In this document: one piece after another, positions 1 to 64,000 of the stretch
How the letters are laid out: the number at the start of each line of letters is the position of its first letter
How positions within the stretch are numbered: position 1 is the first letter of the stretch
Assembly: GCA_019637095.1 (NCBI GenBank)
Contig: JAHBWG010000030.1
Span: forward strand, 1 to 64,000
Direction: 5' to 3'
DNA length: 64,000 bases
Source: Sandaracinaceae bacterium
GTDB taxonomy: Bacteria; Myxococcota_A; Polyangia; Polyangiales; Sandaracinaceae
The notes under the pieces: model-generated
Told to the model about the DNA's origin: nothing
What the model saw: the letters and a program-made list of their open reading frames with translations, nothing else
Database searches by the model: none
Translations under genes and position numbers: made by a program

Positions 1-2748
1 GCAGAAGAGCGGCGCCGTGCCGCCCTGCGCGCCCGTGCCCCCGGTGCCGCCGATCCCGCCGGAGCCGCCGACGCCGCCGGCGCCGCCCTCGCCGCGCACG
101 ACGTGGTTGCGCGTCAAGGTCGGCGCGGACGCGCCGCCGGTGATGAAGATGCCGAACGCAGCGCCGCCGGCGCCGGCGGGCAGGCCGCCCGCACCGCCGC
201 AGCCGCCGGCGCCGCCGCCGCCGCCGTGGCCACCGATGCGGTGGTTGTTGCTCCCGTTCCCGCAGCCGCAGTAGTTGACGCCTCCGACCCGGATGCATGT
301 CGGGTCGCAGATCGCACCCCCGCCGCCCCCGCCGCCGCCGCCGCCGCCGCCGTGTGCGCCGTTCGCCCCGGCCGCGGACGCGCCGCCGACCCAGTGACCG
401 CCCGTCACCGAGCCTTGCGCCATCCCGCACCCGGCCCCCGGGGTCCCATCGACGCCTCGCTCCCCCGGCGATCCATCGCCGGCGTTCTGGGCGCCGGCGC
501 AGATGAGGTACACGGTGGAGCCGTCCGCTTGCAGATTGAGCAGCGCGTCGAGGCCGCCGCTCGAGCCTGCGCCGCCTCGCGGAGGCGGCACACCGTCGAG
601 CCCGTTACGGCCGCTGTAGACCATCCCGGGCATCGGGGTGCAGCGGTTGCCGCCCCCGCGCCCTCCGTTGACCGACGTCCCGCCGCAGCTCGTCACACCG
701 CCGTTCACGTACCAGCGATCGTTGCTGGAGTTGCAGGTGCCGCTCCCGGTGGCGATGAAGCCGTCGTACTCCGCGTCGCTCACCCCGGGTGAGCCGCGCC
801 CGATTCCGTCCGATCCGTCACCGCCGTCACCGCCGGCCATCCCGGCCGCGCCCGGACCGCCGCGGCCTCCGAAGATCACGTTGTCGCGCAGGGTCAGGCT
901 CGACGTCGAGCCCGAGACGTAGATCCCGTACGAGTTGCCACCTGCGCGGCCGTTGATCGAGGCACGCACGACGAAGCCCTCGAACAGCGTCGGCTGCGTG
1001 ATCCCGATCGCGCGCACCGTCGCGTCGTGCGCGCCGATCGCGACCACGCCGGCGATCTGCGTGCTCGTCGCGTTGACGTCGCGCTCCCAGGTGTCCCAGC
1101 GATAGCCGCCGAGCAGGTCGATGCCGTTCGTGAGCGTCACCGCCTCGTCGTAGATCGCGTTGGCCACGTAGACGCGCCGGCGGCTCGTCGCGGAGGCGCG
1201 CGCGAGGCCGCGCGCGATCGTCCGGCACGGGTAGTGGCTCGGGCCGGTGCCGACGGGGCCGAGGCCGCAGGCGCCCGCGTCGGACGCGGCGGGATCGCTC
1301 GCCGAGACGTAGATCACGTCCTCGAGGATGAACTCACATCCGTCCGAGAGCGCCCCGTTCAGGTTGAACGCGCGCGCGTTGCAGTTGAACTGGCAGCCGG
1401 GGGTGCCCGCCGCGACCACGCAGGTGCCGAACGCGTTCGGCAGCCCGTAGATCACCGTGCAGTCGACGCCGCAGCTCCCGCACGCGGTGTGCGCGGTGTA
1501 GAGGCCCGCGGCGTTGCGGAAGCCGTCGTCGACCAAGCCGTTGCAGTCGTCGTCGAGGCCGTTGCAGACCTCGAGCGCTGGCGCGCCCGCCACCGCGGAG
1601 CACCGCGTCCCCATGCCGTCCGCGCGGCAGACGCGCGCGCCGATCCGCTCGCAGATCCCGGCCCCCGTCGTGCACGACGCGCCGAGGTCCGTGAAGTCCT
1701 CGTCGGTCGATCCGTCGCAGTCGTCGTCGCGCGCGTTGCAGAGCTCCGTCGTCGGCGCGCCCGCGGTCGCGGAGCACGCGGTGCCCGCTCCGTCGGCGGT
1801 GCAGCCGACGACCCCGTAGCGGAGGCACGCGCCGACGCCGTCGGAGCAGACGTCACCGAGGCCCGAGTAGCCTTCGTCGACCATCGTGTCGCAGTCGTCG
1901 TCGACGTAGTTGCAGATCTCGGCCATGGGCGTCTGCCCCTGGCACACGAGGCCCGCGGGGCCGAGGCACAGGGTCACGCCCTCGCAGGTGCCGACGCCGG
2001 CGACGGTGTTGTCGCACGGGGTCCCGTCGACGCCGTCGTCGACCAGGCCGTTGCAGTCGTTGTCGGTTCCGTCGCACACCTCGACGCTCGCGTCGCGGGC
2101 GTCGCACGCGGACCACCCCATGCCGGGCTCGCAGGTCTCGACGCCGAAGCAGGTGCCGAGCGCGTTGGTCCGCGAGCACGAGCGCTGCGTGCCGCGGGTC
2201 TCCTCCGTGCACGTACAGCTGCCCGAGTCCGGCAGACAGAAGAGCCCCGGTGTCTCGCCGCGCGGATCGGGCGCGCAGGACGAGCCGTCCGCGCACGATC
2301 CTTCGAAGCAGTAGGGCACGCAGTACCCCTGCTCGTCGTCGAGCACCAAGCACGCGCCGCCGATGCACTCCTCGTCGCTCGAGCACGGCGTACACGCGCG
2401 CGGGACGATCGGCGCGCAGAGCGAGACGAGCTCACCGCGCACGTCGATGATGCGGCAGGACCAGCCGTCCGGGCAGGTCCCGGTGCAGCGGGCGGTGCAG
2501 ACGGAGCGCCCCCCGCGATCGGCGCAGTACCCGCTCGGGCAGTCGGCGCCGGTCGTGCACGGATCGCCGAGCCCCTCGAACGTCTCGCCCGGCCCCGCGT
2601 CGGGCATCGTGATGATCATCCCGGCGTCCATGCCGCCGCCCGCGTCGGCGCCGGCGCCGCCATCGGGCATCGTCCCGGGCGTATCGGCGGCGCAGCCGGC
2701 GAGCGCGATGGCGAGAGAAGCGAGCGTGATCTTGATGGGCATGCGCAT
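1..2748 (-). CDS. MopE-motif lipoprotein with beta-helix-like domain and Gly-rich tail (3' end outside window)
   Basis: The frame is open from an ATG at 2748 to the left edge, so at least 916 codons are present and the C-terminus is missing. The start MRMPIKITLASLAIALAGC is a lipoprotein signal with lipobox Cys19. Next come a short Ala/Asp/Gly linker, Cys-rich modules, then four MopE-type putative metal-binding motifs of the form CDGxDNDCNGxxD (for example EVCDGTDNDCNGLVDDG and EICNYVDDDCDTMVDEG). A DUF1565/pectate-lyase-like segment follows (YPCRTIARGLARA, NGIDLLGGYRWDTWE), then a long glycine-rich stretch. Domain order matches the upstream gene exactly and only 9 bp separate the two, so this is the second gene of a tandem duplicate operon. 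It is probably surface exposed. The substrate is unknown. Confidence 0.85.
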   Translation of the reverse strand, partial: MRMPIKITLASLAIALAGCAADTPGTMPDGGAGADAGGGMDAGMIITMPDAGPGETFEGLGDPCTTGADCPSGYCADRGGRSVCTARCTGTCPDGWSCRIIDVRGELVSLCAPIVPRACTPCSSDEECIGGACLVLDDEQGYCVPYCFEGSCADGSSCAPDPRGETPGLFCLPDSGSCTCTEETRGTQRSCSRTNALGTCFGVETCEPGMGWSACDARDASVEVCDGTDNDCNGLVDDGVDGTPCDNTVAGVGTCEGVTLCLGPAGLVCQGQTPMAEICNYVDDDCDTMVDEGYSGLGDVCSDGVGACLRYGVVGCTADGAGTACSATAGAPTTELCNARDDDCDGSTDEDFTDLGASCTTGAGICERIGARVCRADGMGTRCSAVAGAPALEVCNGLDDDCNGLVDDGFRNAAGLYTAHTACGSCGVDCTVIYGLPNAFGTCVVAAGTPGCQFNCNARAFNLNGALSDGCEFILEDVIYVSASDPAASDAGACGLGPVGTGPSHYPCRTIARGLARASATSRRRVYVANAIYDEAVTLTNGIDLLGGYRWDTWERDVNATSTQIAGVVAIGAHDATVRAIGITQPTLFEGFVVRASINGRAGGNSYGIYVSGSTSSLTLRDNVIFGGRGGPGAAGMAGGDGGDGSDGIGRGSPGVSDAEYDGFIATGSGTCNSSNDRWYVNGGVTSCGGTSVNGGRGGGNRCTPMPGMVYSGRNGLDGVPPPRGGAGSSGGLDALLNLQADGSTVYLICAGAQNAGDGSPGERGVDGTPGAGCGMAQGSVTGGHWVGGASAAGANGAHGGGGGGGGGGGGAICDPTCIRVGGVNYCGCGNGSNNHRIGGHGGGGGAGGCGGAGGLPAGAGGAAFGIFITGGASAPTLTRNHVVRGEGGAGGVGGSGGIGGTGGTGAQGGTAPLFC

Positions 2749-2757
2749 CGCGTGACC

Positions 2758-5727
2758 TCAATCGAAGCGACACGGCGCGAGGACGCCGTCCGTGCCGGCG
2801 CCTCCCGCCGCTCCGGGCGAGAGCCCGCCTTGGCCGGCCGGCCCGGCGCTCCCGCCCGCGATGGTGTTGTTGAACGCGGCCCCGCAGTACCCGGGGTTGC
2901 CGGCTCCCGACGTGTAGATCCCGAAGCTCGGTCCGCCGCAGCCGCCGCCGCCGCCCGCGCCGTGGCCGCCGGGCCCGCCGTCGCCGCCGCGCCCGCCGCG
3001 CCCACCGCAGCCCGTCTCCGCGCCGCCCTCTGCCCCGACACCGCCGAAGCCGCCGGCCCCGCCTTGGCCGCCGCGCCCGCCGACCCCGCCGTCGCCCTGC
3101 AGGATCACGTTGTCGCGGATCGTCGGCGCCCCCCCGACCACGAAGATGCCGAACGCGCCGCCGCCGGTGGCTCCCCCGACCCCGCCGGCGCCGCCGCAGC
3201 CGCCGGCGCCGCCGCCACCGCCGATTCCGCCGAGGCGGTCCTTGCCCAGCGTGCACGACCCGGCGCACTGGCCCCCACCGCCTGCGCCGCCGCCGCCGCC
3301 GCCGCCGCCCGGGCTCCCGGGCGCCCCGCTCGCCCCGACCGCACCCCGCCAGTGGCCCGCCATCACCGCGCCCTCGGGGGCGCCGCAGCCCATCACGGGG
3401 CCCGCGTTCACTCCCGCGATCCCGTTCCCGCCGTCGTCGCCGAAACGCGGGCCGGGCGGGACGCGGCACAGGTGGTCTCCGTCGAAGAGCACCAGCTCCC
3501 CATCCCACCCGCGCGCTCCAGCGCCGCCTGCGCCACCTCCAGGGCCCGCGCCGGGCTGTCCTGCGACGCCAGCGCTCGCGCTCGTCGCGGTGTCCGCGAC
3601 GGGCCGGCAGGTCACGCCGCCGCCGCGCCCGCCGCTGACGTCGTCCGTCCCGCAGAGGCGCGCGCCACCGTTCGTGAACGTCCGGTTGTTCGACGCGTTG
3701 CACACCCCCGTGCCGAGTGCCTCGCGCGCGTCGTAATCCGTCGGGCCGCTCGCGGACGTGTTGCGCCCCGCGCCGTTCGTGCCGCGCATCCCGTTCGTCC
3801 CGACCATCCCCGGGCCGCCCGAGCCGCCGCGCCCCGCGTAGATGGCGTTGCGGCGGATGGTCAGCGCGGGCGAGCCGCTCACGTACATCGCGTACGAGTT
3901 CCCGCTCGGCTGGGCGTTGAACGCGCCCTGCACGATGAAGCCCTCGAACAGCGTCGCCGTCGTGATCGACGTCGCGATCACGGTGCGCGCGTGCACGTCG
4001 GCCATGGACACGCCCTGGATGACCGTCGCGGTGACGTCGGCCTCGCGCTCCCAGGTGTCCGGGCGATAGCCACCGAGCAGGTCGACGCCGTTGCGCAGCG
4101 TCACCGCCTCTTCGTAGTTGCCGTCGGCGACCCAGACCGCGCGCCGGCCGAGCGCGACCGCGCGGCTGAGCCCCTGTCCGATCGTGCGGCACGGGTGGTT
4201 CGCGGCGCCCGTCCCCGGCGGCCCGAGGCCGCAGCTCGCGTCGTCGGCCGCGCTCGGCGCGGTCTGCGACACGAAGATGACGTTCGTCGGCAGCACGAAC
4301 TCGCAGCCGTCGAGGGCCGAGCCGTTGAGGTCGAACGCGCCGGCCGTGCACCCGAGCACGCAGAGCGGCGAGCCGCTCGCGGTGGAGCAGGTGCCGAGCG
4401 CGTTGGGCAGGCCCGCGTACACGGTGCCGCAGTCGATGTCGCAGCTGCCGCAAGTATCGTTGCGATTGTAGAGTCCCGTCACCGCGTCGCGGAACGGATC
4501 GTCGGCCACGCCGTCGCAGTCGTCGTCGACGTAGTTGCAGCTCTCGACGCCGGGCGCGCCCGCGACGGCCGAGCACGCGGCGGCCGACTCGTCGGCGCGG
4601 CACACCACGGTGCCGAACCGCTCGCACGCGCCGAGCCCGGTCGAGCAGCCGTCGCCGAGGGTCGGGAACGTCTCGTCGATCGCGCCGTTGCAGTCGTCGT
4701 CCCGTCCGTTGCAGCGCTCGGCCGAGGGCGCGCCGGCGCTCGCCGAGCACTCCGTGCCGCTGCCATCCGCGCGGCAGCGGACCGCGCCGAACGCGAAGCA
4801 CGCGCCGACGCCGACCTCGCACACCGTGCCGACGTCGGGGAAGTCCTCGTCGGCCGTCCCGTCGCAGTCGTCGTCGATGTAGTTGCACTGCTCGGCGCGC
4901 GGTGTCTGCCCCTGGCACGAGAAGCCCGACGCGCCCGCGCACACCTCGACGCCCGGGCACGCGCCGACGCCGACGACCTCGATCGTGCAGGCGGTGCCCG
5001 TGTCGACGCCGTCGTCGATCACGAAGTTGCAGTCGTTGTCGTTTCCGTCGCAGACCTCGGCGGCGGCCTCGCGCGCGTCGCACGCGCTCCAGCCCGACGT
5101 CGCGTCGCAGGTCTGCGTGCCCCAGCACGTGCCCAGCGCGTTCGCGTTCGAGCACGTGCGCGTCGCGCCGGCCATCGCCGCGTCGCACGAGCAGCTCCCG
5201 CTCACGGGCAGGCAGTGCATGTCGGCGCGCCCCTCGACGGCGCGGCACTGGTAGCCGCGCGGGCACGCCGCGTCGCTGGCGCACGAAGGTGCGCAGTGGC
5301 GCGCCCCGTCGATCGGCAGGCAGCCGCCGCCCACGCACTCGTCGTCCGTGACGCAGCGCACGCAGTGATCTCCGAGCAGCGGCACGCAGAGCGCGACCGT
5401 CTCGCCCGCGACGTCGACGTCGCGGCACGACCAGTCCTCGTCGCAGCCGGCGCCGCACTCACGCGTGCAGACGCCGCCGAGGCCGGCCGCGTCGACGCAG
5501 TAGCCGCTCTCGCAGCCCGCGTTGTTCTGGCACGGCTGCCCCGCCGGCGCGGGCGGGCCCGCGTCGGGGACCGCCGCGTCCCGCAGCGCCGCGTCGGGCG
5601 TGCCCGGGCCCGCGTCGACCTCCTCCGGCGTCCCGGCGTCGAACGCGCCGCCGCCGGGCTCGCAGCCCAGCGCGAGCAGCGCGCCCGCGATCACCCATCG
5701 ACCCCACGCTCCGGCCGATCCATGCAC
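2758..5727 (-). CDS. MopE-motif lipoprotein with beta-helix-like domain and Gly-rich tail
   Basis: This 989-residue protein starts at a GTG. The leader has an N-terminal hydrophobic segment ending LLALGC (Cys22). Cys-rich modules occupy about residues 66-220, and four MopE putative metal-binding motifs lie at about 225-411 (EVCDGNDNDCNF, EQCNYIDDDCDG, ERCNGRDDDCNG, ESCNYVDDDCDG). A DUF1565-like, probably beta-helical region covers about 480-630 (HPCRTIGQGLSRAV, NGVDLLGGYRPDTWE). Residues 630-989 are extremely Gly-rich with scattered Cys. The GTG is preferred because TAGACT sits 6 nt upstream, a spacing seen at several other starts in this window. The family is typical of myxobacterial cell-surface lipoproteins. 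Metal binding is inferred from the motif name only. Confidence 0.88.
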   Translation of the reverse strand: MHGSAGAWGRWVIAGALLALGCEPGGGAFDAGTPEEVDAGPGTPDAALRDAAVPDAGPPAPAGQPCQNNAGCESGYCVDAAGLGGVCTRECGAGCDEDWSCRDVDVAGETVALCVPLLGDHCVRCVTDDECVGGGCLPIDGARHCAPSCASDAACPRGYQCRAVEGRADMHCLPVSGSCSCDAAMAGATRTCSNANALGTCWGTQTCDATSGWSACDAREAAAEVCDGNDNDCNFVIDDGVDTGTACTIEVVGVGACPGVEVCAGASGFSCQGQTPRAEQCNYIDDDCDGTADEDFPDVGTVCEVGVGACFAFGAVRCRADGSGTECSASAGAPSAERCNGRDDDCNGAIDETFPTLGDGCSTGLGACERFGTVVCRADESAAACSAVAGAPGVESCNYVDDDCDGVADDPFRDAVTGLYNRNDTCGSCDIDCGTVYAGLPNALGTCSTASGSPLCVLGCTAGAFDLNGSALDGCEFVLPTNVIFVSQTAPSAADDASCGLGPPGTGAANHPCRTIGQGLSRAVALGRRAVWVADGNYEEAVTLRNGVDLLGGYRPDTWEREADVTATVIQGVSMADVHARTVIATSITTATLFEGFIVQGAFNAQPSGNSYAMYVSGSPALTIRRNAIYAGRGGSGGPGMVGTNGMRGTNGAGRNTSASGPTDYDAREALGTGVCNASNNRTFTNGGARLCGTDDVSGGRGGGVTCRPVADTATSASAGVAGQPGAGPGGGAGGAGARGWDGELVLFDGDHLCRVPPGPRFGDDGGNGIAGVNAGPVMGCGAPEGAVMAGHWRGAVGASGAPGSPGGGGGGGGAGGGGQCAGSCTLGKDRLGGIGGGGGAGGCGGAGGVGGATGGGAFGIFVVGGAPTIRDNVILQGDGGVGGRGGQGGAGGFGGVGAEGGAETGCGGRGGRGGDGGPGGHGAGGGGGCGGPSFGIYTSGAGNPGYCGAAFNNTIAGGSAGPAGQGGLSPGAAGGAGTDGVLAPCRFD

Positions 5728-5733
5728 GGCGTG

Positions 5734-5739
5734 AGTCTA
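5734..5739 (-). promoter_or_regulatory. Candidate -10 element TAGACT, leaderless
   Basis: TAGACT on the minus strand ends 6 nt before the GTG at 5727. A transcript initiating about 7 nt downstream of this hexamer would begin at the start codon. No convincing -35 is visible. Confidence 0.45.
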
Positions 5740-5861
5740 CGCCAAGAGGGTGAGCCGATTCCAGGTGGACCTCGAAAGATCCGCTCGGGACGCGCGCCGC
5801 GGAGCGTGAGCGCGCTCGCGCCCCGGGGGCCCGACCACTTCCGCTCCGCGCGCCGGCAGGG

Positions 5862-5867
5862 CATGCT
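5862..5867 (+). promoter_or_regulatory. Candidate -10 element CATGCT, leaderless
   Basis: CATGCT is followed by 6 nt and the GTG at 5874, the same geometry as the TAGACT element serving the divergent gene. The 146-bp gap between the two divergent genes therefore carries a -10-like hexamer at each end. Confidence 0.35.
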
Positions 5868-5873
5868 CGGCGC

Positions 5874-6695
5874 GTGACGGGAGGGAAGTTCGATCTCGAG
5901 CGGATCGGCGGCCGCGCCGCGCTCGCCGCGCTCATCGACGAGGTGCTCGAGGCCGGGCAGGACGCGCTCGCGCTGTACCGCGGCGGCGCCGCGAACCGCA
6001 CCAAGCGCAAGCCGGATCGCAGCCCGGTGACCGAGGCGGATCAGGCCGTCGAGCGGCGCCTGCGGCGCTTCCTCGTCGAGCGCTACCCCGACGCCGCGTT
6101 CCTCGGGGAGGAGACCGGCGCGAGCGGCCCGGACGGCTCGGGCCTGCGCTGGGTGGTCGACCCGATCGACGGCACGCGCGCGTTCATCCGCGGCATCCCG
6201 ACGTGGTCGATCCTCCTCGGGCTCGAGGCGGACGGCGAGCCGGTGGTCGGGATCGCGTACATGCCGGCGGCCGACGATCTGTTCGTCGCGACGCGAGGCC
6301 GCGGCGCGTTCTGCAACGGCCGGCCGCTGCGCGTCTCGAGCGTCGAGTCGCTCGAGGACTGCGTCGTGAGCCACGGCGCGCTCTCGCAGTTCACGGACAT
6401 GAGCCGCGGCGAGTGGCTGCCGCGCCTCGCGCGCGCGACCTACACGCAGCGGGGCTTCGCGGACTTCGACGGCTACCGGCAGCTCGTGCTCGGGCGCGTC
6501 GACGCGATGATCGATCCCGGCGTGGCGCCGTGGGACGTCTGCGCGGCGGCGGTGATCGTGCGCGAGGCGGGCGGGCGCTTCACGAACGTCGAGGGCGAGG
6601 AGAGCATCCACGGCGGGACGTGCTTCGTCGCCTCGAACGGCGGCGTGCACGACGCCTTGCTCGGGCTGCTGTCCGGCGAGCCGGAGCCGGGTTGA
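5874..6695 (+). CDS. Inositol monophosphatase family protein, HisN-like
   Basis: This 273-residue protein is a Mg-dependent phosphatase of the IMPase superfamily. The metal-binding motifs are intact: GEE at residues 78-80, DPIDGT at 96-101, and a C-terminal PWDVCAAAVIVREAGG. The segment DPIDGTRAFIRGIPTW resembles the histidinol-phosphatase (HisN) branch more than classical inositol monophosphatase, so the substrate may be histidinol phosphate or another sugar or nucleotide phosphate. The start is GTG. The stop overlaps the putative TTG start of the next gene. There are no his genes nearby, so the HisN assignment rests on sequence resemblance only. Confidence 0.85.
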   Translation: MTGGKFDLERIGGRAALAALIDEVLEAGQDALALYRGGAANRTKRKPDRSPVTEADQAVERRLRRFLVERYPDAAFLGEETGASGPDGSGLRWVVDPIDGTRAFIRGIPTWSILLGLEADGEPVVGIAYMPAADDLFVATRGRGAFCNGRPLRVSSVESLEDCVVSHGALSQFTDMSRGEWLPRLARATYTQRGFADFDGYRQLVLGRVDAMIDPGVAPWDVCAAAVIVREAGGRFTNVEGEESIHGGTCFVASNGGVHDALLGLLSGEPEPG

Positions 6696-7354
6696 TCCGG
6701 CGCGCGCTCGGCGCGCTCGCGTGGCTCTGGCTCGGCGTCGGGCTCGCGCTCGCGGCGCGCGCGGCGATCGCGCACGACGCGGCGCGCGCGCGCTGGAGCG
6801 CCGAGGCCGCGCGGCTCGGGAGCGCCGACTACGATCGCGCGGCGAGCGAGCGTCACTACGCCGCCGCGCTCGCGGATCGCGACGCCGCCTCGCGGGTGTC
6901 GTGGATCACGGCGCCGGCGTGGTTGCTCTGGTTCCTCTCGCGTCGCGGCGGGGCGGCAGGACCTCGCCACGCCGGCCGGCGCGCGCACGGCGCGGCGCTC
7001 GCCGACGGCGCGGTCACGGCGGCGCTCGTGGGGGTGAGCTTCGCGATCGAGGGCTGGCTCGGCGCCGACCGCGCGGGCTGGGGCGCGCTCGCTGGGCCAC
7101 AGCTCGTGGGGGTCGCGGTGGGGCACGCGTGGGGCGGGCTCGCGACGGGGAGCTCGATCGGGGCGCGCAGCCTGCGCGTGACCGTGTGCGACGCGGCCGG
7201 GCGCCCCGCGGGCGCGCTGCGCGGGCTCGCGGCGCTCGCCCTCGGGCCGATCGCGCTGCCGTGGTCGCTCGTGTCCCTCGCGCGCGGCGCGAGCGGCGCG
7301 CCGGTGCACCTCTCGTGGACGGGGCTCGAGGTGCGCGATCGCCCGGACGGCTGA
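6692..7354 (+). CDS. Membrane protein with RDD-like C-terminus
   Basis: This protein of about 220 residues is read from a TTG that overlaps the upstream stop codon (TTGA), suggesting translational coupling. The N-terminus (IRRALGALAWLWLGVGLALA) is a membrane segment or signal anchor. An Ala/Arg-rich soluble linker follows, then hydrophobic segments and the pattern GGLATGSSIGARSLRVTV...GRPAGALRGLAALALGP. That pattern resembles the conserved core of RDD-family membrane proteins (G-S-xx-G-xR-L-x-V). The exact start is uncertain because no ATG lies near the overlap. The function is unknown. Confidence 0.6.
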   Translation: MIRRALGALAWLWLGVGLALAARAAIAHDAARARWSAEAARLGSADYDRAASERHYAAALADRDAASRVSWITAPAWLLWFLSRRGGAAGPRHAGRRAHGAALADGAVTAALVGVSFAIEGWLGADRAGWGALAGPQLVGVAVGHAWGGLATGSSIGARSLRVTVCDAAGRPAGALRGLAALALGPIALPWSLVSLARGASGAPVHLSWTGLEVRDRPDG

Positions 7355-7383
7355 CGCGGGCTTCCCAGCGCACGACGATCTGC

Positions 7384-7389
7384 TAAGGT
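7384..7389 (+). promoter_or_regulatory. Candidate extended -10 (TGC-TAAGGT)
   Basis: TAAGGT is preceded by TGC, an extended -10 context, and lies 9 nt upstream of the ATG at 7399. This is the short-leader geometry found before other genes here. Confidence 0.35.
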
Positions 7390-7398
7390 GCGCGCCGC

Positions 7399-7710
7399 AT
7401 GGCCCACGAACACGCGCACCACGTGCCCGGCGAGCCGCCCCCGATCCACGACGAGGCGGCCGACTCGCCGCTCTGGCTCCCGGCGGTCGGCCTCGTGATC
7501 CTGTTGCTCGGCGCGATCCTGATGATCTGGCGCGGCGCGACGGACGACGAGACGGCGGCGGCGCTCGCGGGTGAGGTGGTCGAGGCCGACGGCGAGGCTG
7601 GCGGCGAGGGCGAGGCGGCGGAGGGCGACGCCCCCGCGGCGGCCGGCCATGGTGGCGACGGACATGGTCACGACGGTCACGACCACGACGGGCACGACCA
7701 CGCCCACTGA
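7399..7710 (+). CDS. Small single-pass membrane protein with His/Asp-rich tail
   Basis: This 103-residue protein has His residues near its N-terminus (MAHEHAHHVP). One transmembrane helix lies at about residues 27-47 (LWLPAVGLVILLLGAILMIW). A Glu/Ala-rich linker follows, and the protein ends in an HG/HD repeat (GGDGHGHDGHDHDGHDHAH). Such tails are common in metal-handling proteins, so divalent-metal binding (Zn, Ni or Co) is a reasonable inference. No known family is recognised. It lies 57 bp upstream of the beta-oxidation genes but is separated from them by a hairpin, so it need not belong to that operon. Confidence 0.6.
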   Translation: MAHEHAHHVPGEPPPIHDEAADSPLWLPAVGLVILLLGAILMIWRGATDDETAAALAGEVVEADGEAGGEGEAAEGDAPAAAGHGGDGHGHDGHDHDGHDHAH

Positions 7711-7718
7711 CGCGTTTC

Positions 7719-7736
7719 GCGCCCTGGCGAGGGCGC
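7719..7736 (+). terminator. Stem-loop between His-rich gene and fadN
   Basis: GCGCCCT-GGCG-AGGGCGC is a perfect 7-bp stem with a 4-nt loop, 8 nt after the stop at 7710. There is no T-tract, so it could be a terminator or attenuator for the following operon. Confidence 0.4.
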
Positions 7737-7767
7737 ACCCCGTTCGCGAAGAAGGAGGACTCTCTCG

Positions 7768-10140
7768 ATGACCAAGCCGATCCGGCGCGTGGGCGTCGTC
7801 GGTTCCGGCGTCATGGGCAGCGGCATCGCCGCGCACATGGCCAACGCCGGGCTCGACGTGCTGTTGCTCGACATCGTCCCGCGGGACCTGTCGGACGAAG
7901 CGAAGAAGAGCAAGAAGGCGCGCGATCGCATCGCCGCCGACAACCTGGCCGCGACCGTGAAGGCGCGCCCGGCGCTGTTCTTCCATCCCAGCCACGCCGC
8001 ACGCGTCACCGTCGGCAACACGGAGGACGACCTCGCGAAGCTCGCGGAGTGCGACCTGATCATCGAGGCGATCATCGAGAACCTCGCGATCAAGCGGAGC
8101 CTGTTCGAGAAGCTCGAGGCGATCACCGGCGACGAGACGCTCGTCGCCTCGAACACGAGCGGCCTGCGCATCGTGGACATGCTCGAGGGCCGCGGCGCCG
8201 GCTTCCGGCAGCGCTTCCTCGTGATGCACTTCTTCAACCCGGTCCGCTACATGAAGCTCCTCGAGCTCGTGCCCGGCCCGGACACCTCCGACGCCGTGAT
8301 GGCGCGCGTCACGCGGTTCGGCCGCGACTCGCTCGGCAAGGGCATCGTCGTCGGCAAGGACACGCCGAACTTCGTCGGCAACCGCATCGGCGTGCACTCG
8401 ATGATGACGACCATCCACCAGATGGTCGCCGACGGGCTCACCCCCGAGGACGTCGACGCGATCACCGGGCCGCCGATGGGGCACCCCAAGAGCGCGTCGT
8501 TCCGCACCGCGGATCTCGTCGGCCTCGACACCTTCGTGCACGTCGCGAAGAACTGCTACGACGCGCTGCCCGACGACGAGGAGCGGGACGTCTTCCGCGT
8601 CCCCGCGTTCGTCGAGCAGATGGTCGAGAGGAGGCTCCTCGGCGACAAGACGCGCGCCGGCTTCTACAAGAAGACCAAGGCGGGCGTCGACACGCTCGAC
8701 CTCTCGACGCTCGAGTACCGCCCCAAGGGCGGGGACGAGGCGATCGCCAAGGCCGCCAAGAAGATCGGCAAGGTCGCGGACCCCGCCGCGCGCGTGAAGC
8801 AGCTCGTCGCGACCGACGGCAAGGTCGGCGACTTCGCGTGGAAGGTGCTCTCGAAGTCGCTCGCGTACTCGGCGCGTCGCGTCGGCGAGATCACCGACGA
8901 CGTCGCGGCGATCGATGAGGCGATGCGCTGGGGCTACAACTGGGAGCTCGGCCCGTTCGAGACGTGGGACGCGCTCGGGTTCGCGGAGACGACCGCGCGC
9001 ATGCTCGCCGAGGGCGTCGCGCTGCCGGCGTCGGTCGTGAAGATGAAGGAGTCGGGGGCGACCGGCTTCTACCGCGCGGACGGCGCGGTATACGACCTCG
9101 CGAAGGGCGAGTACGTCGCGCGTCCGGCGGATCCGCGCGAGGTGACCTGGGAGGTGCTCACGCGCTCGAACGCGCCGGTGCTCGAGACGGACGGCGGCAA
9201 GGCGTTCGACCTCGGCGACGGCGTCCTCGGCGTCACGTTCACCACGCCCTACAACACGATCGACACCGGCTCGGTGCAGATCCTCTGGGACGCGGCGGAC
9301 CGCGCGGAGCGCGACTTCGAGGCGATCGTCATCTTCAACCAGGGCGCCAACTACTCCGTCGGGGCGAACCTCGGCTCGGTGGTGATGGCGGCGATGAACA
9401 AGCAGTGGGACGACCTCGGCCGCCTCGTCGATCGCTACCAGCGCGCGACGCAGCGGCTGAAGTACGCGACGGTGCCGGTCGTCGGCGCGCCCTTCGGGAT
9501 GACGCTCGGCGGCGGCCTCGAGCTCTGCTTCGGCTGCGACGCGGTGCAGGCGGCGGCGGAGACGTACGCGGGCCTCGTCGAGGTCGGCGTCGGCCTCATC
9601 CCCGGCGGCGCCGGCTGCATGAACATGCTCTGGCGCGCGCTCGAGGGCTGGCCCGAGGGCGCGACGCGCAACACCTACGACGTCGTCACGCAGGTCTTCA
9701 AGAACATCGCGATGGCGAGCGTCGCGACGAGCGCGGTCGAGGCCCAGCACAAGGGCTACTTCCGCTTCTCGGACGGCGTCTCGTTCGACCGCGCGCGGCA
9801 CCTGTACGAGGCCAAGCAGCGCGCGATCGGCCTGGCACGCGGCGGCTACCACCCGCCGCAGCCGCAGGCGCACGTGCTCCCCGGCGAGAGCGGGATCGCC
9901 ACGCTGGCCATGATGGTCGACACGCTGGTCGCCGGCGGCTTCGCGACCGAGTACGACGGCGTCATCGCCAAGCGCCTGGGGCGCGTCCTCTGCGGTGGCG
10001 CCGCCGGCGCGACGCATCCGGTGACCGAGGACGAGATGCTCGCCATCGAGAAGGAGGTCTTCCTCTCGCTCTGCGGCGAGGAGAAGTCCATCGCGCGCAT
10101 GCAACACATGTTGACCACGAACAAGCCCCTCCGGAACTAG
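7768..10140 (+). CDS. fadN: 3-hydroxyacyl-CoA dehydrogenase / enoyl-CoA hydratase, FadN type
   Basis: This 790-residue bifunctional beta-oxidation enzyme has the length of FadN. The NAD-binding dehydrogenase half comes first ([18 protein letters not shown] near residue 10; [15 protein letters not shown] carrying the catalytic His), with the crotonase half C-terminal ([15 protein letters not shown] and [14 protein letters not shown]). This order is the reverse of E. coli FadB. The ribosome binding site AAGGAGGA lies 12 nt upstream of the ATG. It is followed after 17 bp by the thiolase, so the two complete steps two to four of the beta-oxidation cycle. No acyl-CoA dehydrogenase or ligase is in the window. 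Confidence 0.95.
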
Positions 10141-10157
10141 CGGGACAGGTGACGAAG

Positions 10158-11321
<1,164 letters not shown>

Positions 11322-11324
11322 TCG

Positions 11325-11507
11325 TCAGGCGAGCGCGCGATCGAACGCGCCGCCGCGCGGGTCGAGCCGCGCGCGCATGCGGAACGAGGCGTGCGCGAGG
11401 CACGCGCCGAGGCGGGCCACCCCGGACAGGGTGGCCCGCGCGGTGAGGTGCGAGCGTCGCCGGCGTGCGGTCTCGGCGGCGTGGCGGGTGAGGGCGAGGG
11501 TGGACAT
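11325..11507 (-). CDS. Small basic hypothetical protein
   Basis: This is a possible 60-residue Arg/Ala-rich protein (MSTLALTRHAAETARRR...). A run of G lies 1-6 nt before the ATG, a weak ribosome-binding site. The stop is 3 bp from the convergent thiolase stop. It has no recognised domain. The gap would otherwise be about 300 bp without a gene, and the codon bias fits. Low-complexity basic composition in a GC-rich genome can also be accidental, so it is only a candidate. An in-frame start 15 codons upstream exists. Confidence 0.4.
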   Translation of the reverse strand: MSTLALTRHAAETARRRRSHLTARATLSGVARLGACLAHASFRMRARLDPRGGAFDRALA

Positions 11508-11628
11508 GCCCCCGACTTCGCACGCCCGATGCCACCGCGCGCGTGCGCTCACACGCCTGCGCCGCGTGTGAAGCGCGATGCGCGGGTGTGATGCCCGCGC
11601 CCACTCCGCGCCGCTCGAGCTCCGCCGA

Positions 11629-14130
11629 TCAGTTCCCGATGGGCGGCACCGCGCCGGCGAGCGCCTGCAGCACGAAGCGCGTGACGTCCGCGCGCGCCTG
11701 CGGCGCGCCGATGGTGACGAAGTGCCCGTCCTCGCCGGCGGCCGGGCTGTACTGCCGCATGCCCACCGAGTACGGGAGCATGTTCACCGACACGTTGCCG
11801 ATCGCCGGCGCGGGGATCGGATCGCCCAGCCCGGCCTCCGTGATCACCGGCATCACGTGCGGCAGCCCGGCGGAGCGCGCGAACGCCTGCATCGTGCGCT
11901 CGGTCGAGTAGGTGTCGCCCATCCCGTACGTCATGAAGACGTGGCGGCCCGTGAGATCGATCGGGTCGCGGTAGTAGTGCCGCCCGTAGTTCACCGCGTC
12001 GACGCGCTCGTAGAACATCTGGAAGAGCGCGAGCGCGGGGTGCTGGTCGCCGGCCACGAGGCGCCCCGACTCGTCCGGGTCGAGCAGCGCGAGCGGCACC
12101 GCCGCGGCGATGTTCACCGGGCTCGTCTTGCTCAGGAGCGACTCGGTGAGATCGCCGCCGCCTCCCGAGATCAGCGCCGCGCGCAGGCCCGGCTCGAACG
12201 GGATCATCAGCATCCCGTGCTGCGCCCCTTGGCTGTGGCCGAACAGCACGATGCGCGACGGATCGAACGTCACGGCGGCGCCGGTGGGCGAGGCCGCCGC
12301 GTCGAGCGTGTAGCCCTGGGCCCAGTGCACCAGCGCGAGCAGGTCGGCGGCGCCCTGCAGGAAGTTGTCGCGCGCGGCGAGCGGGTTGACGAAGTTGAAG
12401 ACCAGCTCGTTGGTCGAGCGCGTCGAGCCGTTCGCGCGCGAGCCGTGCAGCGGCATGTCGATCGCGATGGTCACCGCGCGCGGCGGGCCCGCGCCGCCGT
12501 CCTCGGTCGCGAGCTGCGCGGCGTAGCCGTTCTCGATGGGTCCGGTGAACGCGCCGCCCGTGCCGTGGCCGAAGATCAGCACCGGGAACCCGCCCGCCGG
12601 GGCGGGCACGTCCTTCGGGATCGCCATCACCATGCAGACCGGCTCTTCGCCCTGCACGATCGGGTCGCCCGCCGCGCTCGTCTCGATGTCGCCGCCGTCC
12701 GACGGCTCCTCGTACGGCGCGGTGCCGCGCTGGAAGCGAGGCAACGCGATGCGCGCGTGCACCTCCCAGATCGCGTCGCTCGCGCCGCCGCAGACGCGCC
12801 GGCCGCCGTCGTCGCACGGGCTCGTCACGCCCGGTCCGCACACCGTCACGTCGCTCAGCGCCGGGATCGGGCGCGCGCGGATCACGCGGCGCAGCGCGGG
12901 GACCATCGCGGTCGGGTCCTGCGTCGTGAAGACGGCTGCGTTGAGCACGTCGTCCGCCGAGATCGTCTCGTCGAGGGCGAGCCAGTCGCGCAGCGGCTGG
13001 TACGCGCGCCAGCCGCCCGCGAGCGGCTCGCCCGAGGGCGCCGTGCTCGACAGGAGCGCGTCGAGATCCGCCGCGCGCATGAACTCCGCGCTCCCGTGGT
13101 CGGGGTGCGTGCGGATCCCGCGCCGCAGGATCGCGGCGTACGTCGTCCCCGGCCGGAGCGGCTGGCCGTGCCCGCGGCGGATGCTCAGCCAGTTCGGGCA
13201 GATGTAGCGCGTGATGCGCCCGAACGTCGTGAGCCACGAGCGCCCGATGTTGTTGCCGTAGTCCGGCGAGTCCGGCGAGAGATCGACGAGCATCACGCGC
13301 TCCCCGTCGATGTCGCCCCACTCGTACGCCCGCGAGAAGCGGAAGTAGATCACCGGGTTGGTCGCGAAGCCGTCGAGGTCCGTCTGCGCCTGCGCGATGT
13401 GGCGGCCGAGCACGTCGACGGCCAGCGCGGTCGACGGGGACGGATGCGCGGTCAGATCGATCCCGCCGCCCGGCCGGCGCAGCACGTCGTTCGGGAACGG
13501 CAGCCGGTAGAAGTCGCGGTCGCCGTCGTCGCCGCGGCGGATGCGGAAGTAGGCGGTCGGCGGGCCCTCGTCGTCCTGGCAGCTCTCGCCTTGCCAGTTC
13601 GGGACCGCCGGCGGGAGCATGCCGCCGATCCCGCCGTCGCCGTGGAACACGGGCGGGTTGAGGCAGCGCTGCCCGCTCTCGCTCGTGAGGCACGCGAGCC
13701 CCGCGTAGCAGTCGCGGTCGGAGATGCAGCCGGCGCCGATGTCGCCGCTGCCCGAGGCCCGGCACCGGAAGCCGAAGCCCTCGAGCGTGCAGATCAGGCC
13801 GCGCTCGCACTCCGCCGTGGACTGACAGTCGGCCCCGTTGGTTCCATCGCCCGAGGGCGCACACGTGCGGTTCGGGGCGCAGTAGAGGCCCTCGGCGCAG
13901 TCTCCGGTCAGCGCGCACGCGCCGCCCTCGGTCACGTTGCCGGGCGGCTGGCAGCTGCCGTCGGCGCAGACGAGCCCCGAGCGGCAGTGGGCGTCCGCCA
14001 TGCAGATCGCGCCGATGCCGCCGCCGCGCGGGCCCGCGTCCGTCGCGGTGCTCTGGAAGCACTCGCAACCCGCCGCGAGGAGCAGCGCCATCCCAAGAGA
14101 CAACCCGAAGCCAAGCCGCCGTGCGCGCAT
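11629..14130 (-). CDS. Lipoprotein with Cys-rich modules and alpha/beta-hydrolase domain
   Basis: This 833-residue protein begins MRARRLGFGLSLGMALLLAAGC, a lipoprotein signal with lipobox Cys22. About 170 residues of repeated Cys-rich modules follow (C-x5-DC-xxGLxC-x-xGxC type, Dickkopf-like), with a large domain after them. Near residue 634 is the nucleophile elbow VLFGHSQGAQHG, and a plausible catalytic His lies in GEDGHFVTIG near residue 800. HGTGG at about 550 resembles an oxyanion-hole motif. It is likely a surface-anchored esterase or lipase-like hydrolase with unknown substrate. A start 23 codons upstream is open but lacks the signal peptide arrangement. Confidence 0.8.
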   Translation of the reverse strand: MRARRLGFGLSLGMALLLAAGCECFQSTATDAGPRGGGIGAICMADAHCRSGLVCADGSCQPPGNVTEGGACALTGDCAEGLYCAPNRTCAPSGDGTNGADCQSTAECERGLICTLEGFGFRCRASGSGDIGAGCISDRDCYAGLACLTSESGQRCLNPPVFHGDGGIGGMLPPAVPNWQGESCQDDEGPPTAYFRIRRGDDGDRDFYRLPFPNDVLRRPGGGIDLTAHPSPSTALAVDVLGRHIAQAQTDLDGFATNPVIYFRFSRAYEWGDIDGERVMLVDLSPDSPDYGNNIGRSWLTTFGRITRYICPNWLSIRRGHGQPLRPGTTYAAILRRGIRTHPDHGSAEFMRAADLDALLSSTAPSGEPLAGGWRAYQPLRDWLALDETISADDVLNAAVFTTQDPTAMVPALRRVIRARPIPALSDVTVCGPGVTSPCDDGGRRVCGGASDAIWEVHARIALPRFQRGTAPYEEPSDGGDIETSAAGDPIVQGEEPVCMVMAIPKDVPAPAGGFPVLIFGHGTGGAFTGPIENGYAAQLATEDGGAGPPRAVTIAIDMPLHGSRANGSTRSTNELVFNFVNPLAARDNFLQGAADLLALVHWAQGYTLDAAASPTGAAVTFDPSRIVLFGHSQGAQHGMLMIPFEPGLRAALISGGGGDLTESLLSKTSPVNIAAAVPLALLDPDESGRLVAGDQHPALALFQMFYERVDAVNYGRHYYRDPIDLTGRHVFMTYGMGDTYSTERTMQAFARSAGLPHVMPVITEAGLGDPIPAPAIGNVSVNMLPYSVGMRQYSPAAGEDGHFVTIGAPQARADVTRFVLQALAGAVPPIGN

Positions 14131-14164
14131 CCGTTCCCCGACCCTTCGTGGAGGTTCGCCGGGC

Positions 14165-14170
14165 AGGATA
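14165..14170 (-). promoter_or_regulatory. Candidate -10 TATCCT for the hydrolase gene
   Basis: TATCCT on the minus strand lies 34 nt before the ATG at 14130, in the gap shared with the divergent peptidase gene. No good -35 is visible. Confidence 0.3.
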
Positions 14171-14227
14171 GCGAACGCGGCGCGCGATTTCTTGACCACG
14201 ACGCGGCGCTCGTGGCTTTGGGTGGGT

Positions 14228-15436
14228 GTGCCTCGGACCTACATCATCGCCATCGGCGTCCTGGGGATCGCGTCGGCGGCCTCGCCCGTGCGGGCCGACC
14301 CGACCGATCGCGGCGAGCCGGACGTCCACGACTACTCGCGCTTCAGCGACGGCCCCCGCAACGTCCCGGCGCCGCGTGGCGCGTCGCTCGTGCGCGCGCA
14401 GGCGCTCGGCCTCGGCACGCGCGAGGCGGCGACGCGCGCTCGGCGTGGCGCGCTCCCCGAGGCGTGGCTCCGCGCGGCGGCGTGGCGTCGCCAGCCCGTC
14501 GAGCGCCTGCTGTGGCCGGTCGACGACGGCCGCTTCGCGCGCGGCTTCGGGTTCGTGCGGCACACGCGCCCGGACCTGCGCCACGACGGCGTCGACATCA
14601 CGGCCGAGGCCGGGGCGGTCGTGCGCGCCGCGGCCGACGGGATCGTCGTCTACAGCGACAACGGGATCCGCGGCTTCGGCAACTGCGTGATCCTCGCGCA
14701 CCCGAACGGGTGGGTCACGCTCTACGCGCACAACGCGCGCACGACCGTGCAGGCGGGCTGGCGCGTGCGGCGCGGCGAGCGCATCGCCCTCGTCGGCTCG
14801 ACCGGGATCTCGCACGGCCCCCACGTCCACTTCGAGCTCTTCGACGCGGGCGCGCACGCCGATCCGCTCGCGCTCTTCGACGGAGGCCCCGCGTTCGTGC
14901 AGCGCGTCGCGGAGCGCGCGCACCGCGCGGGCCGGGTGCCGGCGCCCGCGTCCGAGCCCCTCCCGCCCGAGCCCCTCGCCCCGCTCGGCGAGCCGCGCCC
15001 GGGCTCGCCCGACGCGTCGCTCGGGATCGGCACGGCCGCGCTCGCGCGTCGCCTCGAGCGCTTCCGCCCGGCCGCGGCGCTGATCGCGAGCGTCGAGGGG
15101 CGCCACTTCCGAACGCTGCTCTGGCCCGCGCGCGGCGGCGCGGTGCGCGCGAGCGGCGCGCGCGCGCTCGCGCTCGACGCCGAGGGCCTCCCGCTGCGCG
15201 CGGCCTCGGACGGACGCTGCGTGTACGCCGAGGACGGGACCGTCGTCGTGGTGCACCCGATGGGGTGGGTCACGACCTACCGCGGCGCGACGGACCTCGC
15301 GGTCGTCGCGGGCGCGCCGGTGCGGCGCGGCGAGTGGATCGGGCGCGCGACGTCGAGCGCGCGCGTCGAGCTCCGCGTCGACGGACGCGCCGTCGATCCG
15401 CTCGCGCACATGGTCGGCGTCCCCGGCCGCGAGTGA
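14228..15436 (+). CDS. Secreted M23 (LytM) peptidase with a second, degenerate LytM domain
   Basis: This 402-residue protein starts at a GTG (14228; a GTG two codons earlier is equally open). A signal peptide (YIIAIGVLGIASAASPVRA) is followed at about 97-210 by an M23 domain. Its zinc and catalytic residues are intact: H119 and D123 in RHDGVDI, H168 in LYAH, and H199/H201 in GPHVHFE. It should cleave peptidoglycan cross-links in the periplasm. After a Pro-rich linker (235-262) comes a second copy (about 293-395) with VVVHPMGWVTTY and APVRRGEWIG but no HxxxD or HxH. This copy is predicted inactive and may bind or regulate. Confidence 0.88.
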   Translation: MPRTYIIAIGVLGIASAASPVRADPTDRGEPDVHDYSRFSDGPRNVPAPRGASLVRAQALGLGTREAATRARRGALPEAWLRAAAWRRQPVERLLWPVDDGRFARGFGFVRHTRPDLRHDGVDITAEAGAVVRAAADGIVVYSDNGIRGFGNCVILAHPNGWVTLYAHNARTTVQAGWRVRRGERIALVGSTGISHGPHVHFELFDAGAHADPLALFDGGPAFVQRVAERAHRAGRVPAPASEPLPPEPLAPLGEPRPGSPDASLGIGTAALARRLERFRPAAALIASVEGRHFRTLLWPARGGAVRASGARALALDAEGLPLRAASDGRCVYAEDGTVVVVHPMGWVTTYRGATDLAVVAGAPVRRGEWIGRATSSARVELRVDGRAVDPLAHMVGVPGRE

Positions 15437-15480
15437 CCGGGCGCGCGTCGCGCCGATTGACGCGCGCGCCGCTCGGGCGC

Positions 15481-15486
15481 CAGGAT
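15481..15486 (+). promoter_or_regulatory. Candidate promoter TTGACG / CAGGAT for plsC-like gene
   Basis: TTGACG at 15457-15462 and CAGGAT at 15481-15486 are 18 nt apart. CAGGAT lies 7 nt before the TTG start, supporting that unusual start as a leaderless one. Confidence 0.35.
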
Positions 15487-15493
15487 CGCCCCG

Positions 15494-16411
15494 TTGGACA
15501 AGCCCGCCCCCGTCGTCCCCTTCGCCACCGCCCCGCAAGAGCTCGGCTCCGTGCGTGATCTCGCCGGCAAGGTCGGCGATCAGATGGTCCGCCTCGCCGA
15601 GGAGGCGCTCGGTGAGGAGCTCGACGCGCGCATGGCGCGCATCCGCACGCACCCCAACGACGCCGGCGTCGATCCCTTCGGATTCGACCCGTCGACGGCT
15701 CGCTACGCGCTCTCCCTCGCCGCGTTCCTGCACCGCTTCTACTTCCGCAGCGAGGTGTTCGGCACCGAGAACCTCCCCGAGGGGCGCGTCCTCGTGATCG
15801 CGAACCACTCGGGGCAGATCCCGATCGACGGTCTGCTCATCGGCACGGCGCTGATGCTCGACGCGAACCCGCCGCGCTTCCCGCGCTCGATGGTGGAGCG
15901 GTGGAGCGCGGAGCTGCCGTTCGTCAGCGTGCTCTTCCCGCGCTGCGGGCAGGTGGTGGGCTCGCCCGACAACGCGCGCCGCTTGCTCGAGAACGACGAG
16001 GCGCTCGTCGTGTTCCCGGAGGGCTCGCGCGGGATCAGCAAGACGTACGATCGGGCGTATCAGCTCGAGCCGTTCGGCCTCGGCTTCATGCGCCTCGCCC
16101 TCGAGACGGGCACGCCGATCGTCCCCGTCGCGGTCGTCGGCGGGGAGGAGCAGCTCGTCAGCGTCGCGAACGTGAAGAGCCTCGCGAAGGTGCTCGGCAT
16201 GCCGGCGTTCCCGATCATCCCGCAGATCTTCCTCGGGATGCCGTTCCCGCTCCCGACCCGGTACCGGATCCACTTCGGCGAGCCGCTCCGCTTCGACGGG
16301 GATCCGGACGACGACGACGCGGTGATCGCGGCGAAGGTCTCCGAGGTCCAACAGACCATCCAGGGGATGCTCGAGCGAGGGCTCGGCGAGCGGCGCGCCA
16401 TCTTCTGGTGA
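15494..16411 (+). CDS. 1-acyl-sn-glycerol-3-phosphate acyltransferase (PlsC) family protein
   Basis: This 305-residue lysophospholipid acyltransferase-like protein has the catalytic NHSGQIPID (the family HX4D) at about residues 100-108. The substrate-binding FPEGSRG is at about 176. IVPVAVVGGEEQ is the third block. It probably acylates lysophosphatidate or a related glycerolipid at the inner membrane. The N-terminal 70 residues are an acidic helical extension. The start is a TTG, with a -10-like element 7 nt upstream; no ATG with a better context precedes the acyltransferase core. It lies 57 bp after the peptidase gene and 47 bp before the next lipoprotein. Confidence 0.85.
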   Translation: MDKPAPVVPFATAPQELGSVRDLAGKVGDQMVRLAEEALGEELDARMARIRTHPNDAGVDPFGFDPSTARYALSLAAFLHRFYFRSEVFGTENLPEGRVLVIANHSGQIPIDGLLIGTALMLDANPPRFPRSMVERWSAELPFVSVLFPRCGQVVGSPDNARRLLENDEALVVFPEGSRGISKTYDRAYQLEPFGLGFMRLALETGTPIVPVAVVGGEEQLVSVANVKSLAKVLGMPAFPIIPQIFLGMPFPLPTRYRIHFGEPLRFDGDPDDDDAVIAAKVSEVQQTIQGMLERGLGERRAIFW

Positions 16412-16458
16412 TCGCGCCGGCTTGACTGCGCGCCCGCCGCGCGTTTGGCTACGCCGCC

Positions 16459-17370
16459 ATGCGAGTGATCCTCCTCCTCGGCTCGGCCGTCGCGCTCGCG
16501 GCGTGCGGTGGGCCTCAGACGCGCACGACGCCCGACGAGTCGTCGGACATCTCCGCACAGACGCGTCGGCGGACCGAGGGCATCCCGCCCGGGATCGACG
16601 GCACGCGCTGGCGCTGGGTGGAGGCGCACTGCACCGAGGGCGCCCTCGATCTGCTCGGCCGCGGCTACGCGGCGACGCTGCAGGTCCGCCAAGACGGAGA
16701 CTCGCTCACCCTCTTGACCGACCAGGTCTTCGCGACCGAGCGCTGTCAGCACACGTTGCTCACGACCGCCGCGCCGGGGAACCCCGACTGGCAGATCGAA
16801 GAGACCGTGCGCGTCGCCGTCCCGGCCACGCCGGAGTGCGTCGGCGTGCCCGAGCCGCGCCGCCCGGGGGATCTGCGGATCCGCGGGACGCAGCTCGAGG
16901 TGCTCGTCCAGCGCTCGCAGTGGTGCAACGGCCTCGAGGTGCGGATGGTCTACGAGCGCGCCCCGGACGGGCAGCTCGGGGACGACCAGATCGTGCGCCG
17001 CTACGTGGCGTTCTGGAACCAGGGCGACGCGAACGCGGCGGCCGGGCTCTTCGCCCAGCAGGGCTCGATCCTCGAGCCGTTCACGCGGACGGCGACGGGC
17101 GAGCCGTACCGCCACGTAGGACGGCAAGCCGTGTTGACGTGGTTCCAGGAGACGTTCGGCAGCGCGCCGTGGCGCGCGATGCGGATCCTGAGCATCACGG
17201 AGCAGCCGACCGAGGGTGGCAGCACGCACCACATCGTGACGTGGGAGTACATGGACCCGCGCCTCACCGCGCCCTTCACCGGCGTCACGCACTTCACGAT
17301 CGCGGCGGGCGAGATCTTCGAGGCGCGCGTCGAGCTGATGGGCACGCCGAGCACGCGCGCCGGCGGCTGA
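16459..17370 (+). CDS. Lipoprotein with NTF2/SnoaL-like C-terminal domain
   Basis: This 303-residue protein has a lipoprotein signal, MRVILLLGSAVALAAC (Cys16). Residues 40-165 form a Cys-containing beta-rich region of unknown fold. From about 175, the sequence DDQIVRRYVAFWNQGDANAA...GLFAQQGSILEPFTR...GRQAVLTWFQ has the look of an NTF2-like (SnoaL) domain, a small-molecule-binding or scaffold fold. No catalytic assignment is possible. TTGACT lies at 16422-16427, with a weak TTGGCT 17 nt further on and 8 nt before the ATG. Confidence 0.7.
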   Translation: MRVILLLGSAVALAACGGPQTRTTPDESSDISAQTRRRTEGIPPGIDGTRWRWVEAHCTEGALDLLGRGYAATLQVRQDGDSLTLLTDQVFATERCQHTLLTTAAPGNPDWQIEETVRVAVPATPECVGVPEPRRPGDLRIRGTQLEVLVQRSQWCNGLEVRMVYERAPDGQLGDDQIVRRYVAFWNQGDANAAAGLFAQQGSILEPFTRTATGEPYRHVGRQAVLTWFQETFGSAPWRAMRILSITEQPTEGGSTHHIVTWEYMDPRLTAPFTGVTHFTIAAGEIFEARVELMGTPSTRAGG

Positions 17371-17380
17371 GCGCGTCGGG

Positions 17381-17386
17381 TATACT
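17381..17386 (+). promoter_or_regulatory. Candidate -10 TATACT, leaderless
   Basis: TATACT stands out in very GC-rich sequence, and its last base is 6 nt before the GTG at 17393. It is one of the best examples of the short-spacing pattern. Confidence 0.5.
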
Positions 17387-17392
17387 GCGCGC

Positions 17393-18529
17393 GTGGGGAG
17401 CTCGACCAAGCGACCGAGCGCGCGCGCTCGCAAGACGCCGTCGAACGGCGCGACGGCGACGTCCGCCGAGGCGGGGGAAGCCAAGGCCAAGCGCGCGAGC
17501 GCGCGGCGCGCGCCGGCGGCGAAGGCGCGCGCGGTCCAGGTGAGCTCGCCGCCCAAGCCGCGCGCGCGCCGTCCGGCGGCCTCGCGCGACGCGCACGCCG
17601 AGGCGCGCGACGGCGCGGTCCTCGTCACGGGCATCTGCGGGCGGCTCGGGCAGCTCCTCGCGCGCCGGCTCCACCGCCACGACCGCGTGATCGGGATCGA
17701 CCGCCGGCCGTTCCACGGGCGGCCGAAGGACGTCGTCCACCACCAGGTCGATCTGCGCCGCAAGAAGACGCGGGACATCTTCCGCGCGGGCGGGATCCGC
17801 GCGGTCGTGCACCTCGGGATCATGCACGACCCGCGGGCGAGCGCGAAGGAGCACCACTCGTGGAACGTCGTCGCGTTCCAGAAGCTCCTCGACGCGCTCA
17901 TCCAGTTCGGCGTGCCCAAGCTCGTCGTGTTGTCGAGCGCCAACGTCTACGGGCCGAGCCCGGACAACCCGCAGTTCCTCACGGAGGAGGCGCCGCTGCT
18001 CGGCGCGCAGCACTTCAGCGCGATCCGCGATCTCGTCGAGGTCGACATGCTCGCGCAGAGCTTCTTCTGGCGGCACCCGGACACCGAGACCGTGGTGCTG
18101 CGGCCCTGTCACATCCTGGGCGGCGTGAAGAACGCGCCGAGCAACTACCTGCGGCTCGAGCGGCCGATGACGGTCATGGGCTTCGACCCGATGGTGCAGG
18201 TCATCCACGAGCGCGATGTCGTCGAGGCGATCCAGCTCGCGCTCGCGCCCGGCGTCCGCGGCATCTTCAACCTGCGCGGACCGGGCGAGGTGCCGATGAG
18301 CCGCGTGATGAAGATCCTCGGCAAGCGCACGCAGCCGGTGCCGGGGCCGGTCGCGACCGCGGTGCTCGACCGCCTGTGGCGCTACCGCATGACGTCGTTC
18401 CCGACGCCGGAGCTCGACCACATCCGCTACGTGTGCATGGTCGACGACACGCGCGCGCGCGAGGTGCTCGGGTTCCGGCCGCGCTTCGGTCTCGAGGAGA
18501 CGGTGCGCGCGGTCGAGCACGAGCGGTGA
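17393..18529 (+). CDS. Extended SDR (NAD-dependent epimerase-like) with altered catalytic residues
   Basis: This 378-residue protein has about 73 basic, Ala/Lys/Arg-rich N-terminal residues resembling a histone-like tail. They precede a Rossmann domain with the nucleotide-binding loop LVTGICGRLG (about residues 77-86). The Ser region LSSANVYGPS is typical of UDP-sugar epimerases. The following position expected to hold YxxxK reads FSAIR, so both the catalytic Tyr and Lys appear replaced conservatively. It may bind NAD(P) without normal epimerase chemistry, or the true active residues are displaced. The start is GTG, directly after TATACT. Confidence 0.78.
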   Translation: MGSSTKRPSARARKTPSNGATATSAEAGEAKAKRASARRAPAAKARAVQVSSPPKPRARRPAASRDAHAEARDGAVLVTGICGRLGQLLARRLHRHDRVIGIDRRPFHGRPKDVVHHQVDLRRKKTRDIFRAGGIRAVVHLGIMHDPRASAKEHHSWNVVAFQKLLDALIQFGVPKLVVLSSANVYGPSPDNPQFLTEEAPLLGAQHFSAIRDLVEVDMLAQSFFWRHPDTETVVLRPCHILGGVKNAPSNYLRLERPMTVMGFDPMVQVIHERDVVEAIQLALAPGVRGIFNLRGPGEVPMSRVMKILGKRTQPVPGPVATAVLDRLWRYRMTSFPTPELDHIRYVCMVDDTRAREVLGFRPRFGLEETVRAVEHER

Positions 18530-18603
18530 GTCGGCCGAGGGGGCTCCGCTCCCGAGACGAGCCCGGCAGCGCGCGCTCGCGGCGTCGCGCCTTCGAAACA
18601 GGT

Positions 18604-18630
18604 GACGGCGCCCCGGGTGGGGGCGCCGTC
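18604..18630. terminator. Bidirectional hairpin between convergent genes
   Basis: GACGGCGCCCC and GGGGCGCCGTC form a perfect 11-bp stem around a 5-nt loop (GGGTG). The hairpin lies in the 132-bp gap between the convergent epimerase-like and Cys-rich lipoprotein genes. There is no T-tract. Confidence 0.55.
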
Positions 18631-18661
18631 GGTGGGTTGGAGGAGACGAGCTCGCGGGAGC

Positions 18662-19726
18662 TCAGCGGCGGTTGCGGCAGGCGCCGTCGACGCAGTCGCG
18701 ATCCGCGCCGCAGTCGGCGGCGACCCTGCACGCCGGCATCACCTCGTTGGCGGCGTGGCAGAGGTACTCGGTGCCCTCCTGGCGGCAGATCGGGACCTGC
18801 GAGTCGAAGCGCATGCACTCCGTGTTGGTCATCGTCGGGCACGGCGTGCGGCAGACCGACGAGCGGCAGACGCGGCCGGTGCTGCAGTCGCTGTCGCGCG
18901 TGCAGAAGGGCTCCGGCTGCCACGCGCCGCGGCAGAAGTCGTCCTCCGTCGCGCAGTACTCGTCGGTGTCGCAGCTCAGGCCGCCGCGGCAGTCCGCGAG
19001 GCAGCGGCCGCCGACGCAGTGCTCACCGGTCGCGCACTGGCTCGAGCGGGTGCACTCGCTCGGGTTCGGACGGCAGAACCCGCCCTGGCAGCTCTGGCCG
19101 CCGACGCAGTCGGTGTCGGCGGTGCAGACGCGCGAGCACGCGTTGTTCAGGCACACCGTGCCGGGCGGGCACTCGCGATCGAACTGGCAGGTGTCGCCGT
19201 GGTTGCGGCAGCCTCCTTCGACGCACACCTGGTCGGTCGTGCAGTCGGTGTCGCTGCGGCACTCCCCGTCACCCGGCGGCACGCAGGTCCCGCGGAAGTC
19301 GCACCAGAAGGGCGCCGTGCAACCCGCGTCGTCGGTGCAGGTGCCGCTCGGCGTGCAGGCGCCGCTCGCGCAGTACGAGCCGACGTCGCAGTCGCCGTGC
19401 GTGCGGCAGGTCCGGCTGCCCGGGCCGCAGAGGCCCGCGGTGCAGATCTCGCCGGTGCCGCAGTCCGTGTCCGCCGTGCAGCGCGCGCCCGGCCGACAGC
19501 GACCGCTAAGGCAGAGCTCGCCGCCGGTGCAGTCCGTGTCGAGCCGGCACTCCGGCGGGAGCGGCACGCACTCGCCTCGTCGACACATCTCGTCGGGGTT
19601 GCAGTCGTCGTCCGAGCTGCACGTCGGGGTCGTCGGCGGAGAGCCGCCGTCCACGTAGATCGGGCAGCCGCCGAGCAGCAGCGTCAGCGGGGCCGCGAGC
19701 AGAAATACGGGAAGGTTCTTCGTCAT
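18662..19726 (-). CDS. Cys-rich lipoprotein with Dickkopf-like repeats
   Basis: This 354-residue protein starts MTKNLPVFLLAAPLTLLLGGC (lipobox Cys21). The rest is a string of about twelve to fourteen short modules of the type C-x5-DC-xxGxxC-xxGxC, rich in Cys, Asp and Gly. They resemble the Dickkopf N-terminal Cys-rich domain common in myxobacterial surface proteins. The modules are probably disulphide-bonded and exposed, perhaps for adhesion or binding. The ATG has GGAGG 11-15 nt upstream. A sigma-54 type promoter lies at 19763-19778, so regulated expression is likely. Longer open sequence upstream of the ATG would run through the promoter and is rejected. Confidence 0.85.
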   Translation of the reverse strand: MTKNLPVFLLAAPLTLLLGGCPIYVDGGSPPTTPTCSSDDDCNPDEMCRRGECVPLPPECRLDTDCTGGELCLSGRCRPGARCTADTDCGTGEICTAGLCGPGSRTCRTHGDCDVGSYCASGACTPSGTCTDDAGCTAPFWCDFRGTCVPPGDGECRSDTDCTTDQVCVEGGCRNHGDTCQFDRECPPGTVCLNNACSRVCTADTDCVGGQSCQGGFCRPNPSECTRSSQCATGEHCVGGRCLADCRGGLSCDTDEYCATEDDFCRGAWQPEPFCTRDSDCSTGRVCRSSVCRTPCPTMTNTECMRFDSQVPICRQEGTEYLCHAANEVMPACRVAADCGADRDCVDGACRNRR

Positions 19727-19762
19727 TGGGCTCGACTCCTCCAGTGGGCCGACGCCAAAGGG

Positions 19763-19778
19763 TGCCAGGACCGTGCCA
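19763..19778 (-). promoter_or_regulatory. Probable sigma-54 (RpoN) promoter
   Basis: On the minus strand the sequence reads TGGCACG-GTCC-TGGCA, against consensus TGGCACG-N4-TTGCW. The invariant GG and GC are exactly 10 nt apart. Initiation about 12 nt downstream would give a leader of about 25 nt containing the GGAGG site before the ATG at 19726. Two sigma-54 activators are encoded 12-17 kb away. Confidence 0.6.
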
Positions 19779-19911
19779 CGGGCGCCAACGCGCTCGCGGC
19801 CGAGGGATCGTCGGTGATGACGGCTCGCTTGTAAACGAGGGTTCACGGACGTTCGCGCGCAGTCGAGACCCGATCTTCACGAGGCGGGTCGCGGCGTCAC
19901 GCAAACGCAGA

Positions 19912-19941
19912 CCGGCCCGAGGCGGGCGCGCCTCGGGCCGG
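19912..19941 (-). terminator. Strong terminator-like hairpin
   Basis: CCGGCCCGAGGCG and CGCCTCGGGCCGG form a perfect 13-bp stem with a 4-nt loop, 22 nt past the stop of the lipoprotein gene ending at 19964. It closes the cytochrome operon. Together with the sigma-54 promoter it accounts for the 237-bp gap 19727-19963. Confidence 0.6.
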
Positions 19942-19963
19942 ATCGCGGGCGGACGCGGGCGGG

Positions 19964-20689
19964 TCAGCCGCGCGGGCGGATGTCGACGCGCGCGACGAAG
20001 CGCTCGAAGTCGCGCCGCACCTCGTCGTGCGCGCCGGGGGTCGAGGAGAACCCGAACACCAAGAGCATCGGGACCGAGCGGCGCCGGCCCCAGCGCCAGC
20101 GGTGCCCCCCGGGGCGGACGCCCACGAGGGTCACCCGCTCCAGGTGGTCGTCGCGGACCACGTCCAGCTCGACCCAGTGGGCGGGCAGGCCGTCGATCAC
20201 CGCCTCGCCGAAGTTGGCGAGGATCGCGCCCTGGAGGTTCGCGTTGGGCGGGCCGGCCTCGTCGTGCCCGTCCGCGAGCACGCGGGCCCAGCCATGGAGG
20301 ACCGACGCGGTGCTCGCGTGATCCCCGTCCCACGCCGCCGGAAGGACCAGCGTCCGCGCCCAGATCTCTGCGGATCCATCTCGTTGGCGATACACCAGGT
20401 CTGCGGCGGGCACGCGGAACGGGCGGCTGCGCCCGCGGCCTGCGACGCGGCTCGAGTCGAGGGCGAGGTCGCGCCGGATCTCGCGATCGGGTCGTCCCGC
20501 CGCGTCGGTGGTGTAGTTCGTGAGCTCCCAGCGCTCCGAGAGCAGGTCCGGTCCGTCGCCGTAGCGGATCCGGTAGTGGCCGTGGGAGTGGTAGAAGGCG
20601 CCGTCCCCGAAGTGCCCGATCGGGCGGTGGTGGCAGGCGCCGCTGGCGAGCGCGGCGACCACGATCGCGATGTGGTGGAGGTGTCGCAT
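19964..20689 (-). CDS. Hypothetical lipoprotein
   Basis: This 241-residue protein has the signal MRHLHHIAIVVAALASGAC (lipobox Cys19), followed by a His-rich segment (HHRPIGHFGDGAFYHSHGHYR). No family is recognised. The remainder looks like a mixed alpha/beta domain with several Trp-containing strands and ends in DIRPRG. Its ATG overlaps the stop codon of the upstream beta-barrel gene (ATGA), so it is translationally coupled as the last gene of the cytochrome operon. Working with the cytochrome and barrel is inferred from this context; the His-rich start could bind metal or heme. Confidence 0.72.
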   Translation of the reverse strand: MRHLHHIAIVVAALASGACHHRPIGHFGDGAFYHSHGHYRIRYGDGPDLLSERWELTNYTTDAAGRPDREIRRDLALDSSRVAGRGRSRPFRVPAADLVYRQRDGSAEIWARTLVLPAAWDGDHASTASVLHGWARVLADGHDEAGPPNANLQGAILANFGEAVIDGLPAHWVELDVVRDDHLERVTLVGVRPGGHRWRWGRRRSVPMLLVFGFSSTPGAHDEVRRDFERFVARVDIRPRG

Positions 20690-21435
20690 CAGAACAGATA
20701 CCCCGCCGTGACACCGAGGACCGGGTCCGGCACGTAGGTGACGCCGCTGCTATCGCTGAAGGGGAAGCCGGTGTTCGGCCGCTCCACCCGGGCGACCCCG
20801 GTGAGCTGAAAGCCCCCGTGCACCCCGGCTTCGAAGCGCCCGTCGTCGGTGTGGAACGCGAGGTGGGCGAGGCCGGCGCCGGAGAACAGCACGCGAGCGC
20901 CGTCCGGGCTCGGGGCGATCTGGATGCCGAGGTCGGGGCCCACCCGGAGCGCGGCGTTGGAGCCGAGGTCGAACGCGAGCGCGAGCAGGCGGGCGCGCAC
21001 GTACACCGCGCTCGTGGTGACGAGGGTGCCGCCGCCGAGGTACGTGGTCTGGTGGGGCTCCCACCCGACGACGAGCCCGAGCCGCAGGTGCCAGGGGGAG
21101 CGCGACGCGTAGCGGATGTGGACGAAGCCGTGGACCTCGAGCTGAGGCCGCATGTCCGTCTGGAGCGAGTCCATGAACAGCCCGCTCAGGCGCCCCTCGA
21201 GCCCGAGGTGGACGTCGCCGCGCGGGAAGTAGCCGAGGCTCGGGTCGAAGTCGTCCCACGGCACCTGCTCGACCCCGAGTCCGTCGTCGAGGCGCCACGG
21301 GCCGGTCGGTCGGTCGGCGCCGAGGAAGGCCTCGGTCGTGTCGAACCCGTCGGGGTCGGGCGGGGGCGCCTCCTCGGCCCGCGCGGCGAGCGAACCGCCG
21401 GCGAGCACGAGGAGGAAGGCGAGGGCGGCGCGCAT
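20689..21435 (-). CDS. Outer-membrane beta-barrel-like protein
   Basis: This 248-residue protein has a signal peptide (MRAALAFLLVLAGGSLAARA) and an acidic Pro-rich segment. Amphipathic alternating strands follow (for example HLGLEGRLSG, VHGFVHIRYASR, HLRLGLVVGW), and the protein terminates GVTAGYLF. A terminal Phe after alternating hydrophobics is the usual beta-signal for outer-membrane insertion. The size suits an 8-10 stranded barrel. The start ATG overlaps the stop of the cytochrome gene and its stop overlaps the next start, so the three genes are tightly coupled. No specific family is recognised. Confidence 0.72.
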   Translation of the reverse strand: MRAALAFLLVLAGGSLAARAEEAPPPDPDGFDTTEAFLGADRPTGPWRLDDGLGVEQVPWDDFDPSLGYFPRGDVHLGLEGRLSGLFMDSLQTDMRPQLEVHGFVHIRYASRSPWHLRLGLVVGWEPHQTTYLGGGTLVTTSAVYVRARLLALAFDLGSNAALRVGPDLGIQIAPSPDGARVLFSGAGLAHLAFHTDDGRFEAGVHGGFQLTGVARVERPNTGFPFSDSSGVTYVPDPVLGVTAGYLF

Positions 21436-23147
21436 CACAGGCTGCGCAGGTAGGTGGCGAGCTCCGCGCGGCGCTCGGGCGAGAGCGCGGCGCCGCCGCC
21501 GTGCGCGGCGATCGCGTCCTCGAGCGTCGGCGCCGAGCCGTCGTGGAAGTACGGGGCGCGGTACACTACCTCGTAGAGCGCCGGCACCTGGAAGGCGCCC
21601 CCGGTCCCGACGTCGACGGTCGCGTTGTTGGTCCTCAGCGCGCCCGCGTGGCACGAGCCGCACCCGGCGTCCGCGAACGCAGCGGCGCCGCGCGAGGCGA
21701 GCGCGCCATCGACCGCGCGGCCCGGGGTGGCGGGCACGCCGTCCATCCAGCGCGCGAACGCGTCGACCTCGTCGGGTCGAGGCATCGTGCCCGCCATCCG
21801 ACCCACGAGGGTCCCCTCGAGGACGTGGCCCATGTCGCGCACGTCACCGCGCCAGTGGAACGGGGCGGTCGCGAGGATGCCGCCCGCCGTCGTCTGCGTC
21901 CGGCGCAGGCCGATGTCGAACACCCAGACGTGCCCGTCGTCCCCGCCCTCGGGGTGGCAGGAGGCGCAGCTCGTGCCGGTGCCCGCGCCCTCGTGGAAGA
22001 GCGCGTGCCCGAAGTCGAGCGCCGAGCCCGCGTCGAGCTGGATCCGGCCGCCGTCCTCGAACACCAGCTCCGCCGGCTCGCGGTACTGGCCCACGACGCG
22101 GCCGTCCGGCAGCCGCTCCACGGCGATCGCCGCGCGCGGGCGCGGACCGCCGGAGCCCTCGAACGCGTCGGTGGTCCCGCGGCAGCCGCTGAACGACGTG
22201 CCGCCGACCACGCGCACGCCGTTGCGCTGGACGAAGCCCCACGCGTCGAGCGCGACGCCGGGCTCCGAGGCCGCCGCGACGTAGGTGCGGCCCCCCGTCT
22301 GCACGCCGTCGACGGCGAGGCTCGCGCTCTCGAGCGCGACGGTGCTCGTGCCGAGGTCGGGGCGGACCTCGGTGACGACCGAGCGCACCACGCCGATGTC
22401 GCAGTCCCCGCCGTAGTAGACGGCGCCGGGGAACGCGGTGCTCCCGAGCTGGCTCGAGGCCGACTCCTGGTGGACGAGCAGCACGCCGCCGCCTTCGCGC
22501 GGGCGCATGCGCCACGCGACGGTGGCCGTGCGCTCGATCCCGAACCCGCTCCCCGGCCCGGGCGCCGGACGGACCCGCTCGACGACGCGATCGTCCTCCA
22601 CGACGAGGACCTCCGCGGAGCGGAAGCGGCTCACGTAGAGGCGGCCATCTTGTGCCACCACATCACGCAGATCGTGCTCCAGGCTCACACGCCGCACGAT
22701 CTCGCCCGCCGGCGTGAGGCGCACGAGGTCGCCCTCCGCGCACGCGACGACGAGGTTCCCGTCGCGCGGGTCGACGTCGATGCCGCGGGGCGCCGCGCAC
22801 ACCGCGGTGCGGCGCACGATGCGCCCGCGGCCCGGGTCGACGGTGGCGATCGCGCCGGCGCGCCGCAGCACGACGTGGAGGCCTCCGTCGAGGTCCTCCC
22901 CGACGCGTCCGGGCTCGTCTTGCGGGCCCAAATCGATCCGCGCGGTCTGCGCGCGCGCGGCCAGATCGACGACGTGGATCGCGGCGCGGTCGGGGTCGCT
23001 CGCGATGGCCCAGCGGCCGTCGCGGCTGACGTGCAGGGTGCCGCCGGTGACCGGCGGCGGGCCCTGCTCGGGGAGGTTGGAGTCGGTCTGCGTGCAGCCC
23101 ACGGAGAAGGCGAGGGCGGCGACGCTCAGCATGGGGAGGAGTCGCAT
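21435..23147 (-). CDS. Lipoprotein with beta-propeller-like N-terminus and diheme cytochrome c C-terminus
   Basis: This 570-residue protein starts MRLLPMLSVAALAFSVGC (lipobox Cys18). About 320 residues of propeller-like repeats follow (GGTLHVSRDGRWAIAS, APRGIDVDPRDGNLVVA, LYVSRFRSAEVLVVED). The C-terminal third resembles the cytochrome c peroxidase/MauG family. It has two heme sites, CASCH in GTGTSCASCHPEG and CGSCH in DAGCGSCHAG, each with a plausible distal Met region (MAGTMPRP). It should be a periplasmic or surface redox protein; peroxidase activity is not proven. It is first in a three-gene coupled operon with a beta-barrel and a lipoprotein. Confidence 0.85.
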   Translation of the reverse strand: MRLLPMLSVAALAFSVGCTQTDSNLPEQGPPPVTGGTLHVSRDGRWAIASDPDRAAIHVVDLAARAQTARIDLGPQDEPGRVGEDLDGGLHVVLRRAGAIATVDPGRGRIVRRTAVCAAPRGIDVDPRDGNLVVACAEGDLVRLTPAGEIVRRVSLEHDLRDVVAQDGRLYVSRFRSAEVLVVEDDRVVERVRPAPGPGSGFGIERTATVAWRMRPREGGGVLLVHQESASSQLGSTAFPGAVYYGGDCDIGVVRSVVTEVRPDLGTSTVALESASLAVDGVQTGGRTYVAAASEPGVALDAWGFVQRNGVRVVGGTSFSGCRGTTDAFEGSGGPRPRAAIAVERLPDGRVVGQYREPAELVFEDGGRIQLDAGSALDFGHALFHEGAGTGTSCASCHPEGGDDGHVWVFDIGLRRTQTTAGGILATAPFHWRGDVRDMGHVLEGTLVGRMAGTMPRPDEVDAFARWMDGVPATPGRAVDGALASRGAAAFADAGCGSCHAGALRTNNATVDVGTGGAFQVPALYEVVYRAPYFHDGSAPTLEDAIAAHGGGAALSPERRAELATYLRSL

Positions 23148-23215
23148 GGTCGGCTGGCAACGCACGACGCGTGCCGGCCGCGGAGGGGTCCGTCGGTGGG
23201 TCATCGTCGTGGGAT

Positions 23216-23233
23216 GCGCGAGCCGGCTCGCGC
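23216..23233. repeat. Perfect 18-bp palindrome
   Basis: GCGCGAGCCGGCTCGCGC is its own reverse complement. It lies 68-86 nt upstream of the start of the cytochrome gene and could be an operator or part of a terminator. Confidence 0.35.
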
Positions 23234-23240
23234 GGCTCAC

Positions 23241-23278
23241 CGCGGGGCGTCGCTCCCCGCGTGTGCAGCCCGCTGCAC
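23241..23278 (-). terminator. Two adjacent hairpins after the porin-like gene
   Basis: CGCGGGG/CCCCGCG (loop CGTCGCT) at 23241-23261 and GTGCAG/CTGCAC (loop CCCG) at 23263-23278 lie directly after the stop at 23284 on the minus strand. They are the likely termination region between the porin-like gene and the cytochrome operon. Confidence 0.4.
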
Positions 23279-23283
23279 GCCCC

Positions 23284-24345
23284 TCAGAACGTGAGGCCGG
23301 TGCCGATGTTGACCTGCCACTGCGCGGGCAGGTCCCCGGGGAGGTTCCCGTCGAGGTCGGCCGGGCGCGCCACGTCGGCGAGGAACGAGCCCATCAGCGT
23401 GAACCACTCGTAGCGGAGCTGGAGCCCCCCGCCGACGCGCACGCGCGTCGAGCGGATCGAGGGCATCACCACGTTGTGGTTGAGCTGCATCCCCTCGCCG
23501 CGGCAGTACGGCGGGCTGCCCGCTGCCGGCGTCTCCGCTTCGGGCATGCAGGTGTCGAACGCGCTCGTGTCGGGGTCGAGGTCCACGAGCTCCGAGTCGG
23601 CGAAGAGCCACGCGATCTGCGCGAACACCGACGGGGTGATCTCGACGCTGTTGCCGACGACGATCGGCTGGCTGAGGATCAGGTCGACGCTGGGCACGGT
23701 GACGTTGAACTCTCCGTCGCCGAGCAGCGTCTGCACGGCCGCGCGCACCGCGAAGTCCGGGATCCAGCCGACGCCGTCGCGGAACCCTTCCCAGAGCGCC
23801 CAGCGCACCTCGAGGCCGAGCGTCCAGTACGTCGTGTTCGCGAGGTAGCCGATGTTGGTGCCGAGCTCGAACCCGAAGGGCAGGCCCTTGCGCACGTTCA
23901 GCCGCCCCCACCCGAGCACGCCGTCGACGAAGCGCGAGCGGCTGTGGTCGGCGCTCCCTCCGTCTCCCTCGACGGCGCGGTGCCAGTACTCCTGCCCGTT
24001 GTCGATCCCGGTGAGCCACGTCTCGAACCCGACGTAGATCCCGCGTACGCCGCGCGTCCCCGCCTGCGTGAGGATCGGCGGGATGAGCGAGGCGCCGAAC
24101 TGCGTCATCACGCGGCGCCACGCGTCCTCGTCCGGGCACCAATCCCGCGTGAGCGCGCGCCCGTCGACCGTGAAGGTGGACGGACACGGCGTCTCCGGGA
24201 ACGCGATCTGGTCCTGGGACTCGATGCGCAGGCGCGAGACCGCGATGTTCATCGTCTGCGCCTGCGCGCCGGACGGCGCGCACAGCGCGGTGAGCAAGAC
24301 GAGCGCGGAGGTGCGGCGCAGGGTCACCTTGGCTACCGGGGTCAC
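23284..24345 (-). CDS. Outer-membrane porin-like protein
   Basis: This 353-residue protein is read from a GTG; an in-frame GTG at 24327 is a strong alternative because TAGCGT abuts the first. A signal peptide (TSALVLLTALCAPSGAQAQ) precedes a beta-rich domain with alternating strands (RGIYVGFETWLTG, PFGFELGTNIGYLAN, RVRVGGGLQLRYEWFTL). It ends WQVNIGTGLTF, with the terminal Phe typical of outer-membrane barrels. A loop near residue 270 carries two Cys. No family could be named. It lies upstream of the cytochrome operon on the same strand but is separated by hairpins. Confidence 0.72.
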   Translation of the reverse strand: MTPVAKVTLRRTSALVLLTALCAPSGAQAQTMNIAVSRLRIESQDQIAFPETPCPSTFTVDGRALTRDWCPDEDAWRRVMTQFGASLIPPILTQAGTRGVRGIYVGFETWLTGIDNGQEYWHRAVEGDGGSADHSRSRFVDGVLGWGRLNVRKGLPFGFELGTNIGYLANTTYWTLGLEVRWALWEGFRDGVGWIPDFAVRAAVQTLLGDGEFNVTVPSVDLILSQPIVVGNSVEITPSVFAQIAWLFADSELVDLDPDTSAFDTCMPEAETPAAGSPPYCRGEGMQLNHNVVMPSIRSTRVRVGGGLQLRYEWFTLMGSFLADVARPADLDGNLPGDLPAQWQVNIGTGLTF

Positions 24346-24387
24346 ACGCTACCCAACTCGCTGGATCCGGGTCAAGGTCCGTGGTCC

Positions 24388-24900
24388 ATGCCGACCGGCG
24401 ACAAGCTGCGCTACCGGGCGGGGCCCGTCCCTTTTCGCATCGTCCTGGTCGAGCCGGAGATCCCGCCGAACACCGGGGCGATCGCGCGCACGTGCGTCGC
24501 GACGAAGACCCCGCTGCACCTCGTCGGGCCGCTCGGGTTCGACCTGTCCGATCACGCGGTGCGGCGCGCGGGGCTCGACTATTGGCCCAAGCTCGAGCTC
24601 CACCGGCACGACGACTTCGACGCGTTCGTCGCGGCGTTCCCCGACGCGCGCCCGGTGCTCTTCACCGCGGGCGCCACGAAGAGCTACCTCGACGCCGAGC
24701 TCGCGCCCGGCGACGCGCTCGTCTTCGGTCGCGAGTCCGTGGGCCTGCCGCCCGCGCTCCTCGCGCGCTTCGAGACGGCCGCGATCCCTACGGCCGGCGA
24801 CGTCCGCTCCCTCAACCTCTCGAACGCCGCCGCGATCGTGCTCTACGAGGGGCTGCGCCGCAGCGGCCGGCTCGCCGACACCTTCGTCGAGCGTACCTGA
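24388..24900 (+). CDS. trmL: tRNA (cytidine(34)-2'-O)-methyltransferase TrmL
   Basis: This 170-residue protein is a SPOUT-class methyltransferase that 2'-O-methylates the wobble base of tRNA-Leu isoacceptors. All three motifs are visible: VLVEPEIPPNTGAIARTC near the start, LVFGRESVGLPP around 112, and RSLNLSNAAAIVLYEGLR forming the knotted AdoMet site. The length matches the family (about 155-170). The ATG at 24388 gives a short 12-residue lead-in before the first conserved strand. It is convergent with alanine dehydrogenase, 13 bp apart. Confidence 0.92.
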   Translation: MPTGDKLRYRAGPVPFRIVLVEPEIPPNTGAIARTCVATKTPLHLVGPLGFDLSDHAVRRAGLDYWPKLELHRHDDFDAFVAAFPDARPVLFTAGATKSYLDAELAPGDALVFGRESVGLPPALLARFETAAIPTAGDVRSLNLSNAAAIVLYEGLRRSGRLADTFVERT

Positions 24901-24913
24901 CGCGCGGAGTGGG

Positions 24914-26023
24914 TCAGAGCAGGGCGCCGAGCGGGGTGTAGTCGACGCCGACGCCCTCGGCGACGCCCTGGTACGTGCAGGCGCCGTCCCAGCAGTTGAC
25001 GCCGAGCGCGAGCGGCGCGTGGGCCTTGACCGCCTCGACGACGCCCAGGTTCGCGATCTGCTCGGCGTAGCGCAGCGTGACGTTCGTGAGCGCGAAGGTG
25101 CTCGTCTGCGCGACCGCGCCCGGCATGTTGGGCACGCAGTAGTGGACGACGTCGTGGAGCACGAAGGTCGGCTCGTCGTGCGTCGTCGGCCGGCAGGTCT
25201 CGATGCAGCCGCCCTGATCGACGGCGACGTCGACCACGACGCTGCCGGGCGACATCTTCTTGATGAGCTCCTCGCTCACGAGGCGCGGCGCCTTGGCGCC
25301 GGCGACGAGCACCGCGCCGATCACGAGGTCCGCCTCGCAGCACGCCTCCTCGACGTTGCGCGGGTTGCTGTAGAGCGTCTCGATCTGACCCTGGAAGATG
25401 TCCTCGAGGTAAGCCATCCGCTCGTGATCGAGCTCGAGCACGGTGACCTGCGCGCCGAGCCCCACCGCGATGCGCGCCGCGTGCGAGCCCACGATGCCGC
25501 CGCCGAGGATCACGACCTTGCCGCGCCGGGTGCCGGGCACGCCGCCGAGCAGGATGCCCTTGCCGCCGCGCTCCTTCTCCAGCGAGGTCGCGCCGACCTG
25601 GGTCGCCATGCGGCCCGCGACCTCGCTCATCGGACGCAAGAGCGGGAGCGAGCCGTCGGGGTTCTCGACCGTCTCGTACGCGATGGCGCGCACCTTCGTG
25701 TCCATCAGCTTGCGCGTCAGGACGGGGAGCGGCGCGAGGTGGAGGTAGGTGTAGAGGATCAGCCCCTCGCGGAAGTACTGGTACTCCGGCTCGAGCGGCT
25801 CCTTGACCTTCATCACCATGTCCGCGGCCCACGCGTCGGCGGCGCTCGGCACGATGCGCGCGCCCGCCGCGGTGAGCTCGGCGTCGGTGAGGCCCGAGCC
25901 CAGCCCGGCGCCCTTCTCGATGTGGACCTGGTGACCGCTGCGCACGAGGCTCGCGATGCCGCCGGGGTTGATGCCCACGCGGTGCTCCCGCGGCTTGATC
26001 TCCTTCGGTACGCCGATGATCAC
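24914..26023 (-). CDS. ald: Alanine dehydrogenase
   Basis: This 369-residue enzyme catalyses NAD-dependent interconversion of L-alanine with pyruvate and ammonia. The family signatures are complete: [18 protein letters not shown] at the start, MVMKVKEP with the substrate-binding Lys, the NAD loop [19 protein letters not shown], and the C-terminal [19 protein letters not shown]. The length is that of bacterial Ald (about 370). A good ribosome binding site, AGGAGG, lies 8-13 nt before the ATG. It appears monocistronic, flanked by the convergent trmL and the radical SAM gene upstream. Confidence 0.95.
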
Positions 26024-26115
26024 AGTCGTCCTCCTCGCGCCGTCGCCGACGACGCAGCGCGCGAGCCTAGCTCGCGGCCTCTCGCCGGCGAGCGCTTTTG
26101 AGCTGACGCGTCGCG

Positions 26116-27456
26116 TCAGGCGTGCGGAACGTCACCGCGCCCGCCACGGCCGAGGACGTCCTCGAGCAGCGCGGGGACCGCGTGGCGGAGAAATCGCGCG
26201 GCATACCGCGGACGGAAGTAGTGTTGCACGTATGCATGCTCGCGCAGGGTGGTCAGCTCGGCGCCGCCGAGGCGCGGGTGCCGGAACGTCGGCGCGAAGC
26301 CGGTGTGCGCGTCGGGGGCGAGCGGCAGGGCGCGGACCTGGTCGGCGAGGCGCGTGCCGGGGTAGGGCGTCGCGACGGTGAACTGGACCGCGAACGAGTC
26401 GAGCCGGCGCGCCCACGCGAGCGTGCGCCGCATGCTCGCCTCATCGTCGTCGGGCAGGCCCAGGATGAAGTTGCAGATGACGCGCACGCCGCGGCGCTGC
26501 GCGACGCGCACGACCTCCTCGATCACGCGCGCCTCGGGCGGGTTGCGGCGCTCCTTGGCGAGCAAGGCGCGGTCGCTGCTCTCGACGCCGATCTCGAGGC
26601 TGCGCAGGCCGGCGCGCGCGAGCGCGTCGAGCAGCGCGGGGTCGAGGCGGTCCGCCCGCATCTCGGCGCTGAACCGCACCCCGTGCGGCGCGAGGGCGCG
26701 GGCGAGCGCGAGGGTGCGGTCGCGGTCGAGGTTGAAGAGCGGGTCGCGGAACGCGAAGCCGCGCGCGTCGTGCCGCGCGACCTGGTGAGCCACCTCGCGC
26801 CCAACGCGCTCCGGATCGCGCTCGCGGAAGCGCGCGGTGACGCGCCACGGGCAGTAGCCGCAGCCGTACGCGCACCCGCGCGCGGAGCCGATCGGGAGGG
26901 TCGGGGCCGAGAACCCGAGGAAGGCGTAGCGGAAGCCCGCCACGTCGAACGCGCTCCAGTCGGGGAACGGCAGCGCGTCGAGATCCGGCGCATCGCCCGC
27001 CCGGACGACGCCGTCGGGTGTGTCGAGGAGCGCGGCGCCGAGCGCCTCCGGCTCGCCGACGACCACGACGTCCGCGCCGTCCGCGTACAGCTCGGGGCGG
27101 GCCGACGCGAACGCGCCGACCACGATCGTGCGGATCCCCCGGCGGCGCAGGCGCGCGGCGAGGTCGCGCTCGGCGCTCGCGTCGACCATCGAGCTGAGGA
27201 TCACGGCCGCGTCGACGGCGGGCAGGGCGTCGGCGCCCCGGACCTCGTGCGCGCTCACGGTGTGGCCGGCGCGCGCGAGCTGTGCGGCGAGGTAGCCGAG
27301 GGTCAGCGAGGGCAGGGCGGCGACGCGCGCCTTCGCGCGCTCGAGCAGCCGCGCGCGCCACGAGGAGCCCACCGCGAAGACGGTCCCGTATCCTCCGGCG
27401 ACGTCCTTGAGGGTGCAGCCGGCGTGGGCGTAGACGGTGACGAGGGCGACTCGCAT
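26116..27456 (-). CDS. B12-binding-domain-type radical SAM protein
   Basis: This 446-residue protein has an N-terminal Rossmann-like half with cobalamin-domain features (LTLGYLAAQLARAGHTV, VVGEPEAL); no clear DxHxxG cobalamin motif is seen. The radical SAM core has the cluster motif CAYGCGYC with Cys195, Cys199 and Cys202. Later blocks (RADRLDPALLDALARAGL, EIGVESSD, FILGLPDDD) match Elp3/MiaB-type SAM barrels. It probably catalyses a methyl transfer or related radical reaction; the substrate is unknown. It is divergent from the unknown membrane protein at 27582. Confidence 0.82.
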   Translation of the reverse strand: MRVALVTVYAHAGCTLKDVAGGYGTVFAVGSSWRARLLERAKARVAALPSLTLGYLAAQLARAGHTVSAHEVRGADALPAVDAAVILSSMVDASAERDLAARLRRRGIRTIVVGAFASARPELYADGADVVVVGEPEALGAALLDTPDGVVRAGDAPDLDALPFPDWSAFDVAGFRYAFLGFSAPTLPIGSARGCAYGCGYCPWRVTARFRERDPERVGREVAHQVARHDARGFAFRDPLFNLDRDRTLALARALAPHGVRFSAEMRADRLDPALLDALARAGLRSLEIGVESSDRALLAKERRNPPEARVIEEVVRVAQRRGVRVICNFILGLPDDDEASMRRTLAWARRLDSFAVQFTVATPYPGTRLADQVRALPLAPDAHTGFAPTFRHPRLGGAELTTLREHAYVQHYFRPRYAARFLRHAVPALLEDVLGRGGRGDVPHA

Positions 27457-27581
27457 GAGCGGCGACGGAACCCGGGCGCCTCGGGCGCGCCCGTCCGAGT
27501 AGCACGTCCGCGCGGGCGGCGCGTGCGGAACCCGGCCAGCGGGAGCGCGCGGGGGGTGAGCCTGCTAATCACGGGCGCAGG

Positions 27582-28697
27582 ATGAGCGAGCTGCCCCCGC
27601 ACCTGGCCGGTGGTCCGTCGCGGCCGTGGATCCCGATCACCGCGGCCGCGGCGGTCGGGATCCTCGGGCTGACGGGGCTCGCCCTCTGGCTCGGCCGGAC
27701 CGTGCCGGGGACCGAGGGCCTCGCCGTCGAGCTGCGCGATCGCGGGCGGATCGCGGTGATCGGGGCGGACGAGCTCTTGCGCATCGAGGCCGAGGGCGCG
27801 GAGCTGATGCCCGCGCGCGAGGTGCCCGGGCTCGTCGAGGCGCTCGCCGGCCGAGACGAGGAGGCGCTCGACGCGGCGCTCGCGCGCGCCGGCGTCGCGG
27901 GGCTGCTCGTCGACGGGCGCGCGGGCGCAGATCGCTCCGAGGGAGCCACGCTCGAGCAGCGGCTGCGCGCGTACGCGACGACGCACAGCCTCCGCGGCGT
28001 CTACCTCACGCCCGCCGCGGCGCTCTACGTCCGGCGCGGGGCCGTGTACGGGCTCGAGCCAGCGATGGGTGACGTGCTCGCCCGCGCGGCGCGCCAGATC
28101 GTGGGCGGCTCGAGCACGCCGCTCGTGCGCGCGTTCCCCGAGCCGCTGCGGCGCGGCCGCAACGTCGAGGTGATGGTGCTGCTCGAGCAGGGCGATCGGC
28201 CGCGGCTCTGGCGTTCGGCGCGCGGCGGCTCGATCGCGCGCGCGCTCGTCACGGCCGCGTCGGTCGCGCGCCAGCGCTGGACGGAGCGGCAGCAGGCGAT
28301 GGGCGGCGAGCTCGACGAGCGCTTGCCGCGCATGACCGTGCGCGTCTACCTGCTCGAGGAGGACGGAACGCTCGGGGACGTCTCGGCGCCGTTCGTCGAG
28401 CGGGTGATCACCGAGGACCACGGCGTCGCGTTCGAGCACCGCGGGAGCTGGCACTACCTCTTGCCTCGCGCGACCGCGGAGCGCGGCGAGGGCTCGGCGA
28501 TGCGCGCGTACGCCGAGCTGTTCGACGACGCGGGCCTGCCGGCGGACAGCCTCGGGCGCGACGAGCTGCGCGCGTATCGGATGGTGGCGCGCGAGGTCGG
28601 GACCTCGCCCCCGACGGCGAGCGCCCCCGCGCCCGGCGAGGAGCAGGGGCCCGACGCGCTGCTCGCGCCGTTCGGCGATCTCGACGAGCTCCGCTGA
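27582..28697 (+). CDS. Membrane-anchored protein of unknown function, possible AMMECR1-like C-terminus
   Basis: This 371-residue protein has one N-terminal transmembrane helix at about 18-40 (PITAAAAVGILGLTGLALWLG). A conserved-looking segment of about 150 residues follows, with a domain from about 195 to 350. The tail pattern (ALVTAASVARQRW, ITEDHGVAFEHRGSWHYLLP, LFDDAGLPADSLGRDELRAYR) loosely matches AMMECR1 domains in order and spacing. The AMMECR1 hallmark GCIG is absent, so this is a weak suggestion. The gene stands between divergent radical SAM and convergent histidine kinase genes. A short AT-rich GCTAAT lies 12 nt before the ATG. Confidence 0.65.
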   Translation: MSELPPHLAGGPSRPWIPITAAAAVGILGLTGLALWLGRTVPGTEGLAVELRDRGRIAVIGADELLRIEAEGAELMPAREVPGLVEALAGRDEEALDAALARAGVAGLLVDGRAGADRSEGATLEQRLRAYATTHSLRGVYLTPAAALYVRRGAVYGLEPAMGDVLARAARQIVGGSSTPLVRAFPEPLRRGRNVEVMVLLEQGDRPRLWRSARGGSIARALVTAASVARQRWTERQQAMGGELDERLPRMTVRVYLLEEDGTLGDVSAPFVERVITEDHGVAFEHRGSWHYLLPRATAERGEGSAMRAYAELFDDAGLPADSLGRDELRAYRMVAREVGTSPPTASAPAPGEEQGPDALLAPFGDLDELR

Positions 28698-28715
28698 GGC
28701 TTCGAGTCGCTGCGC

Positions 28716-30908
28716 TCAGGGCGTGGCGAGGGATGCGGTCGGCTCGCTCGTGCTCGGCTCGCTCGTGCTCGGCTCGTTGGCGCTCGGCTCGCTCGGGCTC
28801 GGCTCGCTCGGGCTCGGCTCGAAGGACGCGGGGAGCGCTCCGCGCGCCGCCGCCGCGAGCTCGCCGGTCGGCTCGCGCTCCTCGGCCACCGGCAGGCGCA
28901 CGACGAAGGTGGAGCCGACGCCCTCCGCGCTGCGCGCCTCGATGTCGCCGCCCGCGGAGCTCACGATCCGCTGCGAGATCGCGAGCCCGAGGCCCGTCCC
29001 GCGGTCCTTGGTCGTCACGAACGGGACGAACAGGGTGGACAAGATCTTTTGCGGAATCCCGGGTCCGGTGTCCGCGACGGAGAGCTCGATCCAGTGGCGG
29101 ACCTCTCCCGCGAAGTTGCGCTGCGTGCGCTCCACCGTCCGGACGGTCAGCTGTCCCGTGCCCTCCATCGCCTGCGCCGCGTTCTGGCACAGGTTGATGA
29201 GCACCTGGCGCAGCCGCTCCGCGTCGATGCGCACGCGCGGCAGCGGGCTCGCGAGCTCGAGGCGGATCTCCACGTCGCCGAGGTCGGGCCCCAGGAGCGT
29301 CAGCGTCCGTTGCACGGCCGCGTTGATGTCGGTCGGTGCCGCGTCGCCAGGGCTCGGTCGCGCGTAGTCGAGGAACGAGGAGACCACGCGGTTGAGGCGG
29401 TCCGTCTCCTCCACGATGATGTCGAGGAACTCCCGCGCCCCCGGCTCGCCGCCGGGCTCGGCGAGGAACTGCGCGCTCGCCTTGATCGCGCCGAGCGGGT
29501 TGCGGATCTCGTGGGCGAGGCCGGCGGCCATGCCACCGAGCTCGGCGAGGCGGTCGCGCTGCCGCAGGCGCTGGTAGAGGCGCGAGTTCTCGATCGCGAT
29601 GGAGGCCTGCGCCGCGAGGCCGCGCAGCAGCTGGACCTCTTCGGGGCTGAACGCGTCGCGGAGGCGGTCGTCCCGGACGCAGAGCAGGCCGTACGTCTCG
29701 TCGTGCCCGCGCAGCGCGACGACGACGGAGGCGTGCATCGCCTCGAGCGTGGCGATGATCTCCTCGAGCACCTTGACCTCGAGCTCCTCGCCGAGCTCGT
29801 GCGCCGCGTCGAGCTCGCGCTCGAGCTGCTCGATCACCAGCTCCTCGTCGCGCCGGAGCCGATCGACGAGCGGGCGAGCGAACGCGAGCTCGAGGCGGCC
29901 GATGGGCTCGCGCCCGATGTGCGTGCCGAGCTCGAACCCGCTCCCGCGCTCGTCGAGCAGGTAGATCGACGCGTCGGTCAGGCGTCGCGACCCGCCGAGC
30001 GCGCTCATCACGAGCTGGGTCATCTCGTCCATCGAGAGCGTGTGGGCGAGCTGCGCGCGGATCTCGCCGATGAGGCGCTCGAGGTCCGAGCGCTCGCGGA
30101 AGAAGAAGAGGGCGATCTGCTGCTCGAGGCGCGCGCGGAGGGGATCGAACAAGAGGAACAAGACCAGCGCGGCGACGACCGAGTGGAGGAAGAAGTGGCC
30201 GGGGTCGAGGAGCACGAGGACCCAGAGGATCCCGGCGAGCGAGAACGACAGCGCGGTCAGGAGCGTGAGGCGGCCGGCGAGCTCGTAGAGGTCGAGCAGC
30301 CGGTAGCGCAGGATGGACTGCGACAGGACGTACAGGAACACCAGGATCAGGATCGCGCCGACCGGCGGGATCTCGAGGCCGGCGTACGGCAGGTACTCCG
30401 CGAGCGTGAAGACGGCCGCGAGCGCGAGCACGACGAAGAGGTAGGTGAGGCGCGCGCGCTCGAAGCGCGAGGCGGCGACGCGCGACGCGCGGAAGAGCAT
30501 CACGAGCGCGGCGCCCATGAGCACGAACACGTAGGTGAAGATCAGCCCGGCGAAGGCGACTTGGTGGAAGACGGGCGTGAAGCTCGCGCCGATCATGGCG
30601 AGCGCGAGCGCGACGGTCGTGCGCTGGAGCTGGTTCGCGCGGCGCGACTCGGGTTGCAGGAACGTCCGGAAGAACTGCACCGCGCTCAGCGGCAGCAGCA
30701 CGGCGCAGATCACGTTGAGGCGCTCCCAGAGTGGGCCGCCGCCCAGGAACCGCACGAGGAACGTCGAGAGGTACCAGGCGCCGACGGTCGCGCCGAAGAG
30801 CGCGAAGAACCAATGCACGCGGCGGCGTCGCGCGCGCAGCAGCACCGTCGACGCGATCGCGAAGCTGAGGACGGCCGCGAGCAGCGACGTCTGGGTACGG
30901 AGATCCAC
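28716..30908 (-). CDS. Membrane sensor histidine kinase with GAF domain
   Basis: This 730-residue protein starts at a GTG preceded by GGAGG. It has about seven or eight membrane helices in the first 255 residues, a GAF-like domain at about 285-445, and a HisKA box GLAHEIRNPLGAIKAS with phosphoacceptor His466. The HATPase boxes are N (LCQNAAQAM), G1 (DTGPGIP) and G2 (GTGLGLAIS). The N-terminal 7TM plus GAF layout is known in kinases sensing membrane or small-molecule signals. The last 45 residues are a Pro/Ser/Glu repeat (EPSxS) from a 15-bp DNA repeat. No cognate receiver gene is adjacent; the nearby sigma-54 activators lack receiver domains. Confidence 0.9.
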   Translation of the reverse strand: MDLRTQTSLLAAVLSFAIASTVLLRARRRRVHWFFALFGATVGAWYLSTFLVRFLGGGPLWERLNVICAVLLPLSAVQFFRTFLQPESRRANQLQRTTVALALAMIGASFTPVFHQVAFAGLIFTYVFVLMGAALVMLFRASRVAASRFERARLTYLFVVLALAAVFTLAEYLPYAGLEIPPVGAILILVFLYVLSQSILRYRLLDLYELAGRLTLLTALSFSLAGILWVLVLLDPGHFFLHSVVAALVLFLLFDPLRARLEQQIALFFFRERSDLERLIGEIRAQLAHTLSMDEMTQLVMSALGGSRRLTDASIYLLDERGSGFELGTHIGREPIGRLELAFARPLVDRLRRDEELVIEQLERELDAAHELGEELEVKVLEEIIATLEAMHASVVVALRGHDETYGLLCVRDDRLRDAFSPEEVQLLRGLAAQASIAIENSRLYQRLRQRDRLAELGGMAAGLAHEIRNPLGAIKASAQFLAEPGGEPGAREFLDIIVEETDRLNRVVSSFLDYARPSPGDAAPTDINAAVQRTLTLLGPDLGDVEIRLELASPLPRVRIDAERLRQVLINLCQNAAQAMEGTGQLTVRTVERTQRNFAGEVRHWIELSVADTGPGIPQKILSTLFVPFVTTKDRGTGLGLAISQRIVSSAGGDIEARSAEGVGSTFVVRLPVAEEREPTGELAAAARGALPASFEPSPSEPSPSEPSANEPSTSEPSTSEPTASLATP
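28741..28821 (+). repeat. 15-bp tandem repeat, 5.4 copies, in histidine kinase tail
   Basis: The unit GGCTCGCTCGTGCTC recurs at 28741, 28756, 28771, 28786 and 28801, plus a partial copy at 28816, with minor changes (CTCGGGCTC, TTGGCGCTC). It is read on the minus strand as EPSTS/EPSPS. The copy number is likely variable between strains. Confidence 0.85.
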
Positions 30909-30984
30909 GCGACCTCCAAGCTAGAGCGCCGGGCCGGTCGAAACCACCGGAATTCTCGGGCGGAACCCGCTCCCGAGCGACGCC

Positions 30985-31006
30985 GCGGCGCCGCGAGGGG
31001 CGCCGC
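30985..31006 (-). terminator. Hairpin after lipoprotein gene
   Basis: GCGGCGCC and GGCGCCGC form a perfect 8-bp stem with a 6-nt loop immediately after the stop at 31007. There is no T-tract. Confidence 0.45.
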
Positions 31007-31542
31007 TCAGGGGAGCGCGGGCATCTCGGTCCGGCACTGCTCGCGCGGCTGCGTGCTCGGCTGTGGCGACGGATCGGCCGCGAGGGTGTTGCCGTCGCGG
31101 ACGCGGCCGTGGCCGTCCGACGCCGCGCGGACCTTGCACGCCTCGGTGCTCGGCTGCGGCGACGGGTCGCCCCACCGCACCGGGACCGCGAGGCCCACGC
31201 TGAGGAGGTACGACTCGCGCAGGCGGCGGCTCTCCTCGGCGCGGCCGGACGACGCGAGCTCGTCCTCGACGTCCGCGATCTCGTCGGTGCAGATCGGCGC
31301 GCCGCTCGCGTCGATGGCCACGACGAGGCTCTGCCCGACGAGGCGGAACTCGACGTCCTCGGGCAGTCGGTCGCGGCACGAGCGCGGCGCGCTCTGCCAC
31401 GCGTCCGACTCGAACTCCTCGAGCGGCTGCGTGCCCTCCGGCACCACCGCCACGCCGTCGTGCTCGTGGTCGACCGGCGCCCCGATGCAGCCGGTGCTCG
31501 CCGCGAGCGCGGCGAGGCAAAGAACCCTGATCATCCCGTTCG

Positions 31543-31546
<4 letters not shown>
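31007..31546 (-). CDS. Small lipoprotein coupled to sigma-54 activator gene
   Basis: This 179-residue protein starts MTNGMIRVLCLAALAASTGC (lipobox Cys20). It has no recognised domain. Its Cys-containing C-terminal half has two copies of the segment DPSPQPST, encoded by near-identical 24-bp DNA at 31053 and 31146. Its ATG overlaps the stop of the large STAND/sigma-54 activator, so it is made from the same transcript. A link between the lipoprotein and the activator's signal is possible but is inferred from coupling alone. Confidence 0.7.
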
Positions 31547-35442
<3,896 letters not shown>

Positions 35443-35490
35443 GCGGGGGGCCTCGAGCGCGTGCGCGTCCGCACGGCTCTGTGGTGGCGC

Positions 35491-35519
35491 AGCGTAGGGG
35501 GTGCCCGCCGCGCGTTCAA
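35491..35519 (-). promoter_or_regulatory. Sigma-70 type promoter TTGAAC-17-TACGCT
   Basis: On the minus strand, TTGAAC (35514-35519) and TACGCT (35491-35496) are separated by 17 nt. Initiation would give a leader of about 42 nt before the ATG at 35442. The promoter lies inside the longer open frame, which argues against starts near 35586. Confidence 0.5.
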
Positions 35520-35643
35520 GCAGCCCCCGGAGCCCCGCATCGTAGAGATGCCGCATCTCCATCATCCCCGCGCGCACGGAGTGCACGATTCGTTCCCGGG
35601 GAACGCGCCCGTGGATCGAGGGGGCGTGTGCGGGATCTTACGG

Positions 35644-35671
35644 GGCGGCGGCGACCCGTCCGGCCGCCGCC
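35644..35671 (-). terminator. Hairpin after FHA-sigma54 activator gene
   Basis: GGCGGCGGC and GCCGCCGCC form a perfect 9-bp stem with a 10-nt loop, 40 nt past the stop at 35712. This and the promoter above fill the 269-bp gap 35443-35711, and they suggest the two activators are transcribed separately. Confidence 0.45.
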
Positions 35672-35711
35672 GTGCGTCGCCTGACGGCCGTGCGTTTCCG
35701 CAGGCGAGCCG

Positions 35712-37118
35712 TCACGAGCGATAGTCGTCGATGTCGATCGCGTATCGCTTGAGCCAACGGTGGACCTGCATGCGCTCCTTGCCGAGCTCGCGCCCGACCG
35801 CGGCGATGTTGCCCCGATGCCGGATCAGCATCTCGCGGAGCTCCCCCTCGGTCGGCGGCCCGCCCCGCCCGACGTGCATCGGCGGCGGCGGGACCGACGC
35901 CGTCCGGCGTGCCCCGCTGGCGCCGTGGCCGGTGAGCGCCTGGCGCACCGACTCGGGGAGGTCGCCGAGGTCGAGCTCGGCGCGCCCCTCGGAGAGCGCG
36001 ACCGAGAGCTTCACGGCGCTCTCGAGCTCGCGCACGTTGTAGGGCCAGCGATAGTGCGCGAGGCCGACCATGTACGGGAGCGAGACGGTGGCGTCTGCGC
36101 GGCCCGCCCGCGCGAGGAAGGACCGCGTGAGCGGGTAGAGGTCCTCGCGCCGCTCGCGCAGCGGAGGCAGCCGCGCGGTGAACTCGCGCAGACGCGCGAA
36201 GAGATCGCCGCGGAAGGTCCCCCGCGCGACCAGCTCCTCGAGGTCGCGGTGCGTCGCGCACACCACGCGGACGTCGGCGTCCTCGGGGGTCGTCGCGCCG
36301 ATCGGCAGGACCTTGCGCTCCTGCAGGACGCGGAGCAACTTGGCTTGCGCTTCGAGCGGCATGTCGCCGATCTCGTCGAGGAACAGCGTCCCGCGGTGCG
36401 CGGCCTTGACGAGCCCGACCTTGTCGCTCACCGCGCCGGTGAACGCGCCCTTGCGGTAGCCGAAGAGCTCGCTCTCGATGAGGTTCGCGGGGAGCGCCGC
36501 GCAGTTGATCGCCTGGAACGGCCCTTCGCGCTCGGACGCGGAGTGCACCGTGCGCGCGACGAGCTCCTTGCCGGTCCCGCTCTCGCCGGTGACGATGACG
36601 GACAGCTGCGTCTTGGCGACCTTCGCGACCCGGTCCAGGAGCTGATCGATCTGGAAGCCGCCGATCAGCGGGCAGCCCGTGATCCCGTGGCGGATCGGGC
36701 GCGCGGACTCGACGACCGTTCCGTCGATGCGGTAGGCGCCGTACCCGTAGACCCCGTGGTCGGCGAAGCGCAGCAGCGTGTCGCCGACGCGGATCACGTC
36801 GTGCGGCTCGAGGGCGGCCGCGGCGACGCGGGCGCCGTTGACGAGCACGCCGTTGGTCGAGCCGTTGTCGACGATCCAGCAGCCGTCGGGGCGGCGCTCG
36901 ACGCGGCCGTGGTAGCGGCTCACCGCGGCCTCGGGGATGCACAAGACGTTGTCGGGCTCGCGGCCGAACGTGGTGACGGGCGACGCGAACGGGACGGCGG
37001 ACGGAAGCTGCCGGTGCAGGCGCGAGTAGATCAGCACCATCCCCGGCGTCGGGTCCTTCGTCGCCTCGATGGCCGGGATGGCCTCGATCGAGGCGGTCGT
37101 CCATCCTTCGTTGCTCAT
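35712..37118 (-). CDS. FHA-domain sigma-54 enhancer-binding protein
   Basis: This 468-residue protein has an N-terminal FHA domain for phosphothreonine recognition (FGREPDN about 51-57, SRYHGRV 67-73, DNGSTNGVLVNG 84-95). A sigma-54 AAA+ domain follows, with Walker A GESGTGKE at 178-185, GAFTGA at 224-229 and LFLDEIGDM. A Fis-like DNA-binding helix-turn-helix is at the end (RGNIAAVGRELGKERMQVHRWLK). FHA-type activators are a myxobacterial speciality, linking Ser/Thr kinase signalling to sigma-54 promoters. The ATG at 37118 gives a clean start; frame open upstream overlaps the divergent gene. Confidence 0.92.
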   Translation of the reverse strand: MSNEGWTTASIEAIPAIEATKDPTPGMVLIYSRLHRQLPSAVPFASPVTTFGREPDNVLCIPEAAVSRYHGRVERRPDGCWIVDNGSTNGVLVNGARVAAAALEPHDVIRVGDTLLRFADHGVYGYGAYRIDGTVVESARPIRHGITGCPLIGGFQIDQLLDRVAKVAKTQLSVIVTGESGTGKELVARTVHSASEREGPFQAINCAALPANLIESELFGYRKGAFTGAVSDKVGLVKAAHRGTLFLDEIGDMPLEAQAKLLRVLQERKVLPIGATTPEDADVRVVCATHRDLEELVARGTFRGDLFARLREFTARLPPLRERREDLYPLTRSFLARAGRADATVSLPYMVGLAHYRWPYNVRELESAVKLSVALSEGRAELDLGDLPESVRQALTGHGASGARRTASVPPPPMHVGRGGPPTEGELREMLIRHRGNIAAVGRELGKERMQVHRWLKRYAIDIDDYRS

Positions 37119-37182
37119 CGCCGGGCGCCCGTGAGGGTAGCAGCTTCGCGCGCCCAGGTGCGCACCGGCGTCACGCGGAGGG

Positions 37183-37188
37183 CATACT
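37183..37188 (+). promoter_or_regulatory. Candidate -10 CATACT, leaderless
   Basis: CATACT is followed by 6 nt and the GTG at 37195, matching the spacing seen before other genes in the window. Confidence 0.4.
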
Positions 37189-37194
37189 GCGGTC

Positions 37195-37821
37195 GTGATC
37201 GGCCGACCCGCGCTCCGGGTGGCGTGCACGCTCTGGCTCGCCGCGTGCGCCGGCGGCGCCCGCGCGCCCGCGCCGCGCGCCCCCGAGCCGTCGCGCCCTG
37301 CGCGCGTGACGCGTGCCGAGCGCGCGCCGGAGGCGCCGCGGGCGCTCGCGCCGCTCGACGGTGCGCCCGCCGCGGTCGAGGCGCTCGAGGACGGGCCTCG
37401 CACGCTCCACCTCGTCCTCGAGGCGGGGCGCTGTTACCGCGTGCTCGCCGAGGCGGTCGGGGCGATCTCCGTCGAGCTCGTCGACGAGCACGCCCACCCG
37501 CTCGCGGACGGCGCGGGGGGCCGCGTCGTCCTCGACGGCGTCTGCCCGCGCTGGTCCGGCTCGTTCGAGCTGCGGGTGCGGGTCGAGGGGGCGCCCGCGC
37601 GCGTCGCGCTCTACGAGGAGGAGCTCACTGCGTCGCGGTCGTCCTCGTCGCCCAAGAGCTCCTCGACGACGCGGTGGAGCTCGGCGAGCTCGAACGGTTT
37701 GGTGAGCAGCGCGTCGGCGACGCCGTCGTCGAGCTGCACGTCCGCCGAGCCCGTCATCACGAGGGCCCGATCGATGGCGTCGCGCTCGCGGAGCACGCGG
37801 AGCAGCGCGTCACCGCGGTGA
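37195..37821 (+). CDS. Short lipoprotein overlapping the convergent hybrid kinase gene
   Basis: The 208-codon frame starts at a GTG with the lipoprotein signal MIGRPALRVACTLWLAAC (Cys18). An Ala/Pro/Arg-rich linker and a beta-rich region with two Cys follow (about 75-140: LHLVLEAGRCYRVLAEA, GVCPRWSGSFELRVRVEG). The last 70 residues are Ser-rich and lie antisense to the end of the hybrid kinase gene, so they may be a by-product of a lost stop codon. The first 140 residues look genuine and are supported by a CATACT element. The function is unknown. Confidence 0.55.
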   Translation: MIGRPALRVACTLWLAACAGGARAPAPRAPEPSRPARVTRAERAPEAPRALAPLDGAPAAVEALEDGPRTLHLVLEAGRCYRVLAEAVGAISVELVDEHAHPLADGAGGRVVLDGVCPRWSGSFELRVRVEGAPARVALYEEELTASRSSSSPKSSSTTRWSSASSNGLVSSASATPSSSCTSAEPVITRARSMASRSRSTRSSASPR

Positions 37822-39071
37822 TCGCCGAGTCCGAGGTCCACGATCGCGAGGTCGAAGCGCCGCTGCTCCGCGCGCTCGAGCGCGGCCGCCGGCGAGGTCG
37901 CGACCTCGACGAACGCGCCGTGCAGCTCGAGCGCCGTGCGCACCAGCGCGCCGATCGCGGCGTCGTCGTCCACGACGAGGATGGCGCGGTAGGCGAGCGG
38001 CGGCCGCTCGCGCACCCCGCTCGAGCGCGGGCCCGCCCCGACGATGCGCGGCGGGCGCATGCTCATCGGCGCGCGGCCGACGAGGGGCAGCGCGACCTCG
38101 AAGCGGGTCCCTCGACCGGGCTGGCTCCGCACCTCCACCCGGCCGCCCGCCTCGTGGACCGTGTCGCGGACCATCGCGAGGCCCAGCCCCGTCCCGGCGT
38201 CCTTCGTCGTGAAGTACCGGTCGAAGGCGCGCTCGAGGGTCTCGCGGCTCATCCCGGGGCCGTCGTCCTCGATGACGAGGACGAAGCGCTCCCCGTCGCG
38301 GTGCATCCCGACCGCGATGGTGCCGCCCGGCTCGAGCGCTTCGACCGCGTTGCGCACGAGGTTGCCGACCACGAGCCGGAGCGCGGCGGGTGGGGGGGCG
38401 CCCAAGAGCTGTTCGGGCAGCTCGGTCGAGAGCGTCAGGCCGCGGGCCTCGACCTCCGGGCGCAGCGTCTCGAGCACCTCGCGGACCACGGCGGCGCTGT
38501 CCGTCGGCTCGGGCGCGCCGGGCGCGATGGTCCCGGGCGTCGCGTCGCGCATGGTGCGCAGCAGACCGCGCGCGCTCTCGAGGGCCTCGCGGGCGCTGCG
38601 CTGGACGACCTCGAGCGCGTGCCGGGTCCGGTCGGGGAGGGGCGCGCTCGTGGAGGCCATGCGCGTCCAACCGGCGATCGCGGTCAGCGAGTTGGCGACC
38701 TCGTGCGTGACGCCAGCCGCGTGATCCGCGGCGGCCGCCCTCCGTACGAGCGTCGCCGGGTCGACGCGCGGCGCGTACAGCACCGCGATCCCGTCACGCT
38801 CCGGCCAGGCCATGAGGCGGCCGGTCGCGGTCTCCCCGCCCTCGCCGTCGAGCTCGATCGCCGCGGGCGCGCCCCGGCGCGGGTCCTCGAGGACCTCCGA
38901 GATCCAGGACGCCTCGCAGCCAGCGAGGGCGGCGAGCCGCTCTTCGAGCGTGCCCTCGCCCGGCAACGCGCCAGCGACCACCTCCACGGTTCCGTCCGCG
39001 GCCGCACGCACGAGCGTCAACGAGAGCTCGTTGGCGATCCAGGTGACGAGTTCGGGTGAGCTTGGAACCAT
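37611..39071 (-). CDS. Soluble hybrid histidine kinase with C-terminal receiver
   Basis: This 486-residue protein has no membrane segment. An N-terminal sensory region (1-105) precedes a HisKA-like box, GVTHEVANSLTAIAGW, with phosphoacceptor His123 in an HExxN variant. HATPase motifs follow (VRNAVEAL, EDDGPGM, GTGLGLAMV). The receiver has the acidic pair DDD at 368-370, phosphoacceptor Asp412 (AIVDLGLGD), Thr440 and Lys458 (LLTKPF). It starts at the ATG at 39071; the longer GTG start would place a TATCCT promoter element inside the gene. Its output partner is unknown, though it lies in a block of regulators. Confidence 0.87.
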   Translation of the reverse strand: MVPSSPELVTWIANELSLTLVRAAADGTVEVVAGALPGEGTLEERLAALAGCEASWISEVLEDPRRGAPAAIELDGEGGETATGRLMAWPERDGIAVLYAPRVDPATLVRRAAAADHAAGVTHEVANSLTAIAGWTRMASTSAPLPDRTRHALEVVQRSAREALESARGLLRTMRDATPGTIAPGAPEPTDSAAVVREVLETLRPEVEARGLTLSTELPEQLLGAPPPAALRLVVGNLVRNAVEALEPGGTIAVGMHRDGERFVLVIEDDGPGMSRETLERAFDRYFTTKDAGTGLGLAMVRDTVHEAGGRVEVRSQPGRGTRFEVALPLVGRAPMSMRPPRIVGAGPRSSGVRERPPLAYRAILVVDDDAAIGALVRTALELHGAFVEVATSPAAALERAEQRRFDLAIVDLGLGDHRGDALLRVLRERDAIDRALVMTGSADVQLDDGVADALLTKPFELAELHRVVEELLGDEDDRDAVSSSS

Positions 39072-39145
39072 TCGATGCCGCGCGAAGGATATCCGCACCT
39101 GCGGAGCGGCTCAAGCGCTGCGAAGCGCGCTCCGACCCGCTCGGC

Positions 39146-39151
39146 TAGAGT
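39146..39151 (+). promoter_or_regulatory. Candidate -10 TAGAGT, leaderless
   Basis: TAGAGT ends 6 nt before the ATG of mtnA at 39158. Confidence 0.4.
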
Positions 39152-39157
39152 CCGCGC

Positions 39158-40243
39158 ATGTCGAGACCCGAGCTCTCTCGCGCCCCGCTGAGCGGCGCGT
39201 CGCAAGGCTTCTTCGCGCTCGAGCTCGAGCCCGAGACCTTCGAGGTCGTCATGCTCGACCAGCGCCGGCTGCCGACCGAGGTCGTCTACCACCGCTACCG
39301 GCGCCCGGACGAGATCGCCGAGGCGATCCGCGCGATGGTGGTCCGAGGCGCGCCCGCGATCGGCATCGCGGCGGCCTACGCGCTCGCGCAGGTCGCGCGC
39401 GATCAGGGCGGCGACGCCGCCAGCTTCCTGGTCGCGAACGGCGCGGCGGGCCGTGTGCTCGAGCGGACGCGGCCGACCGCGATCAACCTCGCGTGGGCGA
39501 TCGCCCGGATGAGCCGGCGGGCGGCCGAAGTGGCGCGCGAGCCGCCCGCGGTCCGTGCGGGCGCGATGCGCGAGGAGGCCGAGGCGATCCATCGCGAGGA
39601 CGTCGCGGCGTGCCGGGCGATGGGCGCGCTCGGGGCGGCCGACGTCCCCGAGGGGGCCACGATCCTCACGCACTGCAACGCGGGCGCGCTCGCGACGGGC
39701 GGCTACGGGACCGCGCTCGGGGTCGTGCGCGCCGCGCACGAGGCGAAGAAGCGGGTCCGCGTGCTCGCGTCCGAGACGCGCCCCTACCTCCAGGGGGCGC
39801 GGCTCACCGCGTGGGAGCTCCACGCCGACGGGATCCCGGTCGAGGTGATCACGGACGGGATGTCCGGCGCGCTCTTCGCCGCGGGCGAGATCGACTTCGT
39901 CGTCGTCGGCTCGGACCGAATCTGCGCGAACGGGGATGTGGCGAACAAGATCGGGACGTTCACCCACGCGGTGCTCGCCCACGTCCACGACGTCCCGTTC
40001 ACCGTCGCCGCGCCGTGGAGCACGGTCGACCTCGCCTGCGCCTCCGGCGCGGACGTGCCGATCGAGGAGCGCTCGCGCGACGAGGTGGCGCGGATCGGCG
40101 AGCACGTCATCGTCGCCGACGGCATCGGCTGCCGTCACCCCGCGTTCGACGTCACGCCCGCGCGCTACGTGCGCGCCGTCTACACGGAGCGCGGTCGCTT
40201 CGGGCCGAGCGCGGGTGAGGGGCCGCGGAGCCTGCTCGCGTGA
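39158..40243 (+). CDS. mtnA: S-methyl-5-thioribose-1-phosphate isomerase
   Basis: This 361-residue enzyme of the methionine salvage pathway converts methylthioribose-1-phosphate to the ribulose form. Recognition is clear: [15 protein letters not shown] near residue 62, the catalytic Cys173 in [14 protein letters not shown], and Asp253 in [27 protein letters not shown] closes the protein. The length matches the family (about 340-370). Its stop overlaps the GTG start of the M19 dipeptidase gene (GTGA), an odd operon partner, and no other salvage gene is in the window. Confidence 0.94.
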
Positions 40244-41529
40244 GACCGTCGGGCGGCCGCGCGTGGCTCGCGATGGCGCTGTGGACCGTCGGGTTCACCG
40301 CGTGCGGAGAGCCGCCGGCCGGCGCGCCGCCGCCCGCCGCGCCCATCGCGGCGGGCGAAGCGCCGGTCGAGCGCTCCCCCGCGGAGCCCGCGCCGAGCGC
40401 GGTTCCGGCCGGATCGCCCGCGGCGCCCGTCGAGCCGGTGCTGCTCGCGATCGACACGCACGTCGACACGACGCAGCGGATGCTCGACGAAGGCGACGAC
40501 CTCGCGCAGGAGCTGCCGAACGGGCACCTGGACCTGCCGCGGATGCGCAGGGGCGGCCTGCACGGCGCGTTCTTCAGCATCTGGGTCGACCCGCGGGAGC
40601 ACGAGGGGGAGGCGGCCTGGGCGCGGGCGCTCGCGCTGATCGGCGCGGTCGAGGCGCTCGCGGCGCGCCACCCGGCCGAGGTCGCGATCGCGCGCACCGG
40701 GGACGAGGTGCGCGCGGCGCAGGCGTCGGGCCGCGTCGCGCTCCTGATGGGCATCGAGGGGGCACACGCGTTCGGCGCGCCGGCCCGAGACGAGGTGCTC
40801 TTCGAGCGCCTGCGCGAGGCGCACGCGCGCGGCGTCCGATACCTCACGATCACCTGGTCGAACGACAACCGCTTCGGCCACTCGTCGAGCGGGCGCGCGC
40901 CCTCGCGTGGGCTCACGCCGCTCGGGCGACGACTGATCCGGGAGCTCCACGCGCTCGGCGTCATCGTCGACGTCTCGCACGTCTCCGACCGGACCTTCTG
41001 GGACATCGCGGCGATCGCCGAGCGCCCCCTCCTCGCCTCTCACTCCTCGTGCCGCGCGCTCTCGGCGCACCCGCGCAACGTCACGGACCCGATGATCCGC
41101 GCGATCGCCGAGGGTGGCGGCGCCGTGTGCATCAACTTCTATACGCGATTCATCGACGCGGAGTACGCGGCGCGCCGCACGGCGCTCGAGTCGAGCCACC
41201 GCGCGCGGTTCGCGCAGCTGCGGCGCGAGCACGAGCGCTGGGATCGCAGCGAGCCGCAGAACGCCCTCGCGCGCGCGCTCGGCGGCGAGGCGCTCGGGGT
41301 GCCCACGCTCGAGACCCTCGGCGCGCACTTCGCGCACGCGGCTGCGATCGGCGGCCCCGGCGCGGTCTGCCTCGGCTCGGACTTCGACGGCGTCGGCGAG
41401 CTGCCGCTCGGGCTCGAGGACGTCGCGCGGCTCGGCGCGTTGCGCGCCGAGCTCGAGCGGCGCGGGCTGCCGCTCGGGCCGATCCTCGGCGAGAACGTGC
41501 TGCGGGTGCTCGACGCGCAGCGCGAGTGA
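40240..41529 (+). CDS. Lipoprotein membrane dipeptidase (peptidase family M19)
   Basis: This 429-residue protein starts at a GTG overlapping mtnA. The signal ends VGFTAC (Cys22), followed by an Ala/Pro linker of about 40 residues. The M19 zinc motif HVD lies in [10 protein letters not shown] near residue 71. Other family blocks are [13 protein letters not shown]-like [34 protein letters not shown], and [17 protein letters not shown] near the C-terminus. It probably hydrolyses dipeptides or D-amino-acid dipeptides at the cell envelope. The translational overlap with mtnA suggests cotranscription, though no metabolic link is known. Confidence 0.9.
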
Positions 41530-41557
41530 ACGGGCTCGACCTCCACGGCGCGTTGTC

Positions 41558-41563
41558 TATACT
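41558..41563 (+). promoter_or_regulatory. Candidate -10 TATACT, short leader
   Basis: TATACT lies 9 nt before the ATG of the SCP2 protein gene at 41573 and stands out in GC-rich sequence. Confidence 0.5.
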
Positions 41564-41572
41564 CGCGCCGCC

Positions 41573-42214
41573 ATGAACACCGACCCCGTCGCCTTCGTCC
41601 GTGATGACTTCGTCCGCCTCTTCAACACCGGGGTCGCCGCCTACAAGGCCCGCGGGGAGGGCGGCGACGAGAAGGCGAAGGCCCGCTACGCGGACATCGC
41701 GTCCGCGCGCGGCAAGGTGCTCGTCCGGTTCGAGGGAGACGGCGGCGGGACGCTCTGGCTCTCGGTGAAGGACGGCGTGATGACGCTGCACGACGCGGAG
41801 CCCGCGGAGCTGCCTGCGCGGCTCGCGATCGCCGCGCCGGCGGACGCCGCGCGGGCGGGCCTCGAGGAGCTCGCCGAGCACTTCGACGAGGAGAAGGCCG
41901 CGCGCCGCTTCGCGCGCGCCGCGTCCGGCGAGGTCGAGAAGGTGCTCGAGGGGCATCAGCTCCGCTTCCACGTGACGTTCACCGACCTGCCCGCGGATCC
42001 CGACGAGGTGACGCTGCGCATCGCGATCGGGGCAGCCGAGCCGCCGGAGCAGCCGACGTTCAGCGCCACGGTGAGCTGGGACGACATCGAGGACGTGCGC
42101 GCCGGGGAGCTCACCGCGCAGCAGCTGTTCGGGCGGCTGCGCATCGCGGGCGACGCGACGCAGGCGATGGCGCTCGGCATGACGCTCATGCAGCGCCGCC
42201 AGCAGGCGCGCTGA
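41573..42214 (+). CDS. SCP2 sterol-binding-domain protein
   Basis: This 213-residue cytoplasmic protein has no signal. The C-terminal two thirds fit the SCP2/sterol-carrier fold. The segment TFSATVSWDDIEDVRAGELT and the following AQQLFGRLRIAGDATQAMALG carry the typical family ending (D-x-x-x-G-x-x-xP/A-x-x-A-F-xxG-K/R-x-x-I-x-GD). Such proteins bind lipids or acyl-CoAs in a hydrophobic tunnel. It has its own short-leader TATACT promoter, 43 bp after the dipeptidase gene, and a hairpin downstream. The ligand is unknown. Confidence 0.82.
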   Translation: MNTDPVAFVRDDFVRLFNTGVAAYKARGEGGDEKAKARYADIASARGKVLVRFEGDGGGTLWLSVKDGVMTLHDAEPAELPARLAIAAPADAARAGLEELAEHFDEEKAARRFARAASGEVEKVLEGHQLRFHVTFTDLPADPDEVTLRIAIGAAEPPEQPTFSATVSWDDIEDVRAGELTAQQLFGRLRIAGDATQAMALGMTLMQRRQQAR

Positions 42215-42221
42215 GTTCGCT

Positions 42222-42244
42222 GGAGGGGTCGTTCCAACCCCTCC
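42222..42244 (+). terminator. Hairpin after SCP2 gene
   Basis: GGAGGGGT and ACCCCTCC form a perfect 8-bp stem around a 7-nt loop, 7 nt after the stop at 42214. There is no T-tract. Confidence 0.5.
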
Positions 42245-42350
42245 CCCCAACGCGCCAAAGCCGCGATGGGGCTGGCCTCGATCCACCCGTGCTCCGAAAA
42301 GTCGGGCACGTCGCGGTGGGCGCGAGCCAAGCGCGGGCGACGGCCGTAGA

Positions 42351-43604
42351 ATGAGCGCGAAGGTGGACGTCCCGCTCTACATCGTCGTCGGCCGCTCCGA
42401 GGACTGCGAGCTCCAGCTCGCCGACCCGAGCGTCAGCGGTCGCCACGCGAAGCTGAGCTGGCGCGGGCAGGCGATCCTCGTGGAGGATCTCGGCAGCGCG
42501 AACGGGACGTGGGTGGACGGGCGCAAGGTGCACCGCGCGGAGGTTCGCCCGGGCGCCGAGGTGACCTTCGGCAACGCCACCCTGTCTTGGAGCCACCCGG
42601 CGCTGAAGCAGTTCCTCCGGCGTGGCGCGCGCGGCGACACCCTCATCGGCGTCCGCATCCCCGGGCGTCGCTTCATCTGCGGCTCGTGCGGCTCGCGCGG
42701 GATCATGCCCGAGGGGTTCGCGCGCGGGCAGCTGAAGTGCGGCAAGTGCGGGGTCGAGCTGCAGGTCGGTCCTCCCTCGCGCGCGCGCAGCGTGCTGGGC
42801 GTGAGCGCGGCGCTCGTCGCCCTCGCCGCCATGGTCGTCGTCGGCGTCTTCGCCTGGCAGGACGAGACCACGTCGAGCGGCTTCCGGCGCGCCGCCGAGC
42901 GGCTCGGGCTCTCGCACGCGCGCGACGATCAGCCCGCCGCCACTTCGCCGCAGGAGCGATCGATCCGCGCGCGGATCGCGCCGCGGGTGGTCGCGGCGAT
43001 CGATCCGACCCACGCCGTGACCCGCCGCGAGGCGGTGCGCCTCGCCTCCGAGGACGAGGGCCCGTTCAAGGTGGAGCAGGTCGCTCGCATCTGGACGAGC
43101 GTGCGCGAGCGCTGGCGGTACGTGAACGACCCGCGCGGCGACGAGTACTTCTCGGTGGCCAGCGAGACGCTCTCCAACGCGAGCGAGGAGGGCCAGCTCG
43201 CGGGCGACTGCGACGACTTCGCGATCTTGCTCGCGGCGATGATCGAGTCGATCGGGGGCGAGGCCCGCATCGTGATGCTCGACGGCGACCAGGGCGGCCA
43301 CGCGTACACCGAGGCGTGCATCCACGAGGACGCGCAGGAGGTCGCGCGGCGCCTCTCGCAGCACTACCGGCGCAACTGGAGCCGGTATCTCGGCAACCAG
43401 CGCATCACGAACATCCACTTCCGCAGCTCGCCGGACTGCCCGGTGTGGCTCAACCTCGACTGGAACGCGCGCGTGCCTGGGGGCCCCTACGGCCGCGAGT
43501 ACTGGGCGGTCGCGATCTACCCGGACGGGCGCACCGAGACCCTCGCGCCATCGGTCGGCGCGGCCGGGGACACGCCCGTGCCGAACGCCTCCGCTGCGCC
43601 GTGA
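42351..43604 (+). CDS. FHA-zinc ribbon-TM-transglutaminase-like fusion protein
   Basis: This 417-residue protein has four parts. Residues 1-85 are a compact FHA domain (GRSEDCELQLADPSVSGRH, DLGSANGTWVDG). Residues 108-136 are a zinc ribbon with Cys110/Cys113 and Cys130/Cys133. One transmembrane helix lies at about 148-168. The C-terminal transglutaminase-like domain has an apparent triad of Cys287 (AGDCDDFAILLAAMIES), His317 (QGGHAYTEA) and Asp370 (WLNLDWNAR). By topology the FHA domain would be cytoplasmic and the protease or transferase domain periplasmic. This would be a phospho-signal-to-envelope device, but that is inference. The catalytic role (amidase, protease or transferase) is unknown. 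Confidence 0.83.
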   Translation: MSAKVDVPLYIVVGRSEDCELQLADPSVSGRHAKLSWRGQAILVEDLGSANGTWVDGRKVHRAEVRPGAEVTFGNATLSWSHPALKQFLRRGARGDTLIGVRIPGRRFICGSCGSRGIMPEGFARGQLKCGKCGVELQVGPPSRARSVLGVSAALVALAAMVVVGVFAWQDETTSSGFRRAAERLGLSHARDDQPAATSPQERSIRARIAPRVVAAIDPTHAVTRREAVRLASEDEGPFKVEQVARIWTSVRERWRYVNDPRGDEYFSVASETLSNASEEGQLAGDCDDFAILLAAMIESIGGEARIVMLDGDQGGHAYTEACIHEDAQEVARRLSQHYRRNWSRYLGNQRITNIHFRSSPDCPVWLNLDWNARVPGGPYGREYWAVAIYPDGRTETLAPSVGAAGDTPVPNASAAP

Positions 43605-43670
43605 GCGCGCGCCTCGACAAATCGCGCCGACGCGGCAATCTGCGCTCCGCCGCTCGGCCCCTTCGTCCCG

Positions 43671-44879
43671 ATGCTCACGCACCGCCGCGCTCGCACGCTC
43701 TCGCTCGCCCTCGCCTTCGCGGCGCTCGGCACCGCGCTCGTGGGCCGCGCACAGGACGCACCCACGGACGATGACGGCGGCGCGGCACCCGGTGGAGTCG
43801 AGGGGCTGCAGGGCTCGCCACCCGATGGCTCGAGCTCGGAAGGCGAGCCCGCGCTCGTCGCGCCGTCGCTCGACGCCGCCGACGACGCTGCGAGCGCGCC
43901 GGCGTCCGGCGAGGGCAACGACGCGGCCTCGCCGCTCGCGACGCCGGAGCTGGTCGAGCCGCTCGACGACGCGCTGGAGGAAGAGGCGGCGGAGCTCCCG
44001 GCGCGCGCGGTCCTCGGGGGCACCCCACGCCACCTCCTCGGCGGCGCGTTCACCGCGTGGGCGGAGCTCGGCTTCTCGGGGGCCGGGCGTGGCGACGTGC
44101 GCGCCGACTTCCTGTTCTCGCCCGAGCTCGGGGTTCGCTTCCGGCCGGACCGCGGGCTCTACGCCGCGGCCGCGTTCGGCTTCAGCGCGGCGACCACGTC
44201 GGTGGCGGGCGAGGTGATGGCGGCGGGCGAGCTCATGTCGTTCCGCGGCAACCCGACGCGCACCGAGCCGGGTAACCCGACGATGGAGCTCGGCTACTCC
44301 GGCGCGATCTCCGACCAGCTGCGGCTCGAGGTCGGCCTCGGCGCGGCGATCCCGGCGTCCGCGCGCGCTCAGGTCGGCACCGATCCGCCGACGCTCGCCG
44401 AGCGCGCGGGCTCCGAGGCCGCGGTGCGTGCGGCGATGGCCGCGCGAGGCTACTGGTCGCTCTGGGCGTGGGCCCCGGAGCGCTTCGCCCTCTACGTGCC
44501 GGTGCGGCTCGCCGCCAACGCGGGCGGGCTCCTGTTCGAGGGCGAGCTCGGCCTGGGCGTGTTGATCCCGATCCTGGGAGACCGCGGGATCGACACCGAC
44601 GTCGTCGTCCAGCTCGCCGGCGGCGTCGGTGGCGAGCTCACCGAGCGCTTCGCCCTCGGCGCGCGGGTGCGCGGCGTCGGCGCGCCCGCCGGCAGCACGC
44701 TCTCCGGCGGGGCCGGCTCCGACGTCGCCTTCTCGGTCGAGCCGTGGGCGCGGCTGCGCCTCGACCCGGTGCAAGTCACCTTGCGCGCTTCGATGACGCT
44801 CGACGGCCCCGACGGGCTCGCGGGTGACCGCGCGCCGCCGTTCGGCGTCTTCGCGGGCGTCGGCGGCGAGGTCGACTGA
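43671..44879 (+). CDS. Outer-membrane beta-barrel-like protein
   Basis: This 402-residue protein has a signal peptide (TLSLALAFAALGTALVGRA) and an acidic, Ser/Asp/Glu-rich low-complexity segment of about 85 residues. A C-terminal region of alternating beta strands follows (GVRFRPDRGLYAAAAFGFS, RLEVGLGAAIPASARAQV, VVVQLAGGVGGELTERFAL). The composition and strand pattern suit an outer-membrane barrel, but it ends GEVD without the usual terminal Phe. It lies 66 bp after the FHA/transglutaminase gene and may share its transcript. No family is recognised. Confidence 0.68.
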   Translation: MLTHRRARTLSLALAFAALGTALVGRAQDAPTDDDGGAAPGGVEGLQGSPPDGSSSEGEPALVAPSLDAADDAASAPASGEGNDAASPLATPELVEPLDDALEEEAAELPARAVLGGTPRHLLGGAFTAWAELGFSGAGRGDVRADFLFSPELGVRFRPDRGLYAAAAFGFSAATTSVAGEVMAAGELMSFRGNPTRTEPGNPTMELGYSGAISDQLRLEVGLGAAIPASARAQVGTDPPTLAERAGSEAAVRAAMAARGYWSLWAWAPERFALYVPVRLAANAGGLLFEGELGLGVLIPILGDRGIDTDVVVQLAGGVGGELTERFALGARVRGVGAPAGSTLSGGAGSDVAFSVEPWARLRLDPVQVTLRASMTLDGPDGLAGDRAPPFGVFAGVGGEVD

Positions 44880-44883
44880 GCGA

Positions 44884-46506
44884 TCAGGCGCGGACGCCGG
44901 GGGCCTCGCGCCCGACGCGGCCGACGTACTCGGCGTAGCCGTCGCCGTAGGCGTGCGCGCCCTCGGGCGTCAGCTCCAGCACGCGGTTCGAGAGCGCGCG
45001 CAGGAACTGGCGGTCGTGCGAGACGAACAGGAGCGTCCCCTCGAACCCGGACAGCGCCGCGACGAGCATCTCCTTCGTCTCGATGTCGAGGTGGTTGGTC
45101 GGCTCGTCGAGCACGAGGAAGTTCGGCGGGTCGTAGAGCATCTGGGCGAGCACGACGCGGGCCTTCTCGCCGCCCGAGAGGATCCGGCACGGCTTGTCGA
45201 CGTCGTCGCCGCTGAAGCCGAACGCGCCCAGGAGCGTGCGCAGCGAGCCGCCGGACGCCTTCGGGTGCTCGCGCTCGACGGCGCCCAGGACCGTCTCGTC
45301 GGGGCGCAACAGCTCCATCGCGTGCTGCGCGAAGTAGCCGAGCTTGAGGCTCGCGCCGCGCCGGACGGTGCCGTCGTCGGGCTCGACGGCGCCCGCGACG
45401 AGCTTGAGCAGCGTGGACTTGCCCGCGCCGTTCACGCCCATCACGCACCAGCGCTCCAACCGCCGGACGTGGAAGTCGAGCCCGTCGTGCACGACCATGT
45501 CGCCGTAGGCCTTGCGCACGCCCTCGAGGACCGCGACGTCGTCGCCCGAGCGCGGCGGCTGCCGGAACTCGAACTCGATCACCCGGCGCCGGCGCGGCGG
45601 CTCGATCTTGTCGATCTTGTCGAGCTTCTTCACGCGGGACTGCACCTGCGCGGCGTGGGAAGCGCGCGCCTTGAAGCGGTCGATGAAGGCGCGCTCCTTC
45701 GCGAGCATCGCCTCCTGCCGCGCGAACTGCGCTTCGTGCTGGCGCGCGGCGATGGCGCGCTGCTCCTCGTAGAAGTCGTAGTTGCCGGTGTAGGTCGTGA
45801 GCTCGCCGCCGTCGATCTCGACGATCTTCGTCACGAGCCGGTTGAGCAGCTCGCGGTCGTGGCTCGTGAGGATGAGCGCGCCCTCGAACGCGCGCAGGAA
45901 CCCCTCGAGCCAGAGGATCGACTCGATGTCGAGGTGGTTCGTCGGCTCGTCGAGCAAGAGCGCGTCGGGCCGCATCAAGAGGATCCGCGCGAGCGCCACG
46001 CGCATCTTCCAGCCGCCGGAGAGCGCGCCGACGTCGTCGTCCATGCGCCCCTCCGAGAAGCCGAGGCCGGCGAGGATCTCTCTCGCGCGCGCGTCGAGGG
46101 AGTAGCCGCCGAGCTCGTCGTAGCGCGCCTGCACGTCCCCGAAGCGCGCGAGGATCGCGTCGAGCTCGTCGGCGCGCGCGGGATCCGCCATCGCCGCCTC
46201 GAGCGCGGCGAGCTCGCGCGCCACGTCGGCGACCTCGCCCGCGCCCGCGATCGTCTCCTCCACCACGCTGCGGCCGGCCATCTCGCCGACGTCCTGGCTG
46301 AAGTAGCCGACGCTGACGCCGCGATCGACGACGACCGTCCCCGCGTCGGGCGCCTCCTGCCGGGTGATGAGCCGGAAGATCGTCGTCTTGCCCGAGCCGT
46401 TGGGCCCGACGAGCCCGACCTTCTCGCCGCGGAAGACGCTCATCGAGGCGTCGAGGTAGAGGATCTGCGAGCCGTGTCGCTTGTCGACGGAGTCCAGCCG
46501 AATCAC
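44884..46506 (-). CDS. ABC-F family ATP-binding protein (YbiT type)
   Basis: This 540-residue protein carries two ABC ATPase domains and no membrane segment. It has Walker A GPNGSGKTTIF and GVNGAGKSTLL, signatures LSGGWKMRVAL and LSGGEKARVVL, and DEPTNHLDIE in both halves. The inter-domain linker is basic and charged. Size and linker resemble YbiT, an ABC-F translation factor acting in the ribosomal E site, although antibiotic-resistance ABC-F proteins cannot be excluded. The start is GTG with TAGCCT 7 nt upstream. It is convergent with the barrel gene (4 bp) and divergent from the MFS transporter. Confidence 0.9.
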   Translation of the reverse strand: MIRLDSVDKRHGSQILYLDASMSVFRGEKVGLVGPNGSGKTTIFRLITRQEAPDAGTVVVDRGVSVGYFSQDVGEMAGRSVVEETIAGAGEVADVARELAALEAAMADPARADELDAILARFGDVQARYDELGGYSLDARAREILAGLGFSEGRMDDDVGALSGGWKMRVALARILLMRPDALLLDEPTNHLDIESILWLEGFLRAFEGALILTSHDRELLNRLVTKIVEIDGGELTTYTGNYDFYEEQRAIAARQHEAQFARQEAMLAKERAFIDRFKARASHAAQVQSRVKKLDKIDKIEPPRRRRVIEFEFRQPPRSGDDVAVLEGVRKAYGDMVVHDGLDFHVRRLERWCVMGVNGAGKSTLLKLVAGAVEPDDGTVRRGASLKLGYFAQHAMELLRPDETVLGAVEREHPKASGGSLRTLLGAFGFSGDDVDKPCRILSGGEKARVVLAQMLYDPPNFLVLDEPTNHLDIETKEMLVAALSGFEGTLLFVSHDRQFLRALSNRVLELTPEGAHAYGDGYAEYVGRVGREAPGVRA

Positions 46507-46513
46507 GCGGCGG

Positions 46514-46519
46514 AGGCTA
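46514..46519 (-). promoter_or_regulatory. Candidate -10 TAGCCT, leaderless
   Basis: On the minus strand TAGCCT lies 7 nt before the GTG at 46506. Confidence 0.35.
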
Positions 46520-46595
46520 CATCGCTCGCGCGCGTTCGCACCCCGGGTCGCCGTCGCGCTTGCAATGCCGTCGCCGGCGGGGCATTCCGGCCCCG

Positions 46596-47807
46596 ATGCG
46601 CCCGATGGTCCTGCTGTTCGTCGCGCTCTTCAACAGCATCCTCGGGCTGTCGGTGCTCTTCCCGATCTTCGGTCCGCTCGGGCGGGCGCTCTCGCTCTCG
46701 GAGCTCGAGGTCGGGCTCTTGTCGGCGGGCTACGCGCTCATGCAGCTCCTGCTCGCGCCGCTGTGGGGGCGGCGCAGCGAGACGGCCGGCCGCAAGCCGA
46801 TCCTGCTGATCGGGGTCATCGGGTTCGCGGTGGGGTTCTTCGCGTTCGGCGGCGTGGCGTGGGCCGGCATGCAGGGGCACCTCGCGCACGCGCCGCTCGT
46901 GGCGGCGTTGCTCGGCGCGCGCGTGCTCGGCGGCGCGTTCTCGTCCGCGACCCTGCCGACCGCGCAGGCGTACGCGGCCGACATCTCGGAGCGCGAGAAG
47001 CGCACGAGCGCGATGGCGGTCATCGGCGCCGCGTTCGGCCTCGGGGTGATCTTCGGCCCCGCGATCGGCGCCGGGCTCGTGGAGCTCACGGGCGGCGATC
47101 TCCTCGCGCCGATCTGGTTCTCCGCGAGCGTCGCGGTCGTCAACGCGATCTTCATCGCGTGGCGTCTGCCGGAGCCGGAGCCGCATCGGCCGCTCGAGCC
47201 CGCGCCGCCGCTCGGCGATCTCGCGCGCGTGGTCTGGCCGATCCTCGCGATCGGCTTCGTGGCGACGGTCGCGTCGGTCGCGATGGAGCAGACCGTCGCG
47301 TTCTACTTCCAGGACCGGCTCGGCGTGACGGCGCAGGACACGCCGAAGTTCGTCGGCGCGGCGCTCTTCGTCTACGGGCTCGTCGCGGTCTTCGCGCAAG
47401 GCTACCTGGTGCGACGCCGGAGCTTCGCGCCGATCACCCTCTTGCGGATCGGGGTCCCGATCGCGATCGCCGGCTACGTCGGGTTCGTGTTCGCGGAGGG
47501 CTTCCTCGGGCTCACCGCGGCGCTCGCGGTGCAGGGCCTGGGGCAGGGCCTGCTCCTGCCCGGCGTGACCGCCGCGGGCTCGCTCGCGGTCGGTGAGGAG
47601 AGCCAGGGCTCGGTCGCGGGCCTCAACTCCGCCTCGACGGGCGTCGGGCGGCTGATGGGACCGCTCGTCGGCGGCGGCCTCTACCAGCTCCTGCGCGAGC
47701 TGCCGGGGGTCGGGCCCGAGCTCACCTACGCGCTGAGCGCGGCGCTGCTCGCCCTGGTGCTCATCCTCTTGTGGGTGCACCCGCGGGTCGTGGGGCGCGC
47801 GCCGTAG
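46596..47807 (+). CDS. MFS drug/metabolite transporter
   Basis: This 403-residue major facilitator superfamily protein has about twelve hydrophobic helices. The loop 2-3 signature LWGRRSETAGRKPILLIGV matches the DHA1/TetA type of proton-coupled exporter. The pattern ARVLGGAFSSATLPTAQAYAADIS corresponds to the family motif around helices 4-5, and GVIFGPAIG to motif C of drug antiporters. The substrate is unknown. The ATG at 46596 is preferred to an upstream in-frame ATG that adds a basic leader. It is divergent from the ABC-F gene (89 bp). Confidence 0.87.
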   Translation: MRPMVLLFVALFNSILGLSVLFPIFGPLGRALSLSELEVGLLSAGYALMQLLLAPLWGRRSETAGRKPILLIGVIGFAVGFFAFGGVAWAGMQGHLAHAPLVAALLGARVLGGAFSSATLPTAQAYAADISEREKRTSAMAVIGAAFGLGVIFGPAIGAGLVELTGGDLLAPIWFSASVAVVNAIFIAWRLPEPEPHRPLEPAPPLGDLARVVWPILAIGFVATVASVAMEQTVAFYFQDRLGVTAQDTPKFVGAALFVYGLVAVFAQGYLVRRRSFAPITLLRIGVPIAIAGYVGFVFAEGFLGLTAALAVQGLGQGLLLPGVTAAGSLAVGEESQGSVAGLNSASTGVGRLMGPLVGGGLYQLLRELPGVGPELTYALSAALLALVLILLWVHPRVVGRAP

Positions 47808-47809
47808 CG

Positions 47810-48553
47810 CTACTCGGCGTCGCTCGCGTCGCCGTCGTCGATCCCGTCGTCGTCGCTCGCGTCGAGCGCGCTCTCCTGCGCGCGCCGCTGCTCGCTCCAC
47901 TCCTGGTCGCGATCCCAGCGGTCGACGTTCCCGTCGCCGTCGATGTCGGTGCCCATGCGCACCATCCGGCCGTCCTCGAAGTACTCCCAGCGATCCGGCT
48001 GCCAGCGCGCCGCGGTGCTGCGGCCGGCGAGGTCGCGCTCGGTGCGCACCATGCGGCCGCGCTCGAAGAAGATCTTCGTGTCGACCCGGCCGTCGCCGTT
48101 CGTGTCCTGCTCCTGACGCACGATCCGGCCGTCCTGGAAGAACGTGATCATGTCCATGCGGCCGTCGAAGTCGCGGTCCGCCTCTTCGCGGAGCGGGCGC
48201 CCCTCGTCGTTGTAGTAGCGGACGACGTCCTTGACGCCATCGCCGTTCAGGTCCGCCTCGCGACACGCGAGGACCAGGCGCGTCATCGGCGGCTGGCCCA
48301 CCCGGCGGAACACGCGGCGCACGTTCGAGCGGCCGTCGCCCGTCGTGTCGTACTCGCTGACCTCTCGGTCGGCCGCGTTGGTGTCGCAGCGCCCCTGATC
48401 GTCGACGGGCTGGTCCGAGCCGCTCATCGCCTGCGAGCGGCCTTCCCCGGTCTGCGCCCCCTGCTGCGAGCTGCCGCAAGCGGGCCCGACGACGCCGAGG
48501 GCCACCGCGCTTGCGAACGCGATCCAGCGCCCACCGTGCTTTGCCCCGCTCAT
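47810..48553 (-). CDS. Lipoprotein-like protein with Asp-rich D-x-DGD repeats (paralogue 2)
   Basis: This 247-residue protein has an N-terminal signal ending GVVGPAC (Cys26; an imperfect lipobox). It has five or so repeats in which an acidic loop is followed by an aromatic strand: DLNGDGVKDVVRYY, DFDGRMDMITFF, DTNGDGRVDTKIFF, DIDGDGNVDRWDRD. This resembles FG-GAP/EF-hand-like calcium loops. The tail is acidic (DASDDDGIDDGDASDAE). Its ATG overlaps the stop of the paralogous gene upstream (ATGA), giving a coupled tandem pair. Calcium binding is inferred from the loops only. Confidence 0.75.
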   Translation of the reverse strand: MSGAKHGGRWIAFASAVALGVVGPACGSSQQGAQTGEGRSQAMSGSDQPVDDQGRCDTNAADREVSEYDTTGDGRSNVRRVFRRVGQPPMTRLVLACREADLNGDGVKDVVRYYNDEGRPLREEADRDFDGRMDMITFFQDGRIVRQEQDTNGDGRVDTKIFFERGRMVRTERDLAGRSTAARWQPDRWEYFEDGRMVRMGTDIDGDGNVDRWDRDQEWSEQRRAQESALDASDDDGIDDGDASDAE

Positions 48554-49410
48554 TGGGCGCCTCCGCTCGTCTCCGAGCCACCGGAGACGTCCGGGACTCC
48601 CTCCCATGGCATGCCCTCGTCGCGCGGCCCCGCTGGCGTCTCGCCTCCGCTCGTCGGCGGCGGGGGCGTCGCGGCCGGCTGCGCCGGCGGCGGGGGCGGG
48701 GCGCTTCCGTCGCAGGTCAGCGCGGTCTCGCGCTCGCCCGCGCCCTCGGTCGGGACCTCCTCGGTCTGGTCCGGCTCGCCGTCGAGGTCGGTGTCACGCC
48801 GGATCTCGACGAGGCGGCCGAGGCGGAACATCTCCCAGCGCTCCGGCTGCCCGTCGTTGTTGTCGTCGTAGCGCGCCTCGCGCAGCACGCCCTCGTCGAA
48901 GAGCTCCCACGTGTCGACGCGCCCGGTGTGGTGGCGGTCCCGCTCCTGCCGCGCGTAGAAGCGGCCGGAGCACCACACCCACGTGTCGATGCGGTTGTCG
49001 AAGTTCGTGTCGAGCTCCTTGCGCACCAGCACGCCGCCCTCGAAGTACGAGATCTGGTCGATGCGGCCGTCGAAGTCGAAGTCGTGCTCTTCCTGCGCGA
49101 TGGTGCGGCCGTCGTCCGCGAAGAACCGCGTGAGGTCGACGAGGCCGTCGAAGTTCATGTCGTACTGCACGCAGCGCGGGCGGCCTCCCTCGAGCACGTG
49201 CCGGATGTCGGGCTGGCCGTCGTTGTTGACGTCCACCGCGCGGACGTCACGCCCTTCGGCGTTGCACTGGCGCCGCACCACCGTGTCGGCGGCCGAGCCG
49301 CGGGGCGCGTCCCCGACGGCTGGGTCGCCACCGCAGCCGGGCGCCGCGGCGCCGCACGCGAGCGCCAGGGCGCCCCAGATCGCAAGTCTACGAGATCCTT
49401 CGGTCTTCAT
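48550..49410 (-). CDS. Lipoprotein with Asp-rich D-x-DGD repeats (paralogue 1)
   Basis: This 286-residue protein has the signal MKTEGSRRLAIWGALALAC (Cys19). Repeats alternate acidic loops and aromatic strands: DVNNDGQPDIRHVL, DMNFDGLVDLTRFF, DFDFDGRIDQISYF, DTNFDNRIDTWVWC, DDNNDGQPERWEMF, DTDLDGEPDQTEEV. They are spaced about 25-27 residues apart, as in the downstream paralogue. A Pro-rich tail follows. GGAAGGGG lies upstream of the ATG and a TATCCT element lies 28-33 nt before it. It is probably a surface calcium-dependent repeat protein of unknown role. Confidence 0.75.
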   Translation of the reverse strand: MKTEGSRRLAIWGALALACGAAAPGCGGDPAVGDAPRGSAADTVVRRQCNAEGRDVRAVDVNNDGQPDIRHVLEGGRPRCVQYDMNFDGLVDLTRFFADDGRTIAQEEHDFDFDGRIDQISYFEGGVLVRKELDTNFDNRIDTWVWCSGRFYARQERDRHHTGRVDTWELFDEGVLREARYDDNNDGQPERWEMFRLGRLVEIRRDTDLDGEPDQTEEVPTEGAGERETALTCDGSAPPPPPAQPAATPPPPTSGGETPAGPRDEGMPWEGVPDVSGGSETSGGAQ

Positions 49411-49437
49411 GGGCGGCCCCTTCCGACGGGTGCACGG

Positions 49438-49443
49438 AGGATA
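49438..49443 (-). promoter_or_regulatory. Candidate -10 TATCCT for the Asp-repeat operon
   Basis: TATCCT on the minus strand lies 27 nt before the ATG at 49410, leaving space for a leader with a GGAAGGGG ribosome site. It shares the 178-bp gap with the divergent promoter at 49532. Confidence 0.35.
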
Positions 49444-49531
49444 GTGGCCGTTCACGTCGGACCGCAAGCCGACCTGGACGGGGCCCCGATCTCGCACCAG
49501 GATCGCGCCGCGCCGCGCATGCGAGTTCACG

Positions 49532-49560
49532 TTGACAGTATGTATGGTGCCATGTAACTT
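49532..49560 (+). promoter_or_regulatory. Sigma-70 promoter with inverted repeat in the spacer
   Basis: TTGACA (49532-49537) and TAACTT (49555-49560) are 17 nt apart in an unusually AT-rich island. The spacer contains ATGG-TG-CCAT, a short inverted repeat of the size bound by ribbon-helix-helix dimers, so the following gene may repress itself. Confidence 0.6.
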
Positions 49561-49588
49561 CACGTCACTCAGGCTGTGAGGTGGACCC

Positions 49589-49783
49589 ATGGCTCGGAAG
49601 AAAGTCTCGACGACCATCTACATCACGCCCGAGCAGAACGAGCGGCTGAAGCTGCTCAATCAGCGGACGAAGGTGCCGATCGCGGTCTACATCCGGGAGG
49701 GCATCGACATGGTGCTCGACAAGTACCAGGACGAGCTCCCCGGACAGCTGACGCTTGACGGATCGGGTCGGAGCGAGCAGTAG
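49589..49783 (+). CDS. Ribbon-helix-helix (CopG/Arc-type) regulator
   Basis: This 64-residue protein fits a ribbon-helix-helix DNA-binding fold: a beta strand KVSTTIYIT, helix PEQNERLKLLNQRTK, then VPIAVYIREGIDMVLDKY. The C-terminal 15 residues are polar. GAGGTGG lies 6-12 nt upstream of the ATG. It is preceded by the promoter with an inverted repeat in its spacer, and is followed after 12 bp by lepA. The same transcript thus probably drives the translation factor, and this regulator may control it. Confidence 0.75.
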   Translation: MARKKVSTTIYITPEQNERLKLLNQRTKVPIAVYIREGIDMVLDKYQDELPGQLTLDGSGRSEQ

Positions 49784-49795
49784 AACGCGGCTTTC

Positions 49796-51616
49796 ATGCC
49801 GTTTCCCCTCGAGCGCATCCGCAACTTCTCCATCATCGCGCACATCGATCACGGCAAGAGCACGCTCGCCGATCGAATCCTCGAGTTCACGGGCGCGCTC
49901 TCCGACCGCGAGAAGCAGGACCAGTTCCTCGACAAGATGGAGCTCGAGCGCGAGCGCGGGATCACCATCAAGGCGCAGTCCGTCCGGCTCCACTACACGT
50001 CGAAGAAGACCGGCGTCGAGTACCAGCTCAACCTGATCGACACGCCAGGCCACGTCGACTTCAACTACGAGGTCAGCCGCTCGCTCGCCGCCTGCGAGGG
50101 CGCGCTGCTCGTCGTCGACGCGAGCCAGGGCGTCGAGGCGCAGACGCTCGCGAACGTCTACCTCGCGATCGAGAACGACCTCGAGATCATCCCGGTCTTC
50201 AACAAGATCGATCTGCCGGGCGCGGACATCGATCGCACGGCCCGCGAGGTCGAGGACATCGTCGGCCTCGACTGCTCGGGCGCGATCGCGGCGAGCGCGA
50301 AGGAGGGCATCGGGATCGAGGCGATCCTCGAGGCGGTCTGCGAGCGCGTGCCGGCGCCCAAGCTCGCGGGGCCCGAGGGGGGCCCGCTGCGGGCGCTGAT
50401 CATCGACAGCTGGTACGACAGCTACCGCGGCGCGGTCGTGCTCGTGCGCGTCGTCGACGGCGTGCTCGCGGTCGGCGACAAGATCCGCATGATGGCGACC
50501 AAGGCCGACTACGACGTCACCGAGGTCGGCGTCTTCGCCCCGTTCCCGCGCGCGCTCGACGCGCTCGGGCCGGGTGAGGTCGGCTTCTTCGCGGCCTCCA
50601 TCAAGTCCGTCGGCGACACGAAGATCGGCGACACGATCACGCACACGCGCGAGAAGGTCCGCGCCACCGAGCCCCTCCCTGGCTTCAAGGAGGTCAAGCC
50701 GATGGTCTTCTGCGGGATCTTCCCGACGGACTCCAGCGAGTACCCGTCGCTGCGCGACGCGCTCGAGAAGCTGCACCTGAACGACGCCGCGCTCACCTAC
50801 GAGCCGGAGACCTCCGACGCGCTCGGCTTCGGCTTCCGCTGCGGCTTCCTCGGGCTGCTCCACATGGACATCGTCCAGGAGCGGCTCGAGCGCGAGTACG
50901 ACCTCGACCTCGTGACCACGGCGCCGAGCGTCGTCTACCACTGCTACCTCACCGACGGCACGATGCTCGAGGTCGAGAACCCGTCGCGCCTGCCCGATCC
51001 GGTGAAGATCGAGCACATCCGCGAGCCCTACTTCGACGTCGCCATCCACGTGCCGGCGCAGTACGTCGGCGCGGTCATCAAGCTCTGCGAGGAGCGCCGC
51101 GGCGAGCAGAAGGGCATCCAGTACGCCTCGTCCGAGCGCGTCATCGTGACGTACGAGCTACCGCTCGCGGAGGTGCTCTTCGACTTCTTCGACAAGCTCA
51201 AGACGGCGACGCGCGGCTACGCGTCGATGGACTACGAGCTCGCCGGCTACCGCAAGAACCGGCTCGTGAAGATCGACATGCTGATCAACGGCGAGCGCGT
51301 CGACGCGCTCAGCGCGATCGTCCACCACGAGAAGGCGCACACGCTCGGGCGCGGGCTCGCGGAGAAGCTCCGCAAGATCGTCCCGCGCCAGCAGTACGAG
51401 GTCGCGATCCAGGCGGCGATCGGCGGCAAGATCATCGCGCGCGAGACGGTCAAGGCGCTGCGCAAGGACGTGACCGCGAAGTGCTACGGCGGCGACATCA
51501 CGCGCAAGCGCAAGCTCCTCGAGAAGCAGAAGCGCGGCAAGCGCCGGATGAAGTCGGTCGGCTCCGTCGACATCCCGCAGGCCGCGTTCCACGCGATCCT
51601 GAACGTCAACGACTAG
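49796..51616 (+). CDS. lepA: Elongation factor 4 (LepA)
   Basis: This 606-residue ribosome-associated GTPase has G1 AHIDHGKST at about 17-25, DTPGHVDF (G3) and NKIDLPGAD (G4). The C-terminal LepA-specific domain with [19 protein letters not shown] is characteristic, and it ends [14 protein letters not shown]. LepA promotes back-translocation or late 30S assembly under stress. It starts at an ATG with no obvious Shine-Dalgarno sequence and is likely coupled to the preceding regulator gene. Confidence 0.97.
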
Positions 51617-51662
51617 ACTTCTCGGCTCTCCAAACGGATCGGTGCTCCCGCTCTCGCCAAGC

Positions 51663-52172
51663 TCAACCGCGGTAGTGGGCGAGCAGCGCGACGTAGTGCG
51701 CGGCGGCCTCGCGGATCTGCGCGAGCTCCTCGGCAGAGAGGTCGCGCACCGGCTTGGCCGGGCGGCCGAAGGCCATCACGCCGGCGGGGATCTTCGTGCG
51801 CGCGGTGACGAGGCTCCCCGCGCCGAGGATCACGTCGTCCCCGATCTCGGCGCCGTCGAGGAGGATCGAGCCCATCCCGACGAGCACGCGGTGGCCGACC
51901 GTGCAGCCGTGGAGGATCACCGCGTGCCCGACGGTGCAGTCGTCGCCGACCGTGCACGCGCTCCAGCCCTCGGTCGTGTGCACGACGCTGTTGTCCTGGA
52001 TCGACGTGCGCGCGCCCACGCGGATCGGCATCACGTCGCCGCGGAGCACCGCGCCGTACCAGATGCTCGACGAGGGGCCGACGCGCGTGTCGCCGATCAC
52101 GCTCGCGCTCGGCGCGATCCAGGCGTCCGGGTCGATGTCGGGGAGGGTTCCGCGGTAGGGATACAGGGTCAT
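51663..52172 (-). CDS. Gamma carbonic anhydrase family protein
   Basis: This 169-residue protein has left-handed beta-helix hexapeptide repeats. The zinc-ligand pattern is VVHTT, VGHAVILHG (three His in the expected order) and DDVILGAGSLV. It is related to gamma-class carbonic anhydrases and to acyltransferase-like homologues such as YrdA/PaaY; activity cannot be told from sequence. It is the last gene of a coupled trio: its ATG overlaps the stop of vanZ (ATGA), and vanZ overlaps miaB. Confidence 0.87.
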   Translation of the reverse strand: MTLYPYRGTLPDIDPDAWIAPSASVIGDTRVGPSSSIWYGAVLRGDVMPIRVGARTSIQDNSVVHTTEGWSACTVGDDCTVGHAVILHGCTVGHRVLVGMGSILLDGAEIGDDVILGAGSLVTARTKIPAGVMAFGRPAKPVRDLSAEELAQIREAAAHYVALLAHYRG

Positions 52173-52576
52173 TCTTCGGCGGTCCGTGGGGGCGAGGGGA
52201 GGGTGCGCGAGAGGCGCGCGAGGGCGGCGCGCGCGGCGGTGCCGGCGATCGCGCCGGCGGAGTCCGCGACCAGATCGAGCGCCTCCGCGCTGCGGCCGGG
52301 GACGAACGCTTGGTGGATCTCGTCGAGCCAGCCCCACAGGACGGTGGCGACGACGGCGAGCGTCGCGGTCCGCAGGGGGTGGTGGCGAGGCCACGTGCGG
52401 AAGCACGCGTGCGCGAGCAGGAAGCCGAGGACGCCGTACTCGATGAAGTGGACGAGCTTGTCGTGGATCGGCGGCGGCCGGATCGGTCCGTCGAAGCTCA
52501 GCGAGCTGACGGTCCAGATGAGCCCCATGTAGAAGAGCGCGGGCGCCCAGGCGCGCGCGAGCCCACGCGCGCTCAC
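52169..52576 (-). CDS. VanZ-like membrane protein
   Basis: This 135-residue integral membrane protein has about four helices: APALFYMGLIWTVSSL, HFIEYGVLGFLLAHAC, TATLAVVATVLWGWLDE and ADSAGAIAGTAARAAL. The patterns HDKLVHFIEYGVLG and WLDEIHQAFVPGRSAEALDLVADSAGA are diagnostic of the VanZ family, a small group including the teicoplanin-resistance protein VanZ. The GTG start overlaps the miaB stop (GTGA), indicating coupling. The role in this organism is unknown; resistance is not implied. Confidence 0.83.
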   Translation of the reverse strand: MSARGLARAWAPALFYMGLIWTVSSLSFDGPIRPPPIHDKLVHFIEYGVLGFLLAHACFRTWPRHHPLRTATLAVVATVLWGWLDEIHQAFVPGRSAEALDLVADSAGAIAGTAARAALARLSRTLPSPPRTAEE

Positions 52577-53991
52577 GCGAGCACCCGCAGCCGATGCGGC
52601 GCCGGCGGCGCGGCGGGGCGCGCGGTCCGCGCGATGCGGCCCATCAGGCTGTGGTCGTTCGCGCGCTCGATCACGACGTCGAGGATCGCGCCCGCGAGGT
52701 CCGCGCCCTCGACGTGGACGATCTCGTTCCGCCGCGTGCGGCCGGTCCACCGCGACGGGTCGGTGCGGCTCGGTCCCTCGACGAGCACCTCCTGCGTCGT
52801 GCCGACGAGCGAGGCGAGGTGCGCGCGCTGCGTCGCCCCGACGGCGTCGAACACCGCGTCGAGCCGCGCCGACTTCACGTCCTCGGGCACGTCGTCGGCG
52901 AGCGCGCGCGACGGAGTGTTGGGGCGCGGCGAGTACTTGAACGCGAACGCGGCGACGAAGCCGGCCTCGCGTACGAGCGAGAGCGTCTCGTCGAGGTCCG
53001 CGTCGGTCTCGCCGGGGAAGCCGACGATGATGTCGGTGCTGAGGGTGAGGCCGGGCACCGCCTCGCGGAGCCTCGCGACGCGCTCGAGGTAGAGCTCGCG
53101 CGTGTAGCGGCGCAGCATGCGGCGCAGCACCCGGTTCGAGCCGGACTGGACGGGCAGGTGCACGTGTCGCGCGAGCACGTCGAGCTCCGCGTGCGCCTCG
53201 ATGAGCGCGTCGGTGAGGTGCCGCGGGTGCGGCGAGGTGTACCGGAGCCGCGCGAGGTCGGGGACCTCGCGCGCGACGCGACGCAGGAGCGCGGCGAACT
53301 CGCTGGTCCTCGCGAGCCGCGCCGACCAGCGCGGCGGCGCGTCGGCCGGCGTCGCGCCGGGGCGCGGCTCGATCCACGAGTTCACCGTCTGGCCGAGCAG
53401 CGTCACCTCGCGCACGCCGCCCTCCACCATCGCCCGGATCTCGCCGACGATCGCGTCGGCCGGGCGGTAGCGCTCGGGGCCCCGCGTGTAGGGGACGACG
53501 CAGTAGGTGCAGCGCTCGTCGCACCCCTTCATCACCGTGACGAACGCGGAGACCTCGAGCCGCTCGGGCGAGGGCGTCGCGTCGAGGAACGCGGGGGCGT
53601 GCACGTCGAACACGGTGCGGGCGACCGGCGCCGCGCCGCCGCGCGCGCGGGCGACGAGCGCGGGCAGCTCCGCCACGTGGTCGGGCCCGATCACCACGTC
53701 GACGAAGCGCGCCTTCTGCAGCAGGCGCTCGCCTTCCTGTTGGGCCACGCAGCCGGCGACGGCGATGACCACGCCGCGCCGCGCCTCCTTGAGCCCGCGC
53801 ACGGTGCCGAGCGCGCTCATGAGCTTGTGCTCCGCCTTCTCGCGGACCGAGCACGTGTTGAAGACGACGAGGTCGGCCAGCGCGGGCTCGTCGGTCGGAC
53901 GCCAGCCGTCCGCGGCGAGGACCTCCTCGATCCGCCGCGAGTCGTGGACGTTCATCTGACAGCCCATCGTCTGGACGAGGTACCGCTTCAT
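52573..53991 (-). CDS. miaB: tRNA-2-methylthio-N6-dimethylallyladenosine synthase
   Basis: This 472-residue radical SAM methylthiotransferase acts on A37 of tRNAs. The N-terminal UPF0004 domain carries three Cys (Cys11 in TMGCQMN, VFNTCSVREKAEH, AVAGCVAQQE) for the auxiliary cluster. The radical SAM motif is KGCDERCTYCVVPYTRG, and a C-terminal TRAM domain (RTRRNEIVHVEG) follows. All essential motifs are intact. The start MKRYLVQTMGCQMNV is typical. It leads the coupled miaB-vanZ-gamma carbonic anhydrase operon. Confidence 0.95.
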   Translation of the reverse strand: MKRYLVQTMGCQMNVHDSRRIEEVLAADGWRPTDEPALADLVVFNTCSVREKAEHKLMSALGTVRGLKEARRGVVIAVAGCVAQQEGERLLQKARFVDVVIGPDHVAELPALVARARGGAAPVARTVFDVHAPAFLDATPSPERLEVSAFVTVMKGCDERCTYCVVPYTRGPERYRPADAIVGEIRAMVEGGVREVTLLGQTVNSWIEPRPGATPADAPPRWSARLARTSEFAALLRRVAREVPDLARLRYTSPHPRHLTDALIEAHAELDVLARHVHLPVQSGSNRVLRRMLRRYTRELYLERVARLREAVPGLTLSTDIIVGFPGETDADLDETLSLVREAGFVAAFAFKYSPRPNTPSRALADDVPEDVKSARLDAVFDAVGATQRAHLASLVGTTQEVLVEGPSRTDPSRWTGRTRRNEIVHVEGADLAGAILDVVIERANDHSLMGRIARTARPAAPPAPHRLRVLA

Positions 53992-54048
53992 CTCGACGTC
54001 GGGGTATGCGAGATCGGGGGGCGCGGAGCAAACGGAGCCGACGGAGCG

Positions 54049-54789
54049 ATGACGCGGGAGGAGGTCGACGCGCGGGCGCGCGCGCTGTTCGGCGAGGCGC
54101 TCGGGCCGGCGGAGGGCGTGCTGCACGTCGTCTCGTCGGTGCGCGAGGGCGGCGTGCACCGGGCGATCCGCATCGGGCCGCGCGCGCCGTCGAGCCCGAC
54201 CGACGGGTTCGTGCTCGCGCTCGCGCGGGCGCGGGTCGACGCGATCCTCGTGAGCGGCGCGGTGCTGCGCGCGGAGCCGTCGCTCGTCTACGCGCGGCCC
54301 GACGAGGGCCTCGCCTCGATCCGCGGGGACCGGCCGCCGCCGTGGCTCTGCGTGCTCACCGCGCGGGGGGAGCTGCCCGCGACCCACCCCGTGTGGTCGA
54401 GCTGGGCGCGGCCGATCGTGATCACGGGGCCCGACGCGCCGCTCGCGCTCGACGCGCGCGTGGAGGTCGTGCGGCTGTCCGCGCCCTCGGCGCGCGCGGC
54501 GCTCGCGCACCTCGTCGACGCGCGCGGCTGCCGCTCCGTCTCTGTCGAGGCAGGGCCCCGGGTCGCGGCGCCGCTCTACGAGCCGCCGTGCGCGATCGAC
54601 GAGCTCTCGCTCTCCACGTTCGAGGGCGCGCTCGACGCCCGCGCGCTCGGGGGCGCGCTCTTCGACGACGCCACGCTCGCCGAGCGGATGGTGCTCGCGG
54701 GTGAGGCTCGCGTCGACGAGGCGAGCGGCCCTTGGCGCTTCGCTCGATACGTGCGGCGCGCGCCCGCGTCCTCTCCGGACGTCGGTTAG
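54049..54789 (+). CDS. RibD C-terminal domain (dihydrofolate reductase-like) protein
   Basis: This 246-residue protein fits the RibD_C/dihydrofolate-reductase-like fold. The region ARVDAILVSGAVLRAEPSLVY corresponds to the NADPH-binding strand-helix DAILVG-TV-DxP-L. RSVSVEAGPRVAAPLYEPP and AIDELSLSTFEG match the EGG and DEL-x-L-T blocks. The classical N-terminal SLDG motif is not evident and the Gly of EGG is altered. It could be a pyrimidine reductase homologue of riboflavin synthesis or an unrelated reductase. There is no deaminase domain and there are no rib genes nearby. It is divergent from miaB by 57 bp. Confidence 0.7.
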   Translation: MTREEVDARARALFGEALGPAEGVLHVVSSVREGGVHRAIRIGPRAPSSPTDGFVLALARARVDAILVSGAVLRAEPSLVYARPDEGLASIRGDRPPPWLCVLTARGELPATHPVWSSWARPIVITGPDAPLALDARVEVVRLSAPSARAALAHLVDARGCRSVSVEAGPRVAAPLYEPPCAIDELSLSTFEGALDARALGGALFDDATLAERMVLAGEARVDEASGPWRFARYVRRAPASSPDVG

Positions 54790-54808
54790 GGCCTCGGAGA
54801 CTGTCGCC

Positions 54809-56806
54809 TCACCGCACCGAGTAGACGAACGTGGCGCGCGGCGCGCGGTTCCAACGCTCTCGGATGGTGGCTTGCGGGACCACGTCCCCGTCGACGAACC
54901 GCGCGGCGATGCGCTCGGCCTCGGCGCGGTCCCCCGTCGCCTTGATGCGCATCACCAGCGTCATCAGCTCGCGCGCCGCCGCTTCGAAGCGCGCGTAGTC
55001 GATGTCGAACGCGCCGGCGTCCTCGCCGTTCGCGGCGCGCGCCTCGGCGTTCCAGCGCAGCACGCCCGCGTCCATCAGGAAGCCGACCTGCACCGCGGCG
55101 AGCTGCGAGTACGCCTTGCGCTGCCCGGTCGGCGTGTACATCCCGCGCGAGATGTGCCCCATCGTCCAGACGATCGAGTCGAGGTAGGTCTGGCGCTCGC
55201 GCGCCTCGTCGATGATCCCCTCCTCGCGCAGCATCGCCGTGTAGAACAGCGCCCCGCTCTGGGCCTTGAGCTCCTCGAGCATCGACGCGAGCCCCCCGCC
55301 GAACGCCTCGTCGTCGGTCTGGCCGTTCACGCGGTACTCGTGCGAGGGCCCGAGGTTGTGTGTCGCCTCGTGCAGGATCGTCGAGAGCAAGCCGGGTTGC
55401 GCGTCGTCCGTGTAGCTCTCCATCGCCTCCGCGGTGAACAAGCTCTCGGCCTGGCGGCGGCGCCGCGCCATGCTGTCGGGGTCGGTGTAGAGGTTCGTCA
55501 TCGCGACGGTGCGGCCGCGGCCCTCCTCGGAGACGGGGCCCCAGTTCGGGAGCGACTGGCCGATCGTCGCGCCGAACGCGTCGCGGTCGTCGCCCGCGTT
55601 GACGACGATGTCGATGAAGTCCGGCAGGTGGAACGCGACCTGCCGCGGCGAGTACGCGTCGGTGAGCGCGGCGATCGACTCCTCCATGCGCTGCTGGAGC
55701 GGCGTCAGCCGATCCTGCCACTCGAGCGAGCCCTGGTTGATCAGCGCGAACGTGAGGTGGAAGCCGGCCTTGTGGCTGCACGGATCCCAGTAGACCTCGT
55801 CGGGTCCGACGCGGACGTACCAGCGGCTGTTGCGCACGTTCATCGCCGCCCACGCCTCGTCGGCGGGGTTCCAGTCGTCGTCTTCGAAGGCCTGCGCGGC
55901 CGCGCGCAGGTAGGTGCGCAGCGGCTCCTCCTGCGCATCCGTGAGGGCGTTCGCCGCCGCGCGGAGCTCGCGCGCGATCGGTCCCACGTGCGCGGCGTAG
56001 GCTCGGGAGTAGGGCACCGCGACCAGCGCGCCGTCCTCCTCGCGCACCGCGGTGAAGGGGGTCAGCAGCGCGCTCGCGTCGGGGCGCGCCTCGAGGGTCG
56101 CGCAGAAGTCGTCGCTCGCCTGCATCGCGGTCGGGTAGACGTCGACGGGCTGCCGCGGTGCGCCGGCGATCGCCGAGCACGCGGGGTTGCTCTCGGTCGT
56201 CGCGCCGTGGCAGCGCGGGCCCCAGTTGCGGCGGAACAGGCTGCGGCTCGCGGCGTCGTCCGCGACGCGATCGGTGAGCGGCGTCATCCCGACCTGCTGC
56301 GCGTAGAGCGCGTCGATGCGATCGGCGACGCCGAGCATCCGCTCGGCGAACGCGCGGTGATCCTCCGGCAGCGCGGCGAGGTCCGTCTCGACCAGCGTCG
56401 GCGCGGCGCCGGTGAGCTCCTCGAGCACGGCGCGGCGCCGCGGGTCGTCGCTCGCGGGCGCGCGGTCTGCCGCGAGCATCGCCTCGTAGGCGCGGGCGAA
56501 CGCGTCGGTGAACGCGTCGCCTGCGACGTAGGCCGGGGCCGACGGGTAGAAGCGCAGCGTGCGGATCTCGCCCGGATCGACGGCGCCGTCGCCGTCGTCG
56601 TCCGCGGCCCAGAAGAGCGGCGTGTTCGTCACGACCGCGAGCTGGTTGAAGCGCAGCCGCTCGAGCCGATCGTAGCTCGCGGGCGCGGGCGGGTCGGCGG
56701 GGTCGGCGCTCGTCGGCGCGGGGCGCTCGTCGGAGGAGCACTCGCAGCCCGCGAGCGCCGACGAGGCGGCGAGGGCGAGCGCGGCCAGGGAGAGGCGGTC
56801 GAACAT
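54809..56806 (-). CDS. Lipoprotein zinc metallopeptidase, dipeptidyl-peptidase III-like
   Basis: This 665-residue protein starts MFDRLSLAALALAASSALAGC (Cys21). An EF-hand-like loop DDDGDGAVDPGE lies at 69-80. The zinc motif HEATH (His479, Glu480, His483) is followed 29 residues later by EELKAQ (511-516), which could supply the third ligand. The arrangement resembles gluzincins, in particular M49 dipeptidyl peptidase III-like proteins that pair a HExx(G)H with EExxAx. It is a surface or periplasmic peptidase with unknown substrate. A TAGCGT element lies 8 nt before the ATG. Confidence 0.75.
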   Translation of the reverse strand: MFDRLSLAALALAASSALAGCECSSDERPAPTSADPADPPAPASYDRLERLRFNQLAVVTNTPLFWAADDDGDGAVDPGEIRTLRFYPSAPAYVAGDAFTDAFARAYEAMLAADRAPASDDPRRRAVLEELTGAAPTLVETDLAALPEDHRAFAERMLGVADRIDALYAQQVGMTPLTDRVADDAASRSLFRRNWGPRCHGATTESNPACSAIAGAPRQPVDVYPTAMQASDDFCATLEARPDASALLTPFTAVREEDGALVAVPYSRAYAAHVGPIARELRAAANALTDAQEEPLRTYLRAAAQAFEDDDWNPADEAWAAMNVRNSRWYVRVGPDEVYWDPCSHKAGFHLTFALINQGSLEWQDRLTPLQQRMEESIAALTDAYSPRQVAFHLPDFIDIVVNAGDDRDAFGATIGQSLPNWGPVSEEGRGRTVAMTNLYTDPDSMARRRRQAESLFTAEAMESYTDDAQPGLLSTILHEATHNLGPSHEYRVNGQTDDEAFGGGLASMLEELKAQSGALFYTAMLREEGIIDEARERQTYLDSIVWTMGHISRGMYTPTGQRKAYSQLAAVQVGFLMDAGVLRWNAEARAANGEDAGAFDIDYARFEAAARELMTLVMRIKATGDRAEAERIAARFVDGDVVPQATIRERWNRAPRATFVYSVR

Positions 56807-56814
56807 GGCGCGGC

Positions 56815-56820
56815 ACGCTA
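56815..56820 (-). promoter_or_regulatory. Candidate -10 TAGCGT, leaderless
   Basis: TAGCGT on the minus strand lies 8 nt before the ATG at 56806. It sits in the 33-bp gap after the 56840 gene's stop. Confidence 0.35.
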
Positions 56821-56839
56821 CCAGCCGCGCCGCGCTCCG

Positions 56840-57322
56840 TCACTCGGTGGCGGCCGGCGCGTCCGCCGGCTCCGCCGGCGCGTCGCTCGCCGCCGCCTGT
56901 TCGTTCGGCGGGGCCTCGTCGTCGAACACGAACGCCTCGAGCTGGACGTGGGCGGGTCCGTCGTCCGCGGCGGGCTCCTCCTGCGCCACCTGGGTCGGCG
57001 CGATCTGCGTCCGCGCCTGCTCGGTCCGCGCGACCTCGCGCGGTGCGGCGGGCGCGCTCGGCGGCGGCGCGCTCGCCGCCGCCGGCGTCGCCCCCGCGCT
57101 CGGCGCGCGCAGCGCGAGCCCGACCCCGACGGCGGCGGTCGCCGCGATCAGCACGACGGCGCCGCCGATGAGCCACGTGCTCTTGTTCGGCTGGCGCGGC
57201 GGCAGGGGAGGCGGCGCGGTCGAGCGCAGCAGCGCCGGGGCCTCGATCTCCTCGAGGTCGTCGACGATCGCGTCGAGCTGCATCGTGGCGTCCGGGGTCC
57301 CCGGCTTTCGCTTCCTGCCCAT
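56840..57322 (-). CDS. Single-pass membrane protein with Pro/Ala-rich tail
   Basis: This 160-residue protein has an acidic cytoplasmic lead (MQLDAIVDDLEEIEAPALL) and a Pro-rich juxtamembrane stretch. One transmembrane helix lies at about 50-71 (WLIGGAVVLIAATAAVGVGLAL). An Ala/Pro/Glu-rich, probably disordered extracytoplasmic tail follows. No family is recognised. It is divergent from the kinase-fold gene with only 26 bp between start codons and carries its own TATGCT element. Confidence 0.6.
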   Translation of the reverse strand: MGRKRKPGTPDATMQLDAIVDDLEEIEAPALLRSTAPPPLPPRQPNKSTWLIGGAVVLIAATAAVGVGLALRAPSAGATPAAASAPPPSAPAAPREVARTEQARTQIAPTQVAQEEPAADDGPAHVQLEAFVFDDEAPPNEQAAASDAPAEPADAPAATE

Positions 57323-57330
57323 GCCCGCTC

Positions 57331-57340
57331 AGCATAGCAT
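57331..57340. promoter_or_regulatory. Overlapping divergent -10 elements (TATGCT / TAGCAT)
   Basis: AGCATAGCAT gives TATGCT on the minus strand (57331-57336), 8 nt before the ATG at 57322. It gives TAGCAT on the plus strand (57335-57340), 8 nt before the GTG at 57349. The two hexamers share two bases, so transcription from the two genes may be mutually exclusive. Confidence 0.5.
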
Positions 57341-57348
57341 CGGTCACG

Positions 57349-58158
57349 GTGGATCCGGCGGAGGCCAGGCGGCGCATCGTGCGGGCGTTCGGCTCCGACT
57401 TCCCGGACCCGCGCGTCGTCCCGTTCGGGGAGGGGCTCGACAACGCCGCCTTCCTCGTCGACGACGCGTGGGTGTTCCGCTTCCCGCGCGACGAGGCGCG
57501 CGCGTGGTACATGCGCCGCGAGCTCGCCGTGCTCCCGGGGCTCCCGGCGCTGCCCGTCGAGGTCCCGCGGCCGCGCTACGTCGATCCGTCGCCCTTCGCC
57601 GGCTATCGGCGGCTGTCGGGCACGCCGGCGTCGCTCGCGGAGGGGTCGCTCGACGCCGTCGCGCCCGCGCTCGGCCGGACGCTGCGCGCGCTCCACGGCG
57701 TCGCGCTCTCGGCGGACGGAACGCCGCCGCGCACCGGCAAGACCGATCGCGGGCTCGCCCTGGGCCGGATCCCCGCGCCGCTGCGCGCGCTCGCGGAGCG
57801 GCTCGCCGACGCGCCGCCCGCCGCGGAGGCCCGCTGGGTGCACGGCGACCTCTATCCCCGCCACCTGCTGCTCGACGACGCGGGCGAGCTCACCGGGATC
57901 ATCGACTGGGGCGACGTGCACCGCGGCGACGTCGCGGTGGATCTCTCGATCGCGTTCGGGTGGCTGCCCCCTGGGCCGCGCGCGCGCTTCTTCGACGCGT
58001 ACGGCGCGATCGACGCCGCGACGGCGCGCCGCGCGCGCTTCGTCGCGCTCTACTATGGCGTCGTGCTCGCCGAGGTCGCCGAGACGCTCCAGGCGCCCGA
58101 TCTGGCGCGGCTCGCCCACACCTACCGCGCGCACGTCCTCGCGGAGGGCGAGGCGTGA
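57349..58158 (+). CDS. Aminoglycoside phosphotransferase/choline kinase-fold protein
   Basis: This 269-residue protein is an APH-family kinase. The catalytic loop reads WVHGDLYPRHLLLDD (Asp in HGD) and the metal-binding motif is GIIDWGDVHRGD. The N-lobe contains GLDNAAFLVDDAWVFRFPR with the nucleotide-loop pattern. Such enzymes phosphorylate small molecules (aminoglycosides, macrolides, homoserine, fructosamine), and the substrate cannot be told from sequence; resistance is not implied. The GTG start is 26 bp from a divergent gene. Its stop overlaps the next lipoprotein's GTG. Confidence 0.85.
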   Translation: MDPAEARRRIVRAFGSDFPDPRVVPFGEGLDNAAFLVDDAWVFRFPRDEARAWYMRRELAVLPGLPALPVEVPRPRYVDPSPFAGYRRLSGTPASLAEGSLDAVAPALGRTLRALHGVALSADGTPPRTGKTDRGLALGRIPAPLRALAERLADAPPAAEARWVHGDLYPRHLLLDDAGELTGIIDWGDVHRGDVAVDLSIAFGWLPPGPRARFFDAYGAIDAATARRARFVALYYGVVLAEVAETLQAPDLARLAHTYRAHVLAEGEA

Positions 58159-58592
58159 GGGCCGCGCTCGCGGTCGCGCTCCTCCTCGTCGCGTGCGACA
58201 CGGTGCGCGTCGGCCCGGCCGAGCCGAGCCCGGGCGCGCCGCCCGCGCCCGCTCCCGCGGCGTCGGACGATCCGGGCGACGCGCCGTGCGAGACGCTGAC
58301 GCGCGCCGCGTGCCTGCGTTCGCTCGTGTGCACCCTCGAGGCTCCGTCGGGGCGCCGCTCCGACCGCTACGTGTGCCGGCCGGCGGCGGGCAACTGCGAG
58401 ATCGGCCTGCGGCAGCTCGACGCGGACCGCGATCGCTGCGACGCGCGCGTGGGCTGCATGTGGCGCAGCGCGTCCTGCTACTGCCCCTGCCGGGGGAGCG
58501 GCCGCACCACCATCGAAGATCCGCCGAGCGCCGACGTCTGTGGGTGTGCCTGCAGCGGCGGCCCGCCGCCCGGGTGCGTGCCGCGAGGGTGA
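58155..58592 (+). CDS. Small Cys-rich lipoprotein
   Basis: This 145-residue protein is read from a GTG overlapping the upstream stop (GTGA). The signal ends ALLLVAC (Cys14). A Pro/Ala linker precedes a domain with about twelve Cys, often spaced in pairs (CETLTRAACLRSLVCTLE, CDARVGCMWRSASCYCPC, CGCACSGG). It is likely disulphide-rich and surface exposed. No family is recognised. Coupling with the kinase-fold gene suggests cotranscription, but no functional link is evident. Confidence 0.7.
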   Translation: MRAALAVALLLVACDTVRVGPAEPSPGAPPAPAPAASDDPGDAPCETLTRAACLRSLVCTLEAPSGRRSDRYVCRPAAGNCEIGLRQLDADRDRCDARVGCMWRSASCYCPCRGSGRTTIEDPPSADVCGCACSGGPPPGCVPRG

Positions 58593-58795
58593 AGACGTGC
58601 GGCGCGTCCGTATGGTACTCACGGACTGTCGATGAATCTCCCGTCGCCCCGCGGCCGATGCGGGCCCATCCGCGGCGTTGCCGCGGCTCGCCGTGCTCGT
58701 CGCACGACTCCTCGCGTCGCCTTGCGGCTCGACCCACCTCGAGCGCGGTGCTCGGTCCGATTCATCGACAGACCTTCAGCCGAGGAGGTGGGGCG

Positions 58796-59272
58796 ATGAC
58801 GAAGACGAAGAGGACGCTGGTCGGGGTGGTCGCGATCGGGCTCGCGGTGCTGACGGCGAGCGTCGCGCTCGCGCAGCCGACCGCGTGGGGCCGAGGGAGC
58901 CTGCGCCGCGATCAGATCGTGCGCGTGCAGTACTTCACGGCGCCCTACGACGGCTGGTACTGCGTCCGCACGGTGGACGAGGACGGAACGGTCCGCGGCT
59001 GGCGTCAGTACGACGATCGGCGCAGCGGCTTCGTCTCGGGCCAGCTCGGGATCCCGGGGCTCATGAGCCTGCGCGCGGGGCTCGCGGTGATCGGGCCGTC
59101 GTCGGCGCCGCCGGCGCACACCGCGGACGGCGACACTCGGCTGCGCATGATCTTCCGGACGCCGGCGGGCGTCGCGCGGCGCGAGTACGCCGGCCGCGTG
59201 CCCGAGCCGGTGCGCGTCGTCGTCAACATCATCGACGGCGCGCTCGGGACCTCGGGCGGCTGCGAGCTGTGA
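58796..59272 (+). CDS. Small secreted protein of unknown function
   Basis: This 158-residue protein has a clear signal peptide (MTKTKRTLVGVVAIGLAVLT...ASVALA) and a strong ribosome site GAGGAGGTGGGG upstream of the ATG. The mature part is basic with aromatic-rich strands (VRVQYFTAPYDGWYCVRTV, GTVRGWRQYDDRRSGF) and two Cys. No family is recognised. The 203-bp gap upstream (58593-58795) shows no gene; the 177-bp gap downstream holds a hairpin and a short direct repeat. Confidence 0.65.
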   Translation: MTKTKRTLVGVVAIGLAVLTASVALAQPTAWGRGSLRRDQIVRVQYFTAPYDGWYCVRTVDEDGTVRGWRQYDDRRSGFVSGQLGIPGLMSLRAGLAVIGPSSAPPAHTADGDTRLRMIFRTPAGVARREYAGRVPEPVRVVVNIIDGALGTSGGCEL

Positions 59273-59282
59273 GCCTTCGTCT

Positions 59283-59300
59283 GCCGAGGGCCTCCTCGGC
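59283..59300 (+). terminator. Hairpin after small secreted protein gene
   Basis: GCCGAGG and CCTCGGC form a perfect 7-bp stem with loop GCCT, 10 nt past the stop at 59272. Confidence 0.4.
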
Positions 59301-59301
59301 T

Positions 59302-59388
59302 GCTCGATGGATCGACCGCCTTCGATCGAGGCTCCCCTCGAAGGGTCGGTCTCGACGGCGAGCGCGAGCGCGGGCGCTCGATGGATCG
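59302..59388 (+). repeat. 13-bp direct repeat upstream of ppdK
   Basis: GCTCGATGGATCG occurs at 59302-59314 and again at 59376-59388, both in the gap before ppdK. It might be a binding site or chance. Confidence 0.3.
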
Positions 59389-59449
59389 GCGGGCCTGGCG
59401 CGCCGCGTCCGGCGGCGCGCCGGGCGACGGCGTGGCAGGCTCGCGCGCG

Positions 59450-62095
59450 ATGACCAAGCACGTCTACCAGTTCGGTCGCGCGGGCACCGATGGCCGCGCC
59501 TCGATGCGCGAGCTCCTCGGCGGCAAGGGCGCCAACCTCGCGGAGATGGCCGCGGCGGGGCTGCCCGTCCCGCCGGGGTTCACGATCACGACGGAGGTCT
59601 GCGCGGAGGTCGGCGCCGCGGGCGCGCTCCCGGACTGGCTGTGGGCAGAGATCGATCAGGGGCTCGCGGGGCTCGAGCAGGAGCTCGGGCTCTCGCTCGG
59701 CGACGCGAAGCGGCCGCTCCTCGTGAGCGTGCGCTCGGGCGCCGCCGTGTCGATGCCGGGGATGATGGACACCGTCCTGAACCTCGGGATGAACCGCGCG
59801 GTGGTCGATGGGCTCGCGGCGCGCTCGGGCAAGCCGCGCTTCGCGTGGGACGCCTACCGGCGCTTCCTCCACATGTTCGGCGACGTGGTGCTCGGGCTCC
59901 CGCACGAGGCGTTCGAGCACGCGATCGCCGAGCTCAAGCGCGAGCGCGGCGCCGACAGCGATCAGGCGCTCGACGAGGCGGCGCTGCGCGAGCTCGCCGA
60001 CCGCTACCTCTCGATCTACGAGGCCAACGGGCAGGCGTTCCCCGTCGACCCGCGCGAGCAGCTCGAGCGCGCGATCCTCGCCGTGTTCGCCTCGTGGGAG
60101 TCGCCCCGCGCGAGGAAGTACCGCGAGGTGCAGGGCATCCGCGGCCTCGTCGGGACGGCGGTCAACGTGCAGGCGATGGTGTACGGCAACACCGGCCCGC
60201 GATCGGCGACGGGGGTGCTCTTCACGCGCGATCCGGCGACGGGCGAGCGCGAGCTCTACGGCGAGTACCTCGTCGACGCGCAGGGCGAGGACGTCGTCGC
60301 GGGCGTGCGCACGCCCAAGCCGATCGCGGAGCTCGCGGCCGAGATGCCGGAGGCGCACGCCGAGCTGCGCGGGCTCGCCGAGCAGCTCGAGCGCCACTTC
60401 CGCTGCATCCAGGACGTCGAGTTCACCGTCGAGGAGGGGCGGCTGTTCCTGTTGCAGACGCGCACCGGCAAGCGGACGGGCGCGGCGGCGGTGCGCATCG
60501 CGGTCGACATGGTCGAGGAGGGGCTCGTGACGAGAGAGGACGCCATCGCGCGCCTCGTGGAGCCCGCGCACGTCGACCAGCTCCTGCATCCGCGCTTCGC
60601 CGACGAGGCGCGCTACCGCCGCGAGGGGCTCGTGCTCGCGAAGGGCCTCGCCGCCTCGCCGGGCGCCGCGGTCGGCCGGCTCGTGTTCAGCGCCGAGGAC
60701 GCCGAGGCGTGGCGCGAGCGGGGCGAGCGCGTCGTGCTCGCGCGCACCGAGACGAGCCCCGAGGACGTCGCGGGCATGCACGCGGCGCAAGGGGTGCTCA
60801 CCACGCGCGGCGGGATGACGAGCCACGCCGCGGTGGTCGCGCGCGGGTGGGGCAAGCCGTGCGTCGCGGGCTGCGGCGCGCTCGTGATCGACCACCGCCT
60901 CGAGACGCTCACCGACGGGACGCTCACCCTGGCCAAGGGCGACTGGATCAGCCTCAACGGCACGACGGGCGAGGTGATCCGCGGTGAGCAGGTGCTCGCG
61001 GAGGCGGTCGTCTCCGGCAAGCTCGACGTGTTCATGGGGTGGGTCGATGCGCAACGTGTCTTGCGTGTGCGCGCCAACGCGGACACGCCGAAGGACGCCG
61101 CCGCCGCGCGCAAGCTCGGCGCCGAGGGCATCGGCCTCGTGCGCACCGAGCACATGTTCTTCGAGGACGAGCGCATCGTCTCCATGCGCAAGATGATCCT
61201 CGCGACGGACGTCGAGGGCCGGCGCGCCGCGCTCGCGGAGCTTCTCCCGCACCAGCGCGCGGACTTCGAGGGCATCTTCCGCGCGATGGACGGGCTGCCG
61301 GTGACGATCCGCCTGCTCGACCCGCCGCTGCACGAGTTCCTGCCGGAGGATCCGCACGCGCAGGCCCAGCTCGCCAAGGCGATGGGCCTGCACCCGGAGC
61401 GCGTCCGCCAGCGCGTGCTCGCGCTCGAGGAGGAGAACCCGATGCTCGGGCACCGCGGCTGCCGCCTCGGGATCACGCACCCGGAGATCACCGAGATGCA
61501 GGCGCGCGCGATCTTCGAGGCCGCGGTCGCCGTCGCGGCCGACGGCGTCGCGGTGCACCCGGAGGTGATGGTCCCGCTCGTCGGGCACGCGCGCGAGCTC
61601 GCGCACCAGAAGGCGATCGTCGAGCGCGTCGCGCGCGAGGTGCTCGGCGCCGCGGGCGTCGAGGTCGCCTACGCCGTCGGGACGATGATCGAGGTGCCGC
61701 GCGCCGCGCTGATCGCGGGGGCGCTCGCGAAGGACGCCGAGTTCTTCTCGTTCGGCACCAACGATCTCACGCAGCTCACCATGGGGGTGAGCCGTGACGA
61801 CGTGGCGAGCTTCATGCCGCAGATGATCGAGCAAGGGATCTTGCCTGAGGATCCCTTCCGCTCGATCGACGTCGAGGGCGTCGGCGAGCTCGTGCGCGTC
61901 GCGGTCGAGCGCGGCCGCGCCGCGCGCGCGGACCTGCACCTCGGCATCTGCGGCGAGCACGGCGGCGACCCGCGCTCCATCGAGCTCTTCGCCGAGCTCG
62001 GGCTCGACTACGTGAGCTGCTCGCCCTTCCGCGTGCCCGTCGCGCGCCTCGCCGCGGCGCAAGCGGCCTTGGCGATCCGTCGCGCGACCGGATGA
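59450..62095 (+). CDS. ppdK: Pyruvate, phosphate dikinase
   Basis: This 881-residue enzyme catalyses the reversible ATP-, phosphate- and pyruvate-dependent formation of phosphoenolpyruvate. Visible are the N-terminal ATP-grasp region ([20 protein letters not shown]), [16 protein letters not shown], and the phospho-histidine swivel [20 protein letters not shown]-terminal PEP-site motifs ([18 protein letters not shown]) follow, with the catalytic Cys in [16 protein letters not shown]. The length is typical (about 880). The ATG at 59450 begins the usual MTKHVYQFG; a longer frame lacks conserved sequence. A weak CAGGCT lies 8 nt before the ATG. Confidence 0.96.
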
Positions 62096-62171
62096 CACCG
62101 GGCAACATGCGTTGGGTGTACGCGGCTTGACCGCGCACTGACCGGAGCGCAACCTCCCTCCAGGAGGGGCG

Positions 62172-64000
62172 ATGAAGAGCACCGCAAGAGCGCCGTTGAG
62201 CCTGCTGGCCAGCCTGGCCATGACCGCCGGTGCGTGCACCGCCGATCTCGACGGTGCCCAGGTTTCCGTCATCGGGGGGGGGGGGACCTCGCGCCGCGGG
62301 GTCGTGCCAGCGTAGCCCTCGCCGGGTGCTCTGCGACGCTCATCGCGCCTGACTGGGTGTTGACCGCAGCGCACTGCATTGGAGGATACGACCCCGAACG
62401 GTCGCCGGTCGTCACGCTGCGCTATCTCGATGGCGCGGCGCTGGTGATCGACCAACGGCGAAGCGACGCTTGCTTTCTTCACCCGAACGCGTGGGACGCG
62501 GGGTTCTGTCCTCTGCGATCGGGGACGTCGTGCGAGGAGACGTCCATCCGTCGCGACTGCTTTCGAGAGAACAACGACTATGCGCTCTTGCACCTCGCGG
62601 AGCCGTTCTCCGTGCCCCCTGCAGCCACTCGCGACGTCGGTCCTCCGCGTCCGTGCTTCGACGAGGGCGGCCAGTTCGAGTTCGTCTTCCGCGGGCAGGG
62701 GCCCGGGACTTTCGCGGACCCGACCGCTCCGTACCGACCCGTCATCGGCGGCGTGGCGTCGATCCAATCGTTCGCCTCCGGCCTTCGGCTGTTCGCCGAT
62801 ACGCTGGACGGGTCGGGACAGCTCTTCCAGAGCGGCGACTCCGGAGGAACCTACACCGTAGCGACCGACGACGAGCACGGCCCAGTGATCGCCGCGGCCG
62901 AGAGCGTCCTCACGGGCATCGGCGGCGGGGGCGGTTCGGTTCGCTCGCCCCGCTCGCGCTCGGGGCTGCTGTGGGACCCTTCGAACATCGACTGGCTGTG
63001 GTCCGTCGTCGATCCGACCAGCGCCTGCACGCTGGGCTCGCGACGCCTCTGCATCTGGGGCGGACGGGTCTGGCCCGACTCGGACGGCGACGGGCTGCCG
63101 GACATCCGCGACCTCTGCCCGTCGGTGCCCTTCGACTGCGGCGCCGACGGCATCTGCCCAGGACAGCCCGGCTACACGGCCCCGGACGCAGGCGAGTCGC
63201 CCGTCGCGAACGGGAACCACCTCGACTCGGACGGCGACTACATCGGCGACGAGTGCGAGGCCCTCGGCTGCCTCGACAACTGCAGCGGCGATCGGGACGG
63301 CGATCGCATCTTCGACGACTGCGACACCTGTCCCGACGTCCCGAACACGGATCAAGCGGACTGCGACGGGAACGGGGTCGGCGACGCGTGCGAGGCCGAC
63401 CGGGACGGCGACGGGATCGTCGACCCGTGCGACAACTGTCCAGACCACGCCAACCCGGCGCAGGCGAACTGCAACCTCGAGGCGGAGACGTTCCTCGGCG
63501 TGCGCCCGCGCGGCGACGTGTGCGATCCGGTCCCGTGCGCGGAGACCGAGCTCACGCTCGCGCCTGCGTCGACCGACCCGTTCGGTCGTCGCACCACCTC
63601 GATGGACTCGATCCGCTACGACGCGCGCGTCGGCACCGAAGACCCGCGGGCTCCGCCGCGGACGCTCGTCGGGAGAACGACGCTGCGGTTCTGTCGATGC
63701 TCCGCCGCCACCGACAACCTGCCGCGGTCACGAACCAACTGTCAGGAAGATTTGGGCACGGGAGACGGCTCCTGCACTCTCCTCGACCTCGACGCGCACG
63801 ACCGCGACACGGAGTCGATCCCGTGGCGCTGGACGTCGCACGGCCCCCTCGGGACCAACCCCACGATGGTCGACAGCTACGGGCCCCCGACCGGCGCGTT
63901 CGTGGCCGACCGCACCGTCCCGCGCTGGCAGCTTCAGGACGTCGACATCCCGCGGTGGCTCAGGAACCGGGTGGCGGCTCCCTTGTCACCGGTGCCCGTC
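62172..64000 (+). CDS. Trypsin-like serine protease with thrombospondin type-3 repeats, frame broken at a G12 tract, 3' end outside window
   Basis: AGGAGGGG precedes ATG 62172, which encodes a lipoprotein-like signal (MKSTARAPLSLLASLAMTAGAC, Cys22). The frame then meets 12 G and stops at 62325-62327. In the frame reached with 10 or 13 G, the protein continues without stop to the window end. It has all triad residues: LTAAHC (His), NNDYALLHL (Asp) and QSGDSGGTY (Ser), plus Cys pairs. Calcium-binding type-3 repeats follow (DSDGDGLPDIRDLCP, DRDGDGIVDPCDNCP). The G run encodes the glycines after the zymogen-activation Ile. It may be phase-variable or a base-count error in the sequence. Confidence 0.75.
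62274..62285 (+). repeat. Homopolymer G12 in protease coding region
   Basis: Twelve consecutive G at the junction between signal region and protease domain put the two halves out of frame by one base. It is the longest homopolymer I noticed in the window. Confidence 0.9.

Follow-up and report, generated by a model that had tools for sequence, protein, structure and literature searches.

An FHA domain joined through a zinc ribbon and one membrane helix to a transglutaminase-like domain in a predicted inner-membrane protein of Polyangiales

The gene at positions 42,351 to 43,604 of the window (the whole stretch of 64,000 nucleotides that was analysed, from a Sandaracinaceae bacterium) raises the question of why an FHA domain, a module for phosphothreonine recognition, shares one polypeptide with a transglutaminase-like domain beyond a membrane helix, and whether a kinase signal could in this way be relayed across the inner membrane. 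The preliminary description of this DNA had read the gene as a single protein with an FHA domain, a CxxC-CxxC zinc ribbon, one transmembrane helix and a transglutaminase-like domain in that order, and the open reading frame, Pfam, the structural model and the orthologues all agree with this order. The features are as follows.

42351..43604, + strand: whole gene of the FHA, zinc-ribbon, transmembrane and transglutaminase-like protein; open reading frame with ATG start, 417 aa; same order in orthologues
42375..42590, + strand: FHA domain, residues 9–80, with a short N-terminus; from Pfam, model, structure matches and invariant residues
42639..42641, + strand: Thr97, in the linker after the FHA domain; Thr in 24/24 FHA-bearing rows; candidate phospho-acceptor and putative ligand of the protein's own FHA domain
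42669..42767, + strand: putative zinc ribbon, residues 107–139 (C110, C113, C130, C133); from sequence; 20/24 rows
42789..42860, + strand: single transmembrane helix, residues 147–170, predicted N-in/C-out; from model and hydropathy
42948..43553, + strand: transglutaminase/papain-fold domain, residues 200–401, predicted periplasmic; from Pfam, model and PDB matches
43209..43211, + strand: Cys287, predicted catalytic nucleophile, N-end of helix 287–300; invariant in the 25-row and 30-row alignments
43299..43301, + strand: His317, predicted catalytic; invariant in both alignments
43317..43319, + strand: Cys323; kept, like Cys363, in every row of the Polyangiales family; the two may form a disulfide
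43437..43439, + strand: Cys363; invariant in Polyangiales; may pair with Cys323 in a disulfide
43458..43460, + strand: Asp370, predicted catalytic; invariant in both alignments

The FHA domain lies unusually near the N-terminus of the protein. A wrong start codon was considered and ruled out, because in-frame stops occur just 5′ of the gene in several orthologues (e.g. L026, L011 and L017), and the short N-terminus is therefore genuine. Pfam FHA (PF00498) matches residues 11–74 with E=1.3e-18 and 67.6 bits against a cut-off of 20.7, the block means of pLDDT over residues 11–80 are 92–97, and the top Foldseek matches of the region are the FHA chains 3poa, 3oun and GarA, in agreement with the β-sandwich fold of the family. 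PF16697 (Yop-YscD_cpl) passes its cut-off as well (52.3 vs 33.2 bits), but on residues already covered by the better FHA match. The phosphopeptide-pocket residues Gly14, Arg15, Ser29, His32, Asn51 and Gly52 (GR, SxxH and NG) are invariant in 24 of 24 FHA-bearing rows, so that phosphopeptide binding is probably under selection and the domain presumably binds phosphothreonine. The zinc ribbon of the earlier reading stood in part: its cysteines C110/C113 and C130/C133 are present, but the protein scores below the cut-off of every Pfam zinc-ribbon model, and the label rests on the cysteine pattern together with the small β hairpins of the model. A hydrophobic helix follows at residues 148–166 (KD 2.64), extended to 147–170 in the full-length model. 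In that model the FHA domain and most of the enzyme domain are of high confidence and the zinc ribbon of moderate confidence, while residues 96–100 and 171–174 are of low confidence.

For the C-terminal region, Pfam Transglut_core (PF01841) matches residues 236–325 with E=1.4e-8 and 35.4 bits against a cut-off of 23, and is matched in 25 of 25 aligned orthologues. The AlphaFold2 model of the isolated domain has a pLDDT of 94.9 and a pTM of 0.92, and places Cys287 at helix 287–300, His317 in strand 315–324 and Asp370 right after strand 365–369, which are the positions expected for such a triad. The numbering of this triad had been given correctly, and the three residues are invariant not only in the 25 orthologues but also in 30 rows across Bacteria and Archaea; Cys323 and Cys363, in contrast, are not kept as a pair in the distant relatives of the 30-row alignment. 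The best Foldseek matches are the periplasmic protease LapG (4u65, E=1.8e-4) and a putative cysteine protease, and the nearest structures also include the putative cysteine proteases 3isr and 3kd4. In VIA, where Z values within 1 of each other are read as tied, 3kd4 is on top (Z 11.8, rmsd 3.0, 147 aligned), LapG 4fgo has a Z of 10.6 (rmsd 3.0, 136 aligned), and human transglutaminases 2, 3 and factor XIII reach a Z of about 11 with 164–180 residues aligned; Rad4/XPC is also found among the structural matches. Structure prediction and structure searches thus both find the papain/transglutaminase-like fold that had been proposed for this region. As modelled, the fold does not separate hydrolysis from transfer. 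PF06035 (LapG / peptidase C93) has no match in the protein at E≤1. The predicted enzyme is most likely a protease or an amidase-type hydrolase, and from its fold and its place an 'envelope-modifying' role may be proposed.

The placement of the enzyme outside the cytoplasm is supported more by comparison than by charge. Positive charge is greater on the N-terminal side of the membrane helix in most orthologues, though in the window protein this bias is modest. Relatives of the enzyme domain from archaea, Planctomycetota and Bacteroidota look exported, with signal peptides and lipoboxes called by eye: one (L063) carries a signal peptide and a PGF-CTERM sorting tail (Pfam E=5e-10) around the same domain, two (L064, L066) have lipoprotein-like N-termini ahead of it, another (L070) has a signal sequence and, after that, PKD repeats, and four (L161, L164, L166, L168) have a signal anchor close to the start of the protein, the short N-terminus being basic in the last three. 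Since these relatives carry such N-termini, the enzyme domain most probably works outside the cytoplasm, and the predicted arrangement with the FHA domain inside and the enzyme outside, as first proposed, is well supported by comparison. In Spirochaetota and Saprospiraceae (L071, L074, L076, L083, L089, L094) the enzyme domain is found behind several N-terminal transmembrane helices and a coiled coil.

Of 182 other Polyangiales genomes searched, 24 yielded an orthologue that is complete or nearly so; the named records belong to Sandaracinus, Sandaracinaceae and other Polyangiales/Myxococcota metagenome assemblies, and one genome (G180) has two copies. The bacterium's own genome has one full-length copy; 51 further matches fall on the FHA part, and those examined belong mostly to sigma-54 activators and other cytoplasmic proteins. 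At E≤1e-25 the enzyme subfamily turned up in 25 genomes among 317 of the class and in 14 among 377 sampled from the phylum, all of them Polyangiales and the own genome included in both counts, and presence throughout the Myxococcota was thus ruled out at this threshold. The triad is kept in all 25 aligned rows and the FHA domain in 24; the zinc-ribbon cysteines are kept in 20 of these 24 and are missing in family f3 (L030–L032 and L034). A paralogue (L037) has neither FHA domain nor zinc ribbon, so both are dispensable for the enzyme. When the window gene was compared with five orthologues, dN was below dS in all five comparisons for the FHA domain, linker, zinc ribbon and enzyme domain, and not consistently so for the transmembrane helix, stalk and tail.

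Maximum-likelihood analysis groups the Polyangiales rows in a single clade (support 100/99), with exported proteins of archaea and Phycisphaerae nearby, and a further group is formed by Bacteroidia proteins in which the same transmembrane-enzyme unit follows a zinc ribbon (L160, L163), a GYF_2 domain (L162, L165, L167; Pfam E=6.7e-11 in L067, which is the L162 gene) or nothing but the plain helix. Given the single clade, the FHA fusion is most simply explained as one event in Polyangiales, after which family f3 would have lost the zinc ribbon and the paralogue its FHA domain. The cytoplasmic module ahead of the transmembrane-enzyme unit varies: it is a zinc ribbon, a GYF_2 domain or an FHA domain, the last with a zinc ribbon or alone, and some proteins have no module at all. 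Such exchange would be expected if the module serves regulation or targeting. Between Bacteroidia and Polyangiales the zinc ribbons give only a weak alignment (hhalign probability 54%). The Bacteroidia proteins, which share the unit and have an interaction module but no FHA domain, were not found described in the literature searched; their zinc ribbon/GYF pairing presumably resembles that of GltJ of gliding motility.

The linker is of particular interest. Between Trp80 and the zinc-ribbon region, no residue other than Thr97 is invariant; across the 24 FHA-bearing rows, including those without the zinc ribbon, this threonine is mostly preceded by Asp and always followed by Ile, Leu, Val or Met, and in the full-length model pLDDT falls below 50 around it (residues 96–100). 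As judged from dN and dS, linker residues 81–104 are under a constraint similar to that on the folded domains. In Bdellovibrio DgcB, and in OdhI and GarA, a conserved threonine in a floppy tail becomes, once phosphorylated, a ligand of the protein's own FHA domain (PMC6733907). The protein described here is similar in that an FHA domain, which would control an enzyme or a partner, lies beside a floppy segment with a conserved threonine; however, those three proteins are soluble, have cytoplasmic outputs and carry the threonine N-terminal to the FHA domain, whereas Thr97 is C-terminal to it. Their motif also fits Thr97 incompletely, position +1 being hydrophobic rather than Ser and position +3 being Gly or Ala in most rows. 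Because Thr97 differs in place and partly in motif, it is regarded here as a hypothetical self-ligand.

Kinase genes, which the preliminary description had suggested looking for beside homologues, are not enriched there. A search with 30 kinase queries found a Pkinase match within 8 kb of the orthologue in 4 of 23 neighbourhoods (331 kb), against about 5–6 expected from the 153 matches in the 9.25 Mb of the own genome, and no Ser/Thr kinase within the 64-kb window. At one locus (L053) a kinase (Pfam E=2e-42) lies directly upstream of the orthologue on the same strand. At another (L059:5499-7937, − strand) a kinase-like gene lies divergently upstream, with HGDVEPGN for HRDxKPxN and no DFG, and is possibly a pseudokinase. 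Partner kinases are likely to act in trans, which is easy to accommodate and not specific, since at least 150 Ser/Thr kinase domains and some 50 FHA matches were counted in the genome.

Conserved neighbours of the orthologues include mtnA, an M19 dipeptidase and, named by eye from sequence, a FabH-like protein, an M48-like peptidase and a dynamin-like GTPase. These were set aside as a pathway, for they look like old chromosomal synteny; the variable genes next door have no clear domain. In the window the M19 membrane dipeptidase (40240-41529, + strand) has a lipoprotein-like N-terminus and a 4-base overlap with mtnA, and the two recur near orthologues in several families. The gene is flanked by a gene for an SCP2-like protein (41567-42214, + strand) and by one without a Pfam match (43671-44879, + strand), homologues of which adjoin the orthologue in L040, L054 and L061. 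Two sigma-54 activator genes are found 5–11 kb upstream beside a hybrid histidine kinase/receiver gene (37611-39098, − strand): one (35712-37403, − strand) is of FHA-sigma54 type (FHA E=2e-13) and is conserved at the L051 and L052 loci, close to the orthologue, and the other (31543-35586, − strand) encodes an AAA_16-TPR-sigma54-HTH protein of 1347 aa.

The reading that is tentatively preferred is that of a single-pass inner-membrane protein whose cytoplasmic FHA domain positions or switches a periplasmic Cys-His-Asp enzyme of papain/transglutaminase fold. A Ser/Thr kinase acting in trans would phosphorylate a threonine of a partner protein or Thr97 of the protein's own linker, binding of the phosphothreonine by the FHA domain would change the oligomeric state or the membrane partners, and through this change the action of the periplasmic enzyme on an envelope protein would be controlled in place or time. 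Recruitment or oligomerisation would be needed because the single helix offers no evident allosteric route. The constrained linker with its invariant threonine, the swapping of modules, the precedent of DgcB, OdhI and GarA and the adjacent kinase in L053 count for control by the FHA domain; the lack of kinase enrichment, the imperfect motif and the paralogue without FHA domain count against it. Relay of a kinase signal across the membrane is thus plausible, with the Thr97 switch, the enzymatic activity and the direction of signalling all putative. A more elaborate version, in which phosphorylated Thr97 is bound by the FHA domain of the same or a neighbouring chain and the resulting change of oligomer turns on a LapG-like periplasmic protease, making a one-protein inside-out switch within a wider undescribed family that swaps FHA, GYF_2 and zinc-ribbon modules, is unlikely.

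The main rival of FHA-directed control is a pure tether, in which the FHA domain recognises a phosphorylated machine of the inner membrane or the cytoskeleton (of division, the pole or motility) and parks a constitutively active enzyme there, without any switch. The modules with which the FHA domain is exchanged are both protein-interaction modules, the FHA domain and the zinc ribbon can each be lost, and one helix with a fast-evolving transmembrane and stalk region argues against precise allosteric coupling; the invariance of Thr97 and the constraint on the linker suggest more than passive tethering, and this rival is considered somewhat unlikely. What the enzyme does bears on either reading. 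A true transglutaminase, joining periplasmic proteins to one another or to small amines instead of hydrolysing bonds, would agree with the human enzymes standing among the best structural matches, but Foldseek puts LapG and a putative cysteine protease first and 3kd4 leads in VIA, albeit with tied Z values; transfer is considered very unlikely. Least probable of all is a structural, non-catalytic domain in a scaffold of the YscD/MxiG or GltG kind: the PF16697 score and the match to Rad4/XPC, inactive members of the fold, point that way, yet that profile only overlaps a better ordinary FHA match, no secretion-ring domain was found, and an inactive member would have no need of a Cys, His and Asp conserved from Bacteria to Archaea.

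In YscD/MxiG of type III secretion and GltG of gliding motility a cytoplasmic domain of FHA fold is likewise followed by a membrane segment, and the periplasmic part is structural, in contrast to the papain-fold domain with intact triad found here. Membership of the YscD/MxiG group was ruled out by this fold and the absence of ring-building domains, and membership of GltG by the enzyme domain and an NCBIfam GltG score of 36 against a cut-off of 650 bits. In agreement with the earlier claim that no described system has this exact order, none was found in the literature searched on FHA domains with transglutaminase-like, zinc-ribbon or periplasmic domains, which is weak evidence as subscription papers lay mostly outside its scope; two comparative-genomics papers name both domain types, but not in this connection. 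The architecture is real, conserved in several families and apparently undescribed. Myxobacteria have many Ser/Thr kinases and FHA domains, and to our knowledge few outputs beyond the inner membrane. If the preferred reading of FHA-directed control is true, the protein would connect threonine phosphorylation directly with a periplasmic enzyme in a single chain, and the exchange of FHA, GYF_2 and zinc-ribbon readers ahead of one membrane-anchored enzyme would point to a general regulatory design.

A close parallel in logic is LapD-LapG of Pseudomonas, in which a cytoplasmic signal controls a periplasmic Cys-His-Asp protease of papain/transglutaminase fold (PMC3032545, PMC3032553, PMC4359373). 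As in that system, control would run from inside to outside, and LapG is among the structures nearest to the enzyme domain. In Pseudomonas, however, the c-di-GMP receptor LapD and the soluble protease LapG are two proteins, whereas here the reader is an FHA domain in the same chain as the enzyme. No HAMP, GGDEF or EAL domain of a LapD-type receptor was detected in the Pfam scan of the protein, and its enzyme domain, unlike LapG, has no match to the LapG family. The FHA protein thus resembles LapD-LapG in its logic and is not a member of that system.
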